A stretch of DNA of 64,000 nucleotides from Thiofilum flexile DSM 14609 (GTDB lineage Bacteria > Pseudomonadota > Gammaproteobacteria > Thiotrichales > Thiotrichaceae). The notes under the pieces were generated by a model. It had not been told where the DNA came from and did no database searches. It saw nothing but the letters and a program-made list of their open reading frames with translations. Location: the NCBI RefSeq assembly GCF_000380185.1, contig NZ_KB904780.1, positions 1 to 64,000 of the forward strand. The letters run 5' to 3'. Below, piece after piece: positions 1-64,000 of the stretch. Positions within the stretch are counted from its first letter, which is position 1. The number at the start of each line of letters is the position of its first letter. A program made the position numbers and the translations under genes.

Positions 1-259
1 ATCGCAGGCTTGGTGAGCCTTTACCTCACCAACTACCTAATCCAACGCGGGCTCATCCAATAGTGGCCGAAGCCTTTCCTCCGTAGAGCGTATGCGGTAT
101 TAATCTGGATTTCTCCAGGCTATCCCCCGCTACTGGGTAGATTCCCACGTGTTACTCACCCGTGCGCCACTCTCATCCCCGAAGGGACTACCGTTCGACT
201 TGCATGTCTTAAGCATACCGCCAGCGTTCAATCTGAGCCAGGATCAAACTCTTCAGTTT
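1..259 (-). rRNA. 16S ribosomal RNA, 5' part (continues outside window)
   Basis: The first ~260 bases, read on the minus strand, are the start of 16S rRNA. The universal forward-primer site (AGAGTTTGATCCTGGCTCAG) is present at 233-252 on the minus strand, which puts the mature 5' end about 7 bases further out, near 259. The rest of the gene lies to the left of the window. The exact mature end is estimated from the E. coli numbering. Confidence 0.97.
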
Positions 260-483
260 AATCTTTGTGTCAATAGCTTAGCTATACTGTTTAATATGAA
301 TACTAAACAACACCACTACCTACCAACGTGTTTTTTGCTCAGAATATATAATAGTGAATTACTTTCTTGACGAAAGTGAATACTTGATACATTCTGTTAC
401 TACAGATGATTCAAGCACCCACACAAGTTTATTTGCTTTCTTTTTAAATAACGCGTTAAGTCCTTGCTTAACGAGAGGTGCGC

Positions 484-512
484 ACTTTAGTTCGTTTGTT
501 TCATCTTGTCAA
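484..512 (-). promoter_or_regulatory. rrn promoter P2 with GCGC discriminator
   Basis: A second promoter inside the rrn leader: -35 TTGACA (507-512), 17-base spacer, -10 TAAAGT (484-489), again followed directly by GCGC. The arrangement repeats P1 about 160 bases downstream of it, giving the tandem P1/P2 layout usual for rRNA operons. The -10 matches consensus at only four of six positions. Confidence 0.65.
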
Positions 513-644
513 GCACTATTTGCTAAACTCGATTATTTTTCTGAACTTCGATTCACACCGGAATCTTTTCAAACTACTACAACTTCAGCTAACTACTTGA
601 TTTCTCTTTCGTTTTTGTTTCCGTTGCGTCGTTCGGAGATGCGC

Positions 645-672
645 ATTATATACATCTCCTTACTCCCGTCAA
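645..672 (-). promoter_or_regulatory. rrn promoter P1 with GCGC discriminator
   Basis: On the minus strand a -35 TTGACG (667-672) and a perfect -10 TATAAT (645-650) are separated by 16 bases. GCGC follows directly after the -10. A GC-rich discriminator of this kind is the hallmark of growth-rate and ppGpp-controlled rRNA promoters. The A/T-rich run at 673-695 upstream could act as an UP element. The promoter sits between the tyrS stop codon and the 16S gene. Predicted start of transcription is near 638. Confidence 0.8.
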
Positions 673-695
673 CTACTTTCTGAAAAAATTCTGAA

Positions 696-1895
696 TTATT
701 TTACAGTGACTCGTGCAAACTTGCGTTTACCCACCTGAAAAACACCCACAAAACCTTTAGTAATCAATAGGTTCTTGTCTTCTACACGTTCGCTATCAAT
801 TTTCACTGCATCTTGTTCAATCATACGTAATGCGTCAGAGGTACTACTACATAAGCCTACTTGCTTCAGTAATGATGCGATTTTAATCCCCTCACCCTCA
901 ACAACGACCTCAATCTCTTGTAGATCCTCAGGTAAGGCTCCCTTTTGGAAACGTGCAATAAAACTCTCGCGTGCTGCTACCGCTGCGGCTGGGCTATGAA
1001 AGCGAGTAATCAGCTCTTCTGCTAAGGAGAATTTTACATCACGCGGATTTTTACCAGCAGCTACTTCTTTTTTGAGGTCCTGAATATCCGACAGCTTGCG
1101 GAAACTCAACAGATCAAAATAGCGCCACATGAGTTCATCCGAAACGGACATGATTTTACCAAACATATCGTCGGGCTTATCAGTAATGCCGATATAGTTG
1201 CCTAAAGACTTAGACATCTTATTGACACCATCTAACCCCTCTAATAAAGGTACAGTCATCACCACCTGCGATTCTTGACCATATTGTTTTTGTAGCTCAC
1301 GTCCTACTAATAGATTAAACGTCTGATCTGTCCCACCTAGCTCCACATCGGCCTTTAAAGCGACAGAGTCATAGCCCTGAACCAGCGGATAGAGAAACTC
1401 ATGAATCGCAATCGGCTGATTCGATTTATAACGTTTATTAAAATCATCACGCTCTAACATACGCGCTACCGTATGCTTAGCTGCTAACTGAATTAAACCT
1501 GCCGTTCCCAGCCCAGACATCCAGGTAGAATTAAAAGCCACTTCGGTACGTTCAGGGTCTAGGATTTTAAAGACCTGTTCCTTATACGTCTCAGCGTTTT
1601 GTAATACCTGCTCACGCGTTAAAGGTGGGCGAGTGGCTGATTTTCCGCTCGGATCACCAATCATGCCGGTAAAGTCACCAATCAGAAAAATCACATGATG
1701 ACCGAACTCTTGAAATTGCCTCAGCTTATTAATAAGTACCGTATGGCCAAAATGTAAATCAGGTGCAGTAGGATCAAATCCTGCTTTAATACGCAATGGC
1801 TGATTTTTTTTGAGTTTTTCGATGAGTTCTTGTTTGACTAGAATTTCCTCAGTACCACGCTCTAGTTCTCGCAGTTGATCAGCAATATGCTCCAT
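696..1895 (-). CDS. tyrS: tyrosyl-tRNA synthetase
   Basis: Class I aminoacyl-tRNA synthetase that charges tRNA-Tyr with tyrosine in the cytoplasm. The 399-residue protein carries the HIGH-type ATP motif as HFGH (residues 48-51) and a KMSKS loop near residue 227. An S4-like RNA-binding domain covers the last ~60 residues ([14 protein letters not shown]). Length and motif spelling ([22 protein letters not shown]) match the TyrZ/TyrS type 2 branch rather than the classical E. coli form. It is transcribed divergently from the M23 peptidase gene and ends only ~24 bases before the rrn P1 promoter, without a visible terminator between them. Confidence 0.96.
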
Positions 1896-2064
1896 ATACC
1901 TATCTCATGATTTGACAACAAAATACTTTTAGCCTAAAAAGGCAGAGCTTAGCTTAGCATGAAACGTCCGTAGTGTTACTTTTTTGCTAAGATAGGGATT
2001 TTTGATTGCGTTAGTACTAACCCCATTTTTCTTGGGTTTAAGGACTTACCCTTAATGAAAGTAC

Positions 2065-2093
2065 TTGCTGTTATTGTCCACTTTCACTATTAA
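2065..2093 (+). promoter_or_regulatory. possible promoter for M23 peptidase/anmK
   Basis: TTGCTG (2065-2070), 17-base spacer and TATTAA (2088-2093) form a moderate sigma-70-like match upstream of the plus-strand pair. Transcription would begin near 2100, leaving an ~85-base leader before the ATG at 2186. The match is weak at the -35 and is offered as a candidate only. Confidence 0.3.
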
Positions 2094-2185
2094 ATTAAGC
2101 TGATGTGTTACATGGAGTATTCACTTTGCTGAATTCAGTACAAAGGCGACCCTCCTATAAGAAGAATAAAAAATGGAGCCAAGCT

Positions 2186-3838
2186 ATGGAGCGATATAAT
2201 CTCCCTAGCGGGGGTATCGAAGTCATTATTACCCAAGACCATAAAATCACCACACGTAATCATTACGATAATTACGTCACTCCTAGCGATAAAATACCCA
2301 CCATTAATCCGCTGGCTCACTTTCTCAATGCCTCACCTATCCATCATCCCATTCGCTATTTTTTTACGCGCTCATTGATGATGGTTTTGGTGCTGGCTGC
2401 TATTGGTAATGTGCCTGTTTATTCGCGTCTACAACTGAACACTCAAACTAATCTTGATGAGCAAATTCGTTCTGCTTTACAGATAGAGCAAGAATTAGCT
2501 AGCTTAGATGAAGCTGATCGTCAAGCTGAGGATAAAGCCGAGCGGCTATTAGAGTTGGAATTAGAGCAATATCAATATAATACGACTAGTCCAGATGAGG
2601 TTGTTATGCCCTTCCCATTGGATAGCTCGGATGCTACTGACTTAGCCACTACAGAGAGCAAGGTTAAAAATATACCGGCTCCTATTTTCATGCTCCCTAA
2701 GGCTGCCGAGTATGGACGCTGGAATCATATTGCTATTACGGAATCTCAGAGCCTAGAAACACTGCTTAAGGCTAATAAATTTGAGCATGTCATACCTGTA
2801 TTGGCTAAAAACCCCGCTATTGCTGAAAATTTAAAACAATTAAAAGCCGGACGGCGGGTCTTTTTACGTGCCAAAGGTAAAGAGCTAAACCAGCTCATCT
2901 ATGCTCAAGACAATAATAAAGCCTTTGTTATTACCCGCTGGGGTAGTCAATACCAGGGTGAGTGGGACAATATCCATTACTCTGCCCAAGACACGGAGCT
3001 AACTTTCAATATAGTTACGTCCCTCTCCCAATCCGCTCATGATGTGGGTATTCCTAGTACGGTCACCAAGCAGCTTATTCAGATTTTTAAAGACGAAATC
3101 AATCTACGTAATTTTAAACAAGGGGATCGTATCGCCCTCATTTTTGAGGACTTTCGCTACAAGGATAAAAGCATTTACAGTGAAAACCTGTTAGCCGCCG
3201 ACATCCGACACAATCACAAGACTTTTCAACGGGTGCGCTTTAATTCCGCTGGGGGTAAAGCCCATTACCTCAGCCCTAATACGGGTGCTGAACTATTACA
3301 ACAGACTGCTTTTAATCGTCGCCCCCTACAAGGTGGGCAAATGAGCTCAGGATTTGGCTTTCGTACTCATCCCGTTGTAGGTAAGTGGCGTCTACATAAA
3401 GGAACTGATTTTGCAGCTCCTAGTGGAACACCTATTTATGCTACGGGTGCTGGTGTGGTAAAATTCATCGGTCGCCAAAGTGGTTACGGCAAAGTTATTG
3501 AATTAAGCCATGAGGGAGGTATTACTACCCTTTATGGTCATATGTCCGCTTTTAAACAAGGACTCGAAGCGGGCAGTAGTGTACAACGGGGTCAAGTCAT
3601 TGGTTATGTCGGTTCGACAGGACGGTCGACGGGTAATCATGTACACTACGAATTCCGTCAAAATAACGAAGCATTAAACCCAATGACGGTTGCATTACCT
3701 AAAACGGGATTATTGACACCTGAAGAACGCTTGGCTTTTAATCGCTATGCAGCGCGTCTGATAAAGCGCCTAGCGCGGCTTCAACTAGATAATGATTCTG
3801 CCACTAATAATTTAAAGTTAACACAGCAGGCAAATTGA
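2186..3838 (+). CDS. M23-family peptidoglycan endopeptidase (OapA/MepM-like)
   Basis: Predicted membrane-anchored LytM-type metalloendopeptidase acting on peptidoglycan cross-links in the periplasm. A hydrophobic segment lies about 60-80 residues in (RSLMMVLVLAAIGNVPV), followed by an acidic/coiled stretch and a LysM/OapA-like region. The C-terminal M23 domain has a complete zinc site: HKGTD (His ~403, Asp ~407) and HVHYEF (~485-490). I chose ATG 2186 because GGAG stands 8 bases before it. An in-frame GTG at 2105 would add 27 residues but has no ribosome site. The stop overlaps the anmK start (TGATG), so wall cleavage and anhydroMurNAc recycling are translationally coupled. The same neighbour pair is common in gammaproteobacteria. 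Confidence 0.9.
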   Translation: MERYNLPSGGIEVIITQDHKITTRNHYDNYVTPSDKIPTINPLAHFLNASPIHHPIRYFFTRSLMMVLVLAAIGNVPVYSRLQLNTQTNLDEQIRSALQIEQELASLDEADRQAEDKAERLLELELEQYQYNTTSPDEVVMPFPLDSSDATDLATTESKVKNIPAPIFMLPKAAEYGRWNHIAITESQSLETLLKANKFEHVIPVLAKNPAIAENLKQLKAGRRVFLRAKGKELNQLIYAQDNNKAFVITRWGSQYQGEWDNIHYSAQDTELTFNIVTSLSQSAHDVGIPSTVTKQLIQIFKDEINLRNFKQGDRIALIFEDFRYKDKSIYSENLLAADIRHNHKTFQRVRFNSAGGKAHYLSPNTGAELLQQTAFNRRPLQGGQMSSGFGFRTHPVVGKWRLHKGTDFAAPSGTPIYATGAGVVKFIGRQSGYGKVIELSHEGGITTLYGHMSAFKQGLEAGSSVQRGQVIGYVGSTGRSTGNHVHYEFRQNNEALNPMTVALPKTGLLTPEERLAFNRYAARLIKRLARLQLDNDSATNNLKLTQQAN

Positions 3839-4956
3839 TGGGTGAGACGACACCTTATTACATTGGGCTTATGTCCGGTACTAGCTTAGACGGTATTGAT
3901 ACAGTATTAGTTAGTTTTGAAGAGGGTAGTGTGCAATTACATTACGCGCTTTGCTACCCGTTGACTAATGACTTACGTCAACAAATCAATCAGATACTAT
4001 CCCCTGAATGGCGTGGGAGCCTAATGGAGTATGGTCATATTGACCAACTCTTAGGTCTACAATTTGCTCAGGCGGTTAATGAACTTTTAGCGCAAGCTCA
4101 GATCCGCCCAGAACAAATTAGCGCTATTGGCAGTCATGGTCAAACCATTTGCCACGCGCCTACTGCGGACATGCCTTTCACCCTACAAGCGGGTGATCCT
4201 AATCAAATTAGCGAGCACACCGGCATCACTACGGTAGCTGATTTTAGACGGCGTGATATGGCAGCCGGTGGACAAGGCGCTCCTTTAGTACCCGCCTTTC
4301 ATCGTGCCATATTTTTCAACCCAGAGACTCACCGCACTGTATTAAATATTGGTGGCTTGGCGAATCTCACGGTATTAAATATGGATAGCACCGCGCCCGT
4401 TTATGGCTTTGATACGGGGCCTGGTAACACTCTGATTGATCAATGGGCCTTTAAATATACTGGGCAACATTATGATAAAGATGGGGAATGGGCACGGGGA
4501 GGTACTATTCACACGGATGTACTGGAGGCTATGCTTAAAGATACTTACTTTAAACTAATACCACCTAAAAGTACTGGACGGGAACATTTTAATCTCGGTT
4601 GGGTAGCTAAAAAGATAGGCCATCGTGAAGTCGCGGCTCAAGATGTGCAAGCCACTCTTACTGAGCTAACAGCTATTACTATTAGCCAAGCTTTACAAGA
4701 ACAAGCGCCACAAACGCAAGAATTAGTACTGTGTGGTGGTGGGGTGCATAATCGCTATTTATGGGAGCGTATTCAGCATCACTGTCCTAATGTGAAGCTT
4801 TTAAGTACAGCAGACTTAGGTGCTGATCCTGATTGGGTAGAGGCAATAGCCTTTGCTTGGTTTGCCAAACAAACCTTAGAAGGAAAACCCAGTAATATGC
4901 CCTCTGTTACCGGCGCACGGGGTGAGAGAGTATTAGGTGGTGTGTATTCGGCTTGA
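3838..4956 (+). CDS. anmK: anhydro-N-acetylmuramic acid kinase
   Basis: Cytoplasmic kinase that hydrolyses and phosphorylates 1,6-anhydro-MurNAc to MurNAc-6-phosphate in peptidoglycan recycling. The N-terminal phosphate loop reads GLMSGTSLDGID. Further family signatures are GSHGQTICH, VADFRRRDMAAGGQGAPLVPAFH, GGLANLT, FDTGPGNTLID and the C-terminal LCGGGVHN. The 372-residue length is normal. The ATG at 3838 shares one base with the preceding TGA stop. A TTG one codon upstream is in frame but unlikely. It is followed by a bidirectional-looking hairpin and a convergent isc operon. Confidence 0.97.
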   Translation: MGETTPYYIGLMSGTSLDGIDTVLVSFEEGSVQLHYALCYPLTNDLRQQINQILSPEWRGSLMEYGHIDQLLGLQFAQAVNELLAQAQIRPEQISAIGSHGQTICHAPTADMPFTLQAGDPNQISEHTGITTVADFRRRDMAAGGQGAPLVPAFHRAIFFNPETHRTVLNIGGLANLTVLNMDSTAPVYGFDTGPGNTLIDQWAFKYTGQHYDKDGEWARGGTIHTDVLEAMLKDTYFKLIPPKSTGREHFNLGWVAKKIGHREVAAQDVQATLTELTAITISQALQEQAPQTQELVLCGGGVHNRYLWERIQHHCPNVKLLSTADLGADPDWVEAIAFAWFAKQTLEGKPSNMPSVTGARGERVLGGVYSA

Positions 4957-4993
4957 AACGTCCTCACTCATCTAAGACCGAGTTTCTTCTAAT

Positions 4994-5023
4994 AAAAAAG
5001 CCCATAAATATATGGGCTTTTTT
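4994..5023. terminator. bidirectional intrinsic terminator
   Basis: An inverted repeat of AAAAAAGCCCATA (4994-5006) and its complement (5011-5023) with a 4-base loop lies between the convergent anmK and isc operon ends. The flanking A and T runs give a U-tract on both strands, so it can end transcription in either direction. Confidence 0.85.
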
Positions 5024-5045
5024 ATTAATTGCGCAATCATTAGTT

Positions 5046-5252
5046 TTAAAGCATTCCACGCTCATCTAACCAGACCTTACGGATCGCTTCTAAAGCTTTA
5101 TCCGTAAGTTTTTCAGGCTCATCCTCAAAATCATCCAACTCCAACACCAAGCTACGTAGCTGTGCGTTTTTAATACTAGCTGGATTAAGCTCTGGATGCG
5201 CCTCATCAAGTTCAATCGCAATATCTTGCTTATCCCTACACTTTAGTCCCAT
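5046..5252 (-). CDS. divergent second IscX-like protein
   Basis: A 68-residue acidic protein with the IscX length and frame: MGLK at the start, an acidic centre (LELDDFEDEP) and the end motif KALEAIRKVWLDE. It is clearly related to the canonical IscX encoded just upstream (5339-5545). It has lost features conserved there: WTD near the start is CRD, and the RFTDLHRW segment is KNAQLRSL. The start at 5252 has GAGGG 8 bases upstream. The ATG five codons earlier has no ribosome site. It is the last gene of the isc operon. IscX binds IscS and iron and tunes cluster assembly. What a second, altered copy does is unknown. Confidence 0.75.
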   Translation of the reverse strand: MGLKCRDKQDIAIELDEAHPELNPASIKNAQLRSLVLELDDFEDEPEKLTDKALEAIRKVWLDERGML

Positions 5253-5338
5253 CGCTGTTGCCCTCATGATAAGAATGTTTAAGCTAAGGGTGATCTTGTC
5301 TAATTATCACTGAGTTGTCGCTGAACCAATAAAAAAAA

Positions 5339-5545
5339 TTAATTCAGCCCTGCTTCGTCAATCCATGCCATTTGAATAGCTTCCAGAATTTTTTCATTAG
5401 AATGATCGGGCTGATCATCAAATCCTTCTAGTTCTGTTACCCAACGATGTAAATCGGTAAAACGAATATAACGCGGATCAACCTCGGTATGAGTATCGTA
5501 TAATTCCTGAGCAATATCAAAAGTATCAGTCCACTTTAAGCTCAT
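5339..5545 (-). CDS. iscX: Fe-S cluster assembly protein IscX
   Basis: Small acidic partner of the IscS cysteine desulfurase, proposed iron donor or regulator of the ISC pathway. The 68 residues follow the E. coli protein closely: MSLKWTD, the RFTDLHRWV segment, ELEGFDDQP, and the C-terminal KILEAIQMAWIDEA. An excellent ribosome site (AGGAGG) precedes the ATG. It lies 12 bases after fdx in the isc operon and is followed by a second, diverged copy. Confidence 0.95.
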   Translation of the reverse strand: MSLKWTDTFDIAQELYDTHTEVDPRYIRFTDLHRWVTELEGFDDQPDHSNEKILEAIQMAWIDEAGLN

Positions 5546-5557
5546 CGTAAAATCCTC

Positions 5558-5896
5558 CTAGTGCTGTTCAGAAACCATATTAATAGTGTACTTTGGTAAC
5601 TCAATTACCAAGTCCTCATCGCCCACTATTGCCTGACAACTTAAACGAGAATCTGGATCAACACCCCAAGCTTTATCTAAATAATCCTCTTCTAGATCGC
5701 TAGCAGGCTCTAAAGATTCTCCCCCTTCACGGACATAAACATGGCAAGTTGTGCAAGCACATGATTTTTCACAAGCATGCTCAATTTCAATATCATTTTG
5801 TAGTGCTGCATCACAAATACTCATACCGGCCTTAGCCTCAATCATTGCACCCTCAGGGCAAATGACTTCATGGGGTAGAAATATTAATTTTGGCAT
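5558..5896 (-). CDS. fdx: ISC-type [2Fe-2S] ferredoxin
   Basis: Electron carrier of the ISC machinery, thought to supply electrons for cluster assembly on IscU. The cluster ligands sit at C42, C48, C51 and C87, the same numbering as E. coli Fdx, with the usual extra C46. The 112-residue length is standard. AGAGG lies 7 bases before the ATG. The start follows the hscA stop by 3 bases, consistent with one polycistronic transcript. Confidence 0.97.
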   Translation of the reverse strand: MPKLIFLPHEVICPEGAMIEAKAGMSICDAALQNDIEIEHACEKSCACTTCHVYVREGGESLEPASDLEEDYLDKAWGVDPDSRLSCQAIVGDEDLVIELPKYTINMVSEQH

Positions 5897-5899
5897 GGA

Positions 5900-7765
5900 T
5901 TAACCTCTGAATTCATCGACGGTATGACCCGCCATCGCCTTACGAATACTATGATTCATACGCCGCTCAACATAAAAAGCAGCCGCTTGCTCTAAGTGCT
6001 TAATTGCCATTTCTATGGCTTGTGGATCAGTACTTTGACGCACAGCCGCTAGCTGCTCACGTGCAGCTAAAATAGTCATTTTTTCTTCATGATCAAGTAG
6101 CTGATCGCCATCATTTTTTAAGGCCGAATCAATCGCTTCGAGTACCCGCTCTGCCTCTACTTGTTGCTCACGTACACGTCTAGCAGCAATATCTTCCTGC
6201 ACACTCGTCACGGAGTCTTGCAATATAGTCATAATTTCGCGGTCACTTAAGCCATAAGAAGGCTTAACCTCGATGCTTGATTTGGCTCCACTCGTTAACT
6301 CTTGCGCACTAACACTCAATAAACCATCCGCATCGACTTGGAAAGTTACCCGAATGCGGGCAGCTCCCGCTACCATCGGTGGAATACCACGCAAAACAAA
6401 ACGCGCCAAAGAACGGCAATGCTCAACCGTATCCCGCTCGCCTTGCAAGACATGAATAGACATGGAGGTCTGACCGTCTTTAAAGGTGGTAAACTCTTGA
6501 GCACGGCTTACCGGAATAGTGGTATTACGATCAATGATTTTTTCTACCAACCCTCCCATAGTTTCAAGCCCTAATGACAAGGGAATCACATCCAGCAGCA
6601 GCATCTCAGCATCGGGTTTATTCCCCGCTAATACATCCGCTTGTAAGGCAGCCCCTAATGCCACTACTCGATCAGGATCAAGGGAACATAACGGTTCGGT
6701 TTGGAAAAAATCTGCCACTTGTGAGCGCACTAAAGGTACACGAGTCGAACCACCTACTAATACGACCTGCTGAATATCGCCTTTAGCTAGATTGGCATCC
6801 CGTACCACCCGCCGACACGCTTGCAGGGTTTTTTGTACTAAAGGAGCAATTAATCCATCTAGTTGAGTCCGCGTTAAAAGTCCCGACCACTCCCCTAATT
6901 GCACGGTTATTTCATTAGCAGTGCTTAATTGCTCTTTGCTTGCACGCGCCACCACTAAGGCTTCGCGTAATAAACGAGGATTATCTGAGGTACTTAATTC
7001 TGCCGCTTGTAGCAAATATTCAGCAATAGCATGATCAAAATCATCACCCCCTAGTGCTGAATCGCCACCTGTGGCTAATACCTCAAACACACCTTTTTCA
7101 AGACGCAAAATGGAAATATCAAAGGTGCCACCCCCCAAATCATAAACCGCAATCACGCCCTCTGCTTGCTGATCTAAACCATAAGCTACAGCGGCGGCAG
7201 TTGGCTCATTAAGCAAGCGATAGACATTTAAACCGGCTAAGGTCGCCGCATCACGAGTGGCTTGGCGTTGGGCATCATCAAAATAGGCAGGTACGGTAAT
7301 CACCACACCACTTAGCTCTCCCCCTAAAGCGACCTCTGCTCGCTCTTTAAGCTCCAGCAGAATCTCTGCCGCCACCTCATGCGCCATGACCGTGCCCGCA
7401 CTGGTTTGAATACGCGGTACAGCACTATCGGTTACAGCGAGCTTAAAGGGCAAATGGCCTGCTAGCGTTTGCATAGTATCCTGCTGACCACGCCCCATTA
7501 AGCGCTTAACCGATGCTATGGTATTTAAGGGATCAGTGAGTTGATGAGCTTTAGCCGCATCACCCACTAAAGGCTCAGCATCGGCTTTAAAATACACCAC
7601 GGAGGGTAATAAATGACGACCCTGCTCATCGGCTAGAGTCACTACCTCGCCACTACGTACCGTAGCAATGAGTGAATTAGTCGTACCTAAATCAATACCT
7701 GCCGCTAATCGACGTTGATGGGGTATAGTAGCCATGCCTGGCTCTGATATTTGCAACAGCGCCAT
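5900..7765 (-). CDS. hscA: Fe-S assembly chaperone HscA (Hsp70 type)
   Basis: Specialised Hsp70 that works with HscB to release clusters from IscU in an ATP-dependent cycle. The N-terminus [10 protein letters not shown] is the family signature, followed by the nucleotide-binding motifs [20 protein letters not shown] and [12 protein letters not shown] substrate-binding and lid region follows to residue ~621. ATG 7765 is preferred because AAGGA lies 6 bases upstream. An ATG two codons earlier would overlap that ribosome site. Its substrate motif LPPVK is present in IscU in the same operon. Confidence 0.97.
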
Positions 7766-7792
7766 AATCATTCCTTATGCAAAAGTGGGGTA

Positions 7793-8329
7793 TTATGCGT
7801 CTAAACGTTCTTGTTGACGGCGAATTTCTTCTTGTAAACGCTCATAAAAGCGCAGCTTTAATACAATTTGCTTAGCTCGTTCTAAGTTTTTGAGCGCCCA
7901 GACTTGAGCAAATTCACTATAGAGTGTGAGGGTGACTGCTTGGATTTCATCCCCTACCTGATCTAAAGCGTCTAGAGGTTCTGCATCTTCTAATGCCTCC
8001 TCTATCGCTTCGCGCCACTGCATTTGTTGAATCAGAAAGTCTCTATCTTGAATAGTATCCAGCTCATCATTCAATATAATACCCGCTTGCTCTAAGAGAT
8101 AACGCGCGCGTAAGCGGGGATTTTTTAAACCAGCATAAGCTTCATTAATTAATGAAGTAGCCTGTACAGCAAAACGCTTTTCCGTATCGGACTGATTGAC
8201 ATAACGATCAGGGTGAAACTGGGTTTGTAAAGCTCTAAAACGTTGCGTCAACACTACAGGATCTACCTCAAACTGCAGCGGTAGACCAAATAATTCAAAC
8301 CATTGGGTGGGCAGAGTGATACTTTGCAT
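7793..8329 (-). CDS. hscB: Fe-S assembly co-chaperone HscB (J-domain)
   Basis: DnaJ-type co-chaperone that delivers IscU to HscA and stimulates its ATPase. The N-terminal J-domain carries the essential HPD motif (QFHPDRYV). The C-terminal three-helix IscU-binding region follows. The likely start is the ATG at 8329, which shares a base with the iscA stop (TAATG) and gives ~178 residues starting [17 protein letters not shown], close to family length. An upstream start at 8359 would overlap iscA by 31 bases without cause. Confidence 0.95.
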   Translation of the reverse strand: MQSITLPTQWFELFGLPLQFEVDPVVLTQRFRALQTQFHPDRYVNQSDTEKRFAVQATSLINEAYAGLKNPRLRARYLLEQAGIILNDELDTIQDRDFLIQQMQWREAIEEALEDAEPLDALDQVGDEIQAVTLTLYSEFAQVWALKNLERAKQIVLKLRFYERLQEEIRRQQERLDA

Positions 8330-8649
8330 TACACAGTAAAGCTTTCGCCACAACCGCAACGCGCTTTTTCATTAGGATTAGAAAATTTAAAACCTTCATT
8401 TAATCCCTCACGCGTATAATCTAGCTCTGTACCATCTAAGTACACTAGGCTTTTTGGATCTAGAACCACCTTAACACCGTTAGCATCAAACACGGTATCA
8501 GTGTCTTCTAGCTGATCCACAAACTCCAAGGTATAGGCCATACCAGAACACCCCGTGGTTTTCACACCTAAGCGTAAGCCAACGCCTTTACCTCGATTTG
8601 CTAAAAACCGTTGCACACGCTCTGTTGCTGCTTCAGTTAAGGTAATCAT
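8329..8649 (-). CDS. iscA: A-type Fe-S carrier IscA
   Basis: Iron-sulfur carrier protein that receives or matures clusters for [4Fe-4S] targets. The three family cysteines are present: C34 in GCSGMAY, and C98 and C100 in the CGCGESF tail. The length of 106 residues is normal. It lies 2 bases after iscU and overlaps the hscB start by one base. Confidence 0.96.
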
Positions 8650-8651
8650 AA

Positions 8652-9041
8652 CTAACCCTGTACTTGCTGTTTTTGTTGATAATCCTCAATAGCCGCACGA
8701 ATCGCATCCTCTGCCAATACGGAGCAATGAATTTTTACTGGTGGTAAATCCAACTCTGCTGCGATATCGGTATTTTTGATCGCTTTGGCTTCATCTAGCG
8801 TTTTGCCCTTAACCCATTCGGTTAATAAGCTACTAGAGGCAATTGCTGAGCCACAACCATAGGTTTTGAATTTGGCATCCTCAATCACACCATTATCATT
8901 GACCTTAATTTGTAGCTTCATTACATCGCCACACGCCGGAGCGCCCACCATGCCGGTGCCTACGCTCTTATCACCTTTAATGAAACTACCCACATTACGC
9001 GGATTTTCATAGTGATCAATTACTTTTTCACTGTAAGCCAT
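8652..9041 (-). CDS. iscU: Fe-S cluster scaffold IscU
   Basis: Scaffold on which IscS-derived sulfur and iron are assembled into [2Fe-2S] clusters. Ligands C37 (PACGD, with D39), C63 (YGCGSA), H105 and C106 ([10 protein letters not shown]) are all present. The HscA recognition motif LPPVK sits at residues 99-103. Length 129 is typical. It follows iscS by ~50 bases in the operon. Confidence 0.98.
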
Positions 9042-9093
9042 GTTTCTTTCTCCACAATTGATAACTCATTATTGAACACAGTAAAACACTGTT

Positions 9094-10317
9094 TCAATGA
9101 GCTACCCATTCTACTTTACTTAAATCAATACCTTCTTGATGCATTTCCCACAAAGGAGACAATTCACGAAGCTTATCGACTGCTTTTTCAATGCTGATTA
9201 TCGCTTCATCAATCTCATCTGCGGTGGTAAAGCGACCAATCGAAATTCTCAGTGAACTATGCGACAGCTCATCACTACGCCCTAAAGCACGCAATACATA
9301 ACTTGGCTCTAAACTGGCACTAGTACAGGCAGATCCAGATGAAACAGCTAGATTTTTCAGCGACATCATTAAGCTCTCGCCCTCAACAAAGTTAAAACTA
9401 ATGTTGAGATTACCTGCTACCCGATGATCTAAATCACCATTCACATAGACTTCATCAATATGCTTTAAGCCCTCATAGAGGCGATTACGTAGACTTAAGA
9501 TACGCTCATTATCAGACGCCATTTCGACTCTAGCGATTCTAAAGGCTTCACCCATCCCTACAATTTGATGAGTAGGTAAAGTCCCTGAACGCATCCCGCG
9601 CTCATGCCCACCGCCGTGCATTTGTGCCTCAATCCGTACCCGTGGTTTACGACGTACATACAGTGCTCCTATACCTTTTGGGCCATAGACTTTATGAGCC
9701 GAAAAACTCATTAAATCAACCGCTAAGGTTTCCATATCGATGGGTACTTTTCCGGCACTTTGTGCGGCATCCACGTGAAACACCGTCTTATTCGCACGGC
9801 ATAATTCACCAATCGCTGCGATATCTTGAATTACCCCGATTTCATTATTGACGTGCATAATCGACACGACAGTTGTATCGGGACGTAAAGCCGCCTTAAA
9901 CGCATCAAAATCCAATAAACCATTGGGTAGTGGATCTAAATAAGTGACCTCAAACCCTTCCCGCTCTAATTGACGACAAGTATCGAGTACCGCCTTATGT
10001 TCTGTTTTGAGCGTAATAATATGCTTGCCACGGCGAATATTAAAATGGGCTGCTCCTTTAATTGCTAGATTATCGGACTCGGTAGCACCACTGGTCCATA
10101 CAATCTCTTTAGGATCAGCATTAATCAAGGCAGCTACATTCTCTCTTGCCTCTTCTACCGCAGTCTCAGCCTCCCAACCAAACGCATGGCTGCGTGAAGC
10201 AGGATTACCAAATACACCTTGAGGAGTCAGGTATTGCATCATTTTTTCAGCAACACGGGGATCTACAGGTGTTGTAGCAGAGTAATCTAAGTAGATAGGA
10301 GAGGTTCTTTGGCTCAT
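9094..10317 (-). CDS. iscS: cysteine desulfurase IscS
   Basis: PLP enzyme that takes sulfur from cysteine and passes it as persulfide to IscU and to tRNA thiolation factors. Visible features are [20 protein letters not shown] at the N-terminus, the PLP lysine in [12 protein letters not shown], and the mobile active-site cysteine loop [14 protein letters not shown]. The C-terminus is [11 protein letters not shown] 10317 is taken as start. An in-frame TTG at 10335 would add six residues, and neither has a strong ribosome site. It is the second gene of the isc operon after iscR. Confidence 0.97.
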
Positions 10318-10339
10318 AGTAATACCCAAATGCAATAAA

Positions 10340-10804
10340 TTAACGGGCAGAATCTGCCACCATTTCTAGACGCTTTACTTGACGAGCTGCCGTCTGGCGT
10401 ACATCTGCACGCTCCGTCATATCCGCTAGAGTAATGCCAGATAAAAATACCCGAATTTGATTGCTCAAATCCGTCCATAAATCATGAGTGAGGCAGCGAC
10501 GATTATCTTGACAATCGCCTAATCCCCCACAACGAGTCGCATCCACATGCTCATCGACTGCAGCAATAATATCAGCAATGGCTATTTCCTTAGGGTCGCT
10601 GCAAAGCTGATAACCCCCGCCAGGGCCACGCATGCTTACTACTAAACCGGCTTTCCGTAATTTAGCAAACAATTGTTCTAAGTAAGACAGCGAAATATCT
10701 TGGCGCTCAGAGATTTCAGCCAACGATACTGGCTCGCCCTTATGGTGTAGGGCTAAATCCAGCATAGCTGTTACAGCATAGCGTCCCTTGGTTGTAAGCT
10801 TCAT
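10340..10804 (-). CDS. iscR: Fe-S-sensing transcription regulator IscR
   Basis: Rrf2-family regulator that binds a [2Fe-2S] cluster and represses its own operon when clusters are plentiful. The winged-helix domain begins [18 protein letters not shown]. The cluster ligands are C92, C98, C104 and H107, the E. coli numbering. ATG 10804 has GGAGAG 6 bases upstream. A start 6 codons earlier lacks one. It leads the isc operon and is preceded by a type 1 IscR box overlapping the promoter. Confidence 0.97.
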
Positions 10805-10831
10805 ATTTGGCTCTCCATTCAAACTAAGGGC

Positions 10832-10861
10832 ATCATATCAATACCCTACAAAAACAGTCAA
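10832..10861 (-). promoter_or_regulatory. isc operon promoter
   Basis: On the minus strand, -35 TTGACT (10856-10861) and -10 TATGAT (10832-10837) are separated by 18 bases, about 20 bases before the iscR ribosome site. The -35 is embedded in the IscR box, which fits repression by occlusion. Confidence 0.75.
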
Positions 10862-10865
10862 GTAT
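10841..10865 (-). promoter_or_regulatory. type 1 IscR binding site
   Basis: The 25 bases on the minus strand match the published type 1 IscR consensus ATASYYGACTRwwWYAGTCRRSTAT at 23 positions by my count, with mismatches only in the second half-site core. The site covers the -35 and spacer of the isc promoter, predicting autorepression by cluster-loaded IscR. Binding itself is inferred. Confidence 0.75.
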
Positions 10866-10881
10866 TGTTGGTTTTGTAAGG

Positions 10882-11652
10882 TCATTGATGGTCGGCGCAT
10901 ACCAAGTCTTTACAATCAATACGTTCGGCATCTAATTTAGGTAATGGTGCCACTTCTAAGTCACCTCCTAAACGTTTTAACTCAGCACACATACCCTCAA
11001 TGCGCTGATCCATTAAATCAATATGATCCAGCATCCGATTAATACTATTGGCTATCGGATCGGGCATATCCTGAGTCGCGCCATAAGCATCGAATCCCAT
11101 TTTTTCAGCAATCGCTTCGCGGCGTTTTTCATCTTCTGAGCGATTATTCACTTGCCGCCCCGGAATACCTACCACAGTAACACCTGCGGGTACTTCCTTC
11201 ACAACCACTGCATTAGAACCAATCCGAGCACCATCATGTACCTTAAAAGGCCCTAATACCTTAGCACCGGCTCCAATCACCACATTATTACCCAAGGTCG
11301 GATGACGCTTACCAGGTTGCCAGCTAGTACCCCCTAGTGTCACACCTTGATACAAGGTGCAATCATCACCAATCTCTACCGTCTCACCAATCACGACACC
11401 CATGCCATGATCAATAAAAAAGCGCTGCCCTATCTGAGCGCCCGGATGGATTTCAATACCTGTTAAAAAGCGCCCCACATTAGACAGCACACGGGCTATC
11501 CATTTTAAATTTCTTATCCATAAAGCATGGCTCATCCGATGAAATAATAGTGCATGTAGCCCCGGATAAGTTGTCAAAATCTCAAATACATTTCGCGCCG
11601 CAGGATCACGATCAAAGATGCAATACACATCTTCACGCAGGCGTTTAAACAT
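10882..11652 (-). CDS. cysE: serine O-acetyltransferase
   Basis: First committed step of cysteine synthesis: serine plus acetyl-CoA gives O-acetylserine. The N-terminal helical part ([20 protein letters not shown]) is followed by a left-handed beta-helix of hexapeptide repeats. The catalytic histidine region is IHPGAQIG...[10 protein letters not shown], and the loop GVTLGGTSW is present. The C-terminal tail after residue ~170 (VGIPGRQVN) is longer than the minimum. It sits directly upstream of the isc promoter in the same orientation, placing cysteine supply next to cysteine consumption by IscS. Confidence 0.95.
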
Positions 11653-11774
11653 GAAAACTTCCTTACTTACTGCCAGAGCTATGTTCTACCCTAGTCATGC
11701 AATGACACCCAAATTCCTGACTAGATTATAAGGTCAAAGATAGCAGTATTGAAATAATATTATTTTTACAACAT

Positions 11775-11802
11775 AGCAACACCGATATTTAGCAGTGTTG
11801 CT
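11775..11802 (-). terminator. possible hairpin downstream of thrC
   Basis: AGCAACAC (11775-11782) and GTGTTGCT (11795-11802) can pair around a 12-base loop just past the thrC stop. There is no clear run of U after the stem on the minus strand, so terminator function is uncertain. Confidence 0.35.
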
Positions 11803-11818
11803 GATTTAATAGAGTGAA

Positions 11819-13249
11819 TTAGATATGTTGTGTGATATAAGCTTTGATGGCATCAACGCTAGCATCCATGACTTCAAAGCGTTGTGGTAAAGCCTCTAAA
11901 TGCTCCATACCCTTAGGACGAGACGGCTCTTGATGCAAAGCCTCACGAATCGACTCAGCAAACTTAGCCGGTTGTGCTGTTTCTAGCACAATCATTGGCA
12001 CATCAGCCTCACGTCTTTCCCAAGCAACTTTCACACCATCAGCAGTATGGGTATCAATCATCACACCATAATCATTCCAGACTTTACGAATGGTATTTAA
12101 ACGATCTGCATGGGTACTGACACCCGACTGAAAGCCAAATTGCTCCGTAACAGCCTTGAAAGCTGGGGATTGACTCAAATCGAATGCGCCCCCTTTATCC
12201 ACCTCACCCCACAGCACGCGAATTTGTTCGGCATCGCGCCCCATCAGGTCATAAATAAAGCGCTCAAAATTCGAGGCCTTAGAAATATCCATAGAGGGGC
12301 TACTAGTATGATAGGTGTTTGCAGAGCCGCGTGGACGATACACACCAGTACGGAAGAACTCGTCTAATACATCGTTTTCATTGGTAGCAACGACTAAATG
12401 CTTAATCGGTAAGCCCATCATGCGGGCAATATGCCCGGCACAGACATTACCAAAATTACCGGAGGGTACACAAAAACTAACCTGCTCGGTATTGGCCTTC
12501 GTCGCAGCAAAATAACCTTTAAAGTAATACACCACTTGGGCAGCAACCCGCGCCCAATTGATAGAGTTCACCGCACCAATTTGATGAGCTGCTTTATAAG
12601 CATGATCATTAGAGACCGCTTTCACCATATCCTGACAATCATCAAATACCCCGCGCACGGCAATATTGAAGATATTCTCATCCGGTAGGGAAAACATTTG
12701 CGCGGTTTGGAAAGCACTCATTTTTTGATATGGGGAGAGCATAAAGACTTTTACGCCCTTTTTGCCGCGCATGGCATACTCTGCAGATGATCCGGTATCA
12801 CCCGACGTCGCCCCCAAAATATTAATACCCTGCCCTGCTTTGCCTAAGACATATTCAAATAGATTACCCAATAGCTGCATAGCCATATCTTTAAAGGCTA
12901 GTGTTGGCCCATTGGATAAGCCCAGAATATGTAAATTTGGCGCTAAGGTGCGTAAGGGCGTAATGTCATCAGCCTTTTCATCGGAGCGGGTATGGCAATA
13001 GACCTCTGCTCGATAGGTACGCTTAATAATATCGCGCAAATCTTCTGCGGGAATATCCGTAACAAAGCGTGACAATACGGCAAAAGCGAGATCGTGGTAA
13101 CTCATACCACGCATAGCGCTTAAATCCGCATCCGTAAAAACGGGATAGGTTTCGGGCAAATACAAGCCCCCATCCGGCGCTAAACCACCTAATAAAATTT
13201 GGCTAAAGCTTTGGGCAGGTGACTGACCACGAGTTGAAATATAGTGCAT
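11819..13249 (-). CDS. thrC: threonine synthase
   Basis: PLP enzyme converting O-phosphohomoserine to threonine, the last step of the pathway begun by hom. The PLP lysine lies in LAFKDMAMQLLG. GATSGDTGSSAEYAMRG and SGNFGNVCAGH bind phosphate and cofactor. At 476 residues it belongs to the long (type 2) threonine synthases. The N-terminus MHYISTRG is characteristic. It follows hom by 4 bases. Confidence 0.96.
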   Translation of the reverse strand: MHYISTRGQSPAQSFSQILLGGLAPDGGLYLPETYPVFTDADLSAMRGMSYHDLAFAVLSRFVTDIPAEDLRDIIKRTYRAEVYCHTRSDEKADDITPLRTLAPNLHILGLSNGPTLAFKDMAMQLLGNLFEYVLGKAGQGINILGATSGDTGSSAEYAMRGKKGVKVFMLSPYQKMSAFQTAQMFSLPDENIFNIAVRGVFDDCQDMVKAVSNDHAYKAAHQIGAVNSINWARVAAQVVYYFKGYFAATKANTEQVSFCVPSGNFGNVCAGHIARMMGLPIKHLVVATNENDVLDEFFRTGVYRPRGSANTYHTSSPSMDISKASNFERFIYDLMGRDAEQIRVLWGEVDKGGAFDLSQSPAFKAVTEQFGFQSGVSTHADRLNTIRKVWNDYGVMIDTHTADGVKVAWERREADVPMIVLETAQPAKFAESIREALHQEPSRPKGMEHLEALPQRFEVMDASVDAIKAYITQHI

Positions 13250-13253
13250 AATC

Positions 13254-14564
13254 TTAGCCCAAAGTCTCCATCCGAATACGAGTGACCTCGCCGCAGATAC
13301 TATCTAAACGCTCAATGGCTTGAATTGCTTCATTCATATTACCCTCACGGACTTTGTGAGTGAGCATAATAATGGTCGCTTGGCTTTCATTGGCTTTAGG
13401 TTCTTGCTGCAGGAAGGCTTCAATGCTGATTTCACGATCACCTAAAATCTTAGTAACCTCCGCCAATACACCGGGGCGATCCTCTGCTTGCATGCGTAAA
13501 TAGAAAGAGGTTTCTACTTCTTCAATAGGCAGAATCGGAGTATCGACTAATTGACCTGCTTGGAAGGCTAAATGGGGCACTCGATAAGTAGGGTCTGTGG
13601 TCATAGTGCGTACCACATCAATAATATCCGCCACTACCGCCGAAGCCGTCGGCTCAGAACCCGCGCCCGCGCCATAGAATAAAGTAGGCCCTACGGCATC
13701 ACCTTTCACCAGTACCGCATTCATAACCCCATCGACATTGGCAATCAAGCGGCGCTCAGGAATAAGGGTTGGATGGACACGTTGCTCAATCCCTTTATCC
13801 GTGCGGCGAGCCATCCCTAGATGTTTAATGCGATAGCCTAATTTTGAAGCATATGCCACATCTTCTGCGCTAATACGAGTGATACCTTCGATATAGGTCT
13901 TATTAAATTGTAAGGGAATACCAAAGGCAATTGAGGATAAAATCGTTAACTTATGCGCCGCATCAATACCCCCTACATCAAAGGTAGGATCGGCTTCAGC
14001 ATAGCCACGGCGTTGTGCTTCGGCTAATACATCATCAAAACTACGCCCATGATCACGCATTTCGGTCAGAATAAAATTACTCGTGCCATTGATAATGCCG
14101 GATAACCACTCAATACGATTCGCAGCCAAGCCCTCGCGTAATGCCTTAATCACCGGAATACCGCCGGCGACGGCTGCTTCAAACGCAATCATCACGCCCT
14201 TTGCTTGGGCAGCAGCAAAAATCTCATTACCATGTAATGCAATCAGCGCTTTATTCGCTGTCACGACATGCTTACCGTTAGCAATCGCCCGCATTACCAT
14301 ATCACGCGCCACGGTATAGCCCCCGATTAACTCAACTACAATGTCAATCGCTGGATCTTGCACAATATCCATCACATTGTTCGTCAAGCGCACATTGGTT
14401 AAACCTAACCCTGCAGCACGGCTAGTATCCAACGCAGCTGCATAGTCAATCACAATTTCACGTCCTGCACGACGCGCAATCTCTTGTGCATTACGCCGTA
14501 AAACCGTTGCAGTACCACCACCAACAGTGCCTAAACCGAGTAGACCAACCTTAACAGGCTCCAT
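13254..14564 (-). CDS. hom: homoserine dehydrogenase
   Basis: NAD(P)-dependent reduction of aspartate semialdehyde to homoserine, the branch point to threonine and methionine. The N-terminal Rossmann fold has GLLGLGTVGGGT. Substrate and catalytic elements include ANKALIALHG, GTSNFILTEM and EADPTFDVGGIDAAHK. A C-terminal ACT domain (residues ~355-436, DRPGVLAEVTKILG) suggests feedback control by an amino acid. It is a stand-alone enzyme, not fused to aspartokinase. It lies between the AlaC-type aminotransferase gene and thrC in one operon. Confidence 0.97.
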   Translation of the reverse strand: MEPVKVGLLGLGTVGGGTATVLRRNAQEIARRAGREIVIDYAAALDTSRAAGLGLTNVRLTNNVMDIVQDPAIDIVVELIGGYTVARDMVMRAIANGKHVVTANKALIALHGNEIFAAAQAKGVMIAFEAAVAGGIPVIKALREGLAANRIEWLSGIINGTSNFILTEMRDHGRSFDDVLAEAQRRGYAEADPTFDVGGIDAAHKLTILSSIAFGIPLQFNKTYIEGITRISAEDVAYASKLGYRIKHLGMARRTDKGIEQRVHPTLIPERRLIANVDGVMNAVLVKGDAVGPTLFYGAGAGSEPTASAVVADIIDVVRTMTTDPTYRVPHLAFQAGQLVDTPILPIEEVETSFYLRMQAEDRPGVLAEVTKILGDREISIEAFLQQEPKANESQATIIMLTHKVREGNMNEAIQAIERLDSICGEVTRIRMETLG

Positions 14565-14576
14565 GAATACATCCTC

Positions 14577-15770
14577 TCACTCTTTTATTAATTTATCAGC
14601 ACGAAACATTTGCTTAATTCCCCGTAGTGCTTGACGGGTACGATGCTCATTTTCAATCAGTGCGAAGCGTACATGATCATCACCGTATTCACCAAATCCA
14701 ATTCCGGGGGCTACCGCTACTTTGGCATCATTTAATAGCTTTTTAGCAAATTCTAATGAGCCTAAGTGTTGATACTCTGCTGGGATTTTTGCCCAGACAA
14801 ACATACCGGCTTGTGGTTTTTCCACCGCCCACCCTGCTGCACTCAAACCCTCACACAATACATCGCGGCGGTTTTGATACATAGCCCGAATCTCTGCCAC
14901 GCACTCTTGAGGGCCGTCTAAGGCTGCTATTGCCGCCACTTGAATGGGAGTAAAAGTGCCATAGTCTAAATAGGACTTAATACGCTCTAAGGCTTTAACC
15001 AAAGTAGGATTACCACACACAAATCCTACCCGCCAGCCCGGCATATTATAGGTTTTAGATAGGGAGTAGGTTTCTACAGCAATATCCTTAGCACCCGGCA
15101 CTTGTAAAATAGAGGGGGGTAAATAGCCATCAAAGCCTAATTCACCATAAGCAATATCGTGTACGACCCAGACCTGATGCTCTTTAGCAATTGCCACTAC
15201 GCGCTCAAAGAAATCTAAATCCACACATTGCCCTGTCGGATTGCCGGGAAAGTTGAGAATAAGCATTTTAGGTTTAGGGTAAGAATTACGAATAGCTGAT
15301 TCTAATTCAGCGAAAAAGTCCTTTCCCTCAACCAAAGGCACATGACGAATATCCGCATCTGCAATAATACTGCCATAGGGGTGAATCGGATAAGCCGGAT
15401 TCGGCACTAAGACGGTATCACCGCGACTGAGCGTTGCAAGCATAAGATGAGCTAGACCCTCTTTAGAACCAATGGTGGCAATAGCCTCGGTTTCGGGGTC
15501 AAGATCTACATTAAAACGACGTTTATACCAAGAACAAATCGCTTTTCTGAGTTTAGGAATACCGCGTGACATGGAGTAACGATGGGTATCGTCATTTTGG
15601 ACACTTTCTACTAGCTTCGCCACAATGTGCGCTGGCGTTGGTTGATCAGGGTTGCCCATCCCAAAATCAATAATATCCTCCCCTCGTGCTCGCGCCTCGC
15701 GCTTTAAAGTATCGGTCACTTTGAATACATAGGTCGGTAAACGATTTATCCGTAAAAACTCATTTTGCAC
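14577..15770 (-). CDS. alaC: AlaC-type alanine transaminase
   Basis: Class I/II PLP aminotransferase most like E. coli AlaC, which makes alanine from pyruvate and glutamate. The family signatures are [24 protein letters not shown], the substrate-loop [12 protein letters not shown] and the PLP lysine in [13 protein letters not shown]. The likely start is GTG 15770, because AGGAAG stands 6 bases upstream and the protein then begins [12 protein letters not shown], as in homologues. A TTG ten codons earlier has no ribosome site. It is the first gene of the alaC-hom-thrC run and diverges from the Mth938-type gene. Confidence 0.9.
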
Positions 15771-15917
15771 GTTAATCTTCCTGTTGCGTAACAAACCCAA
15801 CGAGTGGGGACTTGATAAAGGAATAGGTCACATTACAATTCACCTGTTAACCTGTCAATTACAAGACCTTGCTCTAGTAATCGAAGCCATGGCAGGGGGA
15901 GTTAGGAAGGATCTACG

Positions 15918-16289
15918 ATGAAATTTAGTGAAACACTCTTAGACAGTAGCTATCGGATCACGGGCTATGATAAGGATTCGATTTGGGTGAATGGACAACC
16001 CTGTAAACAAGCTATTTTATTAACCGCACAGTCATTAGAGACACCGTGGTTAAACAAAACATTTGCCCAATGGGACGTCCATGATTTAGAACCACTTTTG
16101 CAAATAAAAGCTGAAGTATTACTGATTGGTAGCGGAAGCCACTATCAACCATTGGCTCCGCGCTGCTACCAATTACTTGTCGAGCGTCAGCTGGGGTTTG
16201 AAATCATGGATACCTCAGCAGCCTGCCGCACATTTAACTTATTATTGATGGAGGCTCGCTCTGTAGCTGCTGCCCTATTTATTAATTAA
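15918..16289 (+). CDS. Mth938-like domain protein (DUF498 family)
   Basis: A 123-residue protein of the Mth938/DUF498 fold, a family that includes the mitochondrial complex I assembly factor NDUFAF3. Typical elements are GYDKDSIWVNG, the central LLIGSGSHYQPL and the C-terminal DTSAACRTFNLLLMEARSVA. Biochemical role in bacteria is not established. A strong AGGAAGG precedes the ATG. The gene is convergent with rpoS, only 13 bases apart. Confidence 0.85.
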   Translation: MKFSETLLDSSYRITGYDKDSIWVNGQPCKQAILLTAQSLETPWLNKTFAQWDVHDLEPLLQIKAEVLLIGSGSHYQPLAPRCYQLLVERQLGFEIMDTSAACRTFNLLLMEARSVAAALFIN

Positions 16290-16302
16290 CGCTAATGCCC
16301 CC

Positions 16303-17349
16303 TTATAATCCTAATAAGCTTTCGCTGGATAAGCCTTTATTTTCTAAAATGCGCCGTAAACGCTTGAGAGCCTCCATTTGAATTTGACGTACCCGCTCAC
16401 GAGTCAAGCCTAAAGCTGCCCCGACTTGCTCTAACGTAGCCCGCTCATAACCATGCAAACCAAAGCGGCGCACTATAACTTCACGTTGCTTTTGATCTAG
16501 CTGTACTAACCAACCCTCAACCGACTGGGTAATATCATTTTCTTCCATGGCGGCGGTGGGGCAATTGCTTTCTTCAGGCGCAATAAAATCCACAAGTGGG
16601 CTATCACCCTCTTTACCAACAGGGGTATCTAGAGAGGTCACACGCTCATTGAAATCGAGTAATTTACGCAGGCTATCCACTGAGCGTCCGAGAGCTTCAG
16701 CCATTTCGACCATACTCGGCTCGCGTCCTAACTGTTGCGTCATTTCACGGAGTTTACGCATGTAGCCATTCAGTTCTTTATTGACGTGAATGGGTAGGCG
16801 AATTGTCCGGGTTTGATTCATTAAAGCGCGTTCAATATTTTGTCGAATCCACCACGTCGCATAGGTCGAAAAGCGAAAACCACGCTCTGGATCAAATTTT
16901 TCGACTGCATGGATTAAACCCAGATTGCCTTCTTCAATCAGATCCGACAGTACCAGACCACGTCCCATATAGCGGCGAGCGATTTTAACCACTAGGCGTA
17001 AATTCGATACAATCATCTTTTGGCGGCCTAGCTCATCACCTTGACGGGCTAAACGACCATAAAACACTTCCTCCTCAGGGGTTAATAAGGGTGAAGCCTC
17101 AATTTCTCGTAAATATAATTGAGTCGCGTCGGGGTCTGAAAGCGAACGTTGAAGGGCGGTTTCTACTGCCTGCTCATCCTCTTCCGTTAGTAATAGCTCA
17201 TCATCAGCCAGCAAATCTTCGGCTAATTCTGTCTCATCTCCTTCTAGCAGGGTATCGGCTTCCTCATGATTGAGGTCAGCCGCTGCGAGCGTTGGCTCAT
17301 AACTAGGCTGAGTACCTTCTTCTTTGAACATCATGGCATGAGGCATCAT
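16303..17349 (-). CDS. rpoS: RNA polymerase sigma factor RpoS
   Basis: Stationary-phase/general stress sigma factor. An acidic N-terminal extension ([18 protein letters not shown]) precedes region 1.2 ([21 protein letters not shown]). The core of regions 2.3-2.4 ([20 protein letters not shown], then [10 protein letters not shown]) and the region 4.2 helix-turn-helix ([20 protein letters not shown]) are complete. Start: AAGGAG lies 4 bases before ATG 17349 and 7 before ATG 17346. An ATG at 17376 has no site. The spelling of region 2 favours RpoS over RpoD or RpoH. Unlike in many gammaproteobacteria, nlpD is not upstream. Confidence 0.93.
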
Positions 17350-17963
17350 ACAACTCCTTTGTTGTCCTAGGCACATATGAATGATACAGCTGGGACTGTT
17401 TCATCCGTTTACTCCCCAATTAACACGTTCTAATTTTAATGTGCTGTAACGCTAACACAAATTCTCACCCTATAAAATAGCTGAACGCTAACTTAACAGT
17501 GATATTTTTCACAGAAAACCGGTTAAGTTATAGCCTAGCTATCCCTTCTTTTTGTTATTTAGTATGAATACAAGCTGAATATGACAACCCATTTATCAAA
17601 AAATATAACTTTATCAGCTATTTTTAATACGAATTGGTCCACTAACACTCTATATGACGATAGTTAATTTATTATTAATACTATCAATCTTAAAAACAAT
17701 CAATACCTATTCTATGCTTTATACTTAAAGAACAGAGTACTAATACTACCTTTAGATTATTGCCAAAATGGTTATTTCATAGCCTATTCCCATTAAGCTA
17801 TTATTGTGTCGTAACAAGTACCGTTTTTAGCGCTCAGAAAGGACGTTTAACAGACAAACGGTAGAAATTTAACTACGAACTGACAGGAAAACCCCTATTC
17901 TTAGCTTTAGCTTAAAGTTTTCACTCCATGTATTACACTAATAACCGCCCAACTAGCCTATTT
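17350..17963. other. AT-rich intergenic region upstream of rpoS
   Basis: About 610 bases without a believable gene on either strand. It must hold the rpoS promoter and leader, and the 3' side of the DUF3106 gene. An 8-base inverted repeat (TACCGTTT 17819-17826 with AAACGGTA 17856-17863, 29-base loop) is the only structure I noticed. I cannot assign a promoter with confidence. A regulatory RNA could hide here, but nothing in the sequence shows one. Confidence 0.4.
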
Positions 17964-18407
17964 TTAATGATTAAAGCGCTGTTGTAAGGACTGTATGTAC
18001 TGTTCACGTTGTGAAGGGGTTAATTGCGACCATTGGCGCTGTAATTGCCGCTGCTCTACTTGGGGTAAACGTTTCAGCCACTTCCACCATAATTTGATAC
18101 GTTGCTGCTTATGCAGTGGTAATGCTTTAAAGCGCTGTAATTGATCCGTTAATTGTTGACGTTGCTCTGGGGATAAATGCTGCCAACGTTGATAACGCTC
18201 CTGTAGACTGGCACGTTGCTCATCAGATAAGGTAGCCCAACGTTTAAGCACAGCTTGTTGTTGGGTTGAGAGTTGCGCCCATTTACTTTTAAAGGGTAAT
18301 AGCACTTGCTGCTCTGTGACGCTCAAAGCGCTCCAATCCTCAATAGCCCAACTACTATTGCCCCATATACTGCTCACTATTAAAATCCTGAGCATTGTAA
18401 CTTTCAT
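17964..18407 (-). CDS. DUF3106 domain protein, secreted
   Basis: A 147-residue protein with a short N-terminal signal-like stretch (MLRILIVSSIWGNSSWA). It is followed by repeated amphipathic units built on a LS/LT-x-x-Q-R pattern (LSTQQQAVLKRW, LSDEQRASLQERY, LSPEQRQQLTDQL, LTPSQREQY). That pattern and the tryptophan-rich middle are those of DUF3106 proteins, of unknown function. It follows the sigma factor and DUF3619-like genes on the same strand, an arrangement known mainly from betaproteobacteria. A role as envelope sensor in that regulatory unit is inference. Confidence 0.75.
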   Translation of the reverse strand: MKVTMLRILIVSSIWGNSSWAIEDWSALSVTEQQVLLPFKSKWAQLSTQQQAVLKRWATLSDEQRASLQERYQRWQHLSPEQRQQLTDQLQRFKALPLHKQQRIKLWWKWLKRLPQVEQRQLQRQWSQLTPSQREQYIQSLQQRFNH

Positions 18408-18503
18408 AGATGAGCTTTCCCTTACAGTGATGGTCGCACTTAAATCACGTATTGCTGAAAAAGATAGTACTTCAAGTACCTTATTATGCTAGGTCAAAGA
18501 CGC

Positions 18504-18914
18504 TTAACTATGCTCTGCTACTAACCATGTATACAAATCCCAATACTCGACTATATCTAATTCATCCTCATACGCTAACATGAACTCGATACTGGACACA
18601 TCTAATTCTGCTGGTAATTTACTCACAACGGCTACCCTACTAGGTGGAGTAGAGATGGCTGGAGCCGGTGGAGCATAAAGCTGTATAGATTGACTCAAAA
18701 CAAGAGACGCTATACCCGCCACTACTAAACCTGAAAACCATCCCCAATACCGCAGGTTATGTTTATTTTCTGCAGTTAATACTTGATGGCGTATCTGAGT
18801 TAAACGCGATTGAGTTGCCATATCTAGCCCTTCAGCCTCTCGATCTAACTCTAACTTTAAACCATGGGCAAAAAGCTCGGTCGAATGCGTTGATTTGGGT
18901 GCAGAAGCTGTCAT
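18504..18914 (-). CDS. DUF3619-like single-pass membrane protein (possible sigma partner)
   Basis: A 136-residue protein with a cytoplasmic N-terminal half (residues 1-60, charged, QSRLTQIRHQVL), one membrane segment near residues 62-80 (WFSGLVVAGIASLVLSQSI), a proline-rich linker and an acidic periplasmic end. Position, topology and the N-terminal motif fit DUF3619-type proteins that accompany an ECF sigma factor. It overlaps the sigma gene by 4 bases (ATGA), implying coupled translation. An anti-sigma role is plausible from layout but not shown. Confidence 0.65.
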   Translation of the reverse strand: MTASAPKSTHSTELFAHGLKLELDREAEGLDMATQSRLTQIRHQVLTAENKHNLRYWGWFSGLVVAGIASLVLSQSIQLYAPPAPAISTPPSRVAVVSKLPAELDVSSIEFMLAYEDELDIVEYWDLYTWLVAEHS

Positions 18915-19513
18915 GAAAGATCCTCAAGCTTTTCACGTAAATGATGTATCGCACGCGAGTAGTGCGTTTTTACACTACTCTCCGAGCACTTCATAATAGT
19001 AGCCGTTTGGGCAATATCGTAGCCTTCCCAAGCGCGTAGTACGATAGCCTGCCGTTGACGGGGTGGTAACTGCCCAATCACTTGCAATAAACGTCCATTT
19101 AATTCCTCGACCATTAATTGATGCTCTGGCTCCAAAAATACCTCTTGCACCACCAAATCTTCGGGATCAAGATCATCCTCAGGGTCATTATGAAAAAACA
19201 CTCGCCAGCGATTCCGCACATATTGACGTCGATGCCAATCATTAATCTTACTTTGCAAGATAGTGTGAAACAGCGGCCCCCACTCCGCCTCACTGCGCTC
19301 TAAATAACGTTGTACCAATTTCAACATTGCTTCTTGCACAATATCTAAGGCCTCATCAGCATCCTTAGTCGCCCAACGTGCAACAATAAAGGCCTTTTTT
19401 TCTACACCCTGTAGAAATTGGTTCATTTTTATGGCTCGGACAGAGGTCGCGTTTCCTTGCTCCTCTGACTCGGCGTGACCCCGCACAGCCACTTGTGACT
19501 CAGCAGATTTCAT
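18911..19513 (-). CDS. ECF-type RNA polymerase sigma factor
   Basis: Sigma-70 family regulator of about 200 residues with region 2 (ADEALDIVQEAMLKLVQRYL, then KINDWHRRQYVRNRWR) and a region 4 helix-turn-helix (ARQ-type LPPRQRQAIVLRAWEGYD then CSESSVKTHYSRAIHHLREK). There is an extra ~30-residue N-terminal extension. ATG 19513 has AAGGGA 9 bases upstream. A GTG seven codons earlier is less likely. The DUF3619-like and DUF3106 genes follow on the same transcript. Target promoters are unknown. Confidence 0.88.
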   Translation of the reverse strand: MKSAESQVAVRGHAESEEQGNATSVRAIKMNQFLQGVEKKAFIVARWATKDADEALDIVQEAMLKLVQRYLERSEAEWGPLFHTILQSKINDWHRRQYVRNRWRVFFHNDPEDDLDPEDLVVQEVFLEPEHQLMVEELNGRLLQVIGQLPPRQRQAIVLRAWEGYDIAQTATIMKCSESSVKTHYSRAIHHLREKLEDLS

Positions 19514-19663
19514 AGCTTTTGATCCCTTAAGCACCGTTACGACTGGGAATCACACCGTATAACGTTTTAAATCCCACTACTGTTGACAATACTATGCACC
19601 CCTTATGAATTCTGTGAAATAATGCCCGCGTTATTGTTATCAAAACCACGCCGGAGAATAAAC

Positions 19664-20509
19664 ATGCGTTGGAGAGATGGACGCCAAAGTTCTAATGTTG
19701 AAGATAGACGTCAAATCGGTACCGGAGCTAAGGTTGGCGGCATCGGGGTCATTGTTATGGCTGTGATTGGACTCCTAATGGGAGCCGATCCGATGCAAAT
19801 GTTAGGTATGGTAGGCAATGAATTTATGGGGGGAAATAATCAAACCGTCAGTTCGGGAAAAGTAGCGGGCAATGATGAAGAGGCCAAATTTGTCTCCACC
19901 GTGCTAGCCGACACCGAAGATGTCTGGACACCACTCTTTAGGCAAATGGGGGGGCGTTATAATGCGCCTAAGCTGGTCTTATTTACCGATCAAATTAACT
20001 CTGCTTGTGGTTACTCAACGGCTGCAACTGGGCCTTTTTATTGTCCGGGCGATCAAAAAGTTTATATCGATCTGGGGTTTTTCAATGAATTGAATAGCCT
20101 TGGCGCACCCGGTGACTTTGCCCGTGCTTATGTATTAGGTCATGAAATTGGGCATCATGTACAAAATGAGCTAGGTATTTCTCAACAAGTCACTACGTTG
20201 CAACAACGTATGGATGAAACGAGTGCCAATCGCTTATCGGTGTTACTGGAGTTACAGGCCGATTGCTATGCTGGAGTTTGGGCGAATCATGCTCAACAAC
20301 AGCGTAATATTTTAGAGCAAGGGGATCTTGAAGAGGGCTTACAGGCCGCCGCCTCTATCGGTGATGATCGCCTACAACGTATGTCAGGGCGACGGGTGAA
20401 CCCCGATGCCTTTACCCATGGCACCTCTGCTCAGCGGGTACAGTGGTTTAAAACCGGCCTACAATATGGTGATATGAGACGCTGTGACACCTTTAAAGGC
20501 AATATCTAA
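19664..20509 (+). CDS. YpfJ-family putative neutral zinc metallopeptidase
   Basis: A 281-residue membrane-anchored protein beginning MRWRDGRQSSNVEDRRQ, the family signature. One hydrophobic segment follows (GIGVIVMAVIGLLMG, residues ~24-40), then a glycine/asparagine linker. The peptidase domain has HEIGHH (VLGHEIGHHVQNELG) and a downstream ELQADCYAGVWANHA that supplies the third metal ligand. ATG 19664 has GGAG 7 bases upstream. The open frame extends 27 codons further up without such a site. Substrate is unknown. Confidence 0.88.
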   Translation: MRWRDGRQSSNVEDRRQIGTGAKVGGIGVIVMAVIGLLMGADPMQMLGMVGNEFMGGNNQTVSSGKVAGNDEEAKFVSTVLADTEDVWTPLFRQMGGRYNAPKLVLFTDQINSACGYSTAATGPFYCPGDQKVYIDLGFFNELNSLGAPGDFARAYVLGHEIGHHVQNELGISQQVTTLQQRMDETSANRLSVLLELQADCYAGVWANHAQQQRNILEQGDLEEGLQAAASIGDDRLQRMSGRRVNPDAFTHGTSAQRVQWFKTGLQYGDMRRCDTFKGNI

Positions 20510-20521
20510 TCATTGCCCACC

Positions 20522-20557
20522 CTGTTATAAAAAATAACAGCCTAAAAGGGGTTTTAG
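20522..20557 (+). terminator. two tandem short hairpins after the metallopeptidase gene
   Basis: CTGTTAT/ATAACAG (20522-20528 and 20534-20540, 5-base loop) is followed at once by CTAAAA-GGGG-TTTTAG (20542-20557). Both lie just past the stop of the metallopeptidase gene. Neither has a long U-run, so termination is plausible but not certain. Confidence 0.4.
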
Positions 20558-20571
20558 TTAAGTAGGTATAC

Positions 20572-20677
20572 CAAAGTAAGCGGGTATTTCTGGAGCAGTC
20601 TTGGCGGCAGGGAAGCCGCCTTGTAGCGTACAAGGATGTATTCACAGCGACTGCGAAAGAAATACTCGATTACTTTG
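20572..20677. repeat. 106-base nested imperfect palindrome
   Basis: Left arm 20572-20600 and right arm 20649-20677 are imperfect inverted copies of 29 bases each, sharing CAAAGTAA, GTATTTCT and GCAGTC in register. Inside are two perfect small hairpins: GGCGGC/GCCGCC (20603-20608 with 20615-20620) and CTTGTA/TACAAG (20620-20625 with 20629-20634). The element sits between two convergent genes. It resembles interspersed palindromic elements of gammaproteobacterial intergenic DNA. I see only this copy in the window. Confidence 0.7.
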
Positions 20678-20715
20678 ACTCAAGTACCTTAGCCACTAGA
20701 GACTCCTTTTATCGC

Positions 20716-21891
20716 TCAATAATAATGTGGCAAATACCGTCTCAATTGTTCCATTGCTTGTTCTAAGCGCAAAACATCAGTGGTATAGGCAAAGCGAATG
20801 TGAGTATTGGCTTCAAATTCGCCAAAATCAATGCCGGGCGTCACAGCCACACCTACTTGCTCTAACAACTGTAGGCATAAGGCCTGTGCATCTTGAGTAA
20901 AACGCCCCGCATCCGCATAAACATAAAAGGCTCCCACAGGCTGGCTATTAATCACCAACCCTAATTCACCTAACGCCGGTACTAGAAAATCACGCCGTGC
21001 TTTTAATACTTGCTTATTAGCCTCCATAATCGCTCGTGCTTCTGGAGTAAAAGCAGCTAATGCGGCATATTGCGCGGGCGTGGAAGGGCATAAAAATACA
21101 TTTTGTGCTAAACGATCAATAGCCTCCACCGCCCATTCCGGTGCCACTATCCACCCCAAACGCCAGCCCGTCATACCAAAATACTTAGAAAAACTATTAA
21201 TAACCCAAACATCATCGCCCAAAGCAAGCGCCGTATGCTCTTCACCGTCATATAATAAGCCTTGATAAATTTCATCCACCAATAGCTGCCCGTTACGGGC
21301 TTTGACAGCCGCATACAGTGCTTGTAGCTCATCCTTATTTAATGCCGTACCAGTTGGATTAGAAGGTGTGGCTAACATGACTAATTTTGTTCTAGCACTC
21401 CAATACTGTTCAATATCCGACACGGTCAATTGATAATTCGTAGCGGCATAAGCGGGAATACTAATAGGATTAGCGTCAAATAAACGTACAAAATGGCGAT
21501 TACAGGGATAAGCAGGATCAGGAATCAATACTTCATCTTGAGGATTTAATAGGGTACTTAAAACTAGTTGCAGCGCCCCCGATGCACCGGGGGTGATAAT
21601 AATGCGTTTAGGATCCACCCTAACCCCAAAACGCTCGTGATAATACTGGGCAATTGCCTCTCTTAATACCGGAATACCACAAGCGGGGGTGTAGCGGGTT
21701 TGGCCTTGTTGTAGTGCTTTTATACCTGCCTCAATAATCGGTGCTGGCGTCGGAAAATCCGGCTCTCCAACCTCTAAATGAAAAATATCCCGCCCTTGTG
21801 CCTGCAATTGTTTTGCTCGTGCTAAGATCGCCATCACATGAAAGGGTTGAATCGCCGCCATACGCGCCGCAATTGAGTCTTGGTTCAACAT
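20716..21891 (-). CDS. class I/II PLP-dependent aminotransferase (aspartate-type)
   Basis: A 391-residue fold type I aminotransferase. Visible signatures are the N-terminal IFHLEVGEPDFPTP, TPGASGALQLVLS for phosphate binding, ATPSNPTGTALN, the cofactor aspartate in VDEIYQGL, the PLP lysine in NSFSKYFGMTGWRLGW and the C-terminal HIRFAYTT. The pattern is that of aspartate or aromatic aminotransferases, but the donor amino acid cannot be read from the sequence alone. The gene diverges from the second M23 peptidase gene with a gap of only a few dozen bases. Confidence 0.88.
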   Translation of the reverse strand: MLNQDSIAARMAAIQPFHVMAILARAKQLQAQGRDIFHLEVGEPDFPTPAPIIEAGIKALQQGQTRYTPACGIPVLREAIAQYYHERFGVRVDPKRIIITPGASGALQLVLSTLLNPQDEVLIPDPAYPCNRHFVRLFDANPISIPAYAATNYQLTVSDIEQYWSARTKLVMLATPSNPTGTALNKDELQALYAAVKARNGQLLVDEIYQGLLYDGEEHTALALGDDVWVINSFSKYFGMTGWRLGWIVAPEWAVEAIDRLAQNVFLCPSTPAQYAALAAFTPEARAIMEANKQVLKARRDFLVPALGELGLVINSQPVGAFYVYADAGRFTQDAQALCLQLLEQVGVAVTPGIDFGEFEANTHIRFAYTTDVLRLEQAMEQLRRYLPHYY

Positions 21892-21938
21892 ACGCTCACT
21901 ATTTAATGATTAAAATGAAGAGAAAAAGGTGTTTTGCT

Positions 21939-22757
21939 GTGAAATATTTAGCTCAGAGTCTACTCAGCCTCATTATGTTGATAAGCTCGACCACCCTATT
22001 CGCCTTCCCTAAAGCCAACCCAGTACCCGGCGGAGTCGCTTTAGTTCCCTTAGGCAGTGTACAACAGCCCAAACCGCAAGCCTATTTTCAAAATAAAGCG
22101 GTCACTATTTTACCTTATTATGATCATTGGCTCGCGGTAGTCGGCTTGCCTTTAGAATTAGCACCCTCCACCGCAGTCCTACAAGTACAAACTGCAGGTC
22201 AATGGGCGAATTATCCGGTTACGGTCAAGGCTAAGAAATACCGTACTCAACGCTTAAGAATTAGAGATAAAAACAAAGTCACGCCGAATGCCGCCTCCTC
22301 TCAGCGCATTGTCCGTGAAATTGCCCTCACTGATCGTTTAAAGCAGACCTTTTCCGATTTCGTCCCAAATTTAAACTTTATTCGCCCTGTCTCAGGACGG
22401 GATACCGGACGCTTTGGCATGCGGCGGATTATGAATGGTGTCCCACGTCAACCCCATAGCGGGATGGATATTGCGGCTGTTACGGGTACGCCAATAAAAA
22501 CCCCACATCGCGGGCGAGTCATCTATACTGGATCTTTATTTTACACCGGCAATACCGTAATCCTAGATCATGGGCAAGGTGTATTGAGCCTCTATGCACA
22601 TTTGAATACTATTCATACCCAAGTGGGTAAATGGCTAGAGCAAGGCGAAATATTGGGCACAGTCGGCAAAACCGGACGTGCCACGGGACCGCATTTGCAT
22701 TGGTCGATTTATTTGAACCAAACCAGTGTTGATCCCAGTTTATTTTTAAATCGCTAA
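21939..22757 (+). CDS. M23-family peptidase, secreted
   Basis: Secreted or periplasmic LytM-type endopeptidase. A signal peptide is clear (KYLAQSLLSLIMLISSTTLFAFP). An N-terminal beta domain is followed by the M23 domain with zinc ligands HSGMDIA and the catalytic HLHWSIY. FGMRRIMNGVPRQPHSGMDI is typical of the family. The start is uncertain: GTG 21939 has AAAAAGG about 9 bases upstream and places the signal peptide at the N-terminus. ATG 21906 and ATG 21915 have no ribosome site but remain possible. The frame stays open further upstream, overlapping the aminotransferase gene, without meaning. Confidence 0.88.
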   Translation: MKYLAQSLLSLIMLISSTTLFAFPKANPVPGGVALVPLGSVQQPKPQAYFQNKAVTILPYYDHWLAVVGLPLELAPSTAVLQVQTAGQWANYPVTVKAKKYRTQRLRIRDKNKVTPNAASSQRIVREIALTDRLKQTFSDFVPNLNFIRPVSGRDTGRFGMRRIMNGVPRQPHSGMDIAAVTGTPIKTPHRGRVIYTGSLFYTGNTVILDHGQGVLSLYAHLNTIHTQVGKWLEQGEILGTVGKTGRATGPHLHWSIYLNQTSVDPSLFLNR

Positions 22758-22784
22758 AAAATCAGCACCGAATAGCGCTGAGTT

Positions 22785-22814
22785 GTGACAAGCGAATCAT
22801 AACTCGTCTACAAT
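22785..22814 (+). promoter_or_regulatory. candidate promoter of the polysaccharide operon
   Basis: GTGACA (22785-22790) and TACAAT (22809-22814) are each one base from the sigma-70 consensus and are separated by 18 bases. They lie ~45 bases before the rmlA start and face the long run of overlapping polysaccharide genes. No ops/JUMPstart element is visible in the leader. Confidence 0.6.
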
Positions 22815-22857
22815 TCAGCCACATAAACCTGTTAAGACCAAAGTGGAACTATTCTAT

Positions 22858-23742
22858 ATGCAAACCCCGAACCTAAAGCGTAAGGGCATTATTCTAGCGG
22901 GGGGCAGCGGAACTCGTTTATACCCGCTGACCCAAGCGGTAAGTAAACAGCTCATGCCGGTTTATGACAAACCTATGATCTATTACCCGCTGACTGTTCT
23001 CATGTTAGCAGGCATTCAGGATATTCTGATTATTACCACCCCCGAAGACTCAGAGCAATTTCAGCGTCTATTAAAAGACGGTAGTCAGTGGGGTATTAAT
23101 ATTCAATATGCGGTACAACCTAAACCTGATGGTTTGGCTCAAGCCTTTATTATTGGTACTGAGTTTGTAGGCAATAATCCAGTCACCCTGATCTTAGGGG
23201 ACAATATTTATTATGGCGAGGGGCTATCCAAACGCCTGCAAAGTTGTGCCGCACAAAATCAGGGCGCGACCGTATTTGCCTATTATGTGCAAGACCCTGA
23301 GCGTTATGGAGTGGTTGATTTTGATGCCCAAGGCCGCGCCCTAACCATTGAAGAAAAGCCTGCCAAACCGCGCTCCAACTATGCCGTTACGGGCTTATAT
23401 TTCTATGACAATCATGTTGTTGACATTGCTAAAACCATTAAACCGTCTCCACGGGGTGAGTTAGAAATCACCGATGTGAATAATGTCTACCTCCAGCAAA
23501 ACAATCTCTTTGTAGAAATGCTCAAACGCGGTACGGCATGGTTAGATACGGGTACACATGCCTCCTTATTAGATGCGAGCAATTACATTCGTGTGATTGA
23601 AGAACGCCAAGGCTTAAAAATCGCTAGCCCAGAAGAAGTGGCCTGGCGCATGGGTTATATTGATGCCGAGCAATTGCTGCGCTTAGCTGAACCGCTCAAG
23701 AAAAGCGGTTATGGGTATTATTTAGTGAGGTTATTGCCATGA
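22858..23742 (+). CDS. rfbA: glucose-1-phosphate thymidylyltransferase RmlA
   Basis: Makes dTDP-glucose from dTTP and glucose-1-phosphate, first step to dTDP-L-rhamnose. The nucleotide loop [11 protein letters not shown], the [16 protein letters not shown] motif and [10 protein letters not shown] are those of RmlA. ATG 22858 gives 294 residues, the usual length. An upstream GTG adds five residues without reason. The four rml genes follow in the order A-C-D-B with 4-base overlaps or 2-base gaps. Confidence 0.97.
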
Positions 23743-24287
23743 ATATTATCCCTACCCCACTCAAAGATGCGGTGATTATTGAGCCTAAGGTATTTGGTGA
23801 TGCACGGGGTTTCTTTATGGAAACTTGGAATCAACAAGCGTTTGAGCAAGCAGGTTTGCCACACCACTTTGTACAAGATAATCACAGCCGCTCAGCACAA
23901 GGTATTCTGCGCGGCTTGCATTATCAAACTGAACAGACACAGGGTAAACTGGTGCGGGTTACTGCGGGTAAAGTATTTGATGTTGCGGTCGATTTACGCC
24001 AATCTTCGCCTAGTTTTGGGCAATGGTTTGGGGTGGAATTATCTGAAGAGAATAAGCGTTTATTTTGGGTACCACCCGGATTCGCCCATGGTTTTTATGT
24101 CATGAGTGAAAGTGCCGATTTTATCTATAAATGCACGGATTTCTATGCTCCTCATGCGGAACATTCGATTCGTTGGGATGATCCTACTTTAGCTATTCAA
24201 TGGCCTATCCCTGCTAATGAAATGCCCAAACTCTCCGCTAAAGATGCGAATGGGGTATGGTTTAAAGATGCGGAGCTGTTTGCATGA
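23739..24287 (+). CDS. rfbC: dTDP-4-dehydrorhamnose 3,5-epimerase RmlC
   Basis: Epimerises dTDP-4-keto-6-deoxyglucose at C3 and C5. The cupin motifs [20 protein letters not shown] (with the catalytic His of GLHYQ), [12 protein letters not shown] and [13 protein letters not shown] are intact. The 182-residue length is standard. The start overlaps the rmlA stop by 4 bases. Confidence 0.97.
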
Positions 24288-25162
24288 AAATTTTAATCAC
24301 GGGTGCTAACGGGCAGTTAGGTTATGAGCTGCAACACAGTTGTCCACCTCAACATGAACTGATTTTGACCGATATTGATAATCTAGACATTACGAATCCA
24401 GCGAGCATTGAGCAAGTACTCCAACAATATCAACCACACATTATTATTAATGGCGCTGCCTATACCGCTGTAGATAAAGCAGAAAGTGAGCCTGAGCTGG
24501 CGGATAAGATTAATCACTTAGCCGTGCAATATTTGGCTGAGGCGGCTAAAAAGCGGGCTATTAAGCTTATTCAAATTTCGACCGATTTTATTTTTGATGG
24601 TACGCAAGCCTTACCATATGCGGTGGATGCTAAAGCCCATCCTTTAAGTGTATACGGCGCTACGAAATGGCGGGGTGAGGAAGCGGTACGCAATACGCTG
24701 GCTGATTATCTGATTATCCGTACCTCTTGGTTATATTCCGCCCATGGTCATAACTTTGTTAAAACCATGCTGAAGCTCATGGCAACTAAAGACCGTTTAA
24801 ATGTGATCTATGATCAGATTGGTACCCCGACTTGGGCACATACCTTAGCGAGTACTATATGGACTGCTATTGATCAAAAAGCGACTGGCACCTTACACTG
24901 TTCGGATCAAGGTGTGGCAAGCTGGTATGATTTCGCCGTTGCGATTCAAGAAGAAGCACTGAGTTTAGGTTTACTAGATAAAACGATTCCTATTGGCTCG
25001 ATTCGTACGGTAAGCTACCCCACCCCTGCTACCCGTCCTGCTTTTAGTTTAATGGATAAAGCGCTCACAGAAAGTACTTTAGGTATTACCCTACCCTACT
25101 GGCGTAACAGTTTAAGAAATATGTTACTACAATACCGCGCAACTCTTGGAATGAATGCCTGA
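24284..25162 (+). CDS. rfbD: dTDP-4-dehydrorhamnose reductase RmlD
   Basis: NAD(P)H-dependent final step to dTDP-L-rhamnose. The Rossmann loop ITGANGQLGYEL, NGAAYTAVDKAE and the short-chain dehydrogenase YGATKWRGE (catalytic Tyr and Lys) are present. It overlaps rmlC by 4 bases. Confidence 0.96.
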   Translation: MKILITGANGQLGYELQHSCPPQHELILTDIDNLDITNPASIEQVLQQYQPHIIINGAAYTAVDKAESEPELADKINHLAVQYLAEAAKKRAIKLIQISTDFIFDGTQALPYAVDAKAHPLSVYGATKWRGEEAVRNTLADYLIIRTSWLYSAHGHNFVKTMLKLMATKDRLNVIYDQIGTPTWAHTLASTIWTAIDQKATGTLHCSDQGVASWYDFAVAIQEEALSLGLLDKTIPIGSIRTVSYPTPATRPAFSLMDKALTESTLGITLPYWRNSLRNMLLQYRATLGMNA

Positions 25163-25164
25163 TT

Positions 25165-26229
25165 ATGACCACTCAAACTTATCAACCTCGCAATTTATTA
25201 GTGACTGGCGGCGCTGGTTTTATTGGTACTAACTTTGTTTATTACTGGCTCAATCAATATCCTGAGCAAACTGTAACTGTGTTAGATGCCCTCACCTATG
25301 CAGGTCGGAAAGAAAATCTAGCCGATTTACACAATCACCCACGCTTTCGTTTTGTACAGGGTGATATTCTGGATCAAGCCTTAGTTGAAGAGCTACTCAA
25401 AGCGCATGATATTGAGACTATTGTCCATTTTGCTGCTGAATCGCATGTAGATCGCTCGATTTATGGCCCGGACGCCTTTTTAAAAACCAATATTGATGGT
25501 ACTCATAGTTTGCTCAAAGCTGCCAAAAAAGTGTGGCTAGATGAGCAAAAACGTACGCATCATCGCTTTCATCATGTCTCTACTGACGAAGTATATGGCA
25601 CGCTTTCGCCTACGGATCCTGCCTTTACTGAAACCACCCAATACGCACCTAACTCACCCTATGCGGCGAGTAAAGCGGCTTCTGATCATGTAGTACGTGC
25701 GTATCAACATACCTATGGCCTCAATACGACGACTAGTAATTGCTCGAACAATTACGGCCCTTATCAATATCCCGAAAAGTTAATCCCATTAGCTATTTCA
25801 CGGCTATTAAAAGGTGAACCTGTACCTATTTATGGTGATGGTCAACAAATCCGCGATTGGCTCTATGTAGAAGATCACAATCGTGGTATTGACTTAATTG
25901 TACATAAAGGTCGTGTAGGTGAGACTTATAATATTGGCGGCAATAATGAGCAGGCTAATTTATCCTTAGTACACACCTTATGTGCTTTGATGGATGAACG
26001 CTTTCCAGATTCCCCTCATGTGCCACATAAGCAACTCATTACTTATGTGACTGATCGTCCCGGACACGATCGGCGCTATGCAATTAATAATAATAAGATT
26101 TGTACTGAATTGGGATATAGTCCAGTCGAAACCTTCCAAACCGGCTTACGCAAAACCGTTGCATGGTATTTGGAGCAACAAGGCTTTTGGACGGGCGATG
26201 TAGCCCTATTCGGCACTCATAAGGAGTAA
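25165..26229 (+). CDS. rfbB: dTDP-glucose 4,6-dehydratase RmlB
   Basis: Extended short-chain dehydrogenase that converts dTDP-glucose to its 4-keto-6-deoxy form. It shows VTGGAGFIGTNFV at the NAD site, STDEVYG, and the catalytic YAASKAASDH. SNNYGPYQYPEKLIP and DHNRGID are typical. Length 354 is normal. Being last of the four rml genes is less common than rmlBADC order. All four steps to dTDP-rhamnose are therefore complete here. Confidence 0.97.
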   Translation: MTTQTYQPRNLLVTGGAGFIGTNFVYYWLNQYPEQTVTVLDALTYAGRKENLADLHNHPRFRFVQGDILDQALVEELLKAHDIETIVHFAAESHVDRSIYGPDAFLKTNIDGTHSLLKAAKKVWLDEQKRTHHRFHHVSTDEVYGTLSPTDPAFTETTQYAPNSPYAASKAASDHVVRAYQHTYGLNTTTSNCSNNYGPYQYPEKLIPLAISRLLKGEPVPIYGDGQQIRDWLYVEDHNRGIDLIVHKGRVGETYNIGGNNEQANLSLVHTLCALMDERFPDSPHVPHKQLITYVTDRPGHDRRYAINNNKICTELGYSPVETFQTGLRKTVAWYLEQQGFWTGDVALFGTHKE

Positions 26230-26234
26230 TACAT

Positions 26235-27185
26235 ATGCAATGTCGGATTTGCGATAGTAACGCCTCACACCGTACCTATACGGTTAAAGAAATGATGATG
26301 GGTCAATTAGAAGAGCATGAATACTTTCAATGTAGTCAATGCCACTGCTTACAAATCACCACGATTCCCGCTAATCTTTCTGATCATTACCCTAGCAATT
26401 ACTACTCCTATGTAGCCCCAAATAGCAAGGGTGGCGCTAAACAATCGCTGATCCGACTGCGTGATCAATATGCGGCTACGGGCAAAAATATGATGGGCAA
26501 AGCCCTACAATTGCTCAGTCCGAATGCTAAATTAACCACCCTACGCCCACTGAATCTGAATGAAAATACGCGGATGTTAGATGTTGGCTGTGGGGCGGGT
26601 TTACTCTTGCACTCCTTGCGTGAATTAGGGTTTAAAAACTTGCTCGGCCTTGATCCTTTTAATCAAGACTTGATTCAATACCCTAATGGCTTACGTATTG
26701 AAAAGCGTGATCTCTTTAGCGAAAAGGGGCAATGGGATGTGATTATGTTCCATCACTCTTTTGAGCATCTACCCGAACAACAAGCCACACTCAAAAAAGC
26801 CTTTGAACTATTAGCACCTAATGGCACGGTACTATTACGCGTCCCTACCGTTACCTCCTATGCATGGCAACATTACGGCATCAATTGGGTACAACTCGAT
26901 GCACCGCGCCATTTATTTTTGCATTCTGTTGAGAGTATTAAAGTATTAGCGGAGCAATGCGGTTTTACCTTAGACAAAGCCATCTATGACTCTAATGCTT
27001 TCCAATTCTGGGGCAGCGAACAATATGAACAGGGTATTATGCTACGTGATGAACGCTCATGGGCAGAAAACCCAGAAAAATCCATTTTTACAGCAGCTCA
27101 AATCAAAGAATTTGAAAAACGCGCCCAAGAATTAAACTCCCTCAATCAAGGCGATCAAGCGGCCTTTTATTTACGCAAACCATGA
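26235..27185 (+). CDS. class I SAM-dependent methyltransferase with N-terminal zinc-ribbon-like cysteines
   Basis: A 316-residue protein. Residues 1-40 carry paired cysteines (CRIC and CSQCHC), as in the putative zinc-binding head of many sugar methyltransferases. The SAM-binding motif I is MLDVGCGAGLLLHSLRELG, and the post-motif FHHSFEHLPEQQ follows. It lies between rmlB and the Alg14-like gene (4-base overlap), so methylation of a sugar or sugar nucleotide of the repeat unit is likely. The acceptor cannot be named. Confidence 0.8.
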   Translation: MQCRICDSNASHRTYTVKEMMMGQLEEHEYFQCSQCHCLQITTIPANLSDHYPSNYYSYVAPNSKGGAKQSLIRLRDQYAATGKNMMGKALQLLSPNAKLTTLRPLNLNENTRMLDVGCGAGLLLHSLRELGFKNLLGLDPFNQDLIQYPNGLRIEKRDLFSEKGQWDVIMFHHSFEHLPEQQATLKKAFELLAPNGTVLLRVPTVTSYAWQHYGINWVQLDAPRHLFLHSVESIKVLAEQCGFTLDKAIYDSNAFQFWGSEQYEQGIMLRDERSWAENPEKSIFTAAQIKEFEKRAQELNSLNQGDQAAFYLRKP

Positions 27186-27646
27186 TGAGCACATCCAAAA
27201 AACCTAAATTATTAGCGATTTCATCTCCGGGTGGGCATTGGATTCAACTCACACGGATCTGTGCTAATTTAGAGCAGAACTATGAAATCGTTTACGCCAT
27301 GCCGGATGCGCTCTTTAAGCCTTCTAAGCAGCAAAAGATTTATACCATTATCGACGTTAGTGCGGATGATAAATGGAAACTAATCCCTTGTGCCTTTCAA
27401 CTACTCAGAATTATGTTGAAAGAACGCCCGCAAGCGATTATTTCCACCGGAGCCGCACCGGGTGCGGTTGCTATTATGCTGGGTAAGGTATTGAGAATAC
27501 GTACTATTTGGGTGGATAGTATTGCCAATGTGAAAAAGCTGTCACGCGCTGGCAATATGGTACTTGGCAAAGCCGATGTATTCCTCACCCAATGGGAACA
27601 CCTCAGTAATGGCAAAGATATTCTCTTTAAGGGAGCGGTTTTATGA
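27182..27646 (+). CDS. Alg14-like glycosyltransferase anchor subunit (PssD/Cps14F type)
   Basis: A 154-residue protein matching the N-terminal half of a GT28-type glycosyltransferase. SSPGGHWIQLTRI is the membrane-associated donor-side motif, ISTGAAPGAVAIMLGK a core loop, and WVDSIANVKKLSRAG the conserved Alg14-like segment. The partner half is encoded next, with a 4-base overlap. In this family both halves are needed for activity, so the pair should transfer the second sugar to the lipid-linked precursor. The donor sugar is not evident. Confidence 0.88.
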   Translation: MMSTSKKPKLLAISSPGGHWIQLTRICANLEQNYEIVYAMPDALFKPSKQQKIYTIIDVSADDKWKLIPCAFQLLRIMLKERPQAIISTGAAPGAVAIMLGKVLRIRTIWVDSIANVKKLSRAGNMVLGKADVFLTQWEHLSNGKDILFKGAVL

Positions 27647-28116
27647 TCTTTGTCGCGGTTGGTACTCAATTCCCCTTTGATCGTTTAGTGCGCTATGTCG
27701 ATGAATGGTGTGGGGCTAATTTCCATCAAGGTATCGCCCAAATTGCTGAGGGACAATATCTACCGAAATACATCCAGTATGAAAAATTCATGACAACCGA
27801 TGTATTTAATCAGCACCTCCATCAAGCGGATTTAATTATTTCTCATGCCGGTATGGGAAATATTATTACGGCAGTTGAAGCACATAAACCAATTATTGTG
27901 ATGAATCGCCAATTTGAGCTAGGTGAACATCGGAATAATCATCAAGCCGATGGCTTAGAGTGGATGGGACAATTGCCCGGTGTGTATACGGCAACCACAC
28001 AAGAGCAACTATTAGCCTTATTAAATCAAATGTCCGACTTAAAACCCGCCCAAGGCCAAGCAGGCTCACGCCGTCAAGCCCTGACTGACTTTATCGATCA
28101 AGCGATTCGGGCATGA
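27643..28116 (+). CDS. Alg13-like glycosyltransferase catalytic subunit (PssE/Cps14G type)
   Basis: A 157-residue protein matching the C-terminal, UDP-sugar-binding half of GT28 enzymes. It starts MIFVAVGTQFPFDRLVR, contains ISHAGMGNIITAVEAHKPIIV for the nucleotide sugar and EHRNNHQADGLEW. It overlaps the Alg14-like gene upstream and the flippase gene downstream, each by 4 bases. Confidence 0.88.
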   Translation: MIFVAVGTQFPFDRLVRYVDEWCGANFHQGIAQIAEGQYLPKYIQYEKFMTTDVFNQHLHQADLIISHAGMGNIITAVEAHKPIIVMNRQFELGEHRNNHQADGLEWMGQLPGVYTATTQEQLLALLNQMSDLKPAQGQAGSRRQALTDFIDQAIRA

Positions 28117-29393
28117 AGTTAAACCTCCGGCGCGACTCACTCTTAATCCAGAGTCTTTTATCTACCGTCGCGCGTTTTGTTGGGGTGGGACTTAATTTTG
28201 CGGTAGCCATTCTCATTGCTCGCTTATTACCTAAAAATGAAGCGGGCATGGTCTTTATGTTGATGACCTTAGTCACGGGCGTATCACTCTTTAGCCGTCT
28301 AGGGTTAGAACAGTGGATTGTACGGGATATAGCCCGTTTACCTGATCACAATACAGAACGTCATGCGCATTACTTACATTCTGCTTATCGCCTAACGCTA
28401 CTGAGTTCTATCGTTTTTTTATTAATTTGGATTGTCCTTGCACCCTATATTAATCAGTGGTTATTTGATGGGCAGCTTGAGGTACTCTATTTAATGGCGG
28501 CTGGCACGGGCATTATTACTTTTAACTGGGTTATGACTAATTCGGCCTTTTTAAAAGCGGTACGCCATACCTCTAGCTCGTTATTAGTACAAAACACCCT
28601 ACCTGCTATAGCCTTACTGCTCTTAATAGGTCTGTGGTGGGGTAACTTTGCTGAGCATCAGCACTATGTCCTTATCTATACAGCCTCTTTATTCTTAGCC
28701 GGTATTATTTCTTTTTTTTGGTTAAAACCGTGGCTACGCATATTATTCGCACGTTCTAGTCACCAGTTTCCGTTTGATCAACTCTTAAAGCAATCACTAC
28801 CGCTGGCACCTGTTTCAATGTTTGCGTTTTTAATGTTGTGGGCAGACACGCTCATGACTGGCCTATTATTAACTAATGATGAGGTCGCTTTATTTTCCAC
28901 CGCAGCACGCCTCTCTTTTATTAGTCTATTTTTCCTAGGTGCGCTAGATGCTACGATCTATCCTAGACTATTGAAAATGCAACGCCAGCAACCTCACTAC
29001 CTGAAAGCCTTTTTTTGGAAAAGTACCCTCTTAGTGATAGGGATACTGAGCTTAGTAACCCTAGCCCTTTGGCTGGTACGTGACTGGATGCTGTTAGCCT
29101 TTGGTTCACAATATGTAGCGGCGAGTTTCGTGCTATCCTTATTGCTATTAGGCCAACTCATTCGAGCCTGCAGTTTGACCTTTTCCTTTATGTTTATTAT
29201 GCAAGAGCAAGTACGCTTCTTAAACCTACTATTAGTCACGGCTTTAATAGTCAATATTATAAGCCATCTGATTTTAATTCCTAAATATGGAATTAATGGT
29301 GCTGCGATGGCAACATTGATTGCAAACTTAGTCTTAACAGGGGGCGTAGTCATCCTGTTTTTTTATAAACAATTACTCAAAAGCTATGCTTAA
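28113..29393 (+). CDS. Wzx-type oligosaccharide flippase
   Basis: A 426-residue polytopic inner-membrane protein of the MATE/polysaccharide transport superfamily, with about 12-14 hydrophobic segments. It starts with a conserved amphipathic entry (QSLLSTVARFVGVGLNFAVA) and a C-terminal INGAAMATLIANLVL motif typical of Wzx. It would flip undecaprenyl-linked repeat units to the periplasm. Neighbours (glycosyltransferases upstream, polymerase downstream) support this. Confidence 0.85.
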   Translation: MKLNLRRDSLLIQSLLSTVARFVGVGLNFAVAILIARLLPKNEAGMVFMLMTLVTGVSLFSRLGLEQWIVRDIARLPDHNTERHAHYLHSAYRLTLLSSIVFLLIWIVLAPYINQWLFDGQLEVLYLMAAGTGIITFNWVMTNSAFLKAVRHTSSSLLVQNTLPAIALLLLIGLWWGNFAEHQHYVLIYTASLFLAGIISFFWLKPWLRILFARSSHQFPFDQLLKQSLPLAPVSMFAFLMLWADTLMTGLLLTNDEVALFSTAARLSFISLFFLGALDATIYPRLLKMQRQQPHYLKAFFWKSTLLVIGILSLVTLALWLVRDWMLLAFGSQYVAASFVLSLLLLGQLIRACSLTFSFMFIMQEQVRFLNLLLVTALIVNIISHLILIPKYGINGAAMATLIANLVLTGGVVILFFYKQLLKSYA

Positions 29394-29396
29394 ATC

Positions 29397-30710
29397 ATGT
29401 TAAGAGTACTCGCTATCTTATTTTTAATCTCACTATTTATTCCCGCCGAGTTTTATACTATGGCAGGTACCATACGTATTGAGGTATACCGTGTTATTTT
29501 AGGTATAGCACTACTTTATGCTTTATTTAATTTTAAAGTCATTATTCCACGCGCTGATATGGTGGATGTATTGCTGATTGCCTTAGTTGCACTATCTTTT
29601 GCAAGCTTCTGGCATAATCATGGCTTACAAAAAGCACTTGAATCAACCGGACTTTACGCCTTAGAAACCTTAGGTGCTTTTTATTTAGCACGTATGTATG
29701 TGATAACGCCTGCCCGTTTCTTTCAAGTTAATCAGATTTTAATTATCGGCATTACCTTACTAGTAGGTTTTACTATTTACGAAGCGTTTACCCATCATCG
29801 TATCCTGCATCAATGGGCAGAAATAATTACTGGCAAAACCGCATTAGACTATCGGCTCTACACTGAGGATTACTTACGTGGCCCTATTATGCGGGCTACG
29901 AGTGTTTTTATTCACCCACTATTATTTGGTACTTTGGCTGCTTCGCTATTCCCATTTGCCTTTTTATTAGTGATTAGAACCTTTAGACCGGCCTATATTT
30001 TCAATCTCTTTGCATTGATTGTATCCATGATTCTCACTATGTCCTCTGCACCCTTGCTATCCATTATTTTCCATGGTGCAACGGCTGTTTTAGTGAGATT
30101 TTGGCATGGCGCACGGCAATTTTGGGTAGCCTCATTTTTAGGTTTTATGGCCTTTGCCATGCTAGTGAATGCGTTTTCTAATCGTGGATTCTTTGGGATT
30201 TTAATTTCCTACCTAACTTTCAATCCTAATACGGGCTACTTCCGTATGTTGCAATGGCAATATACCTTAGATGATGATATCCCTGAAAATCTTATTTTAG
30301 GTATTGCTCATCATGATTGGACGCGTCCTTATTGGATGGAGTGGATGGGTAATAGTATTGATAGTTTCTGGTTATTACTCGCCTTACAACATGGCATTTT
30401 TGCCGCATTAGTCCTACTAATAGCCTGCTTCTATGCGGTATTTAATATCCTAAATCAAGTCCATCTACATGATGATTCTAGTCGGTGGATGGTGACTGCT
30501 TGGATTCTTTCCTTTATGTCTATGATTTTAATAGGTTTTACCGTAGATTACTTTGGTACTTTACAGCCTATTATGTTTTTCATGTTAGGTGCTATTAGCT
30601 GGGCACGTTTCTATCGATCTTGGAATAGTGACCATCCAACGGAAAATCTGGCAAGTCCAGTCATCCCGGCTAATAATGATGTCAAGACTTCTAATAACTT
30701 ACAGGATTAA
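29397..30710 (+). CDS. O-antigen polymerase/ligase-like protein (putative Wzy)
   Basis: A 437-residue protein with about ten membrane spans and a larger soluble loop in the middle (GKTALDYRLYTEDYLRGPIMRATSVFIHPL), as seen in Wzy polymerases and WaaL ligases. Sequence conservation in this family is low, so the assignment rests on topology and position between the flippase and glycosyltransferase genes. It would join repeat units into chains at the periplasmic face. Confidence 0.72.
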   Translation: MLRVLAILFLISLFIPAEFYTMAGTIRIEVYRVILGIALLYALFNFKVIIPRADMVDVLLIALVALSFASFWHNHGLQKALESTGLYALETLGAFYLARMYVITPARFFQVNQILIIGITLLVGFTIYEAFTHHRILHQWAEIITGKTALDYRLYTEDYLRGPIMRATSVFIHPLLFGTLAASLFPFAFLLVIRTFRPAYIFNLFALIVSMILTMSSAPLLSIIFHGATAVLVRFWHGARQFWVASFLGFMAFAMLVNAFSNRGFFGILISYLTFNPNTGYFRMLQWQYTLDDDIPENLILGIAHHDWTRPYWMEWMGNSIDSFWLLLALQHGIFAALVLLIACFYAVFNILNQVHLHDDSSRWMVTAWILSFMSMILIGFTVDYFGTLQPIMFFMLGAISWARFYRSWNSDHPTENLASPVIPANNDVKTSNNLQD

Positions 30711-30713
30711 GCG

Positions 30714-31175
30714 ATGAGATTGCGATTCCTGAATCAACGCGTATTTATGTGGCTAGTTCATTTACGAGATAGCCTATTATGGCTTAGAACGTGGATGTTT
30801 AGGGCTTTTTATGGGATGCAAATTGCACCCGATGTGCGTATTTCATTTAAGGCTAGAATTGATAAAACCAATCCTAAATGTGTAGAAATTGGTGAGAAAA
30901 CCTATATTGCCTTTGATGCCATTATTTTAGCACATGACTATTCGACTCAGCGCCATGGTGGGTCTTTTGCCCAAAAAACCAAAATAGGCAAAAACTGCTT
31001 TATTGGCTGTGCCTCTATTATTATGCCCGGTGTAACAGTGGGTGATCATGTCATAGTCGGTGCAGGTAGTGTCGTAACTAGAGATGTACCTGCTAATAGT
31101 ATTGTGGCTGGCAATCCCGCTAAAGTAGTACGTTCGGGTATTAATACTATCGCTTATGGGCGGGTTGTGTCATGA
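30714..31175 (+). CDS. hexapeptide-repeat acyltransferase
   Basis: A 153-residue left-handed beta-helix protein of the maltose/galactoside O-acetyltransferase type. Hexapeptide repeats cover the last 70 residues (KIGKNCFIGCASIIMPGVTV, then VIVGAGSVVTRDVPANSIVAGNPAKV). It presumably acetylates a sugar of the repeat unit. The N-terminal ~35 residues are unusual in being rich in Trp and Arg (WLVHLRDSLLWLRTW), suggesting membrane association. It overlaps the next glycosyltransferase gene by 4 bases. Confidence 0.82.
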   Translation: MRLRFLNQRVFMWLVHLRDSLLWLRTWMFRAFYGMQIAPDVRISFKARIDKTNPKCVEIGEKTYIAFDAIILAHDYSTQRHGGSFAQKTKIGKNCFIGCASIIMPGVTVGDHVIVGAGSVVTRDVPANSIVAGNPAKVVRSGINTIAYGRVVS

Positions 31176-32107
31176 GTAATAGTAATACACCAGAACTCAG
31201 TATTATTTTAGTTTCTTATAATACGGCTAAACTCATTGTCACTGCCTTGCAATCTGTTTATGAGCAAACTCAACAAACCGCTATTGAAGTAATAGTGGTT
31301 GATAATGCTTCACAAGACGACTCGTTAAAAGTGATTGCTGAGCGTTTTCCACAAGTAAAGCTAATTGACTCTGGTGCTAATCTCGGTTTTGCCGGTGGGA
31401 TGCAAATTGGCGTAAAACATTCGCAAGGTAAGTATTTATTACTACTTAATCCTGATACCAAAATTTTAGCCGGTGCTATTGATAAACTCATGGCCTTTGC
31501 TAAACAACACCCACAAAACGGTATTTGGAGCGGTGTGACGCTGAATAATGATCTGAGCTTAAACTCCCAACATGCGTGGTCTAAACCGAGTATTAGTAAT
31601 TTACTCTTTAGTGCAACTGGCTTAAGTAAGACTTTTAGTCATACTTGTTTATTTAATCAGGCTAATTACGGCTGTTGGAAACGTGATTCGGTTAAAGAAG
31701 TGGATATTGTTTCTGGTTGTTTCTTTTTAACTACCCGCGAGCTTTGGGATGAAATTGGCGGACTGGATCCTCAATTTTTTATGTACGCCGAAGAGGCTGA
31801 TTTTTGTTTAAAAGCAGCTAAATTAGGTTATCACCCCATAGTAACACCAGAGGCACGCATTATTCATCATGGTGGTGCGAGTCATTCCCGCTTTTCCGGC
31901 AAAATGATTAAGCTAATGAAAGGCAAAATTGAGCTGACTTATCGTCATGTGCAAGGCTGGCAACAGCCAGTGCATAAAGGCTTATTATTTTTATATGTGT
32001 GGAATAAGCACTTTATGCATCAATTATTTAAGCCTAATAGTGAGGCTGCACGCGAGTGGCAAACGGTCTATGATCAACGGGCAGACTGGATGCGGGGGTA
32101 TCGTTAA
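31172..32107 (+). CDS. family 2 glycosyltransferase, rhamnosyltransferase-like
   Basis: Inverting GT-A enzyme of 311 residues. The nucleotide-sugar region is LSIILVSYNTAKL and VVDNASQDDS, then GFAGGMQIGV. The metal-binding DxD appears as NPDTKIL, and the acceptor/base region as GGLDPQFFMYAEEADFCLKA. The pattern is that of WbbL-type rhamnosyltransferases. With a full dTDP-rhamnose pathway in the operon, rhamnose is the likely donor sugar, though this is inference. The stop shares one base with the next start. Confidence 0.85.
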   Translation: MSNSNTPELSIILVSYNTAKLIVTALQSVYEQTQQTAIEVIVVDNASQDDSLKVIAERFPQVKLIDSGANLGFAGGMQIGVKHSQGKYLLLLNPDTKILAGAIDKLMAFAKQHPQNGIWSGVTLNNDLSLNSQHAWSKPSISNLLFSATGLSKTFSHTCLFNQANYGCWKRDSVKEVDIVSGCFFLTTRELWDEIGGLDPQFFMYAEEADFCLKAAKLGYHPIVTPEARIIHHGGASHSRFSGKMIKLMKGKIELTYRHVQGWQQPVHKGLLFLYVWNKHFMHQLFKPNSEAAREWQTVYDQRADWMRGYR

Positions 32108-32949
32108 TGGCGACTCTCATTATACCGGCTCACAATGAAGCTACCGTCATTCAGCGCTGTCTGGATAGTTTGGTTAATCAAGCAGGTGTGACACAGATTA
32201 TTGTTGCCTGTAATGGCTGCACCGATAACACTGCAGATATTGTACGCACCCATTATCCACAAATACTGTGTTTGGATATTGCTAAGCCGTCCAAGGTTAA
32301 TGCCCTGAATGAAGCTGAAAAACACATTATTAGCTGGCCTGTGTTTTATATCGATGCGGACACGCGCTTGAGTGATGGCTCTATTCAACGCATTACTGAG
32401 GAAATGGCTAAAGGTAAATTACTGCTAGCAGCTCCCGAACCTATTATTAATACCACTCAATCGTCTTGGGTCGTACAACAATACTACAAAGTATGGTTGA
32501 GTCTCCCCTATATTCGTGATGGTGTAGTGGCTACTTGTAGCTATGTTATTTCGCAACAAGGCCATGAACGCTTTCAAGAATTTCCGTCGGTCATTAATGA
32601 TGACGGATTTGTCCGGTGTCAATTTGCCCGCCATGAGCGCGGTAATGTACAAGGTGCTAAGATTTATATTGCAGCGCCACACAATCTCAAGTCCCTGATT
32701 AAAATAAAATCTAGAGCTAGATTAGGCAATATGGAACTGGCCTCTAAAGGCTTGTGTACGCAAAAAGAAATTAAACCTTATTCCTCGATCTTGCGTCAAC
32801 GTTTATTGAGTAGAGATTTTGTGGCAGTACTGACTTATATCCTCATTAGCTTGGTGATTCGTACTCGTGCTAAACGCCAATTTAAACAGCTCGCTAGCTA
32901 TCGCTGGGAAAAAGATGAATCTTCGCGTTCAGTGGGCAGCTCAACCTAA
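32107..32949 (+). CDS. family 2 glycosyltransferase
   Basis: A 280-residue GT-A enzyme starting ATLIIPAHNEATVIQRCLDSL, with NGCTDNTADI and the metal motif YIDADTRL. The C-terminal part carries a basic, amphipathic end (VIRTRAKRQFKQLASY) and one hydrophobic stretch (VLTYILISLVI), suggesting membrane association. It is the last gene of the continuous rmlA-to-GT run (stop-start TAATG with the previous gene). Confidence 0.82.
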   Translation: MATLIIPAHNEATVIQRCLDSLVNQAGVTQIIVACNGCTDNTADIVRTHYPQILCLDIAKPSKVNALNEAEKHIISWPVFYIDADTRLSDGSIQRITEEMAKGKLLLAAPEPIINTTQSSWVVQQYYKVWLSLPYIRDGVVATCSYVISQQGHERFQEFPSVINDDGFVRCQFARHERGNVQGAKIYIAAPHNLKSLIKIKSRARLGNMELASKGLCTQKEIKPYSSILRQRLLSRDFVAVLTYILISLVIRTRAKRQFKQLASYRWEKDESSRSVGSST

Positions 32950-33253
32950 CCGTTGAGGGTTTTTAGCAGGAAAACAACACCACTAAGTGTTTTTTTGAGA
33001 CACAAGTGTGAAAAATAAGCTATATTAGCCCTATTGATTCTCTTAATTAGTGAGTGTTACACCACATTATTAAAGATAGTTTTGTATTAAAAACAAACTG
33101 TTATTGAATAATTAATGTCGTATAGCTTGATTTATGGTGACGACAGCAGGTGTTGTTTTTACACACAAAACCTGTGCTAACACTTTGGTTTCTACAATAA
33201 AAACCCTACTACTCATAGTAGTTAGGCCTAGAATAGATCGGATTGGTAAAGCG
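32950..33253 (+). other. intergenic region between glycosyltransferase and priming transferase genes
   Basis: About 300 bases, A/T-rich, holding the weak hairpin above. It includes a TATATT at 33021-33026 that could be a -10 without a good -35 at normal spacing. It breaks the otherwise overlapping operon, so the priming transferase gene probably has its own promoter here. No other feature is evident. Confidence 0.4.
32971..32997 (+). terminator. possible weak terminator after the glycosyltransferase run
   Basis: A ten-base-pair stem with one mismatch (left arm 32971-32980, CACTAA loop, right arm 32987-32996) runs into seven T residues. The stem is A/T-rich at its base, so termination may be partial. 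Confidence 0.4.
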
Positions 33254-34639
33254 ATGGTAGATAAAAAAATCAGCTCTGAACTCGTCTATCGCAGCGCGGA
33301 TGCCCTTAGCGTTTTGAGCATAGTACTTTTAGCCTATATATATCCTAAAACCTATGACCTAAGCCCTTATTTAGTAGCAGGTTTAGGAGCGACATTATTA
33401 TTTGGTTTTGTCGGGCGATTTACCGAGATTTATGCGTCTTGGGGTGGTCGTCCGTTTATGCGTGATGAAGGGATGCGTTTGGTAGTCACTTGGTTAGCTA
33501 CCTTTTTATTACTGATCTTTATTATCTTTGCGGCTAAAGCATCGAATGAATTTTCACGCTTTATATTGATTGCTTGGTTATTCATCACTCCCCTATTACT
33601 GATTAGTTCGCGTTATGTACTACGCGCTTTACAATCTACCTTAAAAACCTTAGGTATTAATAATCGCTCTATTGCAATTGCCGGCGTTACCCGTCAATCC
33701 TTGCAATTTGCTCAATCTATTGATAATCACCCTGAAACAGGTCTACAAATTGCTGGTTTTTATACCGTTACTGATCAGGAAACGCCTCACATCCCTAGTC
33801 AATATGCTCATATTGGTGATTTAGAAACCATGCTAGAAGCTGCTCGTAGTGGTACTTGGGACCAAATCTACTTATCACTACCGGCTGGTTGGTCTCCACG
33901 AGCTAACGATATAATTAACCGCCTCTCTGACACCATGACACCTATTCGCTTAATTCCTGATGAATTTACTAAAACTATCCTTAATAGCCGCCCCATGGAG
34001 ATGATGAATACGCCCTTAGTGCGTCTCTATGATGAACCATTAACGGGTTTTAGTGCCATTGTTAAGCGGGTTGAGGACATTGTGCTTAGCCTAATTATCC
34101 TAGCCTTGATTGCGCCACTATTAATCATGATTGGCATGGCGATCAAAATATCATCTCCAGGCCCTATTCTCTTCAAACAAAATCGCCATGGTTTGCGGGG
34201 TGAAAAATTCCAAGTATGGAAATTTAGAAGCATGACTGTGTGTGAGAATGGCGCAGATGTCAAACAAGCTACTCGCGGTGATGCGCGTATCACTAAGGTA
34301 GGTGCATTCTTAAGACGTACCTCCTTAGATGAGTTGCCCCAATTTTTCAATGTATTACAAGGTCATATGTCTATTGTAGGCCCACGCCCACATGCCATCG
34401 CTCATAATGAGCAATATAAGCAACTGATCCCTGGCTATATGACTCGCCATGCTATGAAACCAGGCATTACTGGTTGGGCACAAGTCAATGGCTGGCGCGG
34501 TGAGACGGATACCCTATATAAGATGCAAAAACGAGTTGAATACGATTTAGACTACATTCAGCGTTGGAGTGTATGGTTAGACTTAAAAATTATTCTTGCT
34601 ACTGCTTTTAAAACCTTAAATGATAAAAATGCGTACTAA
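33254..34639 (+). CDS. undecaprenyl-phosphate glucose phosphotransferase (WcaJ-like)
   Basis: Priming enzyme that places the first sugar-1-phosphate on undecaprenyl phosphate. The N-terminal half has four or five membrane segments and a CoA-binding-like domain (IAIAGVTRQSLQFAQ). The C-terminal bacterial sugar transferase domain is complete: KRVEDIVLSLI, PILFKQNRHGLRGEKFQVWK, FRSMTV, LRRTSLDELPQFFNVLQG, SIVGPRPHA, KPGITGWAQVNGWRGET. ATG 33254 gives 461 residues, the usual size. The frame is open to 33134, but the extra 40 residues look non-native. Glucose as the substrate is family-based. Confidence 0.9.
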   Translation: MVDKKISSELVYRSADALSVLSIVLLAYIYPKTYDLSPYLVAGLGATLLFGFVGRFTEIYASWGGRPFMRDEGMRLVVTWLATFLLLIFIIFAAKASNEFSRFILIAWLFITPLLLISSRYVLRALQSTLKTLGINNRSIAIAGVTRQSLQFAQSIDNHPETGLQIAGFYTVTDQETPHIPSQYAHIGDLETMLEAARSGTWDQIYLSLPAGWSPRANDIINRLSDTMTPIRLIPDEFTKTILNSRPMEMMNTPLVRLYDEPLTGFSAIVKRVEDIVLSLIILALIAPLLIMIGMAIKISSPGPILFKQNRHGLRGEKFQVWKFRSMTVCENGADVKQATRGDARITKVGAFLRRTSLDELPQFFNVLQGHMSIVGPRPHAIAHNEQYKQLIPGYMTRHAMKPGITGWAQVNGWRGETDTLYKMQKRVEYDLDYIQRWSVWLDLKIILATAFKTLNDKNAY

Positions 34640-34678
34640 GTATAATAGTATAATTAGTACTCAAGCTGAGAAGTCATT

Positions 34679-35824
34679 TTGAAACTCGAATCGTTAACCT
34701 TCACCCGCTATGTTGCTGCCTTGACCGTCGTGTTTTTCCACTTCGGTCGAGAAGCATGGCCTGCTAATATTGACTGGCTGAATCCTCTGATCACAGCAGG
34801 CCCTATCGCCGTTTGTTATTTCTTTGTATTGTCTGGCTTTATTATGGCTATTGCCTATTATTCGCCCCGTACTAAGCCACCGCTTAACAAAGGACGCTAT
34901 TGGGTCGCACGGCTAGCACGTATTTATCCCGTATATCTTTTAGCTCTACTATTTATGATCGCTGAGAGTGTACGTAAGGGTAGTTTTGATGGTCTAGCCG
35001 CACTGTTAAATATTACTATGCTACAAGCATGGGTGCCGGGTGGGTATCCACTGAGTTATAACTCTCCGGGTTGGTCGCTGTCTGTTGAAGCCTTTTTCTA
35101 TTTAACCTTTCCGCTGTGGTTAATTTGGGCACAAAAGCGCCATTTTGCTAGTCTAGTCCTATTCGCAATACTCTTTTGGGTCTTTACTCAATTCCTACAG
35201 TTTGGCTTATTGAATAATATCCTGAATACACAGCTCGGCCTCCCGCTCTATGAAGCGCGGGTATTTATGCAAAGCCATGATCAAACGCCGCCGCTACATG
35301 ATTTTATTTATTATAATCCTTTCATGCATCTCAGTACTTTTGTAATGGGTTTTGTGGTAGGGGTATATTTTCGCCGAGGTTATTGGCATGGATTTTCAGT
35401 ATCAACTAATACCACAGTAATGTTACTGAGTGCTTTATTAGCTGCCCTACTTATCTTAGGACAAGCCCAGCTAGAGCAATGGTCGGGTGTAAAAATTGCC
35501 TATAATAATGGACTGATTGCACCGTTCTTTATTACCTTTATTGTATGCTTAGCTTTAGATAAAACCTTGATTAGTCGAGTATTTAGCCTACCTATTCTGG
35601 TGTTATTAGGCGAGGCTAGTTACTCACTCTATATTTTGCAGCGCCCTGTATATGGGGTCTATAAACAAGTAACCGCTAGCTTTCTTCCCGAAGGCAGCAC
35701 ATTACATTTTTATATTTTTGCTGCTATTTTGACTTTACTTGCTATCCTGTCCTACCGCTATTTTGAGACTCCAATACGTCTCTGGATTAATCGACATTAC
35801 ATTTCATCCGGTAAAACTAGCTAA
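34679..35824 (+). CDS. acyltransferase family 3 membrane protein
   Basis: An integral membrane acyltransferase of 381 residues with about ten spans. It starts KLESLTFTRYVAALTVVFFHFGREAW, containing the family histidine (FFHFG). The second motif is RLARIYPVY, and YSPGWSLSVEAFFY-type signatures are visible (NSPGWSLSVEAFFYLTFP). The start codon is TTG at 34679, preceded by GAGAAG. No ATG exists near the N-terminus. It probably O-acylates the exopolysaccharide, judging from its place between the priming transferase and the tyrosine kinase. Confidence 0.87.
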   Translation: MKLESLTFTRYVAALTVVFFHFGREAWPANIDWLNPLITAGPIAVCYFFVLSGFIMAIAYYSPRTKPPLNKGRYWVARLARIYPVYLLALLFMIAESVRKGSFDGLAALLNITMLQAWVPGGYPLSYNSPGWSLSVEAFFYLTFPLWLIWAQKRHFASLVLFAILFWVFTQFLQFGLLNNILNTQLGLPLYEARVFMQSHDQTPPLHDFIYYNPFMHLSTFVMGFVVGVYFRRGYWHGFSVSTNTTVMLLSALLAALLILGQAQLEQWSGVKIAYNNGLIAPFFITFIVCLALDKTLISRVFSLPILVLLGEASYSLYILQRPVYGVYKQVTASFLPEGSTLHFYIFAAILTLLAILSYRYFETPIRLWINRHYISSGKTS

Positions 35825-35962
35825 GTGCTGGGTTCTAGGTGCAAAATTATTGTCCACGACGAGACAAAATATTACAGGATGCTAATTATTTTTGAGATTA
35901 ATCGCTATAATCAGCTCCCATGACGTAATTGTCTTAATGATACCTGAATAAATTGATATTTT

Positions 35963-37933
35963 ATGCAAAACATAGGAAGTAGCCAGCCCATGCAAGCCAC
36001 CGGATCCATCTCGCAGCGCAGTGAGCTATTAAAAACACAAGATAACCTCGACCTTAGAGAATTTTGGAAAACGCTGATGCGGCGTAAAGGTCTGGTATTG
36101 GGGATATTACTTACTACTATCCTATTAACTTTACTATTTACCTTTTTAAGTACGCCCGTTTATCGCGCCACTGCTACTGTACAAATCGAACGGGAAGCAG
36201 GTGCTAAATTAGCAGAGACCGATGTATTAGGCCCTGGCGATATTCGTGATCCGCGCGGCTATTTCGACACTCAGCTCGAACTTATTAGTAGCCGCTCACT
36301 TATTGTCCAAGCGATTAGAGAGTTACAGTTAGATGAAACAGCTATCAGCCCTTCGCTATTTGGACAGATTAAGGCTCTGTTTCGTAGCAGTACGGATGCC
36401 GAAACGAATCTAGTCGATAGCTTACTCGATAATATTACAGTGGAACCCATTCGCAATTCACGTCTAGTCGATGTACACGTAGAAACGCCTAACGCTGAAT
36501 TATCCGCTAAAATTGCTAATGCTTTAGCCAATAATTTTGTGACCAATAATCAGTCCAAACGCTCCTTTTTGACCACCGAAACAACAGCGGCCTTAGAAAA
36601 GAAAATTGCTGATGCCAAAGAAAAGCTGCAAAACTCAGAACGTCAACTCAATGAATATGGTCGTAAAAATGGCCTATTAGGTACAGATGACAACTATGAA
36701 ACCCAAAATACCAGTACTACCCTTGACCTAATTGTTGTCAAACTGACTGAGCAAGTCGTTCAAGCGGAAAATGACCGTATTAAGGTAGAAACCTCTGGCA
36801 AAGCCAGTAACTCTGAAAAAATGGCCGCTCGCGAGCGGGTTAATGGACTACGTGAAGCACTGGCTGAGCGTCAAGCTGAGCAGCTACTACAACAAAGTAA
36901 AATGATTGAATACAAAACCTTGCAACGCGAAGCACGCAATAATCAAGAAGTATTCCAGTCCTTACTTAAGCGTATTGAAGATATTGACCTCGCAGGTAGC
37001 ATGACCACTAATAATGTTTGGGTGGTGAATAAAGCGGACGTCCCTACCTCACGTTACAAACCTAAACTCAGTACTAACTTAGCCTTTGGCACTTTACTCG
37101 GTTTATTATTAGGTGTGGCTGCTGCCTTCCTAAAAGAGTTTATGTACGATGGGATTAAGAATGTCGCTGATTTAGAGCAAACTACGGGTCTCCCTATTCT
37201 TGCTGCGATTCCTGCTGCGAAAAATAACGCCAGTGCCCATAAAATTGCTCGCTTAGTTGTCTCTGACCCGCGCTCCTCCATTGCGGAAGCTTTCCGCTCT
37301 TTGCGTACCACATTACGTTTTAGCACGATTGAAACGCAGCAAAGCTCACATGTGATTTATGTGACGAGTGCATGCGCTAATGAAGGTAAAACCACTACCG
37401 CCTCTAATCTAGCCCTCGCTTATGCTAATGCAGGGGTAAAAACCTTATTAGTGGATGCGGATCTACGTAATCCTTCCTTTGGTGAAGCTTTAGCGGCGAA
37501 TGCTAAGGTCGGTTTAGCCGATTATTTACGCGGCAAAGTAGAATCTGAGAACCTACTCCATAAAGCTCAGGCTGATAATCTGTATATTATGACTGCTGGT
37601 GAGCCACCAAAAGATCCGGTTGAGTTGCTTTCTTCTAAACGCCTAAAACAGTTCATTGATCAAGCACGGCGTAATTTTGAAGTTATTATTCTGGATGGCC
37701 CACCCGTATTAGGGCTGGCGGATTCATTATTGTTGTCCTCGCTTGCGGATAGCACTTTATTAGCGGTCAATAGCCGTGATACTAAGGTAGCTGCTGTACA
37801 AAACGCGATTAAGCGCCTCAGACAAGCTAACTCTAATCTAGTGGGTATTGTATTGAATAAAGTTGATACCTCTGGACGCTTAGGTTATGACTATGACTAC
37901 TATTACTATAAGAATGAAAAAGCGACCGCTTAA
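35963..37933 (+). CDS. polysaccharide co-polymerase / bacterial tyrosine autokinase (Wzc-like)
   Basis: Inner-membrane chain-length regulator fused to a BY-kinase, 656 residues. The first membrane helix is LVLGILLTTILLTLLFTFL (residues ~46-65), then a Wzz-type periplasmic domain with long coiled coils (~200-330). The PxxP-like second membrane segment is near 375-390 (LAFGTLLGLLLGVAAAFL). The cytoplasmic kinase has Walker A ANEGKTTT near residue 472, Walker A' LLVDADLRNP and Walker B VIILDGPPV. The tyrosine cluster is the last ten or so residues (YDYDYYYYK). The usual P-G before EGK is A-N here. The start is uncertain between ATG 35963 and ATG 35990. Confidence 0.9.
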   Translation: MQNIGSSQPMQATGSISQRSELLKTQDNLDLREFWKTLMRRKGLVLGILLTTILLTLLFTFLSTPVYRATATVQIEREAGAKLAETDVLGPGDIRDPRGYFDTQLELISSRSLIVQAIRELQLDETAISPSLFGQIKALFRSSTDAETNLVDSLLDNITVEPIRNSRLVDVHVETPNAELSAKIANALANNFVTNNQSKRSFLTTETTAALEKKIADAKEKLQNSERQLNEYGRKNGLLGTDDNYETQNTSTTLDLIVVKLTEQVVQAENDRIKVETSGKASNSEKMAARERVNGLREALAERQAEQLLQQSKMIEYKTLQREARNNQEVFQSLLKRIEDIDLAGSMTTNNVWVVNKADVPTSRYKPKLSTNLAFGTLLGLLLGVAAAFLKEFMYDGIKNVADLEQTTGLPILAAIPAAKNNASAHKIARLVVSDPRSSIAEAFRSLRTTLRFSTIETQQSSHVIYVTSACANEGKTTTASNLALAYANAGVKTLLVDADLRNPSFGEALAANAKVGLADYLRGKVESENLLHKAQADNLYIMTAGEPPKDPVELLSSKRLKQFIDQARRNFEVIILDGPPVLGLADSLLLSSLADSTLLAVNSRDTKVAAVQNAIKRLRQANSNLVGIVLNKVDTSGRLGYDYDYYYYKNEKATA

Positions 37934-37969
37934 TTCGTTCTTAAGCTCACTAAAGTAAAAGTAGAGACT

Positions 37970-37999
37970 AAAAAGGCAGGTATTAAACCTGCCTTTTTT
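37970..37999 (+). terminator. intrinsic terminator after the tyrosine kinase gene
   Basis: AAAAAGGCAGG (37970-37980) pairs with CCTGCCTTTTT (37988-37998) over a 7-base loop, ending in a run of T. It closes the polysaccharide locus. Confidence 0.88.
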
Positions 38000-38086
38000 A
38001 TTTTCAACTCTAGTCAGCTACCTATTTCCATTCTAAGTTAGGTATAGTGCTAATTTAGTCTTTACGAATTAAGAGGGATCTTTTTT

Positions 38087-38545
38087 ATGTCTATTGCCTT
38101 AGCTTTGCACGTCTTAGCGGTGGTTATTTGGGTAGGTGGGATGTTTTTTGCCTATATGATTCTACGCCCTATTGCGGCTAGTCAGTTGGATGCGCCCACC
38201 CGTTTAAGCCTTTGGAGTGGTGTTTTTGATAAATTTTTCCCATGGGTCATTGCGAGTATCGTTTTGATTTTAATCAGCGGCTATTGGATGATTTTCGGGC
38301 CCTATGGCGGTATGAAAAATACCCCTATCTTTGTTCATATCATGCAATTGCTAGGGCTGATTATGATGGCGATTTTTGGGCATGTCTTTTTTGCCCCTTA
38401 TAAGCGCTTAAAACAGGCGGTTGCTAGCCAAGATTGGGCTAATGCGGGAGCACAGCTTAATCAAATTCGGATGATGATTGGGATTAATTTAAGCTTAGGG
38501 CTGATTACGATTGTGATTGCGGCGGCAGGAAAATATTGGCTATAA
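38087..38545 (+). CDS. CopD-like four-helix membrane protein
   Basis: A 152-residue inner-membrane protein with four hydrophobic segments. The first reads ALHVLAVVIWVGGMFFAYMIL, the conserved histidine/tryptophan helix of CopD-related proteins. Others are SIVLILISGYWMIF, MQLLGLIMMAIFGHVFF and ISLGLITIVIAAAG-type. Members are annotated as CopD-family, but no copper function is demonstrated for the short forms. GAGGGA stands before the ATG. No partner gene is adjacent. Confidence 0.75.
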   Translation: MSIALALHVLAVVIWVGGMFFAYMILRPIAASQLDAPTRLSLWSGVFDKFFPWVIASIVLILISGYWMIFGPYGGMKNTPIFVHIMQLLGLIMMAIFGHVFFAPYKRLKQAVASQDWANAGAQLNQIRMMIGINLSLGLITIVIAAAGKYWL

Positions 38546-38558
38546 ATCGCTTAGCAGC

Positions 38559-38588
38559 GGAGTACCTAACACTAGGCTAGGTACTTCC
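38559..38588. terminator. possible hairpin between convergent genes
   Basis: GGAGTACCTA (38559-38568) and TAGGTACTTCC (38578-38588) form a good stem between the convergent CopD-like gene and ilvH. There is no T-run on either side, so its role is uncertain. Confidence 0.4.
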
Positions 38589-38611
38589 TTAATTGAGCTA
38601 AGAGCAAGGCA

Positions 38612-39106
38612 TTAAGCGTTTAATGCTATAGCACCACGCGCAATCCCCATACTACCGGAGCGAACCACTTCCACTACACGCAGCTCATGCAATGCCTGTA
38701 AGAAGCCATCTAGTTTGCCCCGACTGCCAGTGACTTCGACCGTATAGGATTTTTCACCCACATCAATAATACGTGCGCGGAAAATGTCAGAGATACGTTT
38801 AACCACATCACAAGCACCTTGTTTTTGCACGTCAATCTTGACTAGCATCATTTCGCGCTCAATGTGTGGGTAATCGTTGAGATCCATGAGTTTGACTACA
38901 TCAATCAGCTTATGGAGCTGTTTAGCGATCTGCTCTACAATTTCATCACTCCCCATAGTGACCAGAGTCAGGCGTGATAAGGTTGGATCATCCGTCGGCG
39001 CAACAGTCAGAGACTCAATGTTATAACCACGGGCTGAGAATAATCCCGCTACCCGTGATAGCGCACCCGCTTCATTTTCCATCAGAATTGAAATTACATG
39101 TCGCAT
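38612..39106 (-). CDS. ilvH: acetolactate synthase small (regulatory) subunit
   Basis: Regulatory subunit of acetohydroxyacid synthase, which confers valine feedback on the catalytic subunit. The N-terminal ACT domain begins MRHVISILMENEAGALSRVAGLF and includes RGYNIESLTVAPTDDP. The C-terminal domain follows (TVEVTGSRGKLDGFLQAL). Its 164 residues match the IlvH/IlvN III type. The start is 2 bases after the large-subunit stop. Confidence 0.96.
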   Translation of the reverse strand: MRHVISILMENEAGALSRVAGLFSARGYNIESLTVAPTDDPTLSRLTLVTMGSDEIVEQIAKQLHKLIDVVKLMDLNDYPHIEREMMLVKIDVQKQGACDVVKRISDIFRARIIDVGEKSYTVEVTGSRGKLDGFLQALHELRVVEVVRSGSMGIARGAIALNA

Positions 39107-39108
39107 GG

Positions 39109-40809
39109 CTACACCAATATCATTTCATTATGACCAGCACCGGCTGGAACCATAGGATAAACATTGTTCTCCGCCGAGGTAATGAAGTCCATAAAGACCA
39201 AGCGATCTTTCATTGCCATTGCCTCTCTGAGAGCACCCTCAACATCACCCGGCTTTTCAATCCGCATACCCACATGACCATAGGCCTCTGCCAACTTCAC
39301 AAAGTCAGGCAGTGCCTCCATATACGACATGGAGTAACGTTTCTGATAGAAGAACTCTTGCCACTGGCGCACCATGCCTAAATAACCATTATTGAGGGTA
39401 ATGATTTTAATCGGTAACCGATATTGTAAGCAGGTAGCAAGTTCTTGAATACACATCTGAATACTGCCATCGCCGCTAATACAGGCCACCGTGGCATCAG
39501 GATGAGCAATTTGCACCCCCATCGCAGCCGGTAAGCCAAAGCCCATGGTGCCTAGACCACCTGAATTAATCCAACGGTTAGGTTGATCAAATTTGTAGAA
39601 CTGTGCAGCCCACATTTGATGCTGGCCTACATCCGAGGTCACAAAGGCATCCCCACCTGTGACTTCCCATAGTTTATCCACTACATATTGAGCAAGGATA
39701 GGGCCGTCCATTTGTTGGTTATAACTGAGGCAATTAGTTTTACGCCATTCGTTGATCTGCTTCCACCAATCAGTAATCTGCTGCGGATCAACACCTTGCT
39801 TACGACCGCGTAATTCCTCAATTAAATCTGCCAGTACATTTTTCACATCCCCTACAATGGGAACGTCGACTTTCACATTCTTAGAAATGGTCGCCGGATC
39901 AATATCTACATGAATAATCTTGGCATAGGGGCAGAATTTTTCGATATTACCTGTCACACGGTCATCAAAACGTGCCCCAATCGCCACAATTAAATCCGAA
40001 TCATGCATAGCATGGTTGGCTTCAAAGGTGCCGTGCATACCCAACATCCCCACAAACTGTGGATCAGTCGCAGGATAGCCCCCTAAACCCATCAGGGTAT
40101 TAGTAATCGGGAAGCCTGTTAAACGGGTAAACTCGGTCAGCTCCTTAGCAGCTCCAGCCAAAATAACCCCACCGCCGGTATACAGCATAGGACGCTTAGC
40201 TTCAAGCACCAGATCAATCGCACGGCGTACTTGGCGCTTATTTCCTTTAACTGTAGGGTTATAAGAACGAATACTGATTTCACTAGGATAACTAAACTCA
40301 CCCGTCATTTGGGTAATGTCTTTAGGAATATCCACTAAAACAGGCCCCGGACGTCCGGTACTGGCAATATAGAACGCTTTTTTAATAGTAGGTGCTAAAT
40401 CCTCAAGGCGAGTAACAAGGAAATTATGCTTCACACAAGGACGCGTAATACCAACAATATCAACCTCTTGGAAAGCGTCATTCCCAATCAGAGCACGAGG
40501 TACTTGACCTGTGAAGACCACCAGTGGCACGGAATCCATATAGGCATCCGCAATCCCTGTGACGGCATTGGTTGCACCAGGGCCTGAGGTCACCAGCACC
40601 ACGCCTGGCTTATTGGTCGATTTAGCATAACCTTCGGCTGCGTGTACAGCCCCTTGCTCGTGTCGGGCTAGAATATGATTGATTTCGTTTTGCGCTTTAT
40701 ACAAGGCATCGTAAATGTACAACACGGCTCCACCTGGGTAACCGAAAACGGTATCAACACCTTCTGCCTTCAGACACTCTACGAATATCTCGGCACCGGT
40801 CAGTTCCAC
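39109..40809 (-). CDS. ilvI: acetolactate synthase large (catalytic) subunit
   Basis: ThDP- and FAD-dependent acetohydroxyacid synthase, the first common step of branched-chain amino acid synthesis. Visible elements are VFGYPGGAVLYIYDAL and the catalytic glutamate in RHEQGAVHAAEGYA. The ThDP motif is GDGSIQM...NNGYLGMVRQW, with FAD-domain loops. The start GTG 40809 has AGGAG 6 bases upstream and gives MELTGAEIFVECLKAEGV, as in homologues. An ATG 12 codons earlier is in frame without a ribosome site. Confidence 0.96.
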   Translation of the reverse strand: MELTGAEIFVECLKAEGVDTVFGYPGGAVLYIYDALYKAQNEINHILARHEQGAVHAAEGYAKSTNKPGVVLVTSGPGATNAVTGIADAYMDSVPLVVFTGQVPRALIGNDAFQEVDIVGITRPCVKHNFLVTRLEDLAPTIKKAFYIASTGRPGPVLVDIPKDITQMTGEFSYPSEISIRSYNPTVKGNKRQVRRAIDLVLEAKRPMLYTGGGVILAGAAKELTEFTRLTGFPITNTLMGLGGYPATDPQFVGMLGMHGTFEANHAMHDSDLIVAIGARFDDRVTGNIEKFCPYAKIIHVDIDPATISKNVKVDVPIVGDVKNVLADLIEELRGRKQGVDPQQITDWWKQINEWRKTNCLSYNQQMDGPILAQYVVDKLWEVTGGDAFVTSDVGQHQMWAAQFYKFDQPNRWINSGGLGTMGFGLPAAMGVQIAHPDATVACISGDGSIQMCIQELATCLQYRLPIKIITLNNGYLGMVRQWQEFFYQKRYSMSYMEALPDFVKLAEAYGHVGMRIEKPGDVEGALREAMAMKDRLVFMDFITSAENNVYPMVPAGAGHNEMILV

Positions 40810-41073
40810 TCTTTTCTCCTGATTAGGATTCGTCAAACAAAGCATTAATAGTAAGGATTGGGCAGTTTAGCACAGTAAAAGTGCTTTAGTGAGCCACACG
40901 CACTATTAAGAAAAGACTCGAATCATAATACGAATCAAAGGGAAATTCATCATTCAAAAGGGATAATTGCGGCAACGCACAATGGATTATGCGCATCAAC
41001 AGCAAAAAGCCCTAGCAAAAGACAATAACAAACCGAAACCTAAGAGGTTTGTGATACTCTTACCAATTTTTAA

Positions 41074-41829
41074 TCAAGCTGCATTTTGTACAGTAGCTAC
41101 AGGCTGATAATGGTCAGTATCAAAGGGTTTAAAACCGTCAACCCATACACAACGCAACTCGCATTGCAACATAAATTGTAATGGTGCATCCACATTCACT
41201 CTAGCTACAGAAAGTTGCACCTGATCCACTCCAGCACTCTTTAGTAGCTTATTAAAATCTTCCACTAGAAAGTTAGGACAGTAGCCCACCACCTCTAAGG
41301 GATTATCAGTTCTAATAGCTAATGCGTCAGGGTTATGCAAATTTTGTACATCTCGCATTAGATAAAGTCTATCACTCGCCTTTAAGCTTTTTAGGCGACC
41401 ATCATAATGCTGCGGAATATGGCGCAAACCATGAGCAAAGAAACGAACTCTGTAGTAACCATCCTGATTTTCTGGGCAGGGAAATAGTTGTAAATCGTCT
41501 GTAGCTCTACCACCTCCTGATAACTCCAACTCCATCATATCATTAGTAGTATTAGGGTCTAAACCTAACCACCCCAAATACTCCTTATACTCAGGACGCG
41601 ACTTGGTAAGCAGTCGGTTTTTAAAGGTTGGAAAAAGCTGTTCAGACACATAGGTCTTACCAAACTCTCGTAATGCACCGAAAGGCAAAAACTCCCCTCT
41701 ATTATGAGCATGTTGAGCTTCTTGGGTATAGTAAAACTCATAGCGACTATTAGCATAAGTAAGTCTACCCACAGGCAACCACCTACGGCTAACGGGGTTT
41801 TGCCAGAATAATAGTAAAGGTTTACTCAT
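41074..41829 (-). CDS. HipA N-subdomain fused to HIRAN domain
   Basis: A 251-residue protein in two parts. Residues 1-118 resemble the N-terminal subdomain of HipA kinases (HipS-like): LLLFWQNPVSRRWLPVGRLTY, YEFYYT, then LFPTFKNRLLTKSRPEYKEY and LELSGGGRATDDLQLFP. These recall the FFxNLLPEG and gG...DA positions in HipA. Residues 124-198 fit a HIRAN domain: RVRFFAHGL, LYLMRDVQNLHNPDALAIR, then VGYCPNFLVEDFNKLL. HIRAN domains bind single-stranded DNA 3' ends in HLTF. The C-terminal 50 residues are beta-rich. It starts 3 bases after the kinase stop, so the two proteins probably form a complex. Function is unknown. Confidence 0.75.
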   Translation of the reverse strand: MSKPLLLFWQNPVSRRWLPVGRLTYANSRYEFYYTQEAQHAHNRGEFLPFGALREFGKTYVSEQLFPTFKNRLLTKSRPEYKEYLGWLGLDPNTTNDMMELELSGGGRATDDLQLFPCPENQDGYYRVRFFAHGLRHIPQHYDGRLKSLKASDRLYLMRDVQNLHNPDALAIRTDNPLEVVGYCPNFLVEDFNKLLKSAGVDQVQLSVARVNVDAPLQFMLQCELRCVWVDGFKPFDTDHYQPVATVQNAA

Positions 41830-41832
41830 GGG

Positions 41833-42753
41833 CTAAGCTCTCATACCTAGTAAGGTTCTTTTGTTTTCCTGCAAGTATTGTACAGTAAAGTCTATGGTAG
41901 CCTGACTTAACCAACCAATAGGAAACTGATCAAAAATAGTGAAAATCTGATCAGCTGTTATCGACTCTAATTGATCAAACCAATTCCTCATAACTTTGCC
42001 TTTCTTGGCTAACATCATTGCTTGATTCAAGGCTTCCATCGTACCTAATCGCCTACCATCATTAGCAAAGAATGGGGTTTTAGCTTTAGCTGTGTAGGCT
42101 TGTAGATTATAGCCTTTATCGTTGGTAAGAAGCCGCTTCCCTCGTTCTGTGTCGGTCATTCGGCAGGCTAAACTAGATGCATGGTCATAAGAAGGAGATA
42201 GATACAAAGAAAATCTTTCATTTTTATGAGCCAGAATAATGCCCCAATTTTCATCATGACGATCTTGATTACCAATCCAAGCATCGAATAATAAATAAGC
42301 AATAAATAACTCTGTAATACCTGATACTTTGAAGGGACTACCCCAATCATCAGGCAAGCTTACAGAACCATTTTCAAGCATAGTAATGAAATTAATAACA
42401 GTACTGAGTTTATATTGTCGTAATCTAAAACGGTTTTCTCGATCATACTCAGAGGCATAGACTTTAGCCAAAAGCTCATTACCATGAACTAAATATAAAG
42501 CTTTAGCAGTAAGGTTATAACTAACAACTGCCTGTTTTCCCTTAAAAGAGGCTAGATCATAGGTGGCACAAGGAATTCCTAGTAATTTTGCCAACTCGCA
42601 AGCCGCTTTTTCAGACCAGTTTTCACCTGTATTAGGCCTACCAAATTTGCATAAATGTTTTTCCCCTTCAGGGGTGACGAACCAGAACTTGGATTTTGTC
42701 CCTAATTGCTCCAGTTCATCAGCCTGGGTAATCTCTATAACGGGATAGAACAC
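41833..42753 (-). CDS. HipA-like Ser/Thr kinase core (toxin-type kinase)
   Basis: A 306-residue protein corresponding to the HipA kinase core without the usual N-terminal subdomain. K36 (HLCKFGRP) is the likely ATP lysine and E48 the helix-C partner. The catalytic loop GNQDRHDENW holds D164, R165, H166 and N169. The metal-binding D190 lies in SPSYDHASSLA. All catalytic residues are present, so the enzyme should be active. HipA kinases phosphorylate tRNA synthetases and stop growth. GTG start with AGGAG 6 bases upstream. No HipB-type helix-turn-helix antitoxin gene is adjacent. The missing N-subdomain is in the next gene. Confidence 0.82.
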   Translation of the reverse strand: MFYPVIEITQADELEQLGTKSKFWFVTPEGEKHLCKFGRPNTGENWSEKAACELAKLLGIPCATYDLASFKGKQAVVSYNLTAKALYLVHGNELLAKVYASEYDRENRFRLRQYKLSTVINFITMLENGSVSLPDDWGSPFKVSGITELFIAYLLFDAWIGNQDRHDENWGIILAHKNERFSLYLSPSYDHASSLACRMTDTERGKRLLTNDKGYNLQAYTAKAKTPFFANDGRRLGTMEALNQAMMLAKKGKVMRNWFDQLESITADQIFTIFDQFPIGWLSQATIDFTVQYLQENKRTLLGMRA

Positions 42754-42857
42754 TCAAAGCTCCTAAAAATAGAATTCGGATTATTGACGATCATAATTCA
42801 ACTAATATCTAAAGAATACTTGAGACATGATGGTAGTGTAGCGAAAGAATTGAAATA
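42754..42857. other. short A/T-rich gap before the kinase gene
   Basis: The 104 bases between the integrase remnant and the kinase gene must contain the kinase promoter, but I see no convincing -35/-10 pair. This is also where the integrase catalytic domain has been lost, so the join between remnant and cargo is here or just inside the remnant. Confidence 0.4.
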
Positions 42858-43067
42858 CTACTTACTCAATATGCTACAAAATGGCTGAAAAGTAACATGA
42901 TCTAGAGAGTTCAGAGAGTCTAAATCACCATTATTAAAACGCCATGACTTATAGCCGGTGGGTTTGACCACTAGGTACAGACTTGCATCATCACTAAGGC
43001 TGTATTCCTTCTCTTTAGGTTTTAAGCTCTTAAGTATTGAATCTGTTAGTTTTTTATGCGTTTTCAT
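42858..43067 (-). pseudogene. truncated P4-type integrase (N-terminal arm-binding remnant)
   Basis: Residues 1-45 (KLTDSILKSLKPKEKEYSL, LYLVVKPTGYKSWRFN) match the N-terminal DUF4102/arm-binding domain of P4-family tyrosine recombinases. The match stops abruptly after WRFN. The remaining ~24 residues are unrelated, and the catalytic domain with the RHRY residues is absent. The frame begins ~125 bases downstream of the tRNA-Met 3' end and reads away from it. That is the normal layout for an element integrated at a tRNA. It is a decayed attachment-side relic. Confidence 0.75.
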
Positions 43068-43150
43068 TGCTTCGTCTCTGAGTGATGCCTAAAAGCAATG
43101 GATAACACAATGTTTTCGATGGGATAACCTGAGACAATCTGAAACACAAA

Positions 43151-43180
43151 AGCCCCTACAGATTGCGGCCTGTAGGGGCT
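43151..43180 (-). terminator. terminator downstream of tRNA-Met
   Basis: AGCCCCTACAG (43151-43161) and CTGTAGGGGCT (43170-43180) form an 11-base-pair stem with an 8-base loop. It is followed on the minus strand by TTTTGTGTTT. It lies 12 bases past the tRNA 3' end and should end the tRNA transcript. Confidence 0.85.
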
Positions 43181-43192
43181 TTCATAAAATCT

Positions 43193-43269
43193 TGGTGGCT
43201 ACGGTTGGATTCGAACCTACGACCCCAGCATTATGAGTGCTGTGCTCTAACCGACTGAGCTACGTAGCC
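43193..43269 (-). tRNA. tRNA-Met (CAU), elongator
   Basis: The minus strand reads a 77-base cloverleaf with CCA encoded: acceptor GGCTACG, D-arm AGCTCAGTCGGTTAGAGC, anticodon loop CTCATAA with CAU, and T-loop GGTTCGAATC. It closely matches E. coli elongator tRNA-Met rather than the initiator, which would have a C1:A72 mismatch and GGG:CCC anticodon stem. It appears to be the integration site of the degraded element downstream. Confidence 0.95.
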
Positions 43270-43319
43270 AAGAGAGGCGCAAATCTTAACGGGAGCTGGC
43301 TAAATTGTCAAGACAGACC

Positions 43320-44411
43320 TTATACATTAAAGCGAAAATGTACTACATCGCCCTCGTGTAAAATATACTCCTTACCCTCTAAGCGCCATTTACCCGCATC
43401 TTTCGCGCCCTGCTCGCCTTTGTAGGCAATAAAATCAGCATAAGCAATCACTTCAGCACGAATAAAACCACGCTCAAAATCGGTATGAATCCGCCCTGCG
43501 CCATTCGGAGCGGTTGCCCCTTTATGCACCGTCCACGCTCGTACTTCTTTCACACCTGCTGTGAAAAAGGTTTGTAACCCTAGTAAATCATAACCAGCAC
43601 GAATCACCCGATTTAAACCGGGTTCGGTCATACCCATCGTTTCTAGGAATTCAGCTTGCTCCTCAGGCTCTAACTGAGAAATATCAGATTCTAATGCGGC
43701 ACAGACCGGAACGACTTGAGCTTTTTCTAGCTCAGCATGAGCGCGTACTTGATCTAAAAAGGGATTATTTTCAAAACCATCCTCAGCCACATTCGCAATA
43801 AATAATAAGGGCTTCACCGTAATTAAATGTAGCTCACGAATAGAGGCTAACTCTTCAGCATTTAATCCCGCAGAACGTACCGGATTACCATTCTCTAAAT
43901 GAGTCGCCAGCTTTTGCATGGTTTGTAATTGTAATACGAGGTCTTTAGCACCCGATTTAGCCGCACGACTGACTCGATTCATGGCCTTATCAATCGTCTC
44001 CATATCCGCCAGAATCAACTCATTATTGATCACGCGAATATCACTAAGAGGCTCTATTTTACCCGCGACGTGAATAATATCGTCATTTTCAAAACAACGA
44101 ACCACCTGAGCAATCGCATCGGTTTCACGGATATGGGCTAAAAATTGATTACCCAAGCCCTCACCTTTTGAGGCACCCGCGACTAGGCCTGCAATATCCA
44201 CAAACTCCATCGTGGTCGGTAAAATACGCTCCGGTTTTACAATCTCTGCGAGTGCATTAAGACGCAGATCAGGCACGGGAACCATGCCCACATTGGGTTC
44301 AATGGTACAAAACGGGTAATTTTCAGCCTGAATACCGGCCTTGGTTAAGGCATTAAACAGCGTTGACTTACCGACATTTGGCAATCCGACAATGCCACAC
44401 TTGAAACCCAT
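43320..44411 (-). CDS. ychF: redox-regulated ribosome-associated ATPase YchF
   Basis: Obg-family P-loop protein (OLA1/YchF), which prefers ATP over GTP. G1 is [15 protein letters not shown], with FCTIEPNVG switch and [21 protein letters not shown]. The N-K-x-D position is changed ([11 protein letters not shown]), the reason for ATP preference. The C-terminal TGS domain ends [11 protein letters not shown]. Length 363 is standard. It forms a run with pth, rplY and prs on this strand. Confidence 0.96.
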
Positions 44412-44438
44412 GTTCTTAATCCTCTTTCAAACAGATGC

Positions 44439-45011
44439 CTACGTTCTACCATGCAATTGTTGCATAGCATTTTGCATATCACCTGCTGTAATTAATTCAA
44501 TACTATCCGCTGCCGCATCAATGGCATTGGTAATTGCAATACTATCGTTTAAGGAGGGGGCTGATAATACATAATCATGTACTTTATTTTTATCGCCGGG
44601 ATGACCAATCCCCAAACGTAGACGCCAATAATCTTTGGTCATATGGGCGTGTAAATCACGCAAACCATTATGCCCACCGTGACCTCCGCTATGCTTTAAG
44701 CGCACGGTTCCGGGATTTAAATCTAACTCATCGTGTGCAATCAGTACTTGTTCGACAGGAATACGATAAAAATCTGCTAATTGCCGTACCGCAACACCAC
44801 TTAGATTCATAAAGGTAGTGGGTTTAATTAACCAGATAGGCTGATTTTTAACGACAATACGACAGACTTCGCCAGAAAAGCGCTTTTCAAAATTAAAACT
44901 GGCGTTATAGCGTCGAGCAAGCTCATCTACAAACCAAAACCCGGCGTTGTGCCGGGTTTTGTCGTACTTCGCGCCCGGATTGCCTAAGCCAGCAATTAGC
45001 TGGATAGTCAT
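44439..45011 (-). CDS. pth: peptidyl-tRNA hydrolase
   Basis: Releases peptides from prematurely dropped peptidyl-tRNA. The N-terminus IQLIAGLGNPGAKYDKTRHNAGF carries the catalytic His. FMNLSGVAV, AHDELDLNPG and GGHGGHNGLRD are the family motifs. The protein is 190 residues long. It lies between rplY and ychF, a gene order kept throughout gammaproteobacteria. Confidence 0.97.
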   Translation of the reverse strand: MTIQLIAGLGNPGAKYDKTRHNAGFWFVDELARRYNASFNFEKRFSGEVCRIVVKNQPIWLIKPTTFMNLSGVAVRQLADFYRIPVEQVLIAHDELDLNPGTVRLKHSGGHGGHNGLRDLHAHMTKDYWRLRLGIGHPGDKNKVHDYVLSAPSLNDSIAITNAIDAAADSIELITAGDMQNAMQQLHGRT

Positions 45012-45026
45012 TCCTTAATCACTCAA

Positions 45027-45599
45027 TTAGTGAATAGCCGCTACCGCTTGATCGTGATCTTGACCTAACGTGAGTTGAGGTAAAGTCACACCAGCGGGTA
45101 ATACTAGATTTGATAAGTGCAGGATTTGGCCTTTTTCAACATCTTGCATATTCACTTCGATATAAGAAGGAATATCTTTTGGTAAGCAAGAGACTTCAAC
45201 GTTGTTTAATAATTGATTCAACGCGCCGCCTTGAACTTTCACACCTGTTGAAGTTTCAACATTAATGAAGTGTAACGGTACACTTACGCGAATTAAATGA
45301 TCCGCTTGGATACGTTGTAAGTCAGCATGCATCACCAATACTTTAGCAGGGTGACGTTGTAGATCACGCAATACTACCGTCTCAATCGTACCGTCCACAT
45401 CTAGCGCGATTAATTGCGAGTAGAAACCTTCATCTTGTAGATTACGTACTAGCTCATTGTGATCTAGAGTGATATTTAAAGGCTCTTTACCTGCACCATA
45501 AACAATGGCAGGTACTGCACCAGTGTGACGTAGGCGGCGGCTCGCACCTTTGCCCTGATCGGCACGTTTGGTAGCTTTTAAAGAATAGGTTTTAGACAT
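45027..45599 (-). CDS. rplY: 50S ribosomal protein L25 (Ctc type)
   Basis: 5S rRNA-binding protein with the L25 N-terminal domain (KATKRADQGKGASRRLRHTG, VPAIVYG) and the C-terminal TL5 domain. This makes it the long Ctc form at 190 residues instead of E. coli's 94. ATG 45599 has GGAG 6 bases upstream. A TTG four codons before it is part of that ribosome site. It lies between prs and pth. Confidence 0.96.
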   Translation of the reverse strand: MSKTYSLKATKRADQGKGASRRLRHTGAVPAIVYGAGKEPLNITLDHNELVRNLQDEGFYSQLIALDVDGTIETVVLRDLQRHPAKVLVMHADLQRIQADHLIRVSVPLHFINVETSTGVKVQGGALNQLLNNVEVSCLPKDIPSYIEVNMQDVEKGQILHLSNLVLPAGVTLPQLTLGQDHDQAVAAIH

Positions 45600-45670
45600 G
45601 GTTAACTCCAAAGATTAAATAAACGGGCTAACTCGCGACCAAATTAGCCCGCACCTAATTAATAGTTCAA

Positions 45671-46639
45671 TTAGGCTTCTTCAAATAATGAACTCACCGA
45701 GTCATCTCGGTTAATTCGTAAAATTGTTTTAGCTAATAATCCAGCGACGGATACTTGGCGAATCTTAGAACACTTACTCGCCTCATGACTCAATGGAATG
45801 GTATCGGTGATAACCACCTCATCGATCACTGAATTTTCAATATTTTTAACCGCATTGCCGGAGAAAACAGCGTGTGTTGCATAAGCGCATACACTTAAAG
45901 CACCGCGCTCTTTCAATGCCGCCGCCGCATTGCACAGGGTTCCGCCCGTATCGATTAAATCATCGATCAAGACACAATGACGCCCCTCTACATTACCAAT
46001 AATATTCATCACCTCGGCCTTATTCGGCTCAGGACGACGTTTATCGATAATGGCTAAATCGGTATGATCACCTAGATTTTTAGCCAGAGCACGCGCCCGC
46101 ACGACCCCGCCAATATCGGGTGATACCACTAATAGGCGGCTATCGGTTGCGACTTCTTTAGCACGTAAATCTTCCTCTAGCACAATCGAGGCATAGATAT
46201 TGTCTACGGGTAGATCAAAGAAGCCTTGCACTTGCTCGGCATGCAGATCAATGGTCAACACCCGATCCACATGCGCCGTTACAATCATATCAGCCACTAA
46301 TTTAGCGGAGATAGGTACACGGCGGGAGCGGACTCGACGGTCTTGGCGAGCATAGCCATAATAAGGAATTACTGCCGTAATACGACCTGCGGACGCACGA
46401 TAGAGTGCATCTACAATAATCAGTAATTCCATTAAATTATCATTGGTGGGAGTACAGGTAGATTGCACCACAAAAACATCACGACCACGCACATTTTCTA
46501 GCAATTCAACATGCACTTCACCATCGCTGAAGCGCTCTGCTTTAATTTTGCCAAGGGGGATACCGAGGTGGTCAACGATTTTGCTGGACAGTTCGGGGTT
46601 TGAGTTACCCGTAAACACCATCATTCTATCGTCGGACAT
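45671..46639 (-). CDS. prs: ribose-phosphate pyrophosphokinase
   Basis: Makes PRPP from ribose-5-phosphate and ATP for nucleotide, histidine and tryptophan synthesis. Signatures are [20 protein letters not shown], the catalytic [27 protein letters not shown] and the PRPP loop [12 protein letters not shown]. At 322 residues it is of normal size. The ATG lies only about 20 bases after the tRNA-Gln 3' end. Confidence 0.97.
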
Positions 46640-46660
46640 GAAGAACTCGCAGTTGGGAGA

Positions 46661-46735
46661 TGGCTGGGCTGCTAGGATTCGAACCTAGGTATGCTGGAAT
46701 CAAAATCCAGTGCCTTACCGCTTGGCGACAGCCCA
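46661..46735 (-). tRNA. tRNA-Gln (UUG)
   Basis: A 75-base cloverleaf with CCA: acceptor TGGGCTG pairing with CAGCCCA, D-arm CGCCAAGCGGTAAGGC, anticodon loop TTTTGAT (UUG), and T-loop GGTTCGAATCC. The U1:A72 first pair is typical for tRNA-Gln. Its 5' end touches the ispE stop codon and prs starts ~20 bases after it, so it is likely released from a longer transcript by RNase processing. Confidence 0.95.
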
Positions 46736-47578
46736 TCAATTGAGTTTTAGTTGAGTCACTAAGGGTGATTGTTTGACACCTTTAGCTACAAAAGTATCCC
46801 AAGTAGTGGATAACTTTTGTTGTACTTGGTCTGCTGCTATTTGAGAATCAAACTCAGCAAACACACAAGCACCAGAACCGGTTAATCTAGGCTTTGCATA
46901 TTGACTAAGCAATTCAAAGACTTGATTAATGTTAGGATGCTGCTCCCGAACGATGGATTCAAACACATTTTGCGTTACCCCGTTCAAGAAGGTCGCCATT
47001 GTGATGGGTTCGCAGTTTCTTGTCAAGCGTGGATTTAAAAAAATTTCACGGGTTGCGACATGAGCATCGGGTACTACCACTAGATACCAACGTTCGGGCA
47101 AATCAATAGCGGTTAATTGCTCACCAACCCCTTCTGCCCATGCGGTATGCCCTAGCACAAATACGGGGACATCTGCCCCTAAACGTAAGCCTAACTCGGC
47201 TAATTGCTCAGGCTTTAAACCACACCGCCATAATTGATTCAGCCCTACTAAAACGGTGGCAGCATTAGAGCTACCACCACCTAAGCCGCCCCCCATAGGG
47301 AGGCGCTTATTAATCACAATATCTACCCCAAATCTCGTTTGGCTCACCTGTTTTAAAAGCTGAGCCGCACGAATCATTAAGTCTGTTTCCTCTGGTACTG
47401 ATTCATTACCCGCTACACGCCTAAGTTTGCCATCATCACGCCGTATCAGTTGAATACTGTCGCCATAATCTAAGATCTGGAACAGCGTTTGGAGCAAATG
47501 ATAGCCATCGGGGCGTCGCCCAGTAATGTGCAAAAACAGATTTAATTTTGCCGGAGCAGGTAGTGTTAAACGATCCAT
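46736..47578 (-). CDS. ispE: 4-diphosphocytidyl-2-C-methyl-D-erythritol kinase
   Basis: GHMP kinase of the MEP isoprenoid pathway. The N-terminus is LPAPAKLNLFLHITGRRPDGYH, with catalytic Lys. The phosphate loop is LPMGGGLGGGSSNAA and the C-terminal motif RLTGSGACVFAEF. The 280-residue length is standard. It lies between lolB and tRNA-Gln. The last codon directly abuts the tRNA. Confidence 0.97.
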   Translation of the reverse strand: MDRLTLPAPAKLNLFLHITGRRPDGYHLLQTLFQILDYGDSIQLIRRDDGKLRRVAGNESVPEETDLMIRAAQLLKQVSQTRFGVDIVINKRLPMGGGLGGGSSNAATVLVGLNQLWRCGLKPEQLAELGLRLGADVPVFVLGHTAWAEGVGEQLTAIDLPERWYLVVVPDAHVATREIFLNPRLTRNCEPITMATFLNGVTQNVFESIVREQHPNINQVFELLSQYAKPRLTGSGACVFAEFDSQIAADQVQQKLSTTWDTFVAKGVKQSPLVTQLKLN

Positions 47579-47581
47579 GGG

Positions 47582-48277
47582 TTAATAACGAGTTTGCCAA
47601 TCGCGCGCTACCACCTTCGCACGTATTTGCTCTGCAGCACGCTCTAAAGACATTTTAGTCGGTAAAGCACTCGGTGAACGACTTTGATAACCCGTATAAG
47701 TCACTACCCAACCCTCTTGTTGTAAGGAGGTAGGACGCCCTAAGTTATCCAGTTGTAATGCTTGAATTTCAGACTGAGGGGAGGCAATACCACGCGTCCA
47801 ATAGCGTAAACCACTCACCGGCAAGCTAATACCTGTCCGTTGCTTTAATAAACGCTCAGCATCCGAGTCTTGATACTCTTTCCCATCGGCAGCTTTAAGA
47901 TTCACGACACTACCAGAGCTTTTCAAATAGGCCATGACAGAGCCGGTCAGCGGATTCTTAATATTCATTTCATATTGATCATTACCTTGTTGTAACCAAG
48001 ATAAGCTAAACGTCCAGCTTTGCTGCTTAACCTGTAACCCCACCTTACCCTGCATACGCCACGCAGACATGCGATTAAAAATCTCATTGCGTTGCGCCCA
48101 CATTTCTTTCGGTGTACCTGCTTTAATCGTGGTCGCCACCGCCACTGCAGGCACAGACACAGGTGCATCATAGGCAGCAGGTACCGTTAAAGGATCCGTT
48201 GCTGATAAAGGAGTCGTTTGCTGTGCGCAGCCAGTTGCCAATAAACATGCGCCAAGCGCTAAAAGGCCATTTCTCAT
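47582..48277 (-). CDS. lolB: outer-membrane lipoprotein receptor LolB
   Basis: Receives lipoproteins from LolA and inserts them into the outer membrane. The signal peptide ends in the lipobox LLATGC (Cys ~17). The mature part shows the family pattern WSLQGKVGL-type (WRMQGKVGLQVKQQSWTFSL) and GWVVTYTGYQ. The 231-residue length is a little above E. coli (207). It is located upstream of ispE, as is usual. Confidence 0.9.
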   Translation of the reverse strand: MRNGLLALGACLLATGCAQQTTPLSATDPLTVPAAYDAPVSVPAVAVATTIKAGTPKEMWAQRNEIFNRMSAWRMQGKVGLQVKQQSWTFSLSWLQQGNDQYEMNIKNPLTGSVMAYLKSSGSVVNLKAADGKEYQDSDAERLLKQRTGISLPVSGLRYWTRGIASPQSEIQALQLDNLGRPTSLQQEGWVVTYTGYQSRSPSALPTKMSLERAAEQIRAKVVARDWQTRY

Positions 48278-48316
48278 GAATTCATCCTGAACAATTAATC
48301 AGTTAACAACTATAGA

Positions 48317-50077
48317 CTACTTTAAGCCCACTACACGTTTGTTGGCCTCGGCTAGTAATTTATTATTAGGATACTTGTTCATGAGGTCGGCTAGCAATTT
48401 TTTTGCTTCCTCCGTCTTACCTCGTGCATGTAACACTTGGGCTAAATGGCTACCCACTTCAGCATCAGGCAACAACTTAAAGGCTTTACGCAACTCGGTC
48501 TCAGCACTCTCTAACTCATTGAGTTTAAAAGCCACCCAGCCTAAGCTATCCATAATAGCAGGATCCTCTGGATTTAATTTTGCTGCCTTTTGAATCATTT
48601 CTTGAGCTTCTTTATAGCGCTGAGTATTGACAGTCAATAAGTATCCTAACGCATTTAATGCAGGGGCATTATCGGGATTATTACTTAAAATAGCCTTTAA
48701 ATCTTGCTCTGCCTCCGTGATTTTCCCCATTTTTTCATAGACTAAGGAGCGCTGATAGAGCGTATCGGGGTTATTAGGGCGTAATTTATCGGCTTTAGTG
48801 AGTATTTCCGCTGCCTCTGGATAACGCTCAGCATCTTGTAATAATTGGGCTTCTACACGGCGTACATCCGCTTGTTGAGCCTCATTAAGATTCAATTTAC
48901 TCGCCTGTTCCGCTAGCCACTTTAAAGCAGAATCTAGCCCTGACTTGGTGTTTAATAAGGCTGCCGCTCGTACCATAGCCTCATTGGCAAAACGACTATT
49001 AGGTAAAGCTTGCTCATACACTTTGAAAGCATCATCTGGACGATTTAGCCCCTCAAAGATCTGCCCTAGAAAATAATTGGCATCATGGCGACGGCTGGGG
49101 ATTTCCAAGAGCTTTTTAATGAGTGGCTCAGCAAAGGTATATTCTTTTTGCTCTAGATACAGTAACCCTAAGGTATAATACGTATTATCATCATCCGGTT
49201 GAGACTCATATAGCTCTTTAAAAATAGGCATAGCCTCAACACGACGCTCTAACATAACCAGAGTACGCGCATAATCCAGTTTTAATTCGTATTCTTTAGT
49301 CGTTTTAATAAAGGGTTCTAATATTTTTAAAGCTTCTTCCGGTTTACCTTGGCGCAGGTAAATCTTAGAGCGAATATAAGCGGCTTGTTCTTTCTCAGCA
49401 GCAGAACCTACTCTATCAATCTCATCCACTAAGGCTATAGTATCGGTATCACGCTCTAATGTCTGGGCTAAATGAGCCACTGCAACTTTCACCGCAGGCG
49501 ACTTATCTATTGTTTGGCTATAACGTTTAAATACCTCATACGCGGCTTCAGGCCCTGCCTCTAAGGTCAGGGTTGAGAGAATATACTCAAACCCATGCCC
49601 CGATTTTTTATTCGCGGCATCACGTAACCAAACGACATCTTCTAACGCTTTGTCATACTCTCCAGCTCGTGCGCGTACAATAGCTCGTGCTTGATAGACA
49701 TCCATAGAAGTAGGCTTGGCTTCAGCCCATTGAGTAACAAAACGTTCCGCTAATTTATTATCCCCTGCCTCTATAGCAATCTGAGCTGCTTCTTTAGAAA
49801 TGTTAATATCTTTGGTATTTCCGGCAACAATGGCATAGTGTTCTAAGGCTTGTTCTATTTGGTCTTGTTGTCGATACAGCTCTCCTACAATCAGATGAAA
49901 CATATTTCTGCTGCGCTCAGAGCTAAAATTCAGCTGAATCGGTGCCTCAGGCGTTTCTTGCGCGGAATCCTTGACGGGATCTAGTGCAAATACCGTTGGG
50001 GTTGTTAAAGCGCCTCCGACTAGCGCTAAAGCGAGCATAGTGTGATATAAGCGACGCGATAATGATGTTGGTGACAT
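48317..50077 (-). CDS. tetratricopeptide-repeat protein, secreted
   Basis: A 586-residue protein with a signal peptide (MLALALVGGALTTPTVFA) and at least ten TPR-like helix pairs from residue ~55 to the end (for example YYTLGLLYLEQKEYTFAEPL, ALNALGYLLTVNTQRYKEAQ). It precedes lolB, the position of a conserved periplasmic TPR protein in many gammaproteobacteria. It may act as an envelope scaffold. The actual partner is unknown. It diverges from hemA. Confidence 0.85.
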   Translation of the reverse strand: MSPTSLSRRLYHTMLALALVGGALTTPTVFALDPVKDSAQETPEAPIQLNFSSERSRNMFHLIVGELYRQQDQIEQALEHYAIVAGNTKDINISKEAAQIAIEAGDNKLAERFVTQWAEAKPTSMDVYQARAIVRARAGEYDKALEDVVWLRDAANKKSGHGFEYILSTLTLEAGPEAAYEVFKRYSQTIDKSPAVKVAVAHLAQTLERDTDTIALVDEIDRVGSAAEKEQAAYIRSKIYLRQGKPEEALKILEPFIKTTKEYELKLDYARTLVMLERRVEAMPIFKELYESQPDDDNTYYTLGLLYLEQKEYTFAEPLIKKLLEIPSRRHDANYFLGQIFEGLNRPDDAFKVYEQALPNSRFANEAMVRAAALLNTKSGLDSALKWLAEQASKLNLNEAQQADVRRVEAQLLQDAERYPEAAEILTKADKLRPNNPDTLYQRSLVYEKMGKITEAEQDLKAILSNNPDNAPALNALGYLLTVNTQRYKEAQEMIQKAAKLNPEDPAIMDSLGWVAFKLNELESAETELRKAFKLLPDAEVGSHLAQVLHARGKTEEAKKLLADLMNKYPNNKLLAEANKRVVGLK

Positions 50078-50225
50078 ATCATTCCCTAGTGTCTTGCGAC
50101 ACCCAAATGTTTAGATATATTAATACTTTAAGGGCATGGCGCAACGAATTGCCTTGTAATCGTGTATAACGTAGCAGAAAATCGGCGATTCGGAAAATTA
50201 AATGTACCAAAGTGCCTCTGCTTCC

Positions 50226-51482
50226 ATGACTATTTTTGTGATCGGCGTCAACCATAAAACAGCTCCCGTACAATTACGTGAACGAGTGGCTTTTACGCCA
50301 GAGCGTTTACAACAAGCGCTTAACGAAGCCCGACTCCTCACCACAGAAAGTTTAATTCTGTCCACCTGTAATCGTACTGAACTCTATGTAGTGGTTTTAC
50401 AGCCTGAACAAGTCAAAACTATCACCCAATGGTTTGCTAATTTCCATGGTATTACCCTGAATGAGCTAAAACCTTATCTCTATACCTATGATACAGAACA
50501 AGCCGTACAACATACCCTACGGGTCGCTTGTGGTTTAGATTCGCTCATTTTAGGTGAGCCGCAAATTTTAGGGCAGTTAAAAGATGCGCTCAAAACCGCG
50601 CACCAAGCCCATACCACGGGTAATCAACTCAATCGCTTACTTCAACATGCGTTTACGACTGCTAAAAAAGTTCGTACTCAAACCAATATTGGAGCCAATC
50701 CAGTCTCGGTCGCTTTTGCAGCAGTGAGTTTAGCCAAGCAAATTTTTAGTCATTTTGAGCGTCAAACCGCCCTATTAGTAGGGGCAGGTGAAACGATTGA
50801 ACTCGTTGGCAAACATTTAGTAGCCAATAATATTGGTACGGTGATTATTGCTAATCGTAGCCTGCCTAAAGCACAAGCTTTAGCCGAGCAATTTCATGGG
50901 ACGGCGATTCCTTTAAGTGCTATTGCGGATTACTTACCGAAAGCAGATATTGTTATTTCCTCCACGGCTGCACCCTTACCTATTATTGGTAAAGGTTTAG
51001 TGGAACGCGCTCTTAAACAGCGTAAACATCGGCCCATCTTTATGGTGGATATTGCTGTACCGCGCGATATAGAGCCTGAAGTCAGTGAATTAGATGATAT
51101 TTATCTCTATACCGTGGATGATTTACAGTCGGTGATTGAGGAAAACCTACAGTCACGACGAGAAGCGGCGGCTCAAGCGGAAGAAATGGTCGTCACTGAG
51201 GTGAATACGTTTGCCGAATGGCTACGCGCTCAGCAGCATATGCAGTTGATTCGTTACTATCGTCAGCAAAATGACCTGATGCGCCAAGAAGTATTATCTA
51301 AAGCTAGACAAATGTTGGATAATCAGCACCCTACTGAAGAAGTACTAGAGTACCTCGCCCATACTCTTACCAATAAATTAACGCACGCCCCTACCCAAGC
51401 CCTCAATCAAGCGGCTCGTTTGGGGGATTATGCTCAACTGGAATATGCACGTAAGCTATTCAACTTAACTGATCGTGATTAA
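50226..51482 (+). CDS. hemA: glutamyl-tRNA reductase
   Basis: First step of tetrapyrrole synthesis: reduces Glu-tRNA to glutamate-1-semialdehyde with NADPH. The catalytic cysteine is C48 in LSTCNRTELY. The N-terminus (FVIGVNHKTAPVQLRER), GEPQILGQLK and the NADPH site LLVGAGETIELVG are typical. The start is set at ATG 50226, matching homologues. ATG 50202 in frame lies after GGA but adds eight atypical residues. prfA follows after 3 bases. Confidence 0.96.
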   Translation: MTIFVIGVNHKTAPVQLRERVAFTPERLQQALNEARLLTTESLILSTCNRTELYVVVLQPEQVKTITQWFANFHGITLNELKPYLYTYDTEQAVQHTLRVACGLDSLILGEPQILGQLKDALKTAHQAHTTGNQLNRLLQHAFTTAKKVRTQTNIGANPVSVAFAAVSLAKQIFSHFERQTALLVGAGETIELVGKHLVANNIGTVIIANRSLPKAQALAEQFHGTAIPLSAIADYLPKADIVISSTAAPLPIIGKGLVERALKQRKHRPIFMVDIAVPRDIEPEVSELDDIYLYTVDDLQSVIEENLQSRREAAAQAEEMVVTEVNTFAEWLRAQQHMQLIRYYRQQNDLMRQEVLSKARQMLDNQHPTEEVLEYLAHTLTNKLTHAPTQALNQAARLGDYAQLEYARKLFNLTDRD

Positions 51483-51485
51483 ATC

Positions 51486-52568
51486 GTGAAAGATTCTATT
51501 TTGCACAAACTCGAAAGCCTCAGCGAACGCTATAGTGAGATCGCCTTATTACTAGGTGAATCTGAGGTAATTAATGACCAACAACAATTTCGCAAACTGT
51601 CGATTGAATATGCGCAGTTAGAGCCAGTCGCCCTCGCGTTTCGTACCTATCAGCAAACACTAGAAGATATTGAAACTGCAAAAGAAATGATCGATGACCC
51701 CGAAATGCGGGAAATGGCCTATGAAGAACTCAATGCCGCTAAAGAACGTATTGCCCCACAAGAATTAGAGCTACAGCGCTTATTGCTACCTACTGATCCC
51801 CACGATCACAGCAATGTATTCTTGGAAATTCGTGCCGGAACGGGGGGCGATGAGGCGGCTATTTTTGCGGGAGATCTATTCCGCATGTATTCGCGCTATG
51901 CCGAACAACGCCGTTGGCAAGTCGAAGTGGTCAGTAGCAATGAAGGGGAACACGGCGGTTATCGTGAAGTCATTGCCCGTTTAATTGGCACGGGAGCCTA
52001 TTCACGCTTAAAGTTTGAGTCAGGAGCACATCGGGTGCAACGGGTGCCTGAAACCGAATCACAAGGACGGGTACATACCTCTGCCGCAACGGTCGCGATT
52101 TTACCTGAAATTGATGAAGTCGAAGCTCAAGACATTAATCCGGCTGATTTAAAGGTAGATACCTATCGTGCCTCCGGTGCGGGGGGACAACACGTTAATA
52201 AAACCGATTCTGCCATTCGGATTACCCATTTACCTTCAGGCTTAGTGGTGGAATGCCAAGACGAGCGTTCGCAACACAAAAACCGCGCCCGTGCTATGTC
52301 GCTATTACAAGCCCGTTTATTAGAGCGTGAGCGTCAAAAACAAGCGGCTGAACAAGCCGAAACTCGTCGCAATCTAGTAGGCTCCGGTGATCGTTCGGAG
52401 CGTATTCGTACCTATAACTTCCCACAGGGGCGGGTGACAGATCACCGTATTAATCTCACGCTTTATAAGCTCGATGATGTGATGACGGGTTATTTGGATG
52501 ATGTGATTGAGCCATTGGTGAATGAGTATCAGGCTGATCAATTAGCTCTGCTTGCTGATGAGGCATGA
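51486..52568 (+). CDS. prfA: peptide chain release factor 1
   Basis: Recognises UAA and UAG at the ribosomal A site and triggers release. The catalytic GGQ is present near residue 235 ([17 protein letters not shown]). The stop-codon tripeptide region ([19 protein letters not shown]) contains PET, equivalent to PxT. The start codon is GTG. At 360 residues it is standard. It overlaps prmC, which methylates its GGQ glutamine, by 4 bases. Confidence 0.97.
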
Positions 52569-53419
52569 GTAGTTTAACGATTAAAGCAGCGCTACAAATG
52601 GCGGTGAGCGCACTTTCACCTAGAGCTGAAAGTGCCCACTTAGACGCGGAGTTATTACTGGCACAGGTATTAAATAAACCACGGAGCTATTTATTTACTT
52701 GGCCTGAGAAAGTACTTAGTCCAGAGCAAGCACAGCACTTCCAAGCACTCCTTCAACAACGCTTACAGGGGCATCCCATTGCTCATTTAATCGGTCAGCG
52801 TGAGTTTTGGACACTAGACCTCATGGTCACTCCAGATACCCTCATTCCCCGCCCTGAAACTGAGCTATTGGTAGAATTAGCTTTAGAACGCTTACCTCAT
52901 GACCACGTTTGTAAGGTATTAGATCTAGGCACAGGTACAGGCGCTATTACCTTAGCACTCGCTAGTGAGCGTCCTTTGACACAAATCACAGCCATTGAAC
53001 GCAGTGCTCCCGCTTTAGAGGTCGCTAAGCGCAATGCTGAACGCCATCAGCTTACAAATATTCAATTTCTCCAATCGAGTTGGTTTGCTGAGCTAGCGCA
53101 AAATTCGGCTAATCGTTTTGACATGATCGTTTCTAATCCGCCCTATATTGCCGCCCATGACGAGCACCTCAGTCAGGGAGATGTACGTTTTGAACCCTTA
53201 ACAGCACTAGCCGCAGGTCAGGATGGATTGGATGATTTAAAGATTATTATTCAACAAGCCCCTGCTTACTTAAGTACTCAGGGGTGGTTACTAGTTGAAC
53301 ATGGTTATGATCAAGGGGTAGCTGTGAGGGCTTTATATACTCAGGCAGGGTTTCAAATGATTAATACTCACACCGACTTAGCCGGACATGACCGTGTAAC
53401 GTTGGGTCATGTCCGTTGA
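52565..53419 (+). CDS. prmC: release factor glutamine methyltransferase
   Basis: Methylates the glutamine of the GGQ motif in RF1 and RF2. The SAM-binding [15 protein letters not shown] and the catalytic NPPYI ([11 protein letters not shown]) motifs are present. RPETELLVE precedes the core domain. The N-terminal helical domain binds the factor. It is 284 residues long and translationally coupled to prfA. Confidence 0.97.
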
Positions 53420-53432
53420 AACACCACTGTAG

Positions 53433-56400
53433 CTAGTGACCGCTATTGGTATTGGGCGAAACATCCTGGTTTAACCAATACATTCTTGGCACAATCTTAG
53501 ATAAATCAACACTTTCAACTAATTTATCATTAGATTTAGAGGTATTGTTTATATCCAAAAGCGGCAAACTTAATTTACCGACTCTTACCTCTACTATCTG
53601 CTGGCAATCGCCTTGTACACAAGCACTGCCATCGGCAGCGGTGGGCTTTTTAAACACTAACTGTGGTGACTCAAGCACATCCCCGCCCTTAATGACCAAA
53701 AACTTATTTTTGCCCTCACCATCACGATCTAAGTCGGCTACCGCATCACCCGTCATTAAATCTAAGACATAAGCGCGAGAGGTGGTGGTCAATTTAGAAC
53801 AAGCCTCCGCGACACTCGCGACACCGTCTTCATCGGCTACGGCTAAGGTCGTGAAAATGATTTTCCCCATAAAGGTCAGCGCCTTAGACATACTCTTTTC
53901 GCCATTAAAGGCTAAAGGCATATACCACCCTTTATAGTCACTCTCTAAGAAAGATTTACTACTCAAATTCTTTTGCGGCATGACATTCACATCTTCCTTC
54001 AGAATAGACGCACCCTCTGGGCGGGCGGTGTAGACATAATCATCTTTTAACACATAAAAGCGATCCGGGATTGCTGTACTCAATGGGTGCATTTTATAAC
54101 CGCTGCCTAAAGCCAAGGTCAATATGGGTTTCCCCTTACTCATTTGCATGGCCACATCTGGCTCTGCGAAAAACATGCGCCGACTAATTCCCTGTGTATT
54201 CCCACCTAAATCCGCTAACTTAGATACCTGAGCGGTGTAACTACCTCCATCGGTTGAATAAATATCGGCTCGCCATACATAGCCCCCCGTATCGGCAAAA
54301 TACAATCGATCTAGTGAACCATCCCGATTCAGGTCTAAAACTCGAATATCACCGGCTACACTATGCTCTAAGGTTGCAGCACTATTATTTTTTAATGACC
54401 ACAATAATTTACCTGTTAAAGCTTCCACAATATAAACATCTAATCCCTTTTGATCGGGGAGGCGTTTAGTAATGTCCTGCTCATCTTTACGAGCATCATA
54501 ACCAGCACCAAATACTAAAACAGGTTGATTTTGGCTAACACCTGTACTTTGGTTAACTGCTTTTAGAGCTGCTAAAGCCGGTTTACCCCACGTTTCTCCC
54601 AGCTTTTCAAAGCCCGCCGTATTATGATCAATATGCCACTTTAAATAAGGCTTATCTGGATTCGTAACATCTAATACATAATAGTGACTACCACCTCGGC
54701 CTAAACCAAAAATGGCATAAACCCCTTCATCATGCCCCGTACTAGAGTTAATAACTCCATCATTATTGACATCATTTACCCAAATACGGACTTGGCCATC
54801 TACACCATATACATGCTTTAATCTTTCATCATTATCAAAAAATACTCCGATATTTTTTAATAAACTATTAGGCATAAAGGCCCAGCGCTCTACCCCAGTT
54901 TCAGCATTAAAAGCATGGAGAAAACCTTCATTAGAACCTACGAATACCGTTTTTTCACCAGTTGCATAACTATAGATAACGGGCTTAGAGTGAATAATAT
55001 CACCCATATGTTTACGTGCTACCTCAGAAATTTCGCCAGTCTCTTTTTTAGCAAAACCTCTGATAAATTTAATATATTTAATACGCGTCGCATCATCAAC
55101 AATCTTCATACAAGTTGTATTTGTGATTAACTCACTCATTCCACCTGCTGGCATGCCTGTGTGATATTGTCCATCACAATCATACCACCATAGATTGGTA
55201 TAGCTTTGCTGTGTTAAGTTTAGGTTACTTAAATCACCTAAGCTCGTTTTGGCACTCACCGTTCGACTTAATAGGCTTTTGGTAATCAACGCATTTTCTT
55301 CATTAATAAGAGATAAGCCTTGATCACCTAAATCAGTCCACAAATTTCTCTTATTAGGATCTAATAGGCTGGCTGCACCTCCTAAAGTGACATCATTGCC
55401 ACTCGGTGCTGTACTCCACTCATCTTGAGCATCATCGGCAAAACGCCCATCCTCACTCTCACTCAGTGCTGGCTTACTATTTTTTCCTATTATCTTAGTT
55501 TCTTTTACACCATTAGTCGTTACTTCAGATAATTTAAACTTACGTAAATTACCGTTCCATAATGGCTTAGTAGAACTATCAAATACCGGAATAAATATCT
55601 CATCACCACTGGCTAAATTATTAGAAGAACTTAAGGTATAGGCAGGAGAACTCACTGAGAGTGATTGCTTTTCAGCAGCCTTAATAATACTTTGAAAAGC
55701 TTTGGTAAGCTCCTCAGCATTATTAGCGGTATAAAATGCTCCATTAGGTGAGGCTAGATTCTTTAAATAATTTTTAGCCGCAGCATCTTCTAAACCAAAG
55801 CCAATGGTAAAAGTTTCAATCGCTTGCTTGCCCTCAATACTCGCAGATTGATCATTTTCTGATAGATATTGCGTTAATTCACTACCACACTCACCCATAC
55901 CGAAGAAATCTGGGGATGTTTGACAAGTTTTGGTATTATTAAAAATCTCGGTTTTTATTTTATCTTTAACTGCATTTTCTGAAGGTGCGCCATCAGTCAT
56001 TAATACAATAAAATTTTTCTGGCATATTTCAGCAATAGGAGATTTATAGCTCGCAAAACCATTAGCTGCTGTACACTCTGGGTATAAACACATGCTTAAC
56101 GGTAAGCCTTGATAGGTATATAAACTACAATTAGTTTTAGTTGCAGGACACCCTCCCCGCTCATTTAAACACCATACGTTTTGTGTAGTGCTACAGCTAA
56201 TAGCCCCGCTATAAGTAGAGGGGTGGGCTGCTCTTAAAGCTGTGGACGGTAAAAACCCAGCATTAGGGGACATACCTCTAAAATATAATACCGCTTCATA
56301 TAAAGCATCGACTAACGGTGTACCATTAAACTCTACCCATGAATTAGCAATAGTCGCTAAATAATTACGTACTGGAGTTCCTTGTGTGATATCCGGTAAA

Positions 56401-56783
56401 TTATCAGAACTTTGATAATCTTTAACAATAGCATAAGCATCTGCATCAATAGGGCTAATTGGAAATGATACTCCATTGGCTTTCTCATAAATACCATTAC
56501 CACCAAAGCGCATCACACCTACATTAATATCACTCGAAGCACCAGCTAAAGCTTGTTGTAAAGACTCCTGCATTACTTTCATGCGGGTCTTTCCGCCCGA
56601 ACCAGGTACAGAAACTAACATACTGCCGGAGTTATCTAAGACAAATAATACATTAGCAGCATCATTTTCAGCGGCATTACTGGTGAATAACTCTATGGGA
56701 TCTGCTGATACAGTATTTAAAACAAAACTGAGTAGTAATACTAAACTACTCATTAAGTTTTTAACAGCAAAGCGCTTTTTCAT
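53433..56783 (-). CDS. pilY1: type IV pilus tip/assembly protein PilY1
   Basis: Large secreted protein that primes and caps type IV pili and regulates retraction, also an adhesin. The signal peptide (AVKNLMSSLVLLLSFVLNTVSA) is followed by a von Willebrand A-like domain with a MIDAS-like DNSGS. A C-terminal PilC/PilY1 beta-propeller covers residues ~600-1000. Two EF-hand-like calcium motifs occur (DVNNDGVIN, DLNRDGSLD). ATG 56783 is chosen for its AAAGG ribosome site, giving about 1116 residues. It is the last of the minor-pilin run. Confidence 0.93.
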   Translation of the reverse strand: MKKRFAVKNLMSSLVLLLSFVLNTVSADPIELFTSNAAENDAANVLFVLDNSGSMLVSVPGSGGKTRMKVMQESLQQALAGASSDINVGVMRFGGNGIYEKANGVSFPISPIDADAYAIVKDYQSSDNLPDITQGTPVRNYLATIANSWVEFNGTPLVDALYEAVLYFRGMSPNAGFLPSTALRAAHPSTYSGAISCSTTQNVWCLNERGGCPATKTNCSLYTYQGLPLSMCLYPECTAANGFASYKSPIAEICQKNFIVLMTDGAPSENAVKDKIKTEIFNNTKTCQTSPDFFGMGECGSELTQYLSENDQSASIEGKQAIETFTIGFGLEDAAAKNYLKNLASPNGAFYTANNAEELTKAFQSIIKAAEKQSLSVSSPAYTLSSSNNLASGDEIFIPVFDSSTKPLWNGNLRKFKLSEVTTNGVKETKIIGKNSKPALSESEDGRFADDAQDEWSTAPSGNDVTLGGAASLLDPNKRNLWTDLGDQGLSLINEENALITKSLLSRTVSAKTSLGDLSNLNLTQQSYTNLWWYDCDGQYHTGMPAGGMSELITNTTCMKIVDDATRIKYIKFIRGFAKKETGEISEVARKHMGDIIHSKPVIYSYATGEKTVFVGSNEGFLHAFNAETGVERWAFMPNSLLKNIGVFFDNDERLKHVYGVDGQVRIWVNDVNNDGVINSSTGHDEGVYAIFGLGRGGSHYYVLDVTNPDKPYLKWHIDHNTAGFEKLGETWGKPALAALKAVNQSTGVSQNQPVLVFGAGYDARKDEQDITKRLPDQKGLDVYIVEALTGKLLWSLKNNSAATLEHSVAGDIRVLDLNRDGSLDRLYFADTGGYVWRADIYSTDGGSYTAQVSKLADLGGNTQGISRRMFFAEPDVAMQMSKGKPILTLALGSGYKMHPLSTAIPDRFYVLKDDYVYTARPEGASILKEDVNVMPQKNLSSKSFLESDYKGWYMPLAFNGEKSMSKALTFMGKIIFTTLAVADEDGVASVAEACSKLTTTSRAYVLDLMTGDAVADLDRDGEGKNKFLVIKGGDVLESPQLVFKKPTAADGSACVQGDCQQIVEVRVGKLSLPLLDINNTSKSNDKLVESVDLSKIVPRMYWLNQDVSPNTNSGH

Positions 56784-56827
56784 ACTACTACCTTTTAAAA
56801 TTATTATTTTAACTATGAATAATAGTC

Positions 56828-57304
56828 TTAACGCCAGCAACTACTGGTAGAGTCGTTCTTCTTTTTATCTTTAGCTGCTTTTCTTCCTTGACTATTAATA
56901 CTCAACTCTTGACAAGTTTCATCTTTAGCTTGTCCCGTTGGTTGGCTGCTATCGGTATTAGGTACAGCAATAGCATCAAAAGATTGACATAATGTCGTGC
57001 TATTACCTGAGCAATTACTAGGTAATACGGTCATACTAATATCATAATTTTTTTGCCCACTATCAATCGTTGTATCGCTATAACCAAGCTGGGTTAAGTC
57101 TCTAGCATAACTACGATTACGAATGAAATACTCACCCTGTAATTGTACCACCTCATTTAAGCTAATAAAGGCATCGGTACGATTTGATTTTTGTACACTA
57201 CTGAGATAGCTGGGATAAGCGAAGGCGGCAATCACTGCAACAATCACCAATACTATCATTAACTCTATTAAGGTAAAACCTTGTTGTATTTTTAACTTTT
57301 TCAT
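56828..57304 (-). CDS. pilE: type IV minor pilin PilE-like
   Basis: Type IV pilin with the class III prepilin signature QQGFTLIELMIVLVIVAVIAA. The pilD cleavage is after Gly 9 and E5 of the mature protein is present. A globular domain with a C-terminal disulfide pair (CQEL...SCWR) follows. It is located between pilX and pilY1, whereas PilE usually ends the operon. It ends with a lysine-rich stretch (RKAAKDKKKNDS). Confidence 0.85.
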   Translation of the reverse strand: MKKLKIQQGFTLIELMIVLVIVAVIAAFAYPSYLSSVQKSNRTDAFISLNEVVQLQGEYFIRNRSYARDLTQLGYSDTTIDSGQKNYDISMTVLPSNCSGNSTTLCQSFDAIAVPNTDSSQPTGQAKDETCQELSINSQGRKAAKDKKKNDSTSSCWR

Positions 57305-57390
57305 CTAACACCTAGTTATTATAGTGATGAGTGTAATGTAGTTATTTTATATTTTTAGATTAAATAAATAATTTAGATCAATAATACTAT

Positions 57391-57879
57391 TTAATTATTA
57401 TTTGCCGAGGCGGGAGTAAAACGCATCACACCTAAAGCATGAGTGCTTTTAGCCCCTGTTCCTGCTACCCTAGCATTCACCTCAATATCAAATAAACGAC
57501 ACTCATAATCATCTGCTTTCATTGAAGTGCTCATCGCTAAGTCATTTAACATATTACAGCTAACTTTTTTACTCATCATTATTGTAGCATCTGAGTTAAC
57601 CGTACCCTCCATCGCGCGGTCTTCAAACTTCCCCACTAATTCTTTTTCACCTTTTAATTCAGCAGCCCTATTTTGGTAAAACAAATCAGTGGAGCGCTCA
57701 ATCGTTGACTCGGCAGCTTGATAAGACAGGGTGCGAAATATTTCATTCCCCGCGATATTGATATCGGTAGTAGCCATTTTAGCTCCAACGACCCCTAGTA
57801 CGGTCATCACTAACAAAATGACTAACCCCCACATTAATACTGAGCCTTGCTGTTTTAGATGTGAGCTGAATAAAGTCAT
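57391..57879 (-). CDS. pilX: type IV minor pilin PilX
   Basis: Minor pilin of the tip complex. The N-terminus is KQQGSVLMWGLVILLVMTVL, the PilX pattern in which the usual F+1 is replaced by S. It then shows GNEIFRTLSYQAAESTIERS. It is 162 residues long. Start and stop neighbours are pilW (6 bases upstream) and pilE (86 bases downstream). Confidence 0.88.
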   Translation of the reverse strand: MTLFSSHLKQQGSVLMWGLVILLVMTVLGVVGAKMATTDINIAGNEIFRTLSYQAAESTIERSTDLFYQNRAAELKGEKELVGKFEDRAMEGTVNSDATIMMSKKVSCNMLNDLAMSTSMKADDYECRLFDIEVNARVAGTGAKSTHALGVMRFTPASANNN

Positions 57880-57885
57880 GATTAT

Positions 57886-58746
57886 TTAACCCTCAAGATT
57901 CCTAAGGCGAATAGTAGTTTTATAAACAGCACGTCGATAACGATCAGTAAAAACAAATGCTTTATCTAATAAAGTAAAAGATTCTTGTTGTGCAGTAGGG
58001 TAAAAATAATCACGTGATCTTACTAATAGGGCAACTTGAATAGTTTTAATGCTATTCCACAAGTCTTCAGTATTGACTTCGGTAGCCGTTAAATAGCGAT
58101 CCGCTACCCTATCGCCATCGGTATCAATACCATAATTAACTTGCATTTTTTCAATGCCCTGAACAACTGCTACAGAAGGACCTAATGAGCTTTGGCAATA
58201 TAAAAGAGGAATTTTGTCATTTACATTATTTTCCTCACTATTTGTTTTAACTACAAAGCTATTATAAATAAAAGTGATATTATCGCTAGCAAGTGTATTA
58301 GAGGTATTACAAGATGTTTTAAAGCCGGTACAAATAAGGTTTTCATCTAGATCATTTTCAGCACAATCGGTGTGAATACGATCATCTGGCCTAAAGCGTA
58401 TGCCAACTATATCACTCTCTTTACCTGATCCATCTACACTAATTTTTACGTTATTAGCCGAGTTGACACTATTACCACTAATCGTGTTATTAGAATTTAA
58501 AACATAATCCGTCACTGGCATACCCGTTATTGAGGCATAGCCCGCATGCTCTAAATGCCGACGTAAAATATCAATGGCACTGCGAGCACTTTCATCCATC
58601 ACGACTAATTGTTCACTATCGCTATAACTACGCTTACCTGCCATATAAACGGTTAGTATTCCCCCTAATATGACAATGCCAATCACCATACTAATCAGTA
58701 ATTCAACGAATGATAAGCCGGTTTGCTGAGATCGAGTAAGTCCCAT
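57886..58746 (-). CDS. pilW: type IV minor pilin PilW
   Basis: Minor pilin with a class III signal (QQTGLSFVELLISMVIGIVI) and the MDESARSAIDILRRHLEHAGY segment typical of PilW. It is 286 residues. Its C-terminal YRRAVYKTTIRLRNL is the family signature end. It works with PilV, PilX and PilE as the tip-priming complex. Confidence 0.92.
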   Translation of the reverse strand: MGLTRSQQTGLSFVELLISMVIGIVILGGILTVYMAGKRSYSDSEQLVVMDESARSAIDILRRHLEHAGYASITGMPVTDYVLNSNNTISGNSVNSANNVKISVDGSGKESDIVGIRFRPDDRIHTDCAENDLDENLICTGFKTSCNTSNTLASDNITFIYNSFVVKTNSEENNVNDKIPLLYCQSSLGPSVAVVQGIEKMQVNYGIDTDGDRVADRYLTATEVNTEDLWNSIKTIQVALLVRSRDYFYPTAQQESFTLLDKAFVFTDRYRRAVYKTTIRLRNLEG

Positions 58747-58748
58747 AA

Positions 58749-59294
58749 TTAAAAGTTCCTTACCATAATTTGCAGGGATAGATCAAAAGGCTGAAACTCA
58801 CTTGTTTCTGCTACATCCGTTGTACCTTTATTATTTTTAGTGATGATGCGCTCCTGCCACTGAATGCTGAGATTTAACCCTTGACCACATCCTGCTGGGC
58901 AGGTAATGCTCAGTTGACCATTAGTAAGCGAATTTCTAACCCCAATACTCCCCGATCCATCGCCACACATGATTTGGGCGAGATCTAAAGCCGCAATCTC
59001 ACTAGGATTGCAACTTTCACTCTGACAGGTATTAGCAGGAGCAGTACCACAATCGGTCAGAGGGGCGGGCGTTTCATAATTCCCTGCTTTAGCACCAGTG
59101 AAGTTATTCCGTATTCGGGCGGCTAGGTCATTTAGTAAGAGAGTGGCTTGCTGTTTTTGACTAGAATTATGTACTACTTTGAGATTAGCCACTTGCATAC
59201 TAGCCAATCCTAGTAAGCCCACGGATAATATTAATACTGCGATGAGCACTTCGAGCAGGCTGAACCCCTGCTGTTGACTATTATTACCGTACAT
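58749..59294 (-). CDS. pilV: type IV minor pilin PilV
   Basis: Minor pilin with class III signal QQQGFSLLEVLIAVLILSVG, followed by the GLLGLASMQVANLKVVHNSS segment of PilV. It is 181 residues long and first in the pilV-W-X-E-Y1 run, with no fimT/fimU visible before it. Confidence 0.92.
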   Translation of the reverse strand: MYGNNSQQQGFSLLEVLIAVLILSVGLLGLASMQVANLKVVHNSSQKQQATLLLNDLAARIRNNFTGAKAGNYETPAPLTDCGTAPANTCQSESCNPSEIAALDLAQIMCGDGSGSIGVRNSLTNGQLSITCPAGCGQGLNLSIQWQERIITKNNKGTTDVAETSEFQPFDLSLQIMVRNF

Positions 59295-59490
59295 AGTGTG
59301 TCGTTATTTTATTATTAGAGTGATAAGGCCAATATCTAGTCACTAACCAATTAGTAGCTAGTCTATAAATTATATTAATAATCCAGTTCTATGCTAGCGT
59401 AGCATACTATGGCTAAAAGGTTAATTTCCACTTATAAACGGAACTACTTTTGATCTGACAAAGGCCACACTTAGTCCAGCAGAGGTTTGA

Positions 59491-59679
59491 CTAATGAATA
59501 TGCTTTAAAAAAGCTTGATCAGTAGGCAAGACACCCTCACAACGAATCAACAATTCTAGGCGCTGTCCTAACTCTCCCAACTCATTACGGTAGAGCATTA
59601 ACCCTTCGATTAATCGTTGTGTGATGTTGCCGTTGCTCTCCTGAGTATACTCAGCAGACGGTTCTACGACTTGGATCAT
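59491..59679 (-). CDS. hypothetical small protein
   Basis: A 62-residue acidic, mostly helical protein that I do not recognise. The sequence is MIQVVEPSAEYTQ to FLKHIH with a leucine-rich centre (RLIEGLMLYRNELGELG). GGGGAA lies about 7 bases before the ATG, supporting translation. It lies alone between pilV (same strand) and the divergent SUMF-fold gene. No membrane segment or metal motif is evident. Confidence 0.5.
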   Translation of the reverse strand: MIQVVEPSAEYTQESNGNITQRLIEGLMLYRNELGELGQRLELLIRCEGVLPTDQAFLKHIH

Positions 59680-59787
59680 AATCTTTTCCCCATTAGACTA
59701 TATTTCCATCAAATATAGATGATGCTAACCTAAATTACTGGTGAATAGTTACCTAAAAAAGGTGATACATTCAATATCATTGGTTAA

Positions 59788-59796
59788 TGTTATAAT
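59788..59796 (+). promoter_or_regulatory. extended -10 promoter candidate
   Basis: TGTTATAAT (59788-59796) combines a perfect TATAAT with the TGn extended -10 element, about 65 bases before the SUMF-fold gene. The -35 region is poor, as expected for extended -10 promoters. Confidence 0.5.
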
Positions 59797-59858
59797 TAAG
59801 CCCGGTACTATTCCACGCACTGTAATATTCTATTGTTAAGATTTAAGGTTTTAAGGAC

Positions 59859-60761
59859 ATGATGACCGCTCTCACCTCCCCTCGGATGTTCCCCTCTCAC
59901 TCCACGCCAGACCCTACCTTACTGGCTGATCATCTCAGAATATTACAGTCTCAAACCGCTCAAGCACATGGCTTAGATACAGTTTTTAGGGATCATTTTC
60001 AGGATGGTTCAGGGCATAGCCCGCTAATGGTTGTCATTCCAGCAGGCTTATTAGAAATGGGTTCTAGCGCCGAGGAATACGGACATCAACCCCACGAAGC
60101 CCCCGTGCATACTGTTCAATTAGCTAAACCCTTTGCTATCGGACAGTTTCCGGTCACTGGGGCTGAATTTGAGCAGTTTAAACAAGAAACCGGCTGGTCT
60201 TTACGGCCTGAATTGCTGTGGTATGGCGGTCGATATCCTGTTATCAATATTCGTCTTGAGGATATTCGCCTCTATCTAGAATGGTTACAGTTTCGTACCG
60301 GTATCAAATATCGCCTCCCCTCCGAGCCAGAATGGGAATATGTCGCCCGTGCGGGTACCCAAACCCCCTTTTACTTTGGGGAAACCGTGAGCTGTAAAGA
60401 GGTGCATTTTAATCCTAACTTCCCCTATGAAGAGGCTAAGAATAAGCAGCGCTGGTTTTTCCCCCGTTGTTTAATGAGTGTTAGACCTAGTGAGGTAGGG
60501 ATTCGTGAGCCGAATACGTGGAATGTCTATGATATGCACGGTAATGTGTGGGAATTTACCAGCAGCCACTGGACTCGATCACATTTAAACGCTCATCGTG
60601 ATGGCTCTCCCTCGCCAACCGCAGACCCCCATTGGTATGTCACTAAGGGCGGCTCATGGTTTGATGGTGCCGTACATGCGCGGAGTGCCGCACGTAAAAA
60701 ACGTTATTTCGATGAGTTAGATACTAATCTAGGCTTCCGCCTCGTGCGCGATCTAGACTAA
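59859..60761 (+). CDS. SUMF1/FGE-sulfatase-fold protein without catalytic cysteines
   Basis: A 300-residue protein of the formylglycine-generating-enzyme fold. Core motifs are VVIPAGLLEMGSS, APVHTVQLAKPFAIGQFPVT, RLPSEPEWEYVARAG, NTWNVYDMHGNVWEF and the ending GGSWFDGAVHARSAARKK, NLGFRLVRD. In true FGEs the last region holds two copper/disulfide cysteines. Here neither is present, so formylglycine formation is not expected. Other FGE-fold proteins take part in varied chemistry or signalling. The ATG is followed at once by a second ATG (59862), and AAGGA precedes them closely. Confidence 0.82.
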   Translation: MMTALTSPRMFPSHSTPDPTLLADHLRILQSQTAQAHGLDTVFRDHFQDGSGHSPLMVVIPAGLLEMGSSAEEYGHQPHEAPVHTVQLAKPFAIGQFPVTGAEFEQFKQETGWSLRPELLWYGGRYPVINIRLEDIRLYLEWLQFRTGIKYRLPSEPEWEYVARAGTQTPFYFGETVSCKEVHFNPNFPYEEAKNKQRWFFPRCLMSVRPSEVGIREPNTWNVYDMHGNVWEFTSSHWTRSHLNAHRDGSPSPTADPHWYVTKGGSWFDGAVHARSAARKKRYFDELDTNLGFRLVRDLD

Positions 60762-60762
60762 T

Positions 60763-62106
60763 CTAGCTGCGGGTAAACTCAAGCGCGGTGCCAGGGGCAA
60801 CAGTGGGCATAAAGGCTCCCTCATACCAAACTAAAGTACCATTCACAATCGTAGCGTCAATGGTGCTCCTAAACTCCATCCCGAAGTGTGCCGTCCAGCC
60901 ACAGTGATAATAACTATTACTATGTTCCGCGATCCAAGGCTTACTAATATCCACTAGGATTAAATCCGCCCAATAGCCCTCTCGAATAAAACCGCGCTCT
61001 TGAATCTGAAATAGCTGTGCGACTGTGTGGCTGGTTTTGTCCACAATATGCTCTAAGCTAAATAAGCCCTCATGAAAGCCCTCCAAGAGAGAAGGTAAAG
61101 CATGTTGCGTGCTCGGAAAGCCAGAGGGAATATTAAAATAACTAGGCTCATTCTTTTCGCTTAGGGTATGGGGAGCATGCCCAGAGCTAATGCTATCAAT
61201 ACGCCCCTCTAGTAAGCCTTGAATCAAAGCGGCTCGATCAGCACTCGTTTTAATGGCAGGGTCACACTTTAATAATGCGCCACGTAAGGCATAATCTTCA
61301 CTACTAAATTGTAAATAATGTGTACAAGTATCAGCCGTAATCCGCTTATCCGTACTCGATCCTACATCAAACAACTCTAGCTCTTTTGCGGTGGAAAGCT
61401 GTAACACATGTAGTCGTGTTTTTAATGAGCGAGCTAACCCCACCACCATAGACGAGGATTTGTAGCAGGCATCTTCACTTCTAATCAGCGGATGCAGCTC
61501 CATAGGAATAGTATCGCCATAAATACTACGATAACTTTCCTCGTTTTCTAAAATAGTCGGCATATCCTCACAATGCATGGCTACCAAAATCGGCGCATGT
61601 TGAAAGATTAGTGCCAAACGATCAGGGTCATCTACCACCTGATTATGCTGAGAGGAGCCGGTTAAGATCTTAATCCCACAGGCTAAATTCGGGTGTAGTG
61701 CTTTAATAGTTTCCAGATTATTATTTGATGCCCCTAAATAAAAAGCATAATTCGTCCAACACTGTCCCTGCGCGAGAGCCTTTTTACCGATAATATCCTC
61801 TTCTGTAAGCACATAGGGTACGGTATTGGGCATATCTAATACGCTGGTAATCCCACCGGCTATGGAGGCTCGACTTTCTGAGGCTAGTGTGCCCTTATAC
61901 GTTAAACCCGGCTCACGAAAATGCACATGACTATCAATCATACCCGGCATAAGAAACCGTCCGGCAGCATCAATAATTTGATCGGCTTGATAATGGGATA
62001 AATTAGAGCCTATTTTTTCAATGCGGTGATTATTGATATACACATCGCCTTGGCTGATGAGTCCTTCATTAACGATATTAGCGTTCAGGATAAGTATCGA
62101 GGCCAT
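60763..62106 (-). CDS. dihydroorotase homologue, catalytic Asp replaced
   Basis: Amidohydrolase of 447 residues, most like the long dihydroorotases. Metal ligands H60 and H62 (DSHVHFREPG), the bridging lysine (GIKILTG), and histidines in AMHCED and HVLQLST are present, as are the substrate Arg and Asn (FREPG, DMPNT). The general-base Asp of the DHAPH motif is Gly309 here (SSGHAPHT). That predicts loss or change of dihydroorotase activity. It may be a non-catalytic PyrC' type or have a new substrate. ATG 62106 is preferred over the GTG 3 codons earlier. No pyrB is nearby. It follows folA. Confidence 0.75.
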   Translation of the reverse strand: MASILILNANIVNEGLISQGDVYINNHRIEKIGSNLSHYQADQIIDAAGRFLMPGMIDSHVHFREPGLTYKGTLASESRASIAGGITSVLDMPNTVPYVLTEEDIIGKKALAQGQCWTNYAFYLGASNNNLETIKALHPNLACGIKILTGSSQHNQVVDDPDRLALIFQHAPILVAMHCEDMPTILENEESYRSIYGDTIPMELHPLIRSEDACYKSSSMVVGLARSLKTRLHVLQLSTAKELELFDVGSSTDKRITADTCTHYLQFSSEDYALRGALLKCDPAIKTSADRAALIQGLLEGRIDSISSGHAPHTLSEKNEPSYFNIPSGFPSTQHALPSLLEGFHEGLFSLEHIVDKTSHTVAQLFQIQERGFIREGYWADLILVDISKPWIAEHSNSYYHCGWTAHFGMEFRSTIDATIVNGTLVWYEGAFMPTVAPGTALEFTRS

Positions 62107-62133
62107 ACAATGCACTCTATATGTTGAGGGGGG

Positions 62134-62628
62134 TTAGGATAGACGATCTAAAATAGTAAACGAGCATGCTAATGATTGCTCATTTAAGGGGGAACAATAA
62201 AGACTAAATTGGGAAACCCATTCTTGAGGATTAATAGCAGGGAAATAGGTATCACCATGAGTGTGGGTATGAATAGTGGTTAAATACAAACGCTGAGCCA
62301 AAGGCAAAGCCTCACGATATAACTCACCTCCCCCAATAATCATCACCTCTGGCTCATGAGCCACTAATGCTAACGCTTGCTCCACAGAATGAGTCACTGT
62401 AGCACCAGCTAATACTAAGGACGTTTGACGTGTGACCACAATATTATGCCGCTGTGGGAGTGCGCGTCCTATTGAGTCCCACGTTGCCCTACCCATAATC
62501 ACGGGTTTATGGAGGGTATTTTCTTTAAACCAACGCAGATCAGCAGACACACGTCCATGCCATGGCATTTTACCTTGCCAACCTATCACACGCTCAGGGG
62601 TCATCGCGACAATGAGCGAAAGCAGCAT
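62134..62628 (-). CDS. folA: dihydrofolate reductase
   Basis: NADPH-dependent reduction of dihydrofolate. The N-terminus LSLIVAMTPERVIGWQGKMPWH, RATWDSIGRALPQRHNIVVT and the NADPH motif VMIIGGGELYREALP are the family pattern. The length is 164 residues. It follows sspB by 3 bases. Confidence 0.97.
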   Translation of the reverse strand: MLLSLIVAMTPERVIGWQGKMPWHGRVSADLRWFKENTLHKPVIMGRATWDSIGRALPQRHNIVVTRQTSLVLAGATVTHSVEQALALVAHEPEVMIIGGGELYREALPLAQRLYLTTIHTHTHGDTYFPAINPQEWVSQFSLYCSPLNEQSLACSFTILDRLS

Positions 62629-62631
62629 AGG

Positions 62632-63108
62632 CTATTTCACGACACGTAAAGTGGGACGTGTACGTGGAGGAGTAGGATCATTGCTATCCTCGGTTTTATG
62701 CCCCTCTACCACTTCTAAACGTTCAGTGGCACTTTCTTTCGCTTTTGCTGGCTCTTCCATACCGTATTCAGAATCATAGAAACTTGCACCTTGTTGATTC
62801 TCACGCGCATAAATGGCTTTAAGCGCTGGCATCGGTAAATAAACGGAAAAAGAAGCTCCATTAAAACGAGCGCTAAAGGTCACCGCATCATTATCCATAT
62901 GTAAGGAATGCACCGCCCCTGGGCTGATATTCAGCACGATGCTACCATTTTTTACATACTGACGGGGAACGACTACATTCTCATAATTGGCATCTACCAA
63001 TACATGAGGTGTTAAACCATTATCGACAATCCACTCGTAAAACGCCCGCAGCAAATAAGGGCGTTTTGGGGTCATAGTCGGCTCATTATTAGGGTTGTGC
63101 GTACTCAT
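62632..63108 (-). CDS. sspB: ClpXP adaptor SspB
   Basis: Adaptor that delivers ssrA-tagged and other substrates to ClpXP. The N-terminal domain starts KRPYLLRAFYEWIVDNGLTP and contains HVLVDANYENVVVP and ISPGAVHSL. A flexible acidic linker follows. The ClpX-binding XB tail RPTLRVVK is intact at the very C-terminus. The start overlaps the sspA stop by 4 bases. Confidence 0.96.
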   Translation of the reverse strand: MSTHNPNNEPTMTPKRPYLLRAFYEWIVDNGLTPHVLVDANYENVVVPRQYVKNGSIVLNISPGAVHSLHMDNDAVTFSARFNGASFSVYLPMPALKAIYARENQQGASFYDSEYGMEEPAKAKESATERLEVVEGHKTEDSNDPTPPRTRPTLRVVK

Positions 63109-63734
63109 GGGCGTATCGACTTTTCAATTTTGCTAAGCGACTGTTGGAAAGCATCGCGTGAAAACACCCGATCCATATAACGTAAAATCGGCTTAGCTTG
63201 TTTTTCAGGTACATCAATGCCGTACTTAGGCAAACGCCATAAGATAGGGGCAATGGTGCAATCCACTAGCGAAAACTCATCACTCAAGAAATAAGGCTTA
63301 ATCGCAAATACTTCCACCGCAGATAATACACTCTCGCGTAAAATTTTACGGGCTTGAGTCACTTCTTGTTGATCACCGTGTTCAATATCCTGAACCAATG
63401 AAAACCAGTCACGCTCAATCCGATATAAGGCTAAACGCGAGTGAGCACGGGTCACTGGATCCACTGGCATTAACGGAGGATGAGGAAAACGCTCATCTAA
63501 ATACTCCATAATAATGCGGGCATCATACAACACTAGATCACGATCAATGAGTGTAGGAGTCGTGTTATAAGGATTCAGTTCGGCTAGGTCTTCCGATTTA
63601 TCGTTAGGGCCCAAGTTCAAAACATCATAAGTAATATCTTTTTCTGCTAATACAATGCGCACACGATGACTATCCGCCGAGTCAGGTGACGAAAACAATG
63701 TCATTACTGACCGACGACTGGATAACGAAGCCAT
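63105..63734 (-). CDS. sspA: stringent starvation protein A
   Basis: GST-fold transcription regulator that associates with RNA polymerase under starvation. Thioredoxin-like N-terminal domain (MTLFSSPDSADSHRVRIVLAEKD) and C-terminal helical domain (SRLALYRIERDW). The 209 residues are normal. ATG 63734 has GGGAG 7 bases upstream. It is downstream of the cytochrome bc1 genes and coupled to sspB. Confidence 0.95.
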   Translation of the reverse strand: MASLSSRRSVMTLFSSPDSADSHRVRIVLAEKDITYDVLNLGPNDKSEDLAELNPYNTTPTLIDRDLVLYDARIIMEYLDERFPHPPLMPVDPVTRAHSRLALYRIERDWFSLVQDIEHGDQQEVTQARKILRESVLSAVEVFAIKPYFLSDEFSLVDCTIAPILWRLPKYGIDVPEKQAKPILRYMDRVFSRDAFQQSLSKIEKSIRP

Positions 63735-63761
63735 TAATAAACTCCCTACACTACCTAAAGT

Positions 63762-63794
63762 AAAAAGGCTACCTTGGATTTAACCAAGGTAGCC
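63762..63794 (-). terminator. intrinsic terminator after petC
   Basis: GGCTACCTTGG (63767-63777) and CCAAGGTAGCC (63784-63794) form an 11-base-pair stem. On the minus strand it is followed by a run of five T, so it closes the cytochrome bc1 operon before sspA. Confidence 0.9.
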
Positions 63795-63816
63795 TATATG
63801 TTATACCAGACTGTTC

Positions 63817-64000
63817 CTAATGAACATCCTTCCAGTATTCTTTCTTCAAGAAGTACGCAACTACCCCAAAGAGCACCATAAACAATAAGACAAAAATACC
63901 AATCGTTTTACGGTGTAATTGTGCGGGTTCTGATACATACACTAAGAAAGCGGTGATATCTCGAACGATCTGATTGTACTCAGGGCCAGAGATTTTACCG
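63817..64000 (-). CDS. petC: cytochrome c1 (C-terminal part; continues outside window)
   Basis: The last 60 codons of a minus-strand gene. The translation, with ITAFLVYVSEPAQ, then RKTIGIFVLLFMVLFGVVAYFL as the membrane anchor and KKEYWKDVH as the end, is the C-terminal transmembrane tail of the bc1-complex cytochrome c1. The CxxCH heme site lies outside the window. Its location before sspA and sspB matches the usual petABC-sspAB order. Confidence 0.9.
   Translation of the reverse strand, partial: GKISGPEYNQIVRDITAFLVYVSEPAQLHRKTIGIFVLLFMVLFGVVAYFLKKEYWKDVH

What the first reader, a model, noticed from the sequence alone, without database searches (positions are those of the whole stretch)
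41074..42753. Split HipA kinase whose N-subdomain is fused to a HIRAN domain
The kinase gene keeps every HipA catalytic residue (K36, D164/R165/H166/N169, D190) but lacks the N-terminal subdomain. That subdomain appears at the front of the next gene, 3 bases downstream, followed by a HIRAN domain. In the known HipBST system a separate HipS (N-subdomain) inhibits HipT. Here the HipS-like part carries a HIRAN module, which in HLTF recognises single-stranded DNA 3' ends. A working hypothesis is a kinase toxin held by a HIRAN-bearing antitoxin that releases it when damaged, replicating or invading DNA exposes 3' ends, as a DNA-damage or phage-sensing growth arrest. I am not aware of a characterised system with this composition.
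Basis: partly seen in the sequence, partly recalled or inferred. Interest (0 to 1): 0.8.

Follow-up and report, generated by a model that had tools for sequence, protein, structure and literature searches.

The report
hipIN kinase–HIRAN toxin-antitoxin-like pair
This is another copy of a two-gene module described in 2021 (hipIN, a HipA-type kinase with a partner that carries its missing lid plus a DNA-end-binding domain); it is not new, but its relatives sit in the anti-phage slots of prophages, including E. coli P2-like prophages, where the proposed phage-triggered growth arrest can be tested.

Summary
A 306-aa HipA_C kinase (42753-41833, minus) lacks HipA's N-subdomain, and the next gene, 3 bp downstream (41829-41074), encodes that subdomain followed by HIRAN. 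A confident model of the partner matches HipS (Z 11-12) and the HLTF HIRAN domain (Z 10).

The claim that no such system is known is wrong. Gerdes et al. 2021 named this arrangement hipIN (HipI kinase, HipN = HipS-like + HIRAN) and proposed the same DNA-end/phage-sensing idea. PADLOC lists the pair as PDC-M03 (E 9e-98 and 5e-85). I found no functional test of it.

What I add: coupling is near absolute (67 of 67 viral-contig kinase loci have the partner next door). Relatives occupy known defence slots: the P2 gpA-gpQ hotspot in three E. coli prophages examined, integrase-proximal sites, and neighbours such as SIR2-HerA, Septu and PD-Lambda-1. The window copy is an insertion at tRNA-Met beside an integrase stump, absent from sampled relatives. 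Its HIRAN has lost three charged positions, two aligned with HLTF DNA-contact residues, so end-sensing is weakest for this copy.

Verdict: new member of a known kind; the mechanism is plausible but unproven.

The parts
41833..42753 (-). HipI-type Ser/Thr kinase (PDC-M03A), 306 aa, no N-subdomain-1
   Evidence: HipA_C E=1.5e-10; PDC-M03A E=9.3e-98; invariant catalytic residues; model matches CtkA Z 26.4 and HipT Z 20
41074..41829 (-). HipN-type partner (PDC-M03B), 251 aa
   Evidence: PDC-M03B E=5.4e-85; model pLDDT 89.3
41470..41829 (-). HipS-like domain (residues 1-120)
   Evidence: VIA-align Z 11.8/11.1 to HipS of L. pneumophila and E. coli, Z 9.7 to HipA N-terminal domain
41107..41466 (-). 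HIRAN domain (residues 122-241); N166, N186 and M220 replace D, R/K and R/K kept by about 90% of relatives
   Evidence: Pfam HIRAN E=5.5e-8; HLTF HIRAN Z about 10; conservation
42858..43067 (-). N-terminal stump (69 aa) of an integrase, remnant of a mobile island
   Evidence: NF007246 integrase-domain match E=2.5e-5, residues 3-45 on profile 4-46 of 413
43193..43269 (-). tRNA-Met (CAT), the insertion site
   Evidence: ARAGORN; relatives have tRNA-Met followed closely by the ilv gene or carry other inserts

Best explanation
The locus is a hipIN (PDC-M03) module acquired with a mobile island at tRNA-Met. HipI is an active HipA-type Ser/Thr kinase (inferred from residues and fold). The HipS-like half of HipN supplies the missing N-subdomain and most likely caps and inhibits the kinase, as HipS does HipT (inferred from fold and obligate pairing). 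The HIRAN half most likely binds DNA and couples foreign or replicating phage DNA to release of the kinase. The freed kinase would phosphorylate a host target, probably a translation factor such as an aminoacyl-tRNA synthetase, and arrest growth, so the module acts as an abortive-infection device carried by prophages and islands. Shown: anatomy, membership, coupling, mobile/defence context. Inferred: inhibition, trigger, target, phage protection. In this copy the trigger is probably not canonical 3'-end recognition.
For: Pair matches PDC-M03A/B and the published hipIN anatomy. 67 of 67 kinase loci in IMG/VR, found with kinase patterns only, have HipN directly downstream in the same order; all 9 genome loci do too. 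HipS and HIRAN folds. Kinase fold with HipT, HipA and CtkA. Catalytic residues invariant. E. coli P2-like prophages carry it between gpA and gpQ, the defence hotspot defined in PMC9122126; one copy is beside SIR2-HerA. Others are beside integrases in Vibrio and C. difficile phages and in prophage contigs, or beside Septu PtuA, PD-Lambda-1, a type II methylase and HsdR. tRNA-Met insertion in the window.
Against: No toxicity, neutralisation, DNA-binding or phage test was found in the held library. The fused-chain model had pTM 0.68, so docking of the HipS-like domain on the kinase is not settled. The window HIRAN lost three conserved charges. Rad5 HIRAN shows that the domain need not read 3' ends. 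The kinase's nearest solved relative is CtkA rather than HipT, so the target cannot be read from HipT.
Confidence: 0.55

Rival explanations
1. hipIN is mainly a stabilisation (addiction) module: HipN is a labile antitoxin, and loss of the island or prophage frees the kinase. HIRAN only tethers the complex to DNA or aids autoregulation, since no HTH protein is present.
For: Carried by prophages, plasmids and islands. No HipB-like HTH gene lies next to the pair in the window.
Against: Recurrent placement in defence hotspots beside defence genes fits defence better. In this window the element has decayed to a stump while hipIN stays intact.
Confidence: 0.2
2. hipIN works as superinfection exclusion or prophage regulation triggered by a phage protein that binds HipN, not by DNA ends. 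HIRAN binds DNA non-specifically or has become a protein-binding fold.
For: Several non-P2 copies lie next to integrases. 3'-end specificity is not universal in HIRAN domains. The window copy lost conserved charges.
Against: Most relatives keep the N..D..A motif, the position-186 R/K and the position-220 R/K, which suggests that a nucleic-acid surface is maintained in the family.
Confidence: 0.2
3. The window copy is a decaying relic: genes still open, but the HIRAN sensor impaired and the island inactive, so it does nothing specific now.
For: Integrase reduced to 69 aa; HIRAN D166N, R/K186N, R/K220M, L222Q; absent from all sampled same-family genomes.
Against: Both ORFs are full length, the kinase keeps every invariant residue, and the HipS-like half deviates at only 2 of 38 conserved positions.
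Confidence: 0.15

Closest known systems
hipIN modules (HipI kinase + HipN), Gerdes, Baerentsen and Brodersen 2021, PMC8262856
   Same: Short kinase (279-321 aa range for the small kinases) without N-subdomain-1, downstream partner with HipS-like then HIRAN domain, same phage/DNA-end hypothesis
   Different: Only sequence-level differences: the window HIRAN lacks the conserved Asp and two basic residues; here located as a tRNA-Met insertion
PADLOC PDC-M03 (phage defence candidate)
   Same: Both proteins match the two component profiles over nearly full length
   Different: A computational candidate; no mechanism attached in the library
HipBST (HipT kinase inhibited by HipS)
   Same: Kinase core without N-subdomain plus separate HipS-fold partner
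   Different: Gene order kinase first, no HipB, HIRAN fused to the HipS-like part; HipS Trp65 equivalent not established
HipL kinases
   Same: Same three domains in the same order, kinase-HipS-HIRAN
   Different: One polypeptide in HipL; two genes here (in frame, separated by TAG and one codon)
HLTF/Rad5 HIRAN domain
   Same: Fold (Z about 10) and aligned N..D..A motif
   Different: No helicase; D at HLTF 94 position is N and K113 position is N in this copy; binding untested
CtkA of H. pylori
   Same: Closest solved kinase fold (Z 26.4, 271 residues, 21% identity)
   Different: No HipS-HIRAN partner was examined here; described as a proinflammatory kinase in its PDB title

Membership tests
hipIN (HipI-HipN) | Short HipA-homologous kinase lacking N-subdomain-1, with core motifs | tested here: met
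   306 aa, HipA_C, catalytic residues invariant, fold matches HipT/HipA core
hipIN (HipI-HipN) | Downstream gene with N-terminal HipS-like domain | tested here: met
   Residues 2-119 match HipS Z 11-12
hipIN (HipI-HipN) | C-terminal HIRAN domain in the same partner | tested here: met
   Pfam E=5.5e-8, HLTF Z about 10
[quoted passage not shown]
   T19 and S21 in GTKSK; T/S at position 19 in 36 of 37 sequences
hipIN (HipI-HipN) | Placement of kinase in clade XI, HipI subclade | not tested
   Published tree sequences were not at hand; PDC-M03A profile match used instead
hipIN (HipI-HipN) | HIRAN DNA-contact motifs retained | tested here: inconclusive
   N163 and A169 kept, aromatic positions are His; D166N, R/K186N, R/K220M lost
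PDC-M03 (PADLOC) | Both component profiles match side by side | tested here: met
   E=9.3e-98 and 5.4e-85
HipBST | hipB-hipS-hipT gene order with HTH HipB | tested here: not met
   Kinase first, no HTH gene in the pair; upstream are an integrase stump and tRNA
[quoted passage not shown]
   No residue-level superposition was possible
HipL | Kinase, HipS-like and HIRAN in one chain | tested here: not met
   TAG stop and separate ATG between the two ORFs
Type II toxin-antitoxin | Toxicity of one protein neutralised by the other | not testable with these tools
   Needs a bench experiment
Anti-phage defence system | Protection against phage | not testable with these tools
   Context supports it; no assay

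The most novel reading that the evidence does not exclude
hipIN is a widespread prophage-borne immune switch in which a HIRAN domain senses phage DNA ends or replication intermediates and unlocks a HipA-type kinase, the first DNA-end-gated kinase toxin; copies such as this one have shifted to a different trigger after losing the end-reading residues.
Probability: 0.3. Interest if true: 0.65.

Novelty: new member of a known kind. Interest (0 to 1): 0.36.

Why it matters
The family was predicted in 2021 and listed as a defence candidate, but no functional test of it was found in the held library. Finding near-identical copies in 21 complete E. coli genomes, with all three prophages examined carrying it in the gpA-gpQ slot where known anti-phage systems sit, makes the hypothesis directly testable in laboratory E. 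coli with standard phages. If true, it would give a kinase-based abortive-infection system with a DNA-binding release switch.

Tried and rejected
Novel composition: rejected, since hipIN and PDC-M03 are on record. HipBST membership: rejected by gene order and absence of HipB. Sequence-only detection of the HipS-like part failed or was weak (spurious crystallin hits; hhalign with HipA probability 9%, E 0.0036, in the expected register); structure was needed. Direct viral scan with the single HipN sequence found nothing, and alignment A1 was too diverse; the kinase alignment worked. Reading through the TAG to fold kinase and HipN as one chain gave good domains but pTM 0.68, so no conclusion on docking; several mixed alignments misplaced the kinase C-terminus and were not used. 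No distal att repeat of the tRNA was found. Promoter and terminator scans were at chance level. The phylum-wide kinase-profile search mostly returned other, weaker Hip kinases. BFVD search was uninformative for the pair.

Full report
Observation. Pfam calls HipA_C (E=1.5e-10) and HIRAN (E=5.5e-8, residues 126-203) above cut-off.

Structure. The partner's AlphaFold model from an alignment of 10 sequences has pLDDT 89.3 and pTM 0.84. VIA-align places residues 2-119 on HipS from L. pneumophila (7vkb_B, Z 11.8, rmsd 2.0 A, 100 of 102 residues) and E. coli (7ab3_E, Z 11.1), and on the HipA N-terminal domain (7czo, Z 9.7); residues 122-241 fall on HLTF HIRAN (Z about 10) and on lp_0118 (Z 13.1). The kinase half of a fused-chain model matches CtkA (Z 26.4), HipT (Z 18-20) and HipA (Z 16-19). 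The fused chain came from reading the intervening TAG as Gln, which joins two intact in-frame genes; its pTM of 0.68 does not settle whether the HipS-like domain docks on the kinase.

Prior knowledge. Gerdes et al. [quoted passage not shown] They suggest that HIRAN may recognise DNA ends of invading phages or replication intermediates and activate the kinase. PADLOC holds the pair as PDC-M03A/B, which this locus matches at E=9.3e-98 and 5.4e-85. A 2025 paper (PMC11706625) reports HIRAN-HipI operons next to diDNase genes and notes the predicted defence role. Searches of the held library found no experimental test; subscription papers are not covered.

Coupling. A genome scan with the kinase gave 9 loci, all with HipN downstream. 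A viral-contig scan with kinase patterns alone gave 67 loci, and all 67 have HipN immediately downstream in the same order. These fall in 19 HipN clusters at 80% identity, one holding 31 members. A class-wide search with HipN found it in 14 of 369 genomes, the window's own included; of the nine other strong hits, eight have the kinase alongside and L022 lacks a detectable one. Kinases in L010, L019, L100 and L122 appear split by frameshifts.

Context elsewhere. The largest cluster lies beside P2-type portal and terminase genes and occurs at 99% identity or more in 21 of 5,426 complete E. coli genomes. Three prophages inspected carry hipIN next to portal gene Q, on the gpA side, which is the P2 defence hotspot defined by Rousset et al. 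(PMC9122126; that main text names neither HipA nor HIRAN). In one of them SIR2 and HerA defence genes share the slot. Vibrio corticovirus-like phages, a C. difficile phage and several prophage contigs carry hipIN next to the integrase. Other neighbours are Septu PtuA, PD-Lambda-1, a type II methyltransferase and a type I restriction subunit. I chose neighbours to test by hand and did not measure a genome-wide enrichment.

Context here. The pair lies between tRNA-Met (43269-43193) with a 69-aa integrase stump (43067-42858) on one side and an acetolactate-synthase-like gene (my reading of the 578-aa ORF) on the other. In relatives of the same family the distance from tRNA-Met to that gene is about 150 bp in L037, about 0.4 kb in L038 and L045, and 1 kb with other cargo in L040. 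None of the 35 sampled same-family genomes has the kinase. GC dips to 37-42% across the insert against about 45% around it. The simplest reading is a decayed tRNA-integrated island that left hipIN behind.

The HIRAN of this copy. Aligned to HLTF through the family profile, the family keeps N163, D166 (36 of 40), A169, R/K186 (35 of 40) and R/K220 (36 of 40). The window has N166, N186 and M220, while the HipS-like half deviates at only 2 of 38 conserved positions. Seven of the 40 sequences deviate as much or more in HIRAN overall, so the count alone is not exceptional; what stands out is that three of the window's four changes remove a charge. By that alignment positions 166 and 186 correspond to HLTF D94 and K113; that these residues contact the 3' end is from memory, since the primary paper was not held. 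HLTF stacking residues Y72 and Y93 (PMC4666394) appear to correspond to H137 and H165; the Y72 match is inferred because the profile alignment did not cover it. Rad5 HIRAN domains bind DNA without 3'-OH preference (PMC7804152). So 3'-end sensing is a reasonable idea for the family but the weakest point for this copy.

Mechanism. Shown: two-gene anatomy, family membership, obligate pairing, mobile and defence-associated setting. Inferred: active kinase, inhibition by the HipS-like domain, HIRAN as sensor or tether, host target, phage protection. I put 0.55 on the defence-type toxin-antitoxin reading as a whole, and about 0.3 on the specific DNA-end trigger as a general feature of the family.

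Judgement. The added value is its location in prophage defence slots, including laboratory-tractable E. coli, and the diverged HIRAN of this copy.

Noticed in passing
window:42858-43269: Integrase N-terminal stump next to tRNA-Met marks a decayed island; the same tRNA site in relatives is empty or carries other cargo.
   Followed up: yes
L127:9001-10652, L159:4001-5652, L160:4001-5652: E. coli P2-like prophages carry hipIN next to portal gene Q, in the gpA-gpQ hotspot; L159 also holds SIR2-HerA in the same slot.
   Followed up: partly
L027, L028, L029: Vibrio corticovirus-like phages and C. difficile phage phiCDKH02 carry hipIN directly beside the integrase.
   Followed up: partly
window:41833-42753: The best solved match of the HipI kinase model is H. 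pylori CtkA (Z 26.4) rather than HipT or HipA, suggesting that CtkA is close to the small Hip kinases.
   Followed up: no
L010, L019, L100, L122: The kinase ORF is split by apparent frameshifts while HipN stays intact, compatible with selection against the kinase or with sequencing errors.
   Followed up: no
window:41830-41835: Unlike the eight genome contigs relatives L002-L009, whose frames I compared, kinase and HipN here are in the same frame, separated only by TAG and one codon, as if a HipL-type fusion were one stop codon away.
   Followed up: partly
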